Shown in pieces: positions 1 through 35,856 of a DNA stretch of 35,856 bases. The notes under the pieces were generated by a model, which was given only the letters and a program-made list of their open reading frames with translations, did no database searches and was not told where the DNA came from. Origin of the DNA: Myxococcales bacterium (lineage in GTDB: Bacteria; Myxococcota; B64-G9); contig JAAZNF010000118.1 in assembly GCA_012798435.1 (NCBI GenBank), positions 64,001-99,856 on the forward strand, read 5' to 3'. A program made the translations under genes and the position numbers. Within the stretch, counting starts at the first letter, position 1; the number at the start of each line of letters is the position of its first letter.

Positions 1-661
1 CGAAGCCCTTATTCATCAGGGTGGCGCTGTCGATGCTGACCTTGGGGCCCATGCTCCAGCGCGGGTGCCGCAGCGCCTCGCTCACGCCGACCGAGGCCAG
101 CCGCTCCGGCGGCAGGTCGAGGAACGGCCCCCCCGAGGCGGTGAGGACGAGGCGCCGGATCTCCTCCCGGCGCACGGCCCGCAGCAGTTGGTGGATGGCC
201 GCGTGCTCCGAGTCCACCGGCCGGATCTCGGCGCCATTCGCTCGGGCGCGCGCCATGAGGGCCGCGCCGGCCATGACCAGGGCCTCCTTGTTGGCCAGCG
301 CCACCCGCCGTGCCGTTCCCAGCGCGGCCCACAGCGGCAGCAGGCCCGCCTGGCCCGCCATGGCCGCCACCACGATCTCGGCCTGCGGCTCTGCTGCCAG
401 CGCGCACAGCGCCTCCTCTCCGTTCTCCAGGGCGAATCCCGTCCCGCAGCGTTGGCGCAGCGCGGCGGCGGCCGCCCCGTCCCCCATGATTACCCGCGGC
501 GGTCGGTATTGCTCGACGATCTCCGCCATGGTCTCGACGCTGGAGCGGGCCGCCACCCCCGCCAGCCGGAAGCGCTCCGGGAAGGCCGCGACGACTTGCA
601 GGGCCTGCCGGCCCACCGAGCCGGTGGCCCCCAGCACGACGACGCCCCGTGGCGAGTTCAT
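1..661 (-). CDS. dxr: 1-deoxy-D-xylulose 5-phosphate reductoisomerase, 3' end outside window
   Basis: Converts 1-deoxy-D-xylulose 5-phosphate to 2-C-methyl-D-erythritol 4-phosphate with NADPH, the committing step of the MEP isoprenoid pathway, in the cytoplasm. The first 220 residues are visible: an N-terminal Rossmann motif GATGSVGRQAL near residues 11-21, the NKEALVMAG segment, and the PVDSEHAAI metal/substrate-binding segment, followed by LTASGGPF. The ATG at 661 overlaps the uppS stop in an ATGA arrangement (658-661), which fixes the start and implies translational coupling. The C-terminal part lies beyond the left edge. It is the last visible gene of the rpsB-tsf-pyrH-frr-uppS-dxr operon. 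Its product feeds the isoprenoid precursor pool that UppS uses, so the pairing makes sense. The identification is secure. Confidence 0.96.
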   Translation of the reverse strand, partial: MNSPRGVVVLGATGSVGRQALQVVAAFPERFRLAGVAARSSVETMAEIVEQYRPPRVIMGDGAAAAALRQRCGTGFALENGEEALCALAAEPQAEIVVAAMAGQAGLLPLWAALGTARRVALANKEALVMAGAALMARARANGAEIRPVDSEHAAIHQLLRAVRREEIRRLVLTASGGPFLDLPPERLASVGVSEALRHPRWSMGPKVSIDSATLMNKGF

Positions 662-1422
662 GCGCGCTCCCGCTCCTCGGCCTGCTCGTCGGTGAGCCCG
701 AAACGCCGGCGCCGGGACTGGAAGTCGGCGATGGCCGCGCGGAGGTCGGACTCGGTGAAATCCGGCCACAGGCGTTTGGAGAAGAAGAGCTCGGCGTAGG
801 CCCCCTGCCACAGCAGGAAGTTGGACAGGCGCAGCTCACCGCCGGTGCGGATGATGAGATCGGGGTCGGGCAGCCCGCGGGTGTCGAGCGCCGCCGAGAC
901 CTCATCAATACCGATGGCCGCCGGGCGCAGCCGACCGGCGGCGGCCCGGGCCGCCAGGCGGCGGCAGGCGCGTGCCATCTCCTCGCGGGAGCCGTAGGAC
1001 AGCGCCAGCGCCAGCGTCATCCGGCGGTGGTGGCGGGTGGCCCGCTCCAGGGAGAGCAGCTGCCGGCGCACCTCGCCCGGCACGCGGCGCAGGTCGCCGA
1101 GGTGCACCACCCGGATCTCGCGTCGCATGATCTCCTGCCACTCGCGGGCGATGAACTCGGAGAGCAGCTCCATCAGCGCCTGCACCTCGCGGCGCGGCCG
1201 GCCCCAGTTTTCGGTGGAGAAGGCGAACAGGGTCAGCACCGGCACACCCAGGCGGCGACAGGCGCGTACCACCGCACGCACGGCGCGGCTCCCGGCCCGG
1301 TGCCCGCGCGAGCGCTCCAGCCCGCGGGCGGTGGCCCAGCGCCCGTTGCCGTCCATGATGATACCGATGTGGCGCGGCAGCCGGCCACGGTCCAGTGCGC
1401 CGCGTCGGGTCCGTCGGGCCAT
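658..1422 (-). CDS. uppS: Undecaprenyl diphosphate synthase (cis-prenyltransferase)
   Basis: Condenses isopentenyl diphosphate onto farnesyl diphosphate to give the C55 lipid carrier of peptidoglycan and O-antigen synthesis. The protein has 254 residues, normal for the family. It shows the IIMDGNGRWA motif with the expected catalytic Asp at residue 24, FAFSTENWGRP, and near the C-terminus DLIIRTGGELRLSNFLLWQ followed by AYAELFF. The family usually has RTSGE where this protein has RTGGE. The N-terminus is Arg-rich. The ATG at 1422 has a GGGGAG ribosome site about 7 nt upstream and lies 23 bp after frr. The stop overlaps the dxr start by 4 bp. It is co-transcribed with translation genes, a conserved bacterial order. 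Confidence 0.97.
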   Translation of the reverse strand: MARRTRRGALDRGRLPRHIGIIMDGNGRWATARGLERSRGHRAGSRAVRAVVRACRRLGVPVLTLFAFSTENWGRPRREVQALMELLSEFIAREWQEIMRREIRVVHLGDLRRVPGEVRRQLLSLERATRHHRRMTLALALSYGSREEMARACRRLAARAAAGRLRPAAIGIDEVSAALDTRGLPDPDLIIRTGGELRLSNFLLWQGAYAELFFSKRLWPDFTESDLRAAIADFQSRRRRFGLTDEQAEERERA

Positions 1423-1445
1423 GGCCGCTCCCCGCGCCGCGTTGG

Positions 1446-2003
1446 TCACACTTCCAGGATCTCTTTTTCCTTGGCGGCCTGGATGGCGTCGACGCTCTTG
1501 ATGGCCTCGTCGGTTTCCTTCTGCACCCGGTCCAGGCCGCGCTTCATGTCGTCCTCGGAGATCTCGGAGGCGTCCTTGAGCTCCTTGATGAACTCGTTGC
1601 TCTCGCGGCGGATGTTGCGCAGGCGCACCCGGGCGTCCTCGGCCATCTTGCGGGTGGACTTGACCAGCTCCTTGCGGCGCTCCTCGGTCAGCGCCGGCAC
1701 CGGCAGGCGCACCACCTCGCCGTCGCTCTGCGGGGTGAGCCCGATCTCGGCCATGTTCACCGCCTTCTCGATCTCGGGGATGAGCGAGCGGTCCCAGGGC
1801 TTCACTACGATCAGGCGCGCGTCCTGCACCGCCAGGCTGGCCACCTGGTTGAGCGGGACCTTGGAGCCGTAGTAGGTCACCCGCACCGGCTCCAGCACCG
1901 CCAGGTTGGCTCGGCCGGTGCGTACCCGGGAGAGCTCCTTCTTGAAGGCCTCGATGGCCTTGGCCTGGTTTTCCTTCAGATCCTTCAGGGCGTCTTCCAA
2001 CAT
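1446..2003 (-). CDS. frr: Ribosome recycling factor
   Basis: Splits the post-termination ribosome together with EF-G so that subunits can be reused. The 185-residue product matches the normal length. The hallmark RVRTGRANLAVLE segment is near residues 26-38, followed by YYGSKVPLNQVA and the PWDRSLIPEIEKAV stretch. The C-terminal helix of domain I carries RRKELVKSTRKMAEDARVR. The ATG at 2003 is preceded by a strong GGGAGGA site. It lies between pyrH (27 bp upstream) and uppS (23 bp downstream) in the same operon. Confidence 0.98.
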   Translation of the reverse strand: MLEDALKDLKENQAKAIEAFKKELSRVRTGRANLAVLEPVRVTYYGSKVPLNQVASLAVQDARLIVVKPWDRSLIPEIEKAVNMAEIGLTPQSDGEVVRLPVPALTEERRKELVKSTRKMAEDARVRLRNIRRESNEFIKELKDASEISEDDMKRGLDRVQKETDEAIKSVDAIQAAKEKEILEV

Positions 2004-2030
2004 GACATTCCTCCCTCGAAGGCGGGTGGC

Positions 2031-2753
2031 TCAGGGGGCCGGGGCCGAGACCAGCGTCCCCAGGCGCTCGCCCTGCACCGCCCGGCGCAGGTTTCCCGGA
2101 TCCATCTTGAAGACCAGGATGGGGATGCGGTTGTCCATGCACAGCGACACCGCGGTGGCGTCCATCACCTTGAGATCCTTGGCCAGCACCTCGGCGTAGC
2201 TCAGGCGCTCGAAGCGGCGGGCGCCCTTGTCCTTGAGCGGATCGGCGTCGTACACCCCGTCCACCCGGGTGGCCTTGAACAGCGCGTCGCAGCGCAGCTC
2301 CATGGCCCGCAGGGCGGCGGCGGTGTCGGTGGTGAAGTACGGGTTGCCAGTGCCGCCGGCCAGCAGCACGATGCGGCCCTTCTCCAGGTGGCGCATGCCG
2401 CGGCGGCGGATGTAGGGCTCGGCCACCGCGTTGGCCTCGACCGCGGTGAGAACGCGGGTGTCGAGGCCCAGGCGCTCCAGACCGGCCTGCAGGGCCAGGC
2501 AGTTGATGAGCGTGGACAGCATGCCCATGTAGTCGCCGGTGGCCCGGTCGATGCCGGTGCTCTGGGCGGAGAGGCCGCGGATGATGTTGCCGCCGCCGAC
2601 GACCAGGGCCAGCTCCACCCCCAGGGCGCGCACCTCGCGCAGCTCGGTGGCCAGGGACGAGAGCACCTCGGCCGACAGGCTGCCCTCGCCCCCGCCCTTG
2701 AGGGCCTCGCCGGACAGCTTGATCAGCACCCGCCGGTAGGGAATGGCTGGCAC
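2031..2753 (-). CDS. pyrH: UMP kinase
   Basis: Phosphorylates UMP to UDP with ATP and is a hexameric amino-acid-kinase-fold enzyme, typically allosterically controlled by GTP and UTP. The 240 residues include [10 protein letters not shown] near the N-terminus, [10 protein letters not shown], and the [17 protein letters not shown] segment that contributes to nucleotide binding. The start is a GTG at 2753, chosen because it gives the usual short leader before [12 protein letters not shown]. Its Shine-Dalgarno is poor (G-rich only), and the gene starts 14 bp after the tsf stop, so translation may depend on coupling to tsf. Confidence 0.97.
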
Positions 2754-2767
2754 GGCGCCCCCGCGGC

Positions 2768-3430
2768 TCAGGCCTTGGCGCTCGCCTGGAGCTGCGCGGC
2801 CACCTCGGCGGCCAGGTCCGACTTCTTCTTCTCGATGCCCTCGCCCAGCTGGAAGCGGGCGAAGCGCCGGATGGTGACGTTTTCACCGGTCTTGGCCACA
2901 AGTTCCTTGCGGAGCTGGTCGATGGTCTTGTCCTGCTCCCGGATCCAGGGCTGGTCCAGCAGGCAGAACTCGGCGTACCACTTGTTGAGCCGGCCCTCGA
3001 CGATCTTGTCGGCCACCTTCTCGGGCTTGCCGGACTCGATCACCTGCTTGCGGTAGATGGCCTTCTCCGCCTCGACCACCTGCGCCGGGACCTCCTCGCG
3101 GGTCACGTACTGGGGGTTGGCCGCGGCCACCTGCATGGCGATCTCCTTGCAGAAGGCCTGGAAGGCCTCGCCCCGGGCCACGAAGTCGGTCTCGCAGTTC
3201 ACCTCCACCAGCACCCCGATCTTGCCGCCCATGTGCAGGTAGGACTCCACCTTGCCCTCGGCGGCCACCCGGGAGGCCTTCTTGCCGGCCTGGGCGATGC
3301 CCTTCTCGCGCAGGTAGGTGATGGCCTTCTCCATGTCGCCCTTCGTCTCCTGCAGGGCGCGCTTGCAGTCCATCATGCCCGCGCCGGTCTTCTGGCGCAG
3401 CTCGTTGACCAAATTGGCTGTGATTTCCAT
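2768..3430 (-). CDS. tsf: Elongation factor Ts
   Basis: Nucleotide-exchange factor that releases GDP from EF-Tu. The 220-residue protein belongs to the short EF-Ts class (the E. coli protein is near 280 residues). The N-terminal UBA-like domain carries [17 protein letters not shown] near residues 13-29, and the core exchange motif [12 protein letters not shown] follows near residues 79-90. One central subdomain of the long type appears reduced. The ATG at 3430 has a GAGGAG ribosome site. It follows rpsB by 23 bp, the classical rpsB-tsf pairing. Confidence 0.97.
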
Positions 3431-3453
3431 GACGCTCTCCTCGCCCCTCTGGG

Positions 3454-4302
<849 letters not shown>

Positions 4303-4354
4303 GATCTCCTCCTTCGGGTTTTTCCTCCGCCGGCGCGCGCTTTCATCGGCCCGA

Positions 4355-4373
4355 CCCTGGCCCGTGGCCAGGG
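4355..4373 (-). promoter_or_regulatory. Hairpin in the rpsB leader
   Basis: A perfect 8-bp inverted repeat, CCCTGGCC / GGCCAGGG with a 3-nt loop, lies 53-71 nt upstream of the rpsB ATG and inside the predicted leader. In E. coli the rpsB-tsf operon is autoregulated by S2 through its leader, so this stem is a reasonable candidate for such a site. The link is positional only; I did not match it to a known S2-binding motif. Confidence 0.4.
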
Positions 4374-4453
4374 CACCCGGGGCCGCGCCGCCGGCGTGCG
4401 TGATGCCTCCCGCCGCGGCGCCCATCGCCACGGGGGAGAAAACCGAAGGCGAA

Positions 4454-4482
4454 TGGCTAGCACGCACCCGCCGGAAAGGCAA
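4454..4482 (-). promoter_or_regulatory. Candidate promoter of the rpsB operon
   Basis: Read on minus, TTGCCT (4482-4477) is followed after 17 bp by TAGCCA (4459-4454). Transcription would begin near 4447 and leave a leader of about 145 nt before rpsB. Several promoter candidates in this window share a TTGnnn, 17-18 bp, TAGnnn layout, which supports the call slightly. Confidence 0.4.
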
Positions 4483-4505
4483 GTAAAAACCGCAGCGGCC
4501 GGCCG

Positions 4506-5144
4506 TTACCTCGCGAGGTGGCGCACGTCGGCGGGGGTCTCGCCGCGCTCCGTCGACAGCGGCCGCGACAGCCCGAAGACCCAGGGCCAGGCGGTGCCGG
4601 GGTAGTCGTCCTGGTTCAACGGTGCGCAGGAGAGGGCTTCGACCTCCACGGGCCCCGAGGCCGCCTGGGCCGTCACCGTCGTCCGGGTGCAGCGTAGCGA
4701 GAGCCGCTTGCCGGGTCGAGGGCACTCGGCCTTCTCGACCTCTTCGCCGCGGGTGAGCGTCTGTTGACAGGAGTGCTGCTCTTCGGTCAGCGAGAGCTCC
4801 CGCGCCCCGCCGGCGTTGAACCAGCCGCCCTTGAAGGTGAAGCTGTAGACTCGCTTCTCGGTGACGGTCCCGTCCGGGCCGCTCTCGCGGCGGGTGAGCG
4901 AGCCGCCGTCGAGCACGCGCACCAGGTTCTTCTTCTGGAACATGATCTTCACCGCCGACTCGCCGCTCACTTGCACGGCGCAGTCCGCCCCGCACTCGCC
5001 CTGCCATGACACCGTCGCCCGCAAGCCGACGTTGTCGGGGAGCGACAGCGGCCCGCCCGCCCCCGGTCCTGCCGCCAGGCAGACCGGCAGTAACCCGATC
5101 GAAACGAACACGCACCAGAACCCGACACCTGGATTGGTTTTCAT
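4506..5144 (-). CDS. Exported protein of unknown function
   Basis: I do not recognise a family. The 212-residue product begins [19 protein letters not shown] followed by PVCLAAGPG, a standard Sec signal peptide, so a periplasmic or secreted location is likely. The mature part has a beta-rich look ([32 protein letters not shown]) and at least six cysteines ([32 protein letters not shown]), consistent with disulfides. I chose the ATG at 5144; the frame stays open to 5279 but the extra residues would bury the signal peptide. It lies between secA and rpsB on the same strand and is probably transcribed separately. There is no obvious terminator on either side. Confidence 0.7.
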
Positions 5145-5337
5145 GCATCTAGATGTACGGCAGCTGACGCAAGGTCCGCAACTCCGTCCCTTGGCGGCTG
5201 GAACAGAGCGTAAACGCCATGACATCATCGGCCCGCGACCGATCGCGCCAGGAGGAACCCGCGCTGACGACGAAAGCACTTGCGCACATGAGGAAGAGCG
5301 ATCGTTGTCAGAAAGAGACGGGACAGCGGCGGCCGGG

Positions 5338-8085
<2,748 letters not shown>

Positions 8086-8117
8086 CGGTGCTCACCTCCC
8101 GGAGAGAACGGCGCGGG

Positions 8118-8146
8118 AGTCTAGCACCGCGCCGGGCGCGAAACAA
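8118..8146 (-). promoter_or_regulatory. Candidate secA promoter
   Basis: On minus, TTGTTT (8146-8141) and TAGACT (8123-8118) are separated by exactly 17 bp, with the predicted start site about 25 nt before the secA GTG. This lies between the upstream lipoprotein gene and secA and would give secA independent transcription. Confidence 0.45.
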
Positions 8147-8195
8147 GACAAATCAGAAAAATGGCTTACAGGATGAGGCGAGCGGGCGCGGCCGC

Positions 8196-9161
8196 TCAGC
8201 GGCAGCTCACCCGCCAGGCATCGAGGTCGAGGTTTTTTATGAGCGTGTCGAAATTCAGCGCGTTGGCCTGGGGGCAGACGGTGGCCGCGAGGCTGGCGCT
8301 CCCGTACTCCACCTGGAACACCGCCTTGCCGGCGCGGATGAAGGGGAGCAACGTGTCGCACTCGTCGTAGGCGAAGCACTCCTCGTCGAGCGCCCAGTCG
8401 AAATCGGCGACAAGCTGGGGGACTTGGTCCAGGTCGTTTTTCAGCCCCACCGAGAGGTTTCGCGCGTGTGCCTCGCTGGCGAGAAATCGGTTGTAGGCGA
8501 GCTGGTCAGCGGCGGTGAGCGGAAAGCCCGAGTTGTTCTGGTAGCCGTCCACGTTGTCGGGCTCGACGCCGTCGCAGCCCTTCTGCACGGCCAGGTCGAG
8601 CCGGCGCTGCATGATAGGGCGCAGCGCCTGGGCGCGCACGTCGAGCCAGCGCTCGTCGGGCCAGCCGTCCATGACCTCGCCGAGGATCTCCGGCGGAAAG
8701 TCGTCCTTGTCCGGCCGGAAGTTCTCGTAGCTCCCCGCCGAGAAGTAGCAGATCACGATCCGCCCCGCCGCGTGCAGGTCGGCGATGGTCGCGGCCGGGG
8801 TCTCGAAGAGGTCGATGTCGTACATGACCACGTCGAACGAGGTGTCGATGGTGCCCGAGAGTTGCCACTGCCAGTTCGTGCCGGGGGCCGGGCGCCACAC
8901 GGTCTTTCCCGGGTCGCCGCTGTCCGCCCCAACGTCGCCCCCGGCGTCAATCCCAGCGTCTCCTCCCGCGTCAAATCCGGCGTCGGTTCCGGCATCGCCC
9001 CCGGCATCCTTGCCCGCGTCATGACCGGCATCCATTCCGGCGTCATGGCCGGCGTCGGCGCCGTCCTCCTCGACTGTCCCGTCGGGTCCATCGCCGTCCC
9101 CGGAGGAGCATCCGTAGGCGAGACAGCTCAAGACGACAAGACCGTATACCAAGCGCCGCAT
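8196..9161 (-). CDS. Lipoprotein with GH114 (endo-alpha-1,4-polygalactosaminidase-like) domain
   Basis: The 321-residue product has a lipoprotein signal (LAYGC, Cys18) followed by CSSG, so outer-membrane sorting is likely. Residues 36-82 are a linker of ten DAGx tetrapeptides plus degenerate copies. The catalytic domain starts near residue 88 (WRPAPGTNWQWQLSG) and shows MYDIDLFETP, VICYFSAGSYENFRPD and GCDGVEPDNVDGYQNNSGF, the acidic motifs of the GH114/TM1410-like TIM barrel family. Known members cleave alpha-1,4-linked galactosamine polymers, or are uncharacterised relatives; the substrate here is unknown. It follows the propeller lipoprotein at 9172 by 10 bp and is probably co-transcribed with it. 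The fold assignment is fairly sure, the activity less so. Confidence 0.85.
   Translation of the reverse strand: MRRLVYGLVVLSCLAYGCSSGDGDGPDGTVEEDGADAGHDAGMDAGHDAGKDAGGDAGTDAGFDAGGDAGIDAGGDVGADSGDPGKTVWRPAPGTNWQWQLSGTIDTSFDVVMYDIDLFETPAATIADLHAAGRIVICYFSAGSYENFRPDKDDFPPEILGEVMDGWPDERWLDVRAQALRPIMQRRLDLAVQKGCDGVEPDNVDGYQNNSGFPLTAADQLAYNRFLASEAHARNLSVGLKNDLDQVPQLVADFDWALDEECFAYDECDTLLPFIRAGKAVFQVEYGSASLAATVCPQANALNFDTLIKNLDLDAWRVSCR
8916..9056 (-). repeat. 12-nt tandem repeats encoding a DAGx linker
   Basis: About twelve 12-nt units in frame in the GH114 lipoprotein gene encode ten DAGx tetrapeptides and two decayed ones. This is a flexible acidic tether between the lipid anchor and the catalytic domain. 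Simple repeats of this kind can vary in copy number between strains. Confidence 0.85.
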
Positions 9162-9171
9162 GCTCGCTCCT

Positions 9172-10611
9172 TCAGGGACAGATCGGGCCGGTCTCGATGG
9201 CCTCCCACCAGCGCGCCGGCAGATCGACGCGGTAGGTGTCCACCGTGCCGTCGCCGCCGGGCCAGTCCGCGCCCCACAGGACGATGCGCCCGTCGGGCGA
9301 GATGGGCGAGTAGGCCTCGCGCGGGTAGCCGTCCGGGCCGGGATAATTGTTGTGCGTGTCGCCGATGCGCCAGATGCGCGGGTGCTGTTCGAAGGGCTTC
9401 ACCTCCACCATGACCAGCTGGTTGCGCAGGAAGCTCTGCGAGGTCTTGTACTCCGAGTAGGTGCTCAAAAAGAACCAGCCGCGGATGGAAGGATCGTAGA
9501 AACGCCCGAAGTGGAAGCCGCCCACGTCCCAGCCCAGGTCCTCGTGGAACAGCACCACCGTGGTCTGGCCGCTACGAATGTCGGTGGCCGCCAGGGTGTC
9601 GGCGGGGGCGTTGGGCCAGTTGTTGTTCGTCACCTGGCACACGAACAGTTCCTCGCCGCCCGCGCCGAAGGCCCAGCCCGAGTGCGACTCGTCGTTGCAC
9701 ACCTTGACGGGGTTCGAAAAGTCGAGATCGAAGGCGTGCGGTCCGTCGAAGGCGTCGTTTCGGTCGGTGCGCCCGAACAGCGCCACCACCTTGGTGCCGA
9801 GCGGCGACATGTCCACCATGTTGGGGCGGGGGAGCTCGCCGGTCCCGCCCAGGGCGCGGTAGCGGGCGAGGTCCAGCGTGCCCAGCAGGCGGTCCTGCGC
9901 TCTGTCGTAGGTGACGATGGCCCGCATGGGGAAGTTCTCGCCGTCGTACGGATCCTGCACCATGAAGGCGAAGTAGCGCGAGGTGGCGTCGGCGTCGCCC
10001 TCGACGTCGTTGAGGATGCGCCCGCAGTTTGGAAAATCCACGGCGAAGTCGTGGACGAGCGCCGTCTGGCCGGTGGATGCGTCGTACGAGCGGAGCGCAC
10101 ACTCCTCGCGGTAGTAGAGCAGGGTGGGGCGCTGGCCGGACATGTCCCAGCGGAACTCGGCGCTCTCGTCGGAGCTCGCCTCGCTGACGATGCGGTAGAG
10201 CGAGTCGTCCGCGGTCTTGCGGATCACCATCTGGCCCCGGCCGCTGCTGGCGGGCGTCTCGCCGTCCTTCACCAAAAAGTAGAGCGTGCCGTCGGAGTTC
10301 ACCGCGCTCCAGCGGCTGTACACCGGCCGGATCACCCGCTCGATTTCCGCAGAGGAGAACTCCTTCTTGTCGACGGCCTTGCACAGGGTGGTGTGGTAGT
10401 GGGGGTCGGAGAGGCACTGGCCGGCGGCGGGCTCCTGGGCCGCGCTCTTCGGATACAGCGGGAAGTTGCTCACCTCGCCGCGGGTGTAGGGGCGGACGTT
10501 GTAGCAGAACTCCACCGGGCCACCGTCGGGGCCGCCGTCGAGGTTGCCCCCGCCCGACTTGCAGGCCGGCGCGAGCATGGTGGTGAACACCAGCCAAAGG
10601 ATCTTTTCCAT
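9172..10611 (-). CDS. Lipoprotein with WD40-like beta-propeller character
   Basis: The 479-residue product has a lipobox at LAPAC (Cys17) followed by KSGGG and a short GGPDGGP linker. The rest is rich in repeating blade-like strands: SRWSAVNSDGTLYFLVKD, DMSGQRPTLLYYREE, PNMVDMSPLGTKVVALFG, YSPISPDGRIVLWGADW. Such SxDG/SPDGR turns are typical of TolB/PD40-type and related propellers. No catalytic motif is visible. The ATG at 10611 is taken as the start because it directly precedes the hydrophobic core. Its gene lies 10 bp upstream of the GH114 lipoprotein gene, so the two may act together, for example in binding and cutting a surface or prey polysaccharide; that is inference. Confidence 0.75.
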   Translation of the reverse strand: MEKILWLVFTTMLAPACKSGGGNLDGGPDGGPVEFCYNVRPYTRGEVSNFPLYPKSAAQEPAAGQCLSDPHYHTTLCKAVDKKEFSSAEIERVIRPVYSRWSAVNSDGTLYFLVKDGETPASSGRGQMVIRKTADDSLYRIVSEASSDESAEFRWDMSGQRPTLLYYREECALRSYDASTGQTALVHDFAVDFPNCGRILNDVEGDADATSRYFAFMVQDPYDGENFPMRAIVTYDRAQDRLLGTLDLARYRALGGTGELPRPNMVDMSPLGTKVVALFGRTDRNDAFDGPHAFDLDFSNPVKVCNDESHSGWAFGAGGEELFVCQVTNNNWPNAPADTLAATDIRSGQTTVVLFHEDLGWDVGGFHFGRFYDPSIRGWFFLSTYSEYKTSQSFLRNQLVMVEVKPFEQHPRIWRIGDTHNNYPGPDGYPREAYSPISPDGRIVLWGADWPGGDGTVDTYRVDLPARWWEAIETGPICP

Positions 10612-10647
10612 CGTGGCACCCCGCGGATGGGATGGGAATCGGCGGGG

Positions 10648-10676
10648 ATGCTAGCACGGTTCGCGAACCCGCTCAA
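10648..10676 (-). promoter_or_regulatory. Candidate promoter with a palindrome in its spacer
   Basis: On minus, TTGAGC (10676-10671) and TAGCAT (10653-10648) are 17 bp apart. The spacer contains a perfect 12-bp palindrome GGTTCGCGAACC (10658-10669), the right place and symmetry for a dimeric regulator. It would drive the 9172-10611 and 8196-9161 pair. Confidence 0.5.
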
Positions 10677-10800
10677 CACGTGCGATTCCTCTTTCGGAAT
10701 CCGCTAGCGATCCATTGAAGGCACGGAGGGTCGGCAGCTCTCGGCAGTCGCCTTCGGAACGACCCGGTCCTCACGAGCGGGCCGGGGATGTCTCGGTCCG

Positions 10801-11553
10801 TCAGGGCGTCTTCTTGCGAACTCGAAACACCAGGTTGGTCTCCGACTGGACCACCCACTCGGCCTGCAAGGCGCCCGCCTTACCCAGGATCTGTTCGATG
10901 CTCTTGGTCAGGGCGCGGGGTGGTTCCTCGGTGAGCAGGAGCATGGTCACGCTGCGCTCGGTGGACCCCTTGAGCCGGGCCCGCGGCAGCGTCCCCTGCA
11001 GGCCCGCGATCACCGGCTCGCGCGCGTCTGTCGCGTCCTCGGCGAAGCTCGCCTGGAGGAGCACCTTGCGCCCCTTGCCGCGTTCCTCCAGCGCCTTCTC
11101 CAGCGCGGCCCGCATAAGCTCCGCCAGGCGCTCGCCCGCCTGCCGGGCCGCGTTCTGTCGCCCCGGCTCGTCGGCCGGGAAGGCCTCCGAGAGCGCCGAG
11201 GCGTCGGCGAGCAACTTCTCCGAGCGGGGCTCGAAGGCGCGCCCGTCGAGTTGGACGGTCACCGAGCCGCGATCCTCGCGGACCAGGAACAGGTACTGGA
11301 TCTGGATGCCGCCGCTCTTGCCCGGCTCGGGTTTCACCACCCGCAGCTTCTCGCCGCCCAAGCGGGAGAGCCCCTCCTGGATCGGGCCGTTGAGGGCGGA
11401 CGTGGCGCAGCTGGGATCCGGAAGCAGGGTGACGTTGCGAGGCCCGGCGGCAAGGCCGGCCCGCGGCCCGAACAGCATCGCGGCCAAGAGCAGCGCCCCG
11501 GGGAGCCGCGTCCCAAGGCCGCGCCCAAAAACACGTTCCATGGAGCGCCCCAT
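10801..11553 (-). CDS. Exported protein of unknown function downstream of the OmpA-like gene
   Basis: I do not recognise a family. The 250-residue product starts MGRSMERVFGRGLGTRLPGA and continues into a hydrophobic stretch ending GLAAG, so it is probably cleaved and periplasmic. It has an N-terminal segment with SCATSALNGPIQEGLSRLGG, a central amphipathic helix (NAARQAGERLAELMRAALEK) and a C-terminal alpha/beta segment (RKVLLQASFAED to NLVFRVRKK). The ATG at 11553 is preferred over 11541 because it has a GGAGGAG site at good spacing. It sits 53 bp after the OmpA-like gene, with a GC-rich hairpin in the gap, and is probably in the same transcript. Confidence 0.7.
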   Translation of the reverse strand: MGRSMERVFGRGLGTRLPGALLLAAMLFGPRAGLAAGPRNVTLLPDPSCATSALNGPIQEGLSRLGGEKLRVVKPEPGKSGGIQIQYLFLVREDRGSVTVQLDGRAFEPRSEKLLADASALSEAFPADEPGRQNAARQAGERLAELMRAALEKALEERGKGRKVLLQASFAEDATDAREPVIAGLQGTLPRARLKGSTERSVTMLLLTEEPPRALTKSIEQILGKAGALQAEWVVQSETNLVFRVRKKTP

Positions 11554-11575
11554 GGCGTCTCCTCCTGCCATCGAG

Positions 11576-11595
11576 GCCGCGGCGTTCGCCGCGGC
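11576..11595 (-). other. GC-rich hairpin between the OmpA-like gene and its downstream partner
   Basis: Two copies of the self-complementary 8-mer GCCGCGGC flank a 4-nt loop, giving a perfect stem in the 53-bp gap. There is no T-tract after it on minus, so it is not a standard terminator. It could set the expression ratio of the two genes or protect the upstream mRNA end. Confidence 0.5.
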
Positions 11596-11606
11596 GAATG
11601 AGAAGA

Positions 11607-13502
11607 TCACTCGGATACGATGACGAACTCCACCCGGCGGTTCTCCTCGCGGCCCTTCGGCGTGGTGTTGGGGGCGATGGGCCGGGTGAGGCCGTAGCCG
11701 ACCGCCTCCAGCCGCTCGGGGGCGAGGCCCCGCTTGATGAGGTAGGCCCGCACAGAATTGGCGCGGTCCTGGCTGAGCTTCAGGTTGAACTCCGGCTTGC
11801 CCTGGCTGTCGGTGTGGCCCTCGATACGCACCTTCTTGATCTCCTCGTGGGTCTTCAGCACCAGGTACACCTGGTCCAGCAGGCCGAAGGAGTCGCGCAT
11901 GATGTCGGCCTTGCCCGTGGCGAAGTGGATCTTCTGCAGGATCTCGATCTTCTCCTGCTTGACGATGACCAGCACCTTGCCCTTGGGGCAGCCCTTGTTC
12001 TCGGGCATGCCGGGCTGATCCGGGCACTTGTCGTCCTTGTCGGGGATGCCGTCCTTGTCGGCGTCGGGCCAGGGGCAACCCTGGTTCTCCTTGGGGCCGG
12101 CCTGCTCGGGGCACTTGTCCACGTCGTCGGTGAGGCCGTCGTTGTCCTTGTCGCCCCAGGGGCAGCCCTGGTTCTCCTTGGGGCCGGCCTGCTCGGGGCA
12201 CTTGTCCACGTTGTCGGTGAGGCCGTCGTTGTCCTTGTCGCCCCACGGGCAGCCCTGGTTCTCCACGGGGCCCGGGACGCCGATGCACTTGTCGTCCTTG
12301 TCGGGGACGCCGTCCTTGTCGGCATCGGGCCAGGGGCAGCCCTGGTTCTCCTTGGGGCCGGCCTGCTCGGGGCACTTGTCCACGTTGTCGGTGAGGCCAT
12401 CGTTGTCCTTGTCGCCCCACGGGCAGCCCTGGTTCTCGCTCGGGCCGGCCTGCTCCGGGCAGCGGTCGAGGTTGTCGGTGACGCCGTCCTGATCGGTGTC
12501 GGGCCAGGGGCAGCCCTGGTTCTCGGCGGGGCCGGCCTGGTCCGGGCAGCGGTCCTTGGGGTCGTCCAGCCCGTCGCCGTCACGGTCGTGGACTCGCGGC
12601 GCCCACATCATGGAGAGGAAGGCCCGGAAGTTCGGCGTGCCCCAGCCGGGCAGGGTGCCGGCCGCGCCGCCGGCGGTGAACCACAGGTCCTTCGGCCCCA
12701 GCACCCGCAGGCCCAGCAGCCACTCGAGGGAGGTCTCCTCGGGACGGTTCTTGCCGAGGTTCTCGAGCCGGGCCGCGCCGGCGGCCTCGCCCAGGGCCCA
12801 CAGCCGCTTGCTGAGCCGCACCCCCAGACCGAGCCGGTAGAAGAACTCGTGGTCGGCTTTGAGGTTCTGCACGTCGACCGCCTCCCGTACCCAAAAGCCG
12901 AGGTTGGCGGCCAGGAACAGGCGCTCGCCCAAAAGGTGGCGCGACAGCGCCAGGGTCGGCGCCACGGTCACCCCGGAGCTCCCCATGTAGGCGGACTCGT
13001 CGCCCGAGGGCAACGACACCGGGGCGAGCAGCGAAAGCGAGATGCCGTGCTTCTTCTCGCGCAGCAGGGTGAACTTGGGCACCACCCGGATGTCCCCCAG
13101 CGCGGTAGAGGTGATGTCCGAGTAGCTCGTCCCGGTGGAGGTGGTGCTGGGCGCGAGCCCTGTCTGGTAGATGGCGACAGGCACGTCCACGCCCAGGCTG
13201 AGCCACGAGGTCATGCCCATGGAGATGACCAGGTCGGCCGCCAGGCGCTCGTCGAGCAGCCGCTCGGAGATCTCGCCGTTGCGCTTGAGGATGAGCGCGT
13301 CGTCGGAGTAGTGCAGCCAGAAGCCCAGGTTGATGTCCCCGCCCTGTTCACCCTGGCCACCCTCGGTGAGGATCAGCCCCTGGGTGTCCGTGGCGGGGCG
13401 GAAACGCTCCGCGTCCAGGCCGTCGAACGTCTGAGCCAGAGCGGTCGGCGCCGCCAGGACCAGCAAGCCAATCAGGATCGTTCCGAGCGAGTGCCGCGAC
13501 AT
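11607..13502 (-). CDS. OmpA-family outer membrane protein with seven TSP3 calcium-binding-type repeats
   Basis: The 631-residue product has a signal peptide ending APTALA before Gln24, an N-terminal beta-barrel-like region (about 24-305), seven tandem 29-residue thrombospondin type 3 repeats (306-508; DxDxDGxxDxxDxCP pattern with NQGCPW), and a C-terminal OmpA peptidoglycan-binding domain (509-631) showing IHFATGKADI, IEGHTDSQGKPEFNLKLS, RANSVRAYL and the closing REENRRVEFVI. The layout is barrel in the outer membrane, rigid Ca-binding spacer, and domain gripping peptidoglycan. ATG 13502 follows a GGGAGGA site; the frame is open to 13781 but without a sensible signal before it. The last TSP3 repeat is degenerate (GCPKG). 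The fourth repeat has CIGVPG in place of CPEQAG. Confidence 0.93.
   Translation of the reverse strand: MSRHSLGTILIGLLVLAAPTALAQTFDGLDAERFRPATDTQGLILTEGGQGEQGGDINLGFWLHYSDDALILKRNGEISERLLDERLAADLVISMGMTSWLSLGVDVPVAIYQTGLAPSTTSTGTSYSDITSTALGDIRVVPKFTLLREKKHGISLSLLAPVSLPSGDESAYMGSSGVTVAPTLALSRHLLGERLFLAANLGFWVREAVDVQNLKADHEFFYRLGLGVRLSKRLWALGEAAGAARLENLGKNRPEETSLEWLLGLRVLGPKDLWFTAGGAAGTLPGWGTPNFRAFLSMMWAPRVHDRDGDGLDDPKDRCPDQAGPAENQGCPWPDTDQDGVTDNLDRCPEQAGPSENQGCPWGDKDNDGLTDNVDKCPEQAGPKENQGCPWPDADKDGVPDKDDKCIGVPGPVENQGCPWGDKDNDGLTDNVDKCPEQAGPKENQGCPWGDKDNDGLTDDVDKCPEQAGPKENQGCPWPDADKDGIPDKDDKCPDQPGMPENKGCPKGKVLVIVKQEKIEILQKIHFATGKADIMRDSFGLLDQVYLVLKTHEEIKKVRIEGHTDSQGKPEFNLKLSQDRANSVRAYLIKRGLAPERLEAVGYGLTRPIAPNTTPKGREENRRVEFVIVSE
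11979..12587 (-). repeat. Seven 87-bp tandem repeats (TSP3 units)
   Basis: The repeats are exactly 87 bp each (7 x 87 = 609 bp) and in frame. Several units are nearly identical at the DNA level, which suggests recent duplication or gene conversion. They encode the Asp-rich spacer of the OmpA-like protein. Confidence 0.92.
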
Positions 13503-13524
13503 GGTTCCTCCCTTGAAAAAACCC

Positions 13525-13543
13525 ATCTTGCCATCGGCAAGAT
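13525..13543. promoter_or_regulatory. Inverted repeat overlapping the OmpA-like gene promoter
   Basis: Perfect inverted repeat ATCTTGCC-ATC-GGCAAGAT. It overlaps the predicted -10 box and the start site of the minus-strand promoter at 13540-13568, so it fits a repressor operator. As RNA it would form a hairpin at the extreme 5' end of the transcript, which is the main alternative. Confidence 0.5.
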
Positions 13544-13568
13544 AGTCACAAGCCACAGGCCGGGTCAA
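13540..13568 (-). promoter_or_regulatory. Candidate promoter of the OmpA-like operon
   Basis: On minus, TTGACC (13568-13563), a 17-bp spacer and CTATCT (13545-13540). The predicted start site is about 30 nt before the ATG at 13502. It reads away from the NTF2-like gene at 13690. Confidence 0.5.
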
Positions 13569-13689
13569 TGTTTTGTCATGGCGCGCGGAATGCGCCGGCG
13601 CGCCGCGGGGTTCTATGGCGTGGAACTTGACTCCCCGCGCGGGTTCGGGCTCAATGGGCGTGCCCGGCGGAACAACCGAGGAGGTTTGC

Positions 13690-14160
13690 ATGCGAACGGC
13701 GGCTCTGTGGATGGCAACGGCGCTCCTTTGTGGCTGCGGGCCCAAGCTCATCCCCGGCCTGGAGATCGAGCTTTCGGACACGCCGGATCACCGCGCGGTG
13801 CTGAAACTCCTCGAGGCCTACCGCGGGGCCTTCGTGGAGAAGAACGTGGAGGGCCTGGCCTCGCTGTGCTCGAGCCGGTTCTTCGAGGACGCCGGCACGA
13901 CCAGCACGGCCGACGACTTCAATCTGGAGGGGTTGCGCGAGCACTTCGCCAAGCACTTCGAGGCCATCCAGAGCCCATCGCTGGACCTCCACCTCAAGCG
14001 GGTGCTGGTGGACGGCGACAAGGCGCAGGTGGACTACCGCTACGTGGCCCGCTATCGCATGACGCTCCCCGCCGGAGACAAGTGGGTGGTCACCGACGAC
14101 GTGAAGCGCATGGAGCTGGTGCGCGAGAACGGCTCCTGGAAGATCCTATCCGGAATCTAG
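13690..14160 (+). CDS. Small lipoprotein with an NTF2-like (SnoaL/DUF4440-type) fold
   Basis: The 156-residue product has a short lipoprotein-like signal (MRTAALWMATALLCGCGP). The mature part has the helix-strand order of the NTF2-like superfamily: VLKLLEAYRGAFVEKNVEGL, a LCSSRFFEDAG turn, LREHFAKHFEAI, then long strands (LHLKRVLVDGDKAQVDYRY, RYRMTLPAGDKWVV, KRMELVRENGSWKILSGI). Members bind small ligands in a cone-shaped pocket or act as simple scaffolds; no catalytic residues stand out. The ATG at 13690 has a GAGGAGGT site, which rules out the longer frame from 13573. Its stop shares the tetranucleotide CTAG with the stop of the convergent permease gene. Confidence 0.8.
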   Translation: MRTAALWMATALLCGCGPKLIPGLEIELSDTPDHRAVLKLLEAYRGAFVEKNVEGLASLCSSRFFEDAGTTSTADDFNLEGLREHFAKHFEAIQSPSLDLHLKRVLVDGDKAQVDYRYVARYRMTLPAGDKWVVTDDVKRMELVRENGSWKILSGI

Positions 14161-15494
14161 CGATCTGTTGACGAGCGGGCGCGCCGGCGGGCGCGCGCGG
14201 TGAGGGCGTAGGCACCGGTGGCCGCCGCCGCCACGACACCGATCCACAGCACGAGCTTCGGCTCGTCCGAAAAGCCGAAGTACAGCATCCAGCCGGCGCA
14301 CAGGATGTACAGCGCGGCCGCGGTCACGGCGAAGGGGCCGGGCCGGTCGGGCTGCGAGCGCTGAAAGGCCCGCCGGATCAGCGCCAGCGCCACCAGGGCC
14401 GAAAACAAGGTGAGGATGCCGCCGACGTTCTGAAGCACCTGCTGCAACTGGTGCGTGAACAACAAGAGCAGCGCGAGCGCCCCCTGGAGCACCACGGACC
14501 AGAGGGGCGGCCGGCCCTCGCCGCCGGCCAGCCAGCGCGGCAGGTAGCCGTCCTGCGCCATGGCGGCGTACACCCGCGGCCCCGAGAAGATCATGGTGCT
14601 CATGGCGGAGACGAAGGCCAGGACGGCCAGGATCGACATGGCCACCCCGCCCGGCGTTCCCAGCAGCCGCTCGGCCACCAGGTGGCCCAGGGTGACGTGG
14701 TCCTGCTCGTAGCGGAACACCGCCGAGGCCGCGCCGGGATCGAGGTTGGCCACGAACACCCAGTTCACCAGCAGGTACAGGCCGCCGACCAGAAGGCAGC
14801 CGATCCACATGGAGCGGCCCACGTCGCGCCGCGGGTTGGCGAACTCGCCGGCGGCGTAGATGGCCGCGTTCCAGCCGGAGAAGGCGAACCCCACGAAGAA
14901 CAGGCTGCGGGCGAAGGCCGAGGTGGGGAACGAGGCGCTGGCGTTCGGCGGCGCCCAGTCGGGCCAGGCGTTGCTGCCGAGCACGAGCCCCAGCGCCACG
15001 AACAGGGCGACCAGCAGCGCCTTCGCCAGGGCCAGCGCGTCCTGGGTGAAGCGCGACGCTTTCAGATCGAGGGCGTGGGCCGCGGTGAGCCCCACCACCA
15101 GCGCCGCCGCCACCAGGCCATGGGGAGGGAGGGGAAACAGCGTCCCCAGGAAGGCCTCCGCCGCCAGGGCGTTGATGGCGATGGGCGCGGAGAACCCCAC
15201 CAGGAACGATGCCCACCCCGCCAGGTAGCCGAAGGCCGGGTGCAGAAGATCGGAAAGGTAGCGGTACTCGCCGCCGGAGCGCGGCACGCGCGCCGCCACC
15301 GCCGCGTACACCGCCACGCCCAGCAGGGCCAGGATGAGCCCCGCCACCCAGGTGAGCAGGATCAGCCCGGCCGAGAGGTCCTGGGCCATGAAGCCCGCCG
15401 ACAGAAACACCCCGGCGCCGATCATGGAGGATAGCACCAGGCCGATGCCCGACGGCAGGCCGAGTTTTGCTCTCTGGTCGAGCGGCTTCGTCAC
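14157..15494 (-). CDS. APC-superfamily amino acid permease
   Basis: A 445-residue inner-membrane protein with about 12 hydrophobic segments. The first carries the APC signature GIGLVLSSMIGAGVFLSAG, the unwound-helix substrate site. ARVPRSGGEYRYLSDLLHP is the conserved loop after the second segment, and GFAFSGWNAAIYAAGEFANP matches TM6 of LeuT-fold amino acid/polyamine antiporters. The substrate cannot be told from sequence. The start is GTG at 15494, 10 bp after the M23 peptidase stop, with a weak GAGG site. It is the last gene of a thrC-like, peptidase, permease operon. The stop codon overlaps tail to tail with the gene on plus. A role in amino acid uptake or export linked to threonine synthesis is possible. 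Confidence 0.9.
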   Translation of the reverse strand: MTKPLDQRAKLGLPSGIGLVLSSMIGAGVFLSAGFMAQDLSAGLILLTWVAGLILALLGVAVYAAVAARVPRSGGEYRYLSDLLHPAFGYLAGWASFLVGFSAPIAINALAAEAFLGTLFPLPPHGLVAAALVVGLTAAHALDLKASRFTQDALALAKALLVALFVALGLVLGSNAWPDWAPPNASASFPTSAFARSLFFVGFAFSGWNAAIYAAGEFANPRRDVGRSMWIGCLLVGGLYLLVNWVFVANLDPGAASAVFRYEQDHVTLGHLVAERLLGTPGGVAMSILAVLAFVSAMSTMIFSGPRVYAAMAQDGYLPRWLAGGEGRPPLWSVVLQGALALLLLFTHQLQQVLQNVGGILTLFSALVALALIRRAFQRSQPDRPGPFAVTAAALYILCAGWMLYFGFSDEPKLVLWIGVVAAAATGAYALTARARRRARSSTDR

Positions 15495-15504
15495 GGGCAG
15501 GACC

Positions 15505-16440
15505 TCAGCGCACGGTCGGTTCGGCGGCGGGTTCGCTGGCGGGTGTCGGCCCGGACGCTGGCGCCGGGGTCGCTGGCGGTGACGCCGGCACCTCATCCTC
15601 CGAAAGATCGGCCTCGATCAGGCTCTGGGGATCGAAGGGGATCTTCCCCAGCTTGGTGGAGATGTGCAGGTGCGAGCCGGTGACCCTGCCGGTGGCGCCG
15701 ACGCGGCCGATGAGCTGCCCCTGCGTCACGGCGTCTCCCTCGCCGACCTCGTACTTGGAGAGATGAAAGTACAGGGAATAGAGCCCCGCGCCGTGATCGA
15801 CCACCAGGGTTCCGCCGCTGTAATAGCAGTCGCGCTTCAGCACCACCACGCCGGCGCCGATGGCCGCCACCGGATCGCCCTCCTCGCCGCTGATGTCGAT
15901 CCCCCAGTGGCGGCTGCGCTGGGTCTTGTTGAAGGTGCGCCGGATGCCGAAGCCGCCGCCGCGCCGGCCGTCGCTCGGCCATACGAACCGGCCGCGCCAT
16001 TTCTTTTCGCTGTCCGGGGCGGAGAAGACCTGGTCCATGGCCTTCTGGTCGGCGGCGATCTTCGGCCAGGCCTGCTTGGGCGGCGCAAGGAACTTGGGAT
16101 CCACCGTCAGCGTCTGCTCGGGAAACGTCCCGGCCCGCACCCGCACCGCCAGGTTGCGGATGCGGGGCGGCTCGTTCTCCCGCGCGAGGCGCAAGGTGAG
16201 CGATGCCTTGCCGGCCGGGCGCTGGAGCTTCACCACCGCCAGCGCCCGCAGCCGGCCGCGGGCGTCCCAGAAGGGGTGGATCGGGCTGCCATCGAACGTC
16301 CCGCTGAGCCGATCGGAGGGTCGGGCCTCCGGGATGTCGATGAGCAGGAGTTGTCCCTGGAGAGGCTCGGGCGGGGAGAGCCGGACCTCGAAGGGCGAGG
16401 TGGCGACGGCTAGGAGCAGGCAAATGCCCAAGGAGGTCAT
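15505..16440 (-). CDS. M23 (LytM-type) metallopeptidase, exported
   Basis: Likely cleaves peptide crossbridges in peptidoglycan, or acts as a regulator if inactive. The 311-residue product has a short signal-like start (MTSLGICLLLAVATSP), an Ig-like N-terminal part (residues about 17-105) as in other periplasmic M23 proteins, and the peptidase domain. The zinc motif is complete: H178 and D182 (RHWGIDISG), H226 (YFHLSKY), and H257/H259 (SHLHIST). The C-terminal 30 residues are a Pro/Ala linker. The ATG at 16440 overlaps the upstream threonine synthase stop as ATGA, giving coupled translation. Activity is probable because all metal ligands are present. Confidence 0.92.
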   Translation of the reverse strand: MTSLGICLLLAVATSPFEVRLSPPEPLQGQLLLIDIPEARPSDRLSGTFDGSPIHPFWDARGRLRALAVVKLQRPAGKASLTLRLARENEPPRIRNLAVRVRAGTFPEQTLTVDPKFLAPPKQAWPKIAADQKAMDQVFSAPDSEKKWRGRFVWPSDGRRGGGFGIRRTFNKTQRSRHWGIDISGEEGDPVAAIGAGVVVLKRDCYYSGGTLVVDHGAGLYSLYFHLSKYEVGEGDAVTQGQLIGRVGATGRVTGSHLHISTKLGKIPFDPQSLIEADLSEDEVPASPPATPAPASGPTPASEPAAEPTVR

Positions 16441-17696
16441 GCGCCCTCGACTTTCAAGGCCTCGAGCACCGCGCCGATGTCGGGTTCGATGGGGACGGGT
16501 TTGCGCTCGACGGCCCGGATGGCCGAGGCCACGTCCTTGAGGCCGTTCCCGGTGACCACCACCGCTACCCGGTCCGATGGGGAGAGCCGGCCGCTCTCCT
16601 TGAGCGGGGCGAGGCCGGCGAAGGCCGCCGCCCCCGCGGGCTCGGCGAAGACCCCCGCCTCGCGCGCCAATGTCCGCATGGCACCCAGGATGTCGCCGTC
16701 GCTCACGGTGACGAAGCCGCCGCCGGACTCGCGGGCCGCCCGCAGCGCCTTGATGTGATCGCGGGGTTGGCCGACCGAGATGGAGTCGGCGATGGTCTTC
16801 GCCTCGACCGGGTCGGCGCTGCGCGCTCCGCGCTCGAACGCCCGCGCCAGGGCGGCGCTGCCCTCCGCCTGCACCCCGTACATGCGGGGCAGGCGGGGGA
16901 TGAGCCCGATGTGGTGAAAGTCGCAAAACCCCTTCCACAGGCCGCTGATGATGCAGCCGTCCCCCACCGAGACCACCACCGCGTCGGGCGGGGAGAAGGC
17001 GAGCTGCTCGCAGAGTTCCAGGGCGGCGGTCTTCTTGCCCTCGCCCAGGTAGGGGTTCACCGCGGTGTTGCGGCAGTACCAGCCGGTGCGCCGGGCGACC
17101 TCGAGGCACAGCTCGAAGGCCTGGTCGTAGTTCCCGCGCACCGCCATGACCTCGGCGCCGAACATGAGGAGCTGCGCGATCTTGGCCTGGGGCGCGCTCT
17201 CGGGAACGAAGATCACGCAGCGCATGCCCGCGCAGGCCGCAAACAACGACACCGAGGAGGCGGCGTTGCCGGTCGAGGCGGCGGTGATCACCGTGCGTTT
17301 CTGCTCGATGGCCCGCGCCACCCCGACGCTGGAGGCGCGGTCCTTGAAGGAGGCCGAGGGGTTGAGCCCGTCGTCCTTGAGGAAGAGCTCGCGCACGGGA
17401 AACCGGCGGGCCAGCCGGGGCAGGGGATAGAGCGGCGTCATGCCCACCCGGGGATGGAGCGAGGCCGGGCGCTCTCCCACCGGCAGCAGCTCCAGGTAAC
17501 GCCAGTGCGAATCGTCCTTGCGGCCGGCCAGCTTCTCACGGGTCAGGAGCCGCTGGACCTCCGGGTAGCGGTAGTGGACGGTCAGAGTGCCCTGGAGCGG
17601 GCCGCAGGTCGGGCAGGTCAGCTCGGTCTCACCGGGCTGGTAGGTGGCGCCGCAGGTGTCGCAGGTGAGGTGGCTTACGAAGTCGTTGGGGGGCAT
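16437..17696 (-). CDS. thrC: Threonine synthase (PLP-dependent), with N-terminal zinc ribbon
   Basis: Converts O-phosphohomoserine to threonine. The 419-residue protein starts with a zinc ribbon (C12, C15, C28, C31), seen in one threonine synthase class. PLP-binding Lys118 sits in NPSASFKDRAS, AASTGNAASSVSLFAA is the substrate/PLP loop, and SVGDGCIISGLWKGF is the phosphate-cradle segment. A related fold-type II enzyme (for example threonine dehydratase or a cysteate synthase-like relative) is the main alternative. ATG 17696 is preceded by a GGAGGA site. The promoter is not obvious. It overlaps the M23 gene by 4 bp. The link of an amino acid enzyme to a wall peptidase is unusual but the spacing leaves little doubt they are co-transcribed. 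Confidence 0.88.
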   Translation of the reverse strand: MPPNDFVSHLTCDTCGATYQPGETELTCPTCGPLQGTLTVHYRYPEVQRLLTREKLAGRKDDSHWRYLELLPVGERPASLHPRVGMTPLYPLPRLARRFPVRELFLKDDGLNPSASFKDRASSVGVARAIEQKRTVITAASTGNAASSVSLFAACAGMRCVIFVPESAPQAKIAQLLMFGAEVMAVRGNYDQAFELCLEVARRTGWYCRNTAVNPYLGEGKKTAALELCEQLAFSPPDAVVVSVGDGCIISGLWKGFCDFHHIGLIPRLPRMYGVQAEGSAALARAFERGARSADPVEAKTIADSISVGQPRDHIKALRAARESGGGFVTVSDGDILGAMRTLAREAGVFAEPAGAAAFAGLAPLKESGRLSPSDRVAVVVTGNGLKDVASAIRAVERKPVPIEPDIGAVLEALKVEGA

Positions 17697-17755
17697 GTGT
17701 CCTCCATACCACCAGAATCTTTCGCTGGCGAAGGTAGATCCGATCCTTGACCTAT

Positions 17756-17784
17756 TGCAAATTTGCGGACCCGTGGGGATAATG
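17756..17784 (+). promoter_or_regulatory. Candidate promoter with palindromic -35 region
   Basis: TTGCAA (17756-17761), a 17-bp spacer and GATAAT (17779-17784). The 10-bp palindrome GCAAATTTGC (17758-17767) overlaps the -35 box and is a candidate operator. The start site would lie about 50 nt before the lipoprotein gene at 17842. Confidence 0.5.
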
Positions 17785-17841
17785 AACCGGATTCGGGAAG
17801 GAAAACCGGCTCGTTTTCTTGGCCTCTCAGGAGGTATTTCC

Positions 17842-19983
17842 ATGAACCGATGGAGAATGCGGCTTTTCCGGACGGCGGGGCTTTCCTTGCTGCTTTCGCT
17901 GCTGCTCGTGGCCTGCGGCGGGACGTCCTCTCCTGGCGACGGGGGCGACGGGAACGGCGGCGACGGCTGCCAGGGCAACGGCGTCCAGGCGCTGTCGGTG
18001 GTCGGCGATCCCAACCGCACGCTCTACCCCAGCGGCGAGACCGACCTCCAGGTGGTCCTGCTGGAGAAGTGCGTGGGTGCGGTAGGCGGCGCCACGGTGG
18101 AGTACCAGCTCATCCAGGCTCCCCCCGAGGTGACCCTGTCCGCTCCGACCGCCACCACCGCCGCCAACGGCGTGGCCAAGGTGACCCTGCGCGCGGGCAG
18201 CCGCACCGGGTCCTTCCAGGTGTGGGCCAAGACCTCGGGCGATCCCGAGGGCGTGTACTTCTCCATCAACATCAAGCCGGTGCGCCGCCAGCTCTCGGCG
18301 GTGGGGAGCAAGAGCCTCGAGGTCTATGTCGGGGACTCGCTGGACCTCACGGTGAAGCTCCTGGACGTCGACACCAATACGCCGGTGAGCGGCGTGCGCA
18401 TCGCCTACAGCATCGGCCAGCCCGCTCCCGGGGACGCCGCCATGCGCGAGGCCGAGGCCAGCACCAACGTCTCCGGCCTGGCCACCGCGGGCTTCCTCTC
18501 CGGCAGCGTGGCCACCACCTACAGCGTGAGCGCGCAGGGCGCCGCGGAGCAGGTGGGCGTGGTCACCTTCAGCATCAAGGTGAAGACCCGCACCTCGTGC
18601 ACCGACTCCTCTCAGTGCCCGGCGGGGTTCGTGTGCATCAACAACCAGTGCCGCGACGACTCCGGCGGCGGGAGCTGCACCACCAACGACCAGTGCCCGC
18701 CGGGGTACATCTGTCAGAACCAGAAGTGCGTCCCCGAAGGCAGCCTGCCCGAGTCGTGCAACAACTCCGACGAGTGCCCGGCCGGCTACTACTGCGAGAA
18801 CCACCGCTGCTACCCCTGCGCCAGCACCTCCACCGATCCCAAGTGCCAGGGGCAGCCCACCGGCTGCACCTGCACCGACGGGACCCTCACCTGCGACAAG
18901 AACGGCGTCACCCCGGGCAAGTGCCCGCCGGGCTTTGGCTGCTGCCAGGGTGTGTGCTGCCCCGACAACGACCCCAACGCCCAGATCCCCAACCTGGGCG
19001 GCACCTGGTACACCAAGCACTACTTCAACACCCAGGCGGCGCTCGGCGACGCGGGCGCCATCATGACGCAGGCTCTGGACATCCTGAACCGCATCATCAA
19101 CTACTGCGACATCCCCTTCATCGGCGACATTCCCATCATCGGCGATCTTTTGGAGGATCTTGCTTGCGATCTCATTCACCAGTACGTCCCGGAATGGGTC
19201 GGGACCCTGGTCAGCATCCTCGACAACCTGGCCAACATCCTGGCCGAGCTGCGCTCCGAGGGCACCATGCGGCTCACCCACCTCAACCCGCGCGAGCTGG
19301 TTTCGGGCACCGAGGTGTGGAACAAGATCCTGGTGCGCTACCTGGACGCCTGTTGTCTCAACCAGCCGCCGGGCTGCAACCCGTTCACGCAACCCAACTT
19401 CCCCCAGTGCGCCACCATCGACATCTCGCGCCAGGACCTGGAGTTCGCCCAGGTCGGGCTGACCGTGGAGCCCTTCACCGGCAAGATCCAGGTGGACTCG
19501 AGCGGCGCGATCCCCAAGTACACGCTGCTCATCGACCCACGCAAGGTGAACATGGAGGTGAGCAAGTTCGTGCTGTACCTGGTCAACCTGCTCATCTCGA
19601 TCTTCACACCCTACGACGACCTGGACGATGCGCTGCAGCACATCATCGACTGCAGCGCCATCGCCAACTTCGCCGAGGACACCTGCACCGACATCTTCGG
19701 CAGCTCCTGGTGCGGCAGCGTCTACAACTCGACTCTCAACGCCTGCAACAACTTCAAACCCAACGCCGCCACCATCCTGGGGGCGCTGCTCGACCGCATC
19801 GGGGTGGGCTGGAAGGTGCTCCAGTTCACCGGCTACGCCACCATCACCACCCAGGGCGACCCGCCCTACGGCATCAAGCTGGGCTTTTCCAACTACGAGC
19901 AGAGCCAGGACGGCAAGTGGGAGGGCACCTTCACCATCGTGATCTCGGGCGACGTGCCCGGGGCCTGGTACGGCGAACGCTGA
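17842..19983 (+). CDS. Large lipoprotein: Ig-like repeats, Dickkopf-like Cys modules and a unique C-terminal domain
   Basis: The 713-residue product has a lipobox LVACGG (Cys25) and a short Gly/Asp-rich linker. Two Ig-like (Big-type) domains follow: the first around TVEYQLIQAPPEVTLSAPTA, the second starting VYVGDSLDLTVKLLD. Three Dickkopf-like modules of the form CxxxxQCPxGFxCxNxxC come next, then a compact Cys-rich segment (CTCTDGTLTC, GFGCCQGVCC). The last 320 residues begin NLGGTWYTKHYFNTQAALGD and contain hydrophobic helices (IPFIGDIPIIGDLLEDLACD); I cannot assign them. ATG 17842 follows an AGGAGGT site, so earlier in-frame codons are not used. Surface display is likely; adhesion is a guess. 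Confidence 0.85.
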   Translation: MNRWRMRLFRTAGLSLLLSLLLVACGGTSSPGDGGDGNGGDGCQGNGVQALSVVGDPNRTLYPSGETDLQVVLLEKCVGAVGGATVEYQLIQAPPEVTLSAPTATTAANGVAKVTLRAGSRTGSFQVWAKTSGDPEGVYFSINIKPVRRQLSAVGSKSLEVYVGDSLDLTVKLLDVDTNTPVSGVRIAYSIGQPAPGDAAMREAEASTNVSGLATAGFLSGSVATTYSVSAQGAAEQVGVVTFSIKVKTRTSCTDSSQCPAGFVCINNQCRDDSGGGSCTTNDQCPPGYICQNQKCVPEGSLPESCNNSDECPAGYYCENHRCYPCASTSTDPKCQGQPTGCTCTDGTLTCDKNGVTPGKCPPGFGCCQGVCCPDNDPNAQIPNLGGTWYTKHYFNTQAALGDAGAIMTQALDILNRIINYCDIPFIGDIPIIGDLLEDLACDLIHQYVPEWVGTLVSILDNLANILAELRSEGTMRLTHLNPRELVSGTEVWNKILVRYLDACCLNQPPGCNPFTQPNFPQCATIDISRQDLEFAQVGLTVEPFTGKIQVDSSGAIPKYTLLIDPRKVNMEVSKFVLYLVNLLISIFTPYDDLDDALQHIIDCSAIANFAEDTCTDIFGSSWCGSVYNSTLNACNNFKPNAATILGALLDRIGVGWKVLQFTGYATITTQGDPPYGIKLGFSNYEQSQDGKWEGTFTIVISGDVPGAWYGER

Positions 19984-20020
19984 GCCCGTGGCCCCTCCGC
20001 CGGTCGCTGAAAAATTCCGG

Positions 20021-20050
20021 TTGACTTCGAAAAACGATTTTCCCTAGTAT
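20021..20050 (+). promoter_or_regulatory. Candidate promoter of the Cys-repeat lipoprotein gene
   Basis: TTGACT (20021-20026), 18-bp spacer, TAGTAT (20045-20050). The spacer contains the imperfect inverted repeat GAAAA/TTTTC. The start codon at 20135 is about 80 nt downstream, leaving a real leader. Confidence 0.5.
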
Positions 20051-20134
20051 GGGGCGGTTTTCCGGCAAGAGAGGTCGAGACCGCCTCGCCGATTGTGGCG
20101 GGGCCAACCTATCCCCAAGAAGGAGGAAGCGAAG

Positions 20135-21778
20135 ATGAGGAAGTATCTGCTCGTGACCCTGAGCGTGCTGGCGGTGTTCTCGCTGGGCCTGGTGCTCGCC
20201 CACTGCGGCGGGGGCGGCTCGAAGTACGAGTGCACCAAGAACTCCGATTGCAACACCGCCGCGGGCGAGTACTGCGACCTCACGGTCCACAAGTGCAAGA
20301 CCCAGGGCGGCTGCACCAGCGGCCAGACCAGGTGCAACGGAACCATCATCCAAACCTGCTCGAACAACACCTGGGTGGACGGCCAGAACTGCGCCACCAC
20401 CGGCCAGACCTGCCAGAGCGGCGCCTGCGTCGGCGGAAGCTGCACCAATGGCCAGGTGCAGTGCAGCGGCAACTGGGTGCAGACCTGCACCAACAGCACC
20501 TGGACCAACACCACCGACTGCGCCGCGCAGGGCAAGACCTGCCAGGGTGGCCAGTGCGTGGCTAGCGGCTGCACCAACGGCACCGTGCAGTGCAACGGCA
20601 CCGTGATCCAGACCTGCCAGAACAACCAGTGGGTGAACGGCACCGACTGCTCCACCCAGGGCAAGACCTGCCAGGACGGCCAGTGCGTGGCCGCTGGCTG
20701 CACCAACGGCACCACCCAGTGCAGCGGCAACTGGGTGCAGACCTGCACCAACAACACCTGGACCAACACCACCGATTGCGCCGCGACCGGCAAGGTGTGC
20801 AACGCCGGCCAGTGCGTGACCAGCGGCTGCACCAACGGCACCACCCAGTGCAGTGGCAACATCGTGCAGACCTGCACCAACAACCAGTGGGTGAACGGCA
20901 CCGACTGCGCCGCCCAGGGCAAGGTGTGCCAGAACGGCGTCTGCACCGGCGGCACCGCCTCCGGCTGCCCGTCGGGCCAGACCTGCGCCGACATCAGCGG
21001 TGGCGATGGCTTCCTGGCCTGCACCGAAGGCGGCCAGCTCCCGAGCAACGCCCAGACCGGCTGCTCCGACACCGTGGCCTGCACCATCGCCAACAGCTCC
21101 TGCCTGTGCACCGACCAGAACTGCACCGCCACCGTGTGCGCCCAGAACTGCGGCCCCTGCCCGCAGGATCAGATCTGCCGAAACCTCTCCGGTGACGGCA
21201 AGATGGGCTGCCTCACCACCTCCGAGACCATCCCGACCACGGCGCCGCGCGGCTGCGGCGGCGGGACGGGCTGCACCGGGAACGCCACCTGCTGGTGCCT
21301 GGATTCGACCTGCACCACCAACAGCGTGTGCTTGAACAACTGCGACAGCCATGGCCCCTGCACCGCGGGCTCCACGGGCTGGTGCGACGGCACCGTCCCC
21401 ATGACCTGCAGCGGCGGCCAGTGGGTGGCGGGCGCGGACTGCGCCGCCACCGGCAAGTCCTGTGACCAGGGCGCGTGCGTGGACTCCATCCCCGCGGGCA
21501 TGTTCTGCAACGAGACCACCCCCTGCCCCTCGGCCAGCCTGGAGTGCGTCGGCATGCAGGGCCGGACGAACGGCATGTGCACCCCGGTGTGCGACTGCAC
21601 CTCGGGCGCCGGCTGCAACACCAGCCCGACTTCCGAGTGCTTCTGGGCCAACGGCGACCCGCCCACCAAGTGCTGGTGCGGCTGGCCGTGCACCACCGCC
21701 GCCGATTGTCCGGGAGGCGCCACCGGTTGGGAGTGCTACGTCACTGGCGGCGCTAAAAACGGCTGCGTCCCGCTGTGA
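20135..21778 (+). CDS. Lipoprotein with 43-residue six-cysteine tandem repeats
   Basis: The 547-residue product has a signal ending VLAHC (Cys24; His at -1 is unusual), then CTKNSDCNTAAGEYC, a Dickkopf-like module. Five perfect-period 43-residue repeats occupy residues 60-274, each with Cys at 1, 8, 16, 27, 34 and 39 and an invariant Trp21; a sixth, diverged repeat is at 409-451. Between them a second unit of about 60 residues occurs twice (CADISGGDGFLAC and CRNLSGDGKMGC blocks). About one residue in eight is Cys, which implies dense disulfide bonding, and Asn/Thr/Gly dominate the rest. I do not know a named family with this repeat. ATG 20135 has an AAGGAGGAAG site. The gene ends in a strong intrinsic terminator, so it is monocistronic. 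Confidence 0.9.
   Translation: MRKYLLVTLSVLAVFSLGLVLAHCGGGGSKYECTKNSDCNTAAGEYCDLTVHKCKTQGGCTSGQTRCNGTIIQTCSNNTWVDGQNCATTGQTCQSGACVGGSCTNGQVQCSGNWVQTCTNSTWTNTTDCAAQGKTCQGGQCVASGCTNGTVQCNGTVIQTCQNNQWVNGTDCSTQGKTCQDGQCVAAGCTNGTTQCSGNWVQTCTNNTWTNTTDCAATGKVCNAGQCVTSGCTNGTTQCSGNIVQTCTNNQWVNGTDCAAQGKVCQNGVCTGGTASGCPSGQTCADISGGDGFLACTEGGQLPSNAQTGCSDTVACTIANSSCLCTDQNCTATVCAQNCGPCPQDQICRNLSGDGKMGCLTTSETIPTTAPRGCGGGTGCTGNATCWCLDSTCTTNSVCLNNCDSHGPCTAGSTGWCDGTVPMTCSGGQWVAGADCAATGKSCDQGACVDSIPAGMFCNETTPCPSASLECVGMQGRTNGMCTPVCDCTSGAGCNTSPTSECFWANGDPPTKCWCGWPCTTAADCPGGATGWECYVTGGAKNGCVPL
20312..20956 (+). repeat. Five 129-bp tandem repeats
   Basis: Units begin at 20312, 20441, 20570, 20699 and 20828, exactly 129 bp apart. 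They encode the 43-residue six-cysteine modules. Codons are highly similar between units, pointing to recent expansion. A diverged sixth unit is at 21359-21487. Confidence 0.93.
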
Positions 21779-21803
21779 TCTGAGTCAGCGCGTTTGAAGA
21801 GAA

Positions 21804-21837
21804 AGCCCTCCCGGAGCGATCCGGGAGGGCTTTTTTT
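21804..21837 (+). terminator. Strong intrinsic terminator
   Basis: Perfect 12-bp stem AGCCCTCCCGGA / TCCGGGAGGGCT closed by a GCGA (GNRA) tetraloop and followed by a run of T, 25 bp after the lipoprotein stop. It is the clearest terminator in the window. Confidence 0.95.
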
Positions 21838-21899
21838 CTGCCACTCTTCGACGGTTCAGCAAAACCGGCTGTCAACCAGCCGCGCCTTGCATCACCCGA

Positions 21900-22070
21900 T
21901 TCCTCAAACAGGAAGAGCATGCCTGCATGCTCTTCATATCAGCGGATTTTGCCGAAGCTCGGCCGACGTCAAGGGAGAGCGGAGCGAATCCCGTAGGGAC
22001 CGGAGCGGGCTTTACCGCGAAGGCCCGTGACGGCGTAGGCCGAGCGGAGGGTACGCCTGCCAGCGTGACC
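21900..22070 (-). repeat. Structured interspersed repeat, copy 1
   Basis: About 171 bp, read on minus. The outer stem is GCTCGGCC / GGCCGAGC (plus coordinates 22038-22045 and 21957-21964), perfect 8 bp. The next stem is CGTCACGGG / CCCTTGACG with one mismatch. An inner hairpin has a TAC loop (TCCC/GGGA), and a terminal palindrome GAAGAGCATGC / GCATGCTCTTC lies at 21912-21935. Copies 2 and 3 share the order of these parts with different bases in the stems. It lies between the terminator of the Cys-repeat gene and the promoter of the next gene. Confidence 0.85.
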
Positions 22071-22114
22071 ATGAGACGACTGCATCGAGAGGTGGCCAGG
22101 GGGCGCCGTCGCCG

Positions 22115-22143
22115 TTGCCTTCGGACAAGAGTTGCCGCATACT
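22115..22143 (+). promoter_or_regulatory. Candidate promoter of the predicted beta-barrel gene
   Basis: TTGCCT (22115-22120), 17-bp spacer, CATACT (22138-22143), followed by ATG at 22165. The leader would be about 15 nt, which still includes the GGGAGGTG ribosome site. Confidence 0.4.
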
Positions 22144-22164
22144 GCGCTGCCTGGGAGGTGCCCG

Positions 22165-23031
22165 ATGCGCTCGACCATCCTGGCGCTTCTTGGCGCGTTG
22201 ATCCTCGCCGCGCCCGCCGCGGCGGACGAGGTATCGCTCTCGTACTGGTATTTCCCCACGCCCTGGACCATGAGCGCGCCGCTGGCCCCGGCGCGCACGG
22301 GAGGGATCGATCTCGGCGTCACCGCCTCGGACACCGGCTGGGCCATGGCCTTTCCGATCTGGACCACCATGACCAGCCGCAAGATGAACTTCATCGTGGA
22401 CTTCGCCTGGCCGTTCGCGGTGGGCCACGTGAAGGGCGGTGACAGCTCGCCGGACTTCTACGCCGGGAACTTCCGGCTCGGCCTCCGCGGTGGCTGGAAG
22501 TTCACCTTCCCGTTCGCGGGCGGGTACGCGTTGCCCGCGGCCTGGGGCATCGGCGGCGACATCGGCATCCCGGTGGCCTCGATCTGGGGCTCCAACGAGG
22601 CGGCCGCCATGGGCTACCTCATGTTTCTGCACGACCCGCTGGCCTGGCTGCCCAACATCTTCGGTTTCAGCCCCAAGGCCACCTTCGCGCTGGGAAGGCC
22701 CATCTTCTTCCTGGAGAACGAGCTGCAGTTCCCCATCCTTTTCGGGGTCAAGTCGGGAGCGAAGTCCATCGTCGACCTCAAGTGGGGCGCCGCGCTGGGG
22801 AGCCAACCGATCTCCTGGGCCGCCTTCCTGCTCGAGTTCGGCGGCATCCACGGGCTCAACCAGAAGGGCAACCAGACCTGGTGCGCGGTCGGGGCGCGCT
22901 TCTACTACAAGCAAATGGTGGCGGGCCTGATGATGCGCTTCCCCTTCTCCTACGTCGCCAGCTCCTCCGAGCCCGCCTGGGGCCTGCTCCTCTCGGTCGG
23001 CTTCGAAAAGCGCCAGCCGCAGGAGTTCTGA
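22165..23031 (+). CDS. Exported protein, predicted outer-membrane beta-barrel
   Basis: I do not recognise a named family. The 288-residue product has a clean signal peptide (MRSTILALLGALILAAPAAA, cleaved before DEVS). The mature chain alternates short amphipathic strands rich in Trp, Phe and Gly: SYWYFPTPWTM, AFPIWTTMT, FIVDFAWPF, FRLGLRGGWKFTFPF, YALPAAWGIGGDIGIP, ARFYYKQMVAGLMMRFPF, and it ends in an aromatic-rich strand (AWGLLLSVGFEKR). This fits a small barrel of 10-12 strands. ATG 22165 has a GGGAGGTG site. The gene is flanked on both sides by copies of the structured repeat in the same orientation. Its GC content is like the neighbours, so transfer is not evident. Confidence 0.75.
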   Translation: MRSTILALLGALILAAPAAADEVSLSYWYFPTPWTMSAPLAPARTGGIDLGVTASDTGWAMAFPIWTTMTSRKMNFIVDFAWPFAVGHVKGGDSSPDFYAGNFRLGLRGGWKFTFPFAGGYALPAAWGIGGDIGIPVASIWGSNEAAAMGYLMFLHDPLAWLPNIFGFSPKATFALGRPIFFLENELQFPILFGVKSGAKSIVDLKWGAALGSQPISWAAFLLEFGGIHGLNQKGNQTWCAVGARFYYKQMVAGLMMRFPFSYVASSSEPAWGLLLSVGFEKRQPQEF

Positions 23032-23167
23032 CCTCGCCACTTCTTTCCCATTCGTCTGATCGCGCTGGTTCCCGAGGGTTCGCGACCAGGTGCCAAGGTC
23101 GAGTAGGCGTCTGGCCGCGCTTGCTTTGGCGGCATCGCGGCCAGCCGTACAAGAAGCTCATGGCGTG

Positions 23168-23340
23168 TTCCTCAAGCGGGAAGAGCATGTCTGCATACTC
23201 TTCATGATAGCGATTTCAGCCGAAGCCCGACCACCGTCAAGGGAGAGCGAAGCGAATCCCGCGCGGACCGGAGCGGGCTTTGCCGCGAAGGCCCTTGACG
23301 GCACAGGCCGAGCGGAGGCTACGCCAGGAAACGGGTGACC
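23168..23340 (-). repeat. Structured interspersed repeat, copy 2
   Basis: About 173 bp, read on minus and clearly homologous to copy 1 over its whole length. The inner long stem is perfect (CCGTCAAGGG 23234-23243 with CCCTTGACGG 23292-23301). The outer stem (23225-23232 with 23306-23313) contains two positions that pair as G-T only when read on minus. The terminal palindrome (23180-23203) has one such wobble, again only on minus. It lies downstream of the beta-barrel gene. Confidence 0.85.
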
Positions 23341-23388
23341 CAGGACAGCCGTTGTAGAGGGGGAACCAAAGCTAGAGAGAACAATGAT

Positions 23389-23430
23389 CTGGCGAGGTGG
23401 GGTTTCAAAGGGGCGAAGCCCCCTCGCCAG
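23389..23430 (-). other. Hairpin downstream of the 410-residue lipoprotein gene
   Basis: CTGGCGAGG (23389-23397) pairs with CCTCGCCAG (23422-23430), with a further GGG/CCC after a bulged T. It lies 34 bp past the stop of the minus-strand gene at 23464, where a terminator would be expected. No T-tract follows on minus, so it is only a possible Rho-independent-like or 3'-end-protecting element. The rest of the 23032-23463 gap holds repeat copy 2. Confidence 0.4.
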
Positions 23431-23463
23431 CATCCCATTTTCCTTGTGCCCGGACGGTGCGGC

Positions 23464-24696
23464 TCAGCGGTCCGCCGGCTCGGTGCGCCGATCCAGGAGC
23501 TTGCCGTCGGGGGAGACCAGCACGGTCACGAGGTCCAGGCGCGTGCCGCCGTCGAGCGGGACGCGCCGGTAGAACTTGGCGATGAGGTTGCGCCCGTGTG
23601 GCAGGACCGGGAGCGGCAGACGGTTTACCTTTTTCGAGTAGGCTGGTTCGCCCGGAAGGTCGAAGATCACGGCGGGCTCATACGCGGGCGGCGCGGCCAG
23701 CACCACCTCGTCGCGCTGGGAGCCGAGGCCCGTGCGGCGAAACACCAGCCGCCCGTCCGGGAGGAACAGCGGGGCGCAGCCCTGCCCGAGCTCGCGGGTA
23801 TTCGCGTCCTCCATGAGGATGAGCCGCCCGTCGGAAAAGGCCGCGGCGAAGAGCCGCCCGTCGGACGAAAACGCGTGGGAGAGCGCCGCCGCCGCCGCGG
23901 CCAGCAGCCGCCGCTTGCCGAAGTCTTTCTCGACCAGCCAGTAGTCCCAGCGGCAGCCGTCCTCGCGGCACCCGAGCGGGACGCCCAGCAACGCGCGCGT
24001 GCCATGAGGGGAGGGGAAGGCGTTGTACTCCACCAGCAGCCGGGCCGCGGGCAGGTAGCGCTCTCCACCGTCCGTCTGAACCCGAAAGTACGGCTCGCCC
24101 TCGGCCGGGGCCCGGCCCGTCACCTCGAGGAAGGCGCCGTCGGCGGCCTCGCCGTCCGTGGGGGAATCCCGGTCCGGGCGCGTAAGCAGGGGCACCGCGG
24201 CGCCGCTCATCCCCGAGAGCACCCTTCCCGCGGCCGGGCCGTCGAGATCGTTGGCCGCCGGGGTGAAGCGATCGTGGCGGTACGGCCGTTCGACGATGAG
24301 CGGGGAGAGCTCCGCCCGGCGCAGCGCGGCGGCCAGGGCCTCGGCGAACTCCCGCCGGGCGAATTTCCCCGCCACCACCGCGAAGCCCTCGGCGCCTGAT
24401 ACGAAGGCCCGCGCCTGGTCGATCCCCGGCCAGCCGGCCGCGAGCGCGCCCGTCTTCTCGGCCCGCCTGGCGATCTCCGCCGCCTGCGGAAGGTCCCGGG
24501 CCTGGCCGGCCAGCACGCACAGGAGCTTCTCCGGTACGCGCTCGTCCGGCGGCTCCACGAAGGGACCCGCGGGGCCGGGGAGGGCGGCGGCAGGGAGGGC
24601 AGCGGCGCCGGCGTCTGGAGAAGAAGACGGAGCGGACGGCTTCTGGCAGGCGGCCACCAGCAGCAACCCGCACAGCATCCAGAGAGCTCTTTTCAT
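23464..24696 (-). CDS. Lipoprotein with a possible SPOR-like segment and SH3-like region
   Basis: The 410-residue product has a lipobox LVAACQ (Cys17) and an Ala/Pro-rich linker to about residue 50. Residues about 55-140 alternate helices and strands (EKLLCVLAGQARDLPQAAEI, EGFAVVAGKFARREFAEALA, LSPLIVERPY) in a way that recalls a SPOR-type peptidoglycan-binding fold. A later part (VPLLTRPDRDSPTD to VQTDGGERYLPAARLLVEYN) resembles bacterial SH3 domains, and the C-terminal half has propeller-like SSDGRL, SDGRLIL, LPDGRLVF turns. All are weak assignments made by eye. ATG 24696 is chosen over a TTG at 24717 because it starts the signal peptide directly. It is transcribed away from the hydrolase gene. 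Confidence 0.7.
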   Translation of the reverse strand: MKRALWMLCGLLLVAACQKPSAPSSSPDAGAAALPAAALPGPAGPFVEPPDERVPEKLLCVLAGQARDLPQAAEIARRAEKTGALAAGWPGIDQARAFVSGAEGFAVVAGKFARREFAEALAAALRRAELSPLIVERPYRHDRFTPAANDLDGPAAGRVLSGMSGAAVPLLTRPDRDSPTDGEAADGAFLEVTGRAPAEGEPYFRVQTDGGERYLPAARLLVEYNAFPSPHGTRALLGVPLGCREDGCRWDYWLVEKDFGKRRLLAAAAAALSHAFSSDGRLFAAAFSDGRLILMEDANTRELGQGCAPLFLPDGRLVFRRTGLGSQRDEVVLAAPPAYEPAVIFDLPGEPAYSKKVNRLPLPVLPHGRNLIAKFYRRVPLDGGTRLDLVTVLVSPDGKLLDRRTEPADR

Positions 24697-24741
24697 GGGG
24701 CCAGAGTGCCTTCTCAATCCGCAAGAGTCAACCGCGCGAGT

Positions 24742-24769
24742 TTGTGTATGGCCGGCTCTCTGCTATGAT
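24742..24769 (+). promoter_or_regulatory. Candidate promoter of the hydrolase gene
   Basis: TTGTGT (24742-24747), 16-bp spacer, TATGAT (24764-24769). The -10 box is good (5 of 6) and the -35 box is weak. The perfect inverted repeat ATGATGC-G-GCATCAT (24765-24779) overlaps the -10 box and start site. Confidence 0.45.
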
Positions 24770-24779
24770 GCGGCATCAT
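24765..24779. promoter_or_regulatory. Inverted repeat at the hydrolase promoter
   Basis: A 15-nt perfect inverted repeat, 7-bp arms around a single G, placed over the -10/+1 region. Position and symmetry suit a repressor site. No linked regulator gene is present in the window. Confidence 0.4.
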
Positions 24780-24795
24780 CGCGAAAGGTGTCCCC

Positions 24796-25674
24796 ATGGA
24801 CGCGTACTTCGAGACCACCATCGAGTCCTTCGACAAGACCCGCATCTGGTACCGGCGCATGGGCAGCGGCGCGCTCACCCTGATGCTGTGCGACGGGGTG
24901 GGCTGCGACGGCTACGTGTGGAAGTACCTCATCCCCTACTTCGAGGGGCGCTACCGGCTCATCCACTGGAACTACCGCGGTCACGGCCGTAGCGGCCCGC
25001 CGGCGGAGCCGGACCGGCTGGGCATCGAGGAGTGCGCCGAGGACCTCATGGCGGTGATGGACCACGCCGGCGTCGATGAGCCTGCGGTGCTGCTCGGCCA
25101 CAGCATGGGGGTCCAGGTCATCCTGGAGTTCGTGCACCGCTGGCCCGAGCGGGTGCGCGCGCTCGTGCCTCTCACCGGCTCCTACGGCAAGGCGGTGGAC
25201 CACGTCCACGACGCCGACTGGCTGAAGAAGCTGTTCCCCCTCATCCGCGAAGCGGGGGTGCGTTTCGGCCGGCAGCTCCAGCCCTTGCTGCGCGAGCTGT
25301 TCCGCTCGGAGTTCGCCTTCTGGTACGCGCGCAAGTTCGAGATCAACGAGTCGCTGATCCGGCGCGAGGACTTCTTTCCGTACCTCGAGCACCTGAGCCG
25401 CATGGACCCGGTGATCTTCCTCAAGACCCTGGAGGGGGCCGCCCGCCACACCGCCGAGCCGTACCTGCCCGAGATCCGGGTGCCCACCCTCATCGTGGCC
25501 GGCACGCACGATCGCTTCACCCCGTACTGGCTCTCCCAGCGCATGCACGCCCTCATCCCCGGTTCGGAGCTGCTCACGCTCCCGCTGGGCAGCCACACCG
25601 CGCCCATCGAGCTGCCCGAGCTGGTCAACCTGCGCATCGAGCGTTTCCTGCGCGAGCTCGAAGCGAAGAAGTGA
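24796..25674 (+). CDS. Alpha/beta hydrolase
   Basis: A cytoplasmic 292-residue alpha/beta-hydrolase-fold protein with a full catalytic triad: nucleophile Ser103 in GHSMG, acid Asp239 in GTHDRFTP, and His267 in LGSHTAP. The oxyanion region is LCDGVGCDGYVWK (residues 31-43), where the family often has HG. NYRGHGRSGPP (59-69) is the usual loop after strand 4. There is no signal peptide. The fold covers esterases, lipases, haloperoxidases and C-C bond hydrolases, so the substrate is open. ATG 24796 has an AAAGGTG site. It is one of the few non-envelope genes in this half of the window and is monocistronic. Confidence 0.92.
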   Translation: MDAYFETTIESFDKTRIWYRRMGSGALTLMLCDGVGCDGYVWKYLIPYFEGRYRLIHWNYRGHGRSGPPAEPDRLGIEECAEDLMAVMDHAGVDEPAVLLGHSMGVQVILEFVHRWPERVRALVPLTGSYGKAVDHVHDADWLKKLFPLIREAGVRFGRQLQPLLRELFRSEFAFWYARKFEINESLIRREDFFPYLEHLSRMDPVIFLKTLEGAARHTAEPYLPEIRVPTLIVAGTHDRFTPYWLSQRMHALIPGSELLTLPLGSHTAPIELPELVNLRIERFLRELEAKK

Positions 25675-25719
25675 GCGGCCGCCGGACCGCGACGAGACCC
25701 GCCTGACGCGCCGCGCCTT

Positions 25720-25843
25720 GCCTCCGCCCGACCTGTGCTGTCAATGGCCTCCGGTCGCTACGCGACTCGCTGCGCTCGCCATTGACAGCGGTCGGGCTTC
25801 GGCTGGAGCTGCAATGATAAGGAGCATGCAGGCATGCTCCTCG
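25720..25843 (+). repeat. Structured interspersed repeat, copy 3 (opposite orientation)
   Basis: About 124 bp, read on plus. Outer stem GCCCGACC (25726-25733) with GGTCGGGC (25790-25797); long stem CTGTCAATGGC (25738-25748) with GCCATTGACAG (25778-25788), perfect 11 bp; inner hairpin GTCGC-TAC-GCGAC (25754-25766); terminal palindrome AGGAGCATGC / GCATGCTCCT (25820-25841). It matches the reverse complement of copies 1 and 2 but lacks about 16 nt of their loop. Stem bases differ from those copies in pairs, so base pairing is kept. Confidence 0.85.
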
Positions 25844-25857
25844 TCCTGAAAGAGTGC

Positions 25858-26055
25858 ATCCAGTTTTTTCATTTTTCTTGGTAGCAGGGTATCTCTGAAT
25901 TTTCCCTCGGCAGGAGGTTTTCTCCGGGTTTTTCTCCGGGCCTTTCCTTATTGGCAGGTTTTTGGGGGGGTGTTTGCCGGAGAGTCCACGGGGGCGGAGC
26001 CCCGTTGCTCAAAGGTGCGCGCCGCGATCGATCGACGAAAGGTTCGCCGAGACGT
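25858..26055. other. T-rich, low-GC intergenic stretch with no gene seen
   Basis: Unlike the surrounding sequence, 25862-25975 is rich in T runs and contains the near-tandem unit TTTTCTCCGGG twice (25919-25940), then a run of seven G. At 25989-26006 ACGGGG/CCCCGT forms a 6-bp stem. The stretch lies downstream of both flanking genes, so it may act in transcript termination. I see no coding frame with a plausible start and no transposon ends. Confidence 0.4.
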
Positions 26056-29000
26056 TCAGGGCGTGACGGTGAGGCTGCCGGCCTGAGCGGTCTGGTAACC
26101 GTTGCTCGAACTGTCGAGATCGCAGAAGGTGAACCAGAATCCGCCGTCGTCGGAGAAGCGGTAGGCGTAGCTGTAGCTCCCGGCCGTGGACAGGTTGAGC
26201 ACACGCATGAACTCGTCGTTGTTGCCGCAATCCGGGCAGGAGGGGTTCCACTCGGCATCGGCCCAGCGCCAGCCCGGGGTGGTGCGCGGGTCGCTGCCGG
26301 TCGGGCCGTAGCCGAGCTGGCCGGTGATGCCCGCGGGCGGGCCGGCGGGTTCGGTGACGCCGTCCTTCCAGACCCGGCCGAAGATGAGCGGGGTGTTCAC
26401 GTTGACCGGGACGCTGGCCGAGGGCGGGTGTTGCAGGTTGCACCAGCCGAAGCTCACCGCGGCCTCCCCGGTGTAGCGGTAGGCGGCGGCGAGCGTCTTG
26501 GTGTTCGGCCCCTTGGTCACGCTCACGTCGTAGTCGCCCGGGCTCTGGGCCGGCGTCAGGCACGAGAGATGGCTTCCGTCGATGACGCTCACCCCGGTGC
26601 AGGCCAGGGTGCCGATGCGCACGGTCACCGTAGCGTCGAAGCCCGCCCCGGTGATGGTGATGGTCTCGCCACCCTGACGGATGCCGAGCCGCGGGTTCAC
26701 GTCCAGGATGGCCAGGGCCCCCGCGCAGGAGGGGTTGAGCTGGCCCGGGGTGCCGAAGTCGCCCCCGGGGAGCTGGTAGGCCGACTGGTTGGGGGTGCTG
26801 CACCAGTTGGCGCCGGTGTCGTTGCCCGAGATGGAGTAGGCGGCCGGGTCGAGGTTCATGGCCCGGCCCTGGGTGCGCGGCCAGCCGGTATAGTTGTACA
26901 CCACCCGGTCGATCTCGAAGTCGTCGAGCGTGGCGATGATCTCATCGGGGTTGGTGTCGCCGCTGGGGGGGTTGGCCAGAGTGAAGTTGTCGTAGTCGAA
27001 GTCGCAGATCACCCCACCGTTCAGGCTCGAATTGCCGTTGATGCACAACACCGCCGCCCGGTTGGGCTGGATGACGATGTCGGCGGTCACGGTGAAACTG
27101 TCGGCCGGCGAGTTGAGGTCGCGGAAGCGGAAGGAGCGCAAGTTGACGGGGTGGCTCCAGACGTTGGTCACCTCGAAGTACTCGCCGGCGGTGTCGGCCA
27201 CCACGGCCGGATCGTACATGACCTCGCTGATGATGATCGCGCCCGCCGGGATGAGGCCCTCGTCCACCAGCCCGTCGCAGTCGTTATCCGAGGCATCCTG
27301 GAGCTCGCTGGCGCCGGGGTGGGAGTCGGGGTTCCCATCGTCACAGTCGTTCCCGCCGCAGGCGACGTCGCGATAACCGTCGCCGTCCAGGTCCTTGTCG
27401 TTGGCCGTGCCCGAGCAGTCCTCGTCGAGGGCGTTGCCGCACACCTCGGGGCCGTAGGCGTTGTTGTGGAACAGGTAGTCGGCCGCCTCGCACGGGTCCC
27501 AGGTGCCGCCCTGGCACTGGGCCGGCCGGTGCAGCGATCCGGCGCATACGCCCTGCTGGAGCTCGCAGAGGGCGATCTGCAACGTCGAATCGGCGCCGTC
27601 GATGGCGTTGTCGCAGTCGTTGTCCACCCCGTCGCACACCTCTTGCCGGCCGGGGTGGATCAGCGGGTCGGTGTCGTTGCAGTCCTGACAGCCGCCGGGG
27701 CAGATGGCGGGAGGCGTGGCGGCGCAGGTCATGTTGCGATCGCAATACCCGTCGTTGTCGTCGTTGCAGCCCTCGTCGACCTGGTTGTTACCGTTGTTGT
27801 CGGAGCCGTCGCAGATCTCGGGTGTGCCGCCGTAGCCGCGCGCCGGGACGGTGAGGCTCGGCGCGTCGCGATCGCTGGTGCTGGCCGCCACCGCCGCGGT
27901 GCGTTCCCCCGCCGCCTGCGGTGTGAAGTGGACCTGCGCGGTGAGCACCTGGCCCGCAGCGAGGCTCGCCGGCAACGGCCGGCTGAGGTTCTGCAGCGAG
28001 AAGTCGGGGTTCGAGCCGGAGCCCATGCCCAGGGTATGCACGATCAGGGTGCCGAACCCGGTGTTGCTCACCGTCACAGAAACCGGCGGAGCGGCGCTGC
28101 CGACCGGTACGGCGCCGAAGTCGATGGAGGCGGGCGCGATCCGGGCCTCGGGGTTGGTGCCGACGCCCGAGAGGGTGAGGCGGGCGACGGGCCGTACCGG
28201 ATCGTTGGAGGTGAACTCCACCGCCCCGTTGTCGGAGCCGGTGGGTGCGAGCGGGGCGTAGCGCACGTCGAGGCGCGCGCTCTGCCCCGGCGACAGGGTC
28301 CCCAGGCTGCTGACCGACACGGAGAAGTCGGCCGGGGTCTGGGCGTCCACCGCCACCCGGCTCACGGTGAGATCGCTCCCGCCGGCGTTGCCCACCGTGA
28401 CGGAGCGGGTGTCCTCCTCGGCGAGCTGGACCTCGCCGAAGTCGAGGGTGGCCGGGTTGAGCGAGATGATGGGAGGCTGGGCCGCCGAGCCCCGCACGTC
28501 CACCCGGATGGGATCGTTCGGATCGTCGGAGCGGATCTCGAGGACGTCCGCGAACGAGGCGGCTTGGGTGGGCGAGAAGCGGACGCTCACCGTGGTCGCG
28601 GCCTGCGGGGCGAGCGAGAAGCTCTGCTGCCCGTGCGTGTCCAGGGCGAACGGCGCGGCGCCGGTGACCAGGTGGATGGCGCTCACCTGCACCGCCTGGC
28701 CGCCGAGGTTTTGCAGGGTCACGTCCTGCGAGACGGTCTCGCCCAGGTAGCGCCGGCCGAAGTCGACGGGGTTCGGCGTGACCGTCAGGTTCGGCTGGAC
28801 CCCCTCGCCGGCGATGGCGATGATGCGCGGGCGCTCGTCGCCGTCACTCTCGTCGGACGCGATGACGATGCTCTCTACCACCGCGCCGGTGGACTGGGGG
28901 ACGTAGCGGATCTTCAGCGAGACCGTGTCCTTGACCGCGCCGGCGCCGTCGCGGCAGGCGCCCTGGACGCAATAGAAGAGCGAGCCGCACTCCTCGTCCG

Positions 29001-29883
29001 TCGTGCAGGGATCGCCGTCGGGGCTGAGGAAGGCCGGCGGGGCGGGGTGGGCCTCGAGGGCGAAGTGCACCGAGGCGCGGGGCTCGGTGCGGACTTCTGA
29101 GATCGAGAGGACCGCGTTGCCCGTGCCCACGTTCTTGATGAACAGCTCGCGCTCGGCGCTGCCGCCGACCGGGATGCGGCCGAAGTCCAGCCGCTCCACC
29201 TCGGGTTGATCGGTGGCCGGATCGACCACCACGGCGATCTCCGAGGAGCCTTTGTAGGAGGAAGACAGCGGCACCCGCAGCAGCGCCTCGTCCGGGTCGT
29301 TGGAGGCCACCAGCAGGGCGCCCGTGTCCGCCTGGCCGTCGCTGGGCCGGTAGCGAATCACCACGCTGGTGGACTCGCCGGCGGCGACGCGCACGTCCAC
29401 GTTGCCGAGCGGCGTGGCCGAGAACTCCGGGCTGGTGCCCGTCTCGAGTTGGAGCGAGTAGATGCGAAGCTCCGCAGAGCCGGTGTTCGAAAGGCGCAGC
29501 GTCTGCTCGACCTCCTGGCCGATGCGGGCGTTGCCGAACTCGAGGCTCTCGGGTTCGGCGGCGATGTCGGGAAGCTCTGCCCCGTCGCCGCCGCCGTCCG
29601 CCCCGTCTCCGTCCGACCCGCCGTCCCCGCCGTCTCCATCCGGGCCGCCGACGCAGCGGCCGCCCTGGCACGACTGCCCGGCCGGGCAATCCTGGTCGAT
29701 CCGGCAGCGGTTGCCGCCATCGGGAAAGGACGCGCACAGCCCGTCGTCGCAGAACTGGCCCAGCGGGCAGTCGTTGTCCGACGTGCAGGTGACGATCCCC
29801 GAGTCGGTGATGCTGGTGCTCTCGGAGCAGCCGCTGGCCAACGCCGCCAGCAGGAAAAGCGGGAGGATCCGGTACGTCTTCAT
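26056..29883 (-). CDS. Giant lipoprotein: five ASH-like domains, MopE-type repeats, lamin-tail-like and IPT/TIG domains
   Basis: The 1275-residue product has a lipobox ALASGC (Cys19), two Dickkopf-like modules (33-50, 60-77) and a Gly/Asp linker. Five ASH/HYDIN-type domains follow (about 106-215, 227-362, 364-466, 472-575, 579-684), each with the FG and SNDP/SDDP landmarks. The second has a Cys module inserted (291-311). Next come MopE-type metal-binding repeats (689-875: VCDGVDNDCDNAIDG, DCDDGNPDSHPGASE), a lamin-tail-like domain (878-1030, ISEVMYDP, EYFEVTN), an IPT/TIG domain (1059-1137, GGETITITGAGF) and an unassigned C-terminal domain with CPDCGNNDEF. It is very probably surface-exposed and binds Ca or another metal. 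ATG 29883 has a GAGGTG site. A TAGTAT -10-like box lies 32 nt upstream. Confidence 0.92.
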   Translation of the reverse strand: MKTYRILPLFLLAALASGCSESTSITDSGIVTCTSDNDCPLGQFCDDGLCASFPDGGNRCRIDQDCPAGQSCQGGRCVGGPDGDGGDGGSDGDGADGGGDGAELPDIAAEPESLEFGNARIGQEVEQTLRLSNTGSAELRIYSLQLETGTSPEFSATPLGNVDVRVAAGESTSVVIRYRPSDGQADTGALLVASNDPDEALLRVPLSSSYKGSSEIAVVVDPATDQPEVERLDFGRIPVGGSAERELFIKNVGTGNAVLSISEVRTEPRASVHFALEAHPAPPAFLSPDGDPCTTDEECGSLFYCVQGACRDGAGAVKDTVSLKIRYVPQSTGAVVESIVIASDESDGDERPRIIAIAGEGVQPNLTVTPNPVDFGRRYLGETVSQDVTLQNLGGQAVQVSAIHLVTGAAPFALDTHGQQSFSLAPQAATTVSVRFSPTQAASFADVLEIRSDDPNDPIRVDVRGSAAQPPIISLNPATLDFGEVQLAEEDTRSVTVGNAGGSDLTVSRVAVDAQTPADFSVSVSSLGTLSPGQSARLDVRYAPLAPTGSDNGAVEFTSNDPVRPVARLTLSGVGTNPEARIAPASIDFGAVPVGSAAPPVSVTVSNTGFGTLIVHTLGMGSGSNPDFSLQNLSRPLPASLAAGQVLTAQVHFTPQAAGERTAAVAASTSDRDAPSLTVPARGYGGTPEICDGSDNNGNNQVDEGCNDDNDGYCDRNMTCAATPPAICPGGCQDCNDTDPLIHPGRQEVCDGVDNDCDNAIDGADSTLQIALCELQQGVCAGSLHRPAQCQGGTWDPCEAADYLFHNNAYGPEVCGNALDEDCSGTANDKDLDGDGYRDVACGGNDCDDGNPDSHPGASELQDASDNDCDGLVDEGLIPAGAIIISEVMYDPAVVADTAGEYFEVTNVWSHPVNLRSFRFRDLNSPADSFTVTADIVIQPNRAAVLCINGNSSLNGGVICDFDYDNFTLANPPSGDTNPDEIIATLDDFEIDRVVYNYTGWPRTQGRAMNLDPAAYSISGNDTGANWCSTPNQSAYQLPGGDFGTPGQLNPSCAGALAILDVNPRLGIRQGGETITITGAGFDATVTVRIGTLACTGVSVIDGSHLSCLTPAQSPGDYDVSVTKGPNTKTLAAAYRYTGEAAVSFGWCNLQHPPSASVPVNVNTPLIFGRVWKDGVTEPAGPPAGITGQLGYGPTGSDPRTTPGWRWADAEWNPSCPDCGNNDEFMRVLNLSTAGSYSYAYRFSDDGGFWFTFCDLDSSSNGYQTAQAGSLTVTP

Positions 29884-29967
29884 GGCACACCTCGCCTTGT
29901 ACTGAACCCCACGGATACTACCCGATCACGGCTCGATGTGCCATCCGAATCCGGCGGGTGGTGGACA

Positions 29968-30103
29968 CCTGGCACGCCGCGAACGGGTAGCCGGAGGCGC
30001 GGCTGCCTACCGGCGAGTCCTCTTAGTTGCTCGCCGCCGAGCCGGCTCCGCTACATAGAGGACTCGCCTGGCGCGCCGCGAACGGGTGGCCGGAGACGCG
30101 GCT
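29968..30103. repeat. 136-bp direct repeat, left copy
   Basis: Identical to 30257-30392 except for one base (A at 29974, G at 30263). It starts and ends with a variant of the same 37-bp block (29968-30004 and 30067-30103), each able to form a GCCG/CGGC hairpin. The middle is a 12-bp perfect stem GGCGAGTCCTCT (30012-30023) with AGAGGACTCGCC (30057-30068), whose loop holds a smaller hairpin GCTCG-CCGC-CGAGC. It lies upstream of the giant lipoprotein gene. Confidence 0.92.
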
Positions 30104-30256
30104 GTAAAACGTTGTGCGCCGCAATGTCTGCATGGTGGCGGCCGCGTAGCCGACCGGGGGCCCACCGCCGCCGCGCAGGGTCCCCCCGAGCAGCGCCGGG
30201 GGTGGTCGGCGTTAAACAGGCCGCGATGAGAGCAATTTGTGCGGCGCAATTTCGTG
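30104..30256. other. Foldable spacer between the two 136-bp repeats
   Basis: 153 bp with no gene seen. TGCGCCGC (30115-30122) can pair with GCGGCGCA (30241-30248), and GCCGACC (30149-30155) with GGTCGGC (30204-30210), nested inside. The nested pairing suggests a structured unit rather than random spacer. Confidence 0.45.
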
Positions 30257-30392
30257 CCTGGCGCGCCGCGAACGGGTAGCCGGAGGCGCGGCTGCCTACC
30301 GGCGAGTCCTCTTAGTTGCTCGCCGCCGAGCCGGCTCCGCTACATAGAGGACTCGCCTGGCGCGCCGCGAACGGGTGGCCGGAGACGCGGCT
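30257..30392. repeat. 136-bp direct repeat, right copy
   Basis: Second copy, offset by exactly 289 bp from the left one. Its 12-bp stem is at 30301-30312 and 30346-30357. It ends 16 bp before the stop of the CAP-domain gene, so it would lie in that gene's 3' untranslated region. Confidence 0.92.
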
Positions 30393-30408
30393 TGACGGCG
30401 GGTTTTTT

Positions 30409-32256
30409 TCATTCGTCTTTGCGCCGGAGCCGCCAGGCAAGGAGAGCCAGCCAGATGGCGGTGAAAGCAAGAGGAGAGGCTCCGGCAGGCCCGCCGCAGC
30501 CGCACCCTCCTTGAATGAGGACGTCGTCCGGGTCGCCGCAGCTTCCCTGGCAGGGGCCCCAGTTCCCTTGAGCGTCGCACGCCTGCGTGCCGGCGCACTC
30601 GCCGAGATCACAAGGCCGGCTGTCGCCCTCCCGGCAGCCGCATTCCTCGTCGGTCGCGCCGTCGCAGTCGTTGTCGATGTTGTCACGGCAGGTCTCGGCT
30701 GGATCGGGGCTCTTGCCGTCGCAGCTCCCCCACTGGCCCTGCGGCGAGCACACCTGGCGCCCGGCGCACTGGCCCACGCCGCAGGCGCGGCTTTCTCCCG
30801 GAGAGCAGGCGCAGCCCGGGTCGGTGGTCCCATCGCAGTCATCGTCGATGCCGTTGCAGCTTTCGGTCGCGCCGGGGCGGCGGGCAGGGTCGTTGTCGTC
30901 GCAGTCGCCGGCGCAGGCGCGCACCCCATCGCTGTCGGCGTCGATCTCGGCGGCGGGGACCACCCCGTCACAGTCGTCGTCCTTGCCGTTGCAGCTTTCG
31001 GTCGCGCCGGGGTGGCGGGCGGGGTCGTTGTCGTCGCAGTCGCCGGCGCAGGCGCGCACCCCGTCGCTGTCGGTATCGTTCTCGTTGGCGGGGACCACCC
31101 CGTCGCAGTCGTCATCGATCCCGTTGCAGGACTCGGTTGGGTCCGGCGCCGGGCCGTCGCACGGGCCGAACTCCCCCGCGTGGCAGGTCTTCTGGCCGGC
31201 GCACTTCCCCAGGCCGCAGGGCTTCTTTTCGCCCTCGGTGCAGGTCTCGCAGTCGGCCTCGGGCTGCTCGGCCTGGTAGTCGGTGCAACTGCCGACCCCG
31301 AACGAGCCCTCCTCGGGATAGGTGCGCCGCGCGCCGGCCGAGTCTCTGGCGAGGAAGTAGTAGCGGTGGCAGCCGCTCCCCGGCGTGGCCCGCGAGAGGT
31401 AGGTGCCGTTCTCGGGTTGGCCGGCCTCCAGCGTCATGTCGAGGCAGTGACCGTCGAGCACCAGGTAGAGCGACTGGTGCGCGCCGCTCGATGAGTACAG
31501 ATTGACGCGGAAGGTGAACTCGCTGCTGGCGCCGCCGCTCTCGGGCTGGTGGATGCCCGCCGGCAACAGGAAGGAGGCGCCGCCGCCGGCGGTGTCGCCG
31601 AAAGCGTAGTCGCCCCAACAGCCGCCGCTCAGCGCCGCGTGCCCGAGCCCGATCTGGCCGATGCCGTCGCCGGTCAGGATTTTGCGGTGGCCGTCGCTGG
31701 GAGGGCACTCGGTGATCCAGCCGATCACCGCCGACCAGCCGTCTCCGTAGCCGGCCGCGCCGACCTCCCCGTTGGCGCCGTAGCCGAAATACCCGGTCCT
31801 GGTCCAGGGATCGGTGCCCTGGCCGCCCAGGGTGGTGCAGTTGAAGTTTTCGGTCCCGGGTTGGCAGGCGCAGGCGGCCGAGCCATCGCAGTTGGTGGTG
31901 GCGATGTCGGAGCGCAACGTGCAGTACGACTTGTGGCTGAGCCCCGAGTTCGTCCGCAGGAGGTTCAGGCAATGGAAGCGGGCGGCGCGGGCGCCGTTGT
32001 GGTTGTGCATGAGCGGGGGCTGCGCCGAGGCCTGGGCCGAACACTGCGCCGCCGTCTGGAGGTCTACCCGGTTCGGGTCGGACCTGCCGCGATTGATGGC
32101 CACCAGCATGAGGCGTTCCTGATAGTTGGGGTAACCGTCTTGCGGCACGCCCACCAGGTGCTGGGCCAACCGGGCTGGGGCCCAGGGATCCTCCGCGCTC
32201 TGGCAGCCAACCGCAAGCAGGCCGAAAAGAATGCACACGGCTTGCCGAATCTTCAT
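30409..32256 (-). CDS. CAP-domain lipoprotein with MopE-type repeats and a MYXO-CTERM-like tail
   Basis: The 615-residue product has a lipobox LLAVGC (Cys18). Residues about 45-260 form a CAP/SCP domain (NYQERLMLVAINRGR, HNHNGARAARFHC, GWITECPPSDGHRKIL with the late conserved His). After a second beta-rich part comes a Cys-rich region with MopE-type modules; a 45-residue unit starting ESCNG is repeated at 375 and 420, with a partial third at 465. The tail (583-615) is GGCGCGGP, a hydrophobic helix and RLRRKDE, the layout of MYXO-CTERM sorting signals. ATG 32256 has a GGGAGGA site. Having both an N-terminal lipobox and a C-terminal sorting-like tail is odd. Function: extracellular, possibly metal-binding; CAP proteins have varied roles. 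Confidence 0.9.
   Translation of the reverse strand: MKIRQAVCILFGLLAVGCQSAEDPWAPARLAQHLVGVPQDGYPNYQERLMLVAINRGRSDPNRVDLQTAAQCSAQASAQPPLMHNHNGARAARFHCLNLLRTNSGLSHKSYCTLRSDIATTNCDGSAACACQPGTENFNCTTLGGQGTDPWTRTGYFGYGANGEVGAAGYGDGWSAVIGWITECPPSDGHRKILTGDGIGQIGLGHAALSGGCWGDYAFGDTAGGGASFLLPAGIHQPESGGASSEFTFRVNLYSSSGAHQSLYLVLDGHCLDMTLEAGQPENGTYLSRATPGSGCHRYYFLARDSAGARRTYPEEGSFGVGSCTDYQAEQPEADCETCTEGEKKPCGLGKCAGQKTCHAGEFGPCDGPAPDPTESCNGIDDDCDGVVPANENDTDSDGVRACAGDCDDNDPARHPGATESCNGKDDDCDGVVPAAEIDADSDGVRACAGDCDDNDPARRPGATESCNGIDDDCDGTTDPGCACSPGESRACGVGQCAGRQVCSPQGQWGSCDGKSPDPAETCRDNIDNDCDGATDEECGCREGDSRPCDLGECAGTQACDAQGNWGPCQGSCGDPDDVLIQGGCGCGGPAGASPLAFTAIWLALLAWRLRRKDE
30865..31134 (-). repeat. Two 135-bp tandem repeats (MopE-type units)
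   Basis: In-frame 135-bp units encode residues 375-464 of the CAP-domain protein and differ at few positions, with a partial third unit following. Each carries DDDCDG and GDCDDNDPAR, acidic/Cys motifs thought to bind metal. Confidence 0.88.
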
Positions 32257-32306
32257 GGCGAATCCTCCCACGGACATGGTATCACGAAACAAGAGCGTTT
32301 CCGTGA

Positions 32307-32336
32307 TTGACACCAATGGGGGATGGGTGCTCAAAT
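32307..32336 (+). promoter_or_regulatory. Candidate promoter of the 321-residue lipoprotein gene
   Basis: Consensus TTGACA (32307-32312), 18-bp spacer, TCAAAT (32331-32336), about 27 nt before the ATG at 32364. An imperfect inverted repeat (TCACG-AAAC / GTTTCCGTGA, 32282-32306) lies just upstream in this divergent 107-bp gap and could serve both genes. Confidence 0.45.
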
Positions 32337-32363
32337 GGGCCCGGTTCATCACAGGAGGATGAC

Positions 32364-33329
32364 ATGGCTCGAATTTTTCTTTGGGCTTTCTGTCTGGTAC
32401 TTGCCGTCAGCGCGATTCCGGCGTGCGGCGGAGGTTCGGAGCACGGCCCGCAAATCTACGTCGATCGCAACGTGCGCGCCATCACCGGCATCCCGGTGTC
32501 AGCGGTGGTCGATCCGCGCTGCAAGAAGGGCGACAACAACACCTGCAACCCGGCCTGCTCGGCCGGCACCTTCTGCGCGAAGGACCCCGACGACAACGAG
32601 GCCAAGTGCGCGCCGGACTGCAATCCGGCCTGTGGCACCGTCGACCACTGCGTTTGCAAGGCTGGCACCGGCTGCACCCAGACCGAGTGCGTCGCCGACA
32701 CCTGCGATCCGGCGACCCTGATCTGCGTCACCCCCGACCCGGCCCAGAACTTCTACACCGGCCACTGCCGCCAGTGCCGCAGCGACGCCAACTGCCAGGC
32801 GGGCTTCTCCTGCGATCACGGCTGGTGCCACAAGACCTGCACGACCAGCAGCGACTGCGACGGGGTGGCCTATTGCTCGCCGGGTGGGCCGTGCTTCTGT
32901 ACGGCCGGGTTCTGCCGCCTGCCGGCCAACTCGGTGGACATCACCCTGACGAACAAGGGGGATCGCGACCTGGAGATCTACACCGATCAGGTCGCCCTGC
33001 ACGGCCACGACGACGCCTGCTCCTTCCATCTCGGGCGGATGCTGTGGAGCCCCTCGGAGCCGACCATCCGGCTGACCCCCAACGGCACGGCCTTCATGCG
33101 GCTGCGCTTCACGCCACCCGAGGCGGGGGCGTTCCGAGCCCTGCTCACCATCCCCAACAACGATCCGGATCCGCTGCGCCAGAACCTGCCCTTCATGCTG
33201 TGCGGCCAGGCGGTGGAGTACATCTGCGACGACGGCAAGGACGTGCGCTGCCCCGACCATATGAGCTGTGACGCCAAGGATTTCGAGGGGTTCGAGACGC
33301 TGACCCCCGACTGCAGCGCCTTCCAGTAG
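32364..33329 (+). CDS. Cys-rich lipoprotein with C-terminal ASH-like domain
   Basis: The 321-residue product has a lipobox IPACGG (Cys21). Residues about 50-190 are cysteine-rich with Dickkopf-like and related modules (CNPACSAGTFC, CRQCRSDANCQAGFSC, CTTSSDCDGVAYC). Residues about 200-300 resemble a single ASH domain (VDITLTNKGDRDLEIYTD, FMRLRFTPPEAGAFRALLTI, NNDPDP), as in the giant protein at 26056. The C-terminus is Cys/Asp-rich (YICDDGKDVRCPDHMSC). ATG 32364 has an AGGAGG site. It is divergent from the CAP-domain gene. The similar module set suggests these proteins share an assembly or surface. Confidence 0.85.
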   Translation: MARIFLWAFCLVLAVSAIPACGGGSEHGPQIYVDRNVRAITGIPVSAVVDPRCKKGDNNTCNPACSAGTFCAKDPDDNEAKCAPDCNPACGTVDHCVCKAGTGCTQTECVADTCDPATLICVTPDPAQNFYTGHCRQCRSDANCQAGFSCDHGWCHKTCTTSSDCDGVAYCSPGGPCFCTAGFCRLPANSVDITLTNKGDRDLEIYTDQVALHGHDDACSFHLGRMLWSPSEPTIRLTPNGTAFMRLRFTPPEAGAFRALLTIPNNDPDPLRQNLPFMLCGQAVEYICDDGKDVRCPDHMSCDAKDFEGFETLTPDCSAFQ

Positions 33330-33415
33330 AGCTCGCCCCCGTACCGGTCTCAAGGCTGCCTTTCATCATCAATCACCTCTCGAATGGGCGTCACCCTGTC
33401 CCGGGTTTTGGAATT

Positions 33416-33540
33416 GCCTCCGCCCGGCCTGTGCTATCAAGAGTGGGCCGGTATCTCGGGGATTCTCGGGTGCTGACCCTGGACAGCGATCGGGCTTCGG
33501 CAGGAGCCGCTACCCAGAGAGGCATGCCCGCCGGCTCCTC
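33416..33540 (+). repeat. Structured interspersed repeat, copy 4 (decayed)
   Basis: Shares the opening block (GCCTCCGCCCG, then CCTGTGCT and TCAA) and the closing block (GACAGCG, TCGGGCTTCGGC, GGAGC) with copy 3, but the middle is unrelated and the long stem and terminal palindrome no longer pair well. It lies in the 33330-33641 gap, which otherwise holds nothing I can name. Confidence 0.6.
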
Positions 33541-33641
33541 CGGGTCCAGGAAGATCTCGCGGATAGCCTCCGCGGAGAGGAGAACGCGAAGTCGGCTTTC
33601 GACGCCGAGAGGGGGAGAGGTGAACGCGCGCCAGATCGGGG

Positions 33642-34112
33642 CTAGGGCGGCAGGGCGTCTTCCAGGGTGCAGTCGAAGCGCGCGGTGAGGAAGCGGCCGT
33701 TGTCGAACTTGAAGCCGCACTTGCCCTTGAGGGGTTTGGCCACCTCGTCGCCGCCCTCCTTGATCTCGCACTTGCCATCGACCATCGTGGGCCAGCCGCC
33801 GGCACCCTCGGCGATGATGACGCGGTCGAAGAGATCCGGCGGGACGATGACCTGTCCCTCGATCTTGTCCGTGCCGGGGAACTCCATCGACAAGCGCGCG
33901 GTCCACTGCCGCCCGGCGTCCTCCACGATCAGGTAGTGGACCACGATGGCCCGCGGGGTGCTGCCCATCTGCGGGTAGTAATCGCACTCGATGCGGTTGT
34001 AGTCGCAGCTGCGCAGATCGCACTCCGAGCCCTCCAGGGCCCGCTCGCTGCCGCAGCCCAGGCCGGCGAGGGCGAGCGAGATGGTCAGGAGCAAAAGCGG
34101 ATATCGAAGCAA
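33642..34112 (-). CDS. Small lipoprotein of unknown function
   Basis: I do not recognise a family. The 156-residue product has a lipobox LAGLGC (Cys20) followed by GSERA. The mature part has a Cys-rich start (SECDLRSCDYNRIECDYY) and a beta-rich body (AIVVHYLIVEDAGRQWTARL, IEGQVIVPPDLFDRVIIAEG, CGFKFDNGRFLTARFDC). The start is TTG at 34112: it has a perfect AAGGAGGT site 5 nt upstream and begins the signal peptide, while the longer frame to 34685 runs inside the neighbouring gene. It starts 32 bp after the stop of the 503-residue lipoprotein gene, so the two form an operon. Confidence 0.75.
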   Translation of the reverse strand: MLRYPLLLLTISLALAGLGCGSERALEGSECDLRSCDYNRIECDYYPQMGSTPRAIVVHYLIVEDAGRQWTARLSMEFPGTDKIEGQVIVPPDLFDRVIIAEGAGGWPTMVDGKCEIKEGGDEVAKPLKGKCGFKFDNGRFLTARFDCTLEDALPP

Positions 34113-34144
34113 GGCGCACCTCCTTGGGTGAGTGGTCGGCCGGG

Positions 34145-35656
34145 CTACTCCCAGGTACCGAGCTGGAACATGACCTGCTCCTTGGGCTCGTTGTTGCTGG
34201 GGTCGGTCCAGTTGTAGGAGTAGGCGATGCCGATGGAGCCGTCGGGGAGCACGCCGGCGGACAGGTGCCGGCCGTCGAAGGCCACGTTGTCGCGGGAGAC
34301 GTTGGTCTTCTTCCACTTGGCCTGGGTGCCCAACTCGTCGGGGTACTTTCCGGTGAAGATGGCGAACTTGACGCCGTCCTGGTTGCGGTTGCAGTTGAGC
34401 GCGTTCGGGTTGTAGTCGCTGCAGCGGTAGTACACCACCTCGGGCATGCCGCTCACGGGATCGAACATGAGCTGGGGCGACATGCCGGTGGCGCCGTCGC
34501 CGTCGATGACACCGCGGGTCCAGGTGCGCCCATCGGTGCTGTGGGCGATGGCCAGGTTCTTCCGGTTGAGGTCGAAGTAGGCCACCAGGTAGCGGCCCTG
34601 CGGGTCGACGGCCAGCGAGATGGAGCCGTCGGGCAGGATGCCGTCCACGCACGAGATGAGGTTGGAGCAGCGGTTGGCGATGCACACCTGGCCGTCCGGG
34701 CAGCTATCCTTGAGGTTCTGGGTGCACAGGGCGTTCACCGCGCACTGGTTCACGCCCTGGGGCGGCGGCGGCGGATCCCACGCCCCGCCCACCCGGCGCG
34801 AGAAGTAGATGGCGCCGTTCTTGCCGTTGTAGGTGGCCACCGCCGGTTCGCCGTCCGGCCCGAAGGCCAGCGAGTTGAAGTCGCCGCTGCCGCGACCCAG
34901 GTCCACCCAGTGCTTGGTGCCGAAGTTCGGGCCCTCGGCATACTCGAGATCGCTCATGTCCTGGTCGGTCTGGGCGTAGCACAGGTGCAGGTCGCGCCAC
35001 ACCACCCCCACTTTTCCGTCGGACGCCTTGGCCATGGACGGCCACAACCCCACCAGGTCGCCGGTGTCGCACAGGCTCTGCATGACCGGGCAGTCGGCCC
35101 CGGCCGCGGCCTCGTTGGACATGGCCACCGAGACGGTCGGGGTCCAGCCGCCCCCGCCGCCGCGCCGGGCGGTGACGAGGTCGCTGCCGCCGCAGCACTG
35201 TGAGGCGTCCGCGCCGCCCAGGTAGGCCAGCAGCGGGGTGTTGCCGTCGAAGAGCAGCGAGATGCCGGAGTTGAGCTCCGAGGAGTAGTCGGCCACGTCC
35301 TCGGGGTGCCAGGCGGTCCCGTCGTAGGCAGCGTAGCGCACGTGGTCCACCTGGACCTCGATCTGCATCCCGCCGGGGTGGCTGTTGCACATCACCTTGG
35401 TGTCGCCGCGGGCGAAGTAGGCCACCGCGAAACGCCCGTCCGGGGTGGGCGAGAGCGAGAGCTGCTGTCCGGCCTTGCGATCGTCGACGAGCTGGCGATC
35501 GGAGAAGGAGATCACGCGCACGGGTGCCTGATCGCCCTGGTCGGTCCCGTCCTGGCCGTCGGGGACGTCGTTCCCGTCCGGCTGGCCGCCGCTCGACGAG
35601 CATGCGCCGAAGATCCACAACGCCGCCGCCGCGAGCCCTAGAATGATCGTCCGCAT
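34145..35656 (-). CDS. Lipoprotein with BNR/propeller-like repeats
   Basis: The 503-residue product has a lipobox FGACSS (Cys19) and an Asp/Gly-rich linker (to about residue 42). Repeating strand-turn units with xxDG turns follow: LSLSPTPDGRFAVAYFARGD, ISLLFDGNTPLLAYLGG, PSMAKASDGKVGVVW, SLAFGPDGEPAVATYNG, LAIAHSTDGRTWTRGVIDGD, LSAGVLPDGSIGIAYSYNW. This spacing fits a beta-propeller; STDGRTW is close to the Asp-box of sialidase-like proteins, but catalytic residues are not evident. A Cys insertion (SCPDGQVCIANRC) sits in the middle. ATG 35656 is followed directly by the signal peptide. It is first in an operon with the small lipoprotein at 33642. Confidence 0.8.
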   Translation of the reverse strand: MRTIILGLAAAALWIFGACSSSGGQPDGNDVPDGQDGTDQGDQAPVRVISFSDRQLVDDRKAGQQLSLSPTPDGRFAVAYFARGDTKVMCNSHPGGMQIEVQVDHVRYAAYDGTAWHPEDVADYSSELNSGISLLFDGNTPLLAYLGGADASQCCGGSDLVTARRGGGGGWTPTVSVAMSNEAAAGADCPVMQSLCDTGDLVGLWPSMAKASDGKVGVVWRDLHLCYAQTDQDMSDLEYAEGPNFGTKHWVDLGRGSGDFNSLAFGPDGEPAVATYNGKNGAIYFSRRVGGAWDPPPPPQGVNQCAVNALCTQNLKDSCPDGQVCIANRCSNLISCVDGILPDGSISLAVDPQGRYLVAYFDLNRKNLAIAHSTDGRTWTRGVIDGDGATGMSPQLMFDPVSGMPEVVYYRCSDYNPNALNCNRNQDGVKFAIFTGKYPDELGTQAKWKKTNVSRDNVAFDGRHLSAGVLPDGSIGIAYSYNWTDPSNNEPKEQVMFQLGTWE

Positions 35657-35684
35657 TCTTGCCTCCGTGATCGGAATTCACCTC

Positions 35685-35713
35685 ATGCTACCGCCCACCC
35701 TCTTCGAGGTCAA
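35685..35713 (-). promoter_or_regulatory. Candidate promoter of the 34145/33642 lipoprotein operon
   Basis: On minus, TTGACC (35713-35708), 17-bp spacer, TAGCAT (35690-35685), about 28 nt before the ATG at 35656. The TAGCAT box is the same as in the promoter at 10648-10676. Confidence 0.5.
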
Positions 35714-35813
35714 ATGCGTTCGTGCAAAACGGTTGCCTTTCGATCGAGGACCATATACAGTCCGCACCCGGCGGGATTGCGATGGGTCCCGCACACGCGA
35801 GAAAGGGAAAGCC

Positions 35814-35856
35814 ATGAACCGCACGCGTCTTTCCGGACTGCTCCTCCTCCTGGGTG
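35814..35856 (+). CDS. Start of an exported protein, cut by the right edge
   Basis: Only 14 codons are visible: MNRTRLSGLLLLLG, the basic and hydrophobic parts of a signal peptide. An AAAGGGAAA ribosome site precedes the ATG. The gene is divergent from the lipoprotein operon at 35656. The -10/-35 candidates upstream (TTGCCT 35733, TATACA 35754, 15-bp spacing) are poor. Confidence 0.6.
   Translation, partial: MNRTRLSGLLLLLG

Follow-up and report, generated by a model that had tools for sequence, protein, structure and literature searches.

The element described here appears to be a non-autonomous palindromic repeat of ~141 nt that is dispersed as DNA and resembles REPs and BIMEs in its habitat and behaviour (a reading to which we give a probability of roughly 0.75), and about 60–70 copies of it are present in one bacterial lineage. 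It most probably represents parasitic mobile DNA and not a new regulatory RNA, and no earlier description of this repeat family was found. The evidence comes from the window, by which we mean the whole analysed stretch of 35,856 nucleotides (contig 49, positions 64001-99856), and from the genome to which it belongs (5,045,266 bases, 5.05 Mb, in 129 contigs).

Copies, distribution and anatomy of the repeat

Four copies lie in the window (Table 1). The original prediction had noted three, all of which are real, but had missed the fourth, degenerate one. As it had stated, copies 1 and 2 are homologous and in the same orientation (85% identity across 158 nt, both on the + strand) and copy 3 matches them on the reverse strand, at ~77% identity; its reading of the gene at 22165 as a beta-barrel gene, on the other hand, was left without any supporting Pfam match. 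A blastn search of copy 2 against its own genome gave 45 matches. The covariance-model search that had been proposed confirmed that the family is real: a model (R1) built from an alignment of 29 copies, which when folded displayed double changes in 13 of 36 pairs, retrieved 76 matches at E<=0.01 from the own genome, 66 of these at E<1e-6. Alignment of 62 R1 matches, one copy being represented by two rows, left 61 distinct rows; the closest pair of distinct copies is 94% identical and the median pair 73%. Chance is excluded as the origin of the family because of the ~66 genomic copies together with the shuffle and slide controls described below.

Table 1. Copies of the repeat in the window, their settings and the adjoining modules (window coordinates)
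Feature	Position	Strand	Description
Copy 1	21894-22051	+	cmsearch 131.0 bits, E 9.6e-27; 158 nt including an extra 18-nt inner segment
Copy 1 palindromes	5′ palindrome about 21913-21934; long palindrome 21951-22051	+	
Copy 2	23162-23319	+	cmsearch 128.3 bits
Copy 2 palindromes	5′ palindrome about 23181-23202; long palindrome 23219-23319	+	
Copy 2 end	23319-23322		CTAC (GTAG on the − strand)
Copy 2 setting			between convergent genes 22165-23031 (+) and 23464-24678 (−)
Copy 3	25720-25860	−	cmsearch 151.3 bits; best preserved copy in the window
Copy 3 palindromes	5′ palindrome 25820-25841; long palindrome 25720-25803	−	
Copy 3 setting			between convergent genes 24796-25674 (+) and 26056-29883 (−)
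Copy 4	33416-33558	−	degenerate; cmsearch 67.2 bits, E 3.8e-13; genome place C49:97416-97558
Copy 4 setting			between convergent genes 32472-33329 (+) and 33642-34094 (−)
Module A	23110-23144	+	separate hairpin repeat CTGGCCGCG...CGCGGCCAG; abuts the 5′ side of copy 2
Module B	25861-25990	−	purine-rich tract (GGAGAAAACCTGC..AAGGAAA repeated) on the 5′ side of copy 3

The further copies that had been anticipated are thus found in the own genome but not in related ones: no match at E<=1e-4 was obtained in the remaining 8 genomes from the class (which all belong to the same family) or in 194 other genomes of the phylum, the latter scanned with stricter filters under which the own genome was still readily found. 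A degenerate pattern run against 84,980 GTDB species hit two unrelated bacteria (Streptomyces and Phaeospirillum), which were rejected as relatives and taken as chance, the best reaching 8 bits with no convincing model match. Viral contigs, plasmids and phages contained no copies, Rfam gave no match in the window, and a permissive scan of 21850-25900 returned chance-level hits only. The repeat is lineage-restricted, the restriction being established against other species only, as the collections scanned may lack records of this species.

From 5′ to 3′ the element consists of a short tract, often CTTCCT..AGGAAG, a 5′ palindrome (GAGGAGCATGC-CT-GCATGCTCCTC, also written GAGGAGCATGCCTGCATGCTCCTC), a spacer of ~16 nt and a long imperfect palindrome of about 84-100 nt (GCC-GNA-GCYCGRCC-GCYGTCAAGGG ... 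CCCTTGACRGC-nnn-GGYCGRGC-GGA-GGC), tipped by one or two small hairpins, most of them with a GNA triloop. In the tip hairpin GTCSC-GNA-GSGAC the central pair is G-C in 33 copies and C-G in 19. An extra segment of ~18 nt, present in some copies including 1 and 2, could form a second small hairpin, which is clearest at locus L013 (GCGGGC-GAA-GCCCGC). On the reverse strand the long palindrome starts with a degenerate GTAG-like tag; exact GTAG is the commonest end tetranucleotide (22/58), and the last three positions of the tetranucleotide are T in 50, A in 44 and G in 57 of the 58 copies. When folded as RNA, copies 1 and 2 are barely better than shuffled sequences (z -1.1 and -1.4), whereas copy 3 reaches z -5.8; folded as DNA, copy 3 gives z of about -5.8 and -5.2 on the two strands. 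A protein-coding reading was considered, the 5′ half being open as ...EEHACMLL..AEARPxSR... in many copies, yet it was ruled out by indels that break the frame, by the lack of a shared start and by a TGA that most copies have at one and the same place in the stem.

Covariation of the stems

The compensatory stem changes on which the original prediction was built are present in the stems it quoted, and they are genuine. In the 61 distinct rows, 95.0% of stem cells are standard pairs compared with 88.8% in 500 shuffles; the value of 95.0% is inflated by the fitting of the alignment to the model, the same pairs appearing nonetheless in the earlier MAFFT alignment. Changes on both sides were found in 18 of the 36 pairs (9.1 in the shuffles) and doubly changed cells numbered 169 (58.1 in the shuffles); no shuffle among the 500 came up to these numbers, and the signal vanished once the partner was displaced by 1-3 columns. 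Stem sites vary at 12% and loop sites at 28%. There are fewer independent events than the cell counts suggest, because several of the covarying pairs change together as two haplotypes: the two main forms of GCYCGRCC (CCCGACC or CTCGGCT) represent three linked pairs (columns 73, 76 and 78), and hybrid copies combine one arm from each. The covarying columns 21, 81 and 107 combine freely with the linked three, and 50 haplotypes occur in the 61 copies. A tree-based count of compensatory events gave Fitch counts close to those for shuffled labels, so that the tree is uninformative.

It could be that the paired changes were produced by a mutational process, either template switching in a quasi-palindrome, by which one arm is copied onto the other, or recombination between subfamilies that swaps stems, and not by selection, a possibility that we take seriously while giving it well under even odds. 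It concerns the cause of the covariation and is compatible with the reading as a mobile repeat. Both the joint change of columns 73, 76 and 78 and the hybrids with one arm of each haplotype would be expected from such a process, and template switching in DNA can create paired changes and is documented to make multibase compensatory ones (PMC8794818). However, the free combination of columns 21, 81 and 107, with the resulting diversity of haplotypes, and the persistence of pairing in stems while loops diverge twice as fast argue against it, and it would explain how pairs change rather than why the family spread.

Genomic habitat and relation to known palindromic repeats

As judged with our own simple codon-usage gene caller, no copy lies inside a predicted gene. 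The 62 copies with both neighbours occupy 29 convergent, 30 co-directional and 3 divergent spacers, against a baseline of 40 convergent, 190 co-directional and 84 divergent over 836 kb (spacers >50 bp), so that convergent spacers are in excess (p 9e-9) and divergent ones depleted (p 5e-5); with spacers >200 bp only, the corresponding values are p 5e-6 and p 4e-7.

The intergenic part of the genome is repeat-rich and mosaic, the main repeat being intermixed with other repeat families. Module A has 37 genomic matches, many of them far from any main-repeat copy. The tract of module B adjoins a GGGGC..GCCCC hairpin (also given as GGGGGC) and related tracts precede other copies; several copies share upstream homology to about -150, and module B also stands alone elsewhere. 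A different interspersed repeat, module C, forms a tandem pair in the window (29968-30102 and 30204-30391) and recurs elsewhere in the genome as well as beside some main-repeat copies. Short GGGGC-GNA-GCCCC intergenic hairpins are located at 23411-23430 and about 25990-26010, and similar ones are found next to repeat copies. Among the genes of the window, that at 26056-29883 (−) encodes a protein of 1275 aa that combines ASH/HYDIN-type Ig domains and MopE metal-binding motifs with a TIG and a lamin tail domain.

REPs are situated mainly between convergent and unidirectional genes and have GTAG tags and complementary stem changes (PMC3733652, PMC2817692); selection for complementary mutations has been noted in them (PMC2817692), which makes covariation a known REP hallmark. 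Like the GTAG REPs (Di Nocera 2013, PMC3733652; Nunvar 2010, PMC2817692), the element is an imperfect palindrome whose stems differ between subfamilies by complementary changes, with a GTAG-like tag beside the stem, and it forms a lineage-specific family of many dispersed intergenic copies that are extragenic and prefer convergent and co-directional spacers (29 + 30 of 62 here). Unlike REPs, which are 20-40 bp long, it has 141 nt and two palindromes, and its copies are single instead of head-to-head dimers. The tag is also less conserved, which may count against the REP reading: GTAG is found in >90% of members of most GTAG REP families, whereas it is exact in 38% of the copies here, a TAG-like core being frequent. 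Furthermore, no REPtron arrangement was seen in the sequence around the two Y1 transposase genes detected: both are cut by contig ends and have a different palindrome upstream, a result that is provisional. Because habitat, tag, stem changes and species specificity match while length, tag conservation and RAYT linkage do not, we regard the element as REP-like without filing it as a REP; it seems to be a new relative of the REP palindromes, and an unusually large one.

With BIMEs the element shares the occurrence of intergenic mosaics in which several repeat modules stand side by side. BIMEs, however, are alternating inverted REPs, whereas the modules here look mutually unrelated and the copies are single, the two closest in the window sharing one orientation and standing 1268 nt apart on either side of a gene. 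The Rickettsia palindromic elements, ERIC, NEMIS, Correia and SMAG, compared by description, are likewise interspersed palindromes, comparable in length to the present element or shorter; several of them are inserted within genes or end in inverted repeats with TA targets, neither of which was seen here. A REP/BIME-like mobile repeat is the best-fitting of the three options initially offered, given the dispersal, the intergenic location, the convergent bias, the GTAG-like tag and the confinement to one lineage, and the other two, a small RNA and an mRNA-end element, gained no support.

The candidate enzymes in this genome are two Y1 transposase fragments that weakly resemble the RAYT model (best E 9e-5, which does not reach the model's cut-off). 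The palindrome upstream of them, TCCGGATTT...AAATCCGGA, is present at 22 places, almost all of them near a contig end, and the Y1 elements are near-identical multi-copy transposons that probably broke the assembly. No model match to the main repeat was found in the flanks examined near the two Y1 genes, the far sides of which are missing from the assembly. In one Y1 family the sequence GGGGACAG is present, in agreement with the GGGGWSAS motif that has been described for TIRYT genes (PMC3733652). Two families of near-identical Y1 (RAYT/TIRYT-like) transposons end many contigs (L138, L139, L141-L160; for example contigs C3, C36, C68, C71, C72, C75 and C125). Outside the left edge of the Y1 transposon, GGTTCCACCCACCCCGGTTT (L141, L142, L147, L153, L160), two to three tandem, locus-specific copies of the flank are followed by GGTTCC, as in CCAGCTTCGGGTTCCAGCTTCGGGTTCC and CCCCAACCGGTTCCCCAACCGGTTCC, which as a target duplication would be unusual for a Y1 transposon. 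The single reverse transcriptase (L140, C45:779-1471; 492 aa, RVT_1 E 8e-38, group-II-intron-like by eye) has no link to the repeat and was rejected as a partner.

Mobilisation of the repeat in trans by the Y1 enzymes is possible but unsupported. As in TIRYT/TIRtron and RAYT transposons (Y1/HUH), the two multi-copy Y1 transposons of the genome could act on single-stranded hairpins; the palindrome of these transposons, however, is the one given above and not the main repeat. An unlikely reading is that the element is the remnant of a composite hairpin transposon of a new class, with two palindromes in ~140 nt and a GTAG-like guide, moved in trans by a TIRYT-type Y1/HUH enzyme that has a different palindrome. 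If this were true, Y1/HUH enzymes could amplify structured DNA unlike their own ends.

The constrained strand and the proposed mode of spread

In a selected transcript one would expect G.U to be tolerated above A.C. Mismatched stem cells of the repeat comprise 53 G.T and 51 A.C (p 0.92), and this equality indicates that pairing is not constrained on one RNA strand in particular; stems of 13 tRNAs from the same genome contain 22 G.T and 0 A.C, a control biased by the tRNA finder, which itself disfavours A.C. Copy 2 is an instance of the symmetry: the intermediate G-T pairs ascribed to it read as C.A and A.C when taken on the + strand (GCCCGACC/GGCCGAGC), where they are mismatches, and as G.T on the − strand only. 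A structured family with real paired changes is supported, but selection on base pairing, as originally inferred, was too strong a statement for an RNA, in view of these mismatch counts and of the capacity of template switching to yield paired changes. The constraint would rather have acted on DNA, in source copies, with the resident copies decaying neutrally. The parity of G.T and A.C could also reflect neutral decay alone, and would then be compatible with an RNA function of a few well-preserved copies.

The strong covariation would in principle also fit a structured RNA, i.e. a small RNA or an mRNA 3′-end element (a stabiliser or a signal for processing or termination) in which selection on the transcript maintains the pairing, and both the GNA triloops and the GNA/GNA internal loop would be in keeping with an RNA. 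We nevertheless find this quite improbable. Although 49 of 64 copies are downstream of a same-direction gene, this sense excess arises from the convergent spacers, where it is automatic, and a 3′-UTR bias was rejected as it is not significant without them, the co-directional spacers holding 18 sense and 12 antisense copies (p 0.36). Further points against an RNA, besides the equality of G.T and A.C, are the lack of an Rfam match, the lineage restriction, the absence of a tie to any gene class in the window, and the position of copy 1 beyond what reads as an intrinsic-terminator-like hairpin with a T run (about 21802-21837), which follows the upstream gene (end 21778). A MITE of an undetected DDE-type insertion sequence would likewise be non-coding, short, dispersed and lineage-restricted, but is very unlikely given that the element is internally palindromic and that neither terminal inverted repeats joining the ends nor target duplications were visible in the aligned copies and flanks. 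Least probable is a bidirectional terminator module spread and kept for insulating convergent genes, since, despite the convergent enrichment, most copies lack a T run after the hairpins on either strand and several have separate terminator-like hairpins beside them (copy 1; loci e11, e23 and e47).

For the REP/BIME-like mobile repeat that we favour, one can envisage that the element folds as single-stranded DNA, on the lagging-strand template or as a cruciform, and that a putative trans-acting transposase recognises hairpin and tag. New copies would be inserted into spacers on the downstream side of genes, sites at which they can be tolerated. Source copies that remain active would have to keep their palindromes, which would lead to paired changes between subfamilies, and individual copies might then decay neutrally, so that pairs would be broken equally on either strand. 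Against mobility, no empty site, target duplication or defined transposed unit was seen, and the length of the shared flank differs from one pair of similar copies to another.

When their stems covary, dispersed repeats are easily mistaken for new structured RNAs, and counting G.T versus A.C mismatches is a simple test that helps to separate a strand-specific RNA constraint from a palindrome constraint at the DNA level. If mobility were shown, the REP kind would be extended to larger, two-palindrome elements in a poorly sampled lineage, and the question would be raised as to which enzyme moves REPs that have no cognate RAYT.
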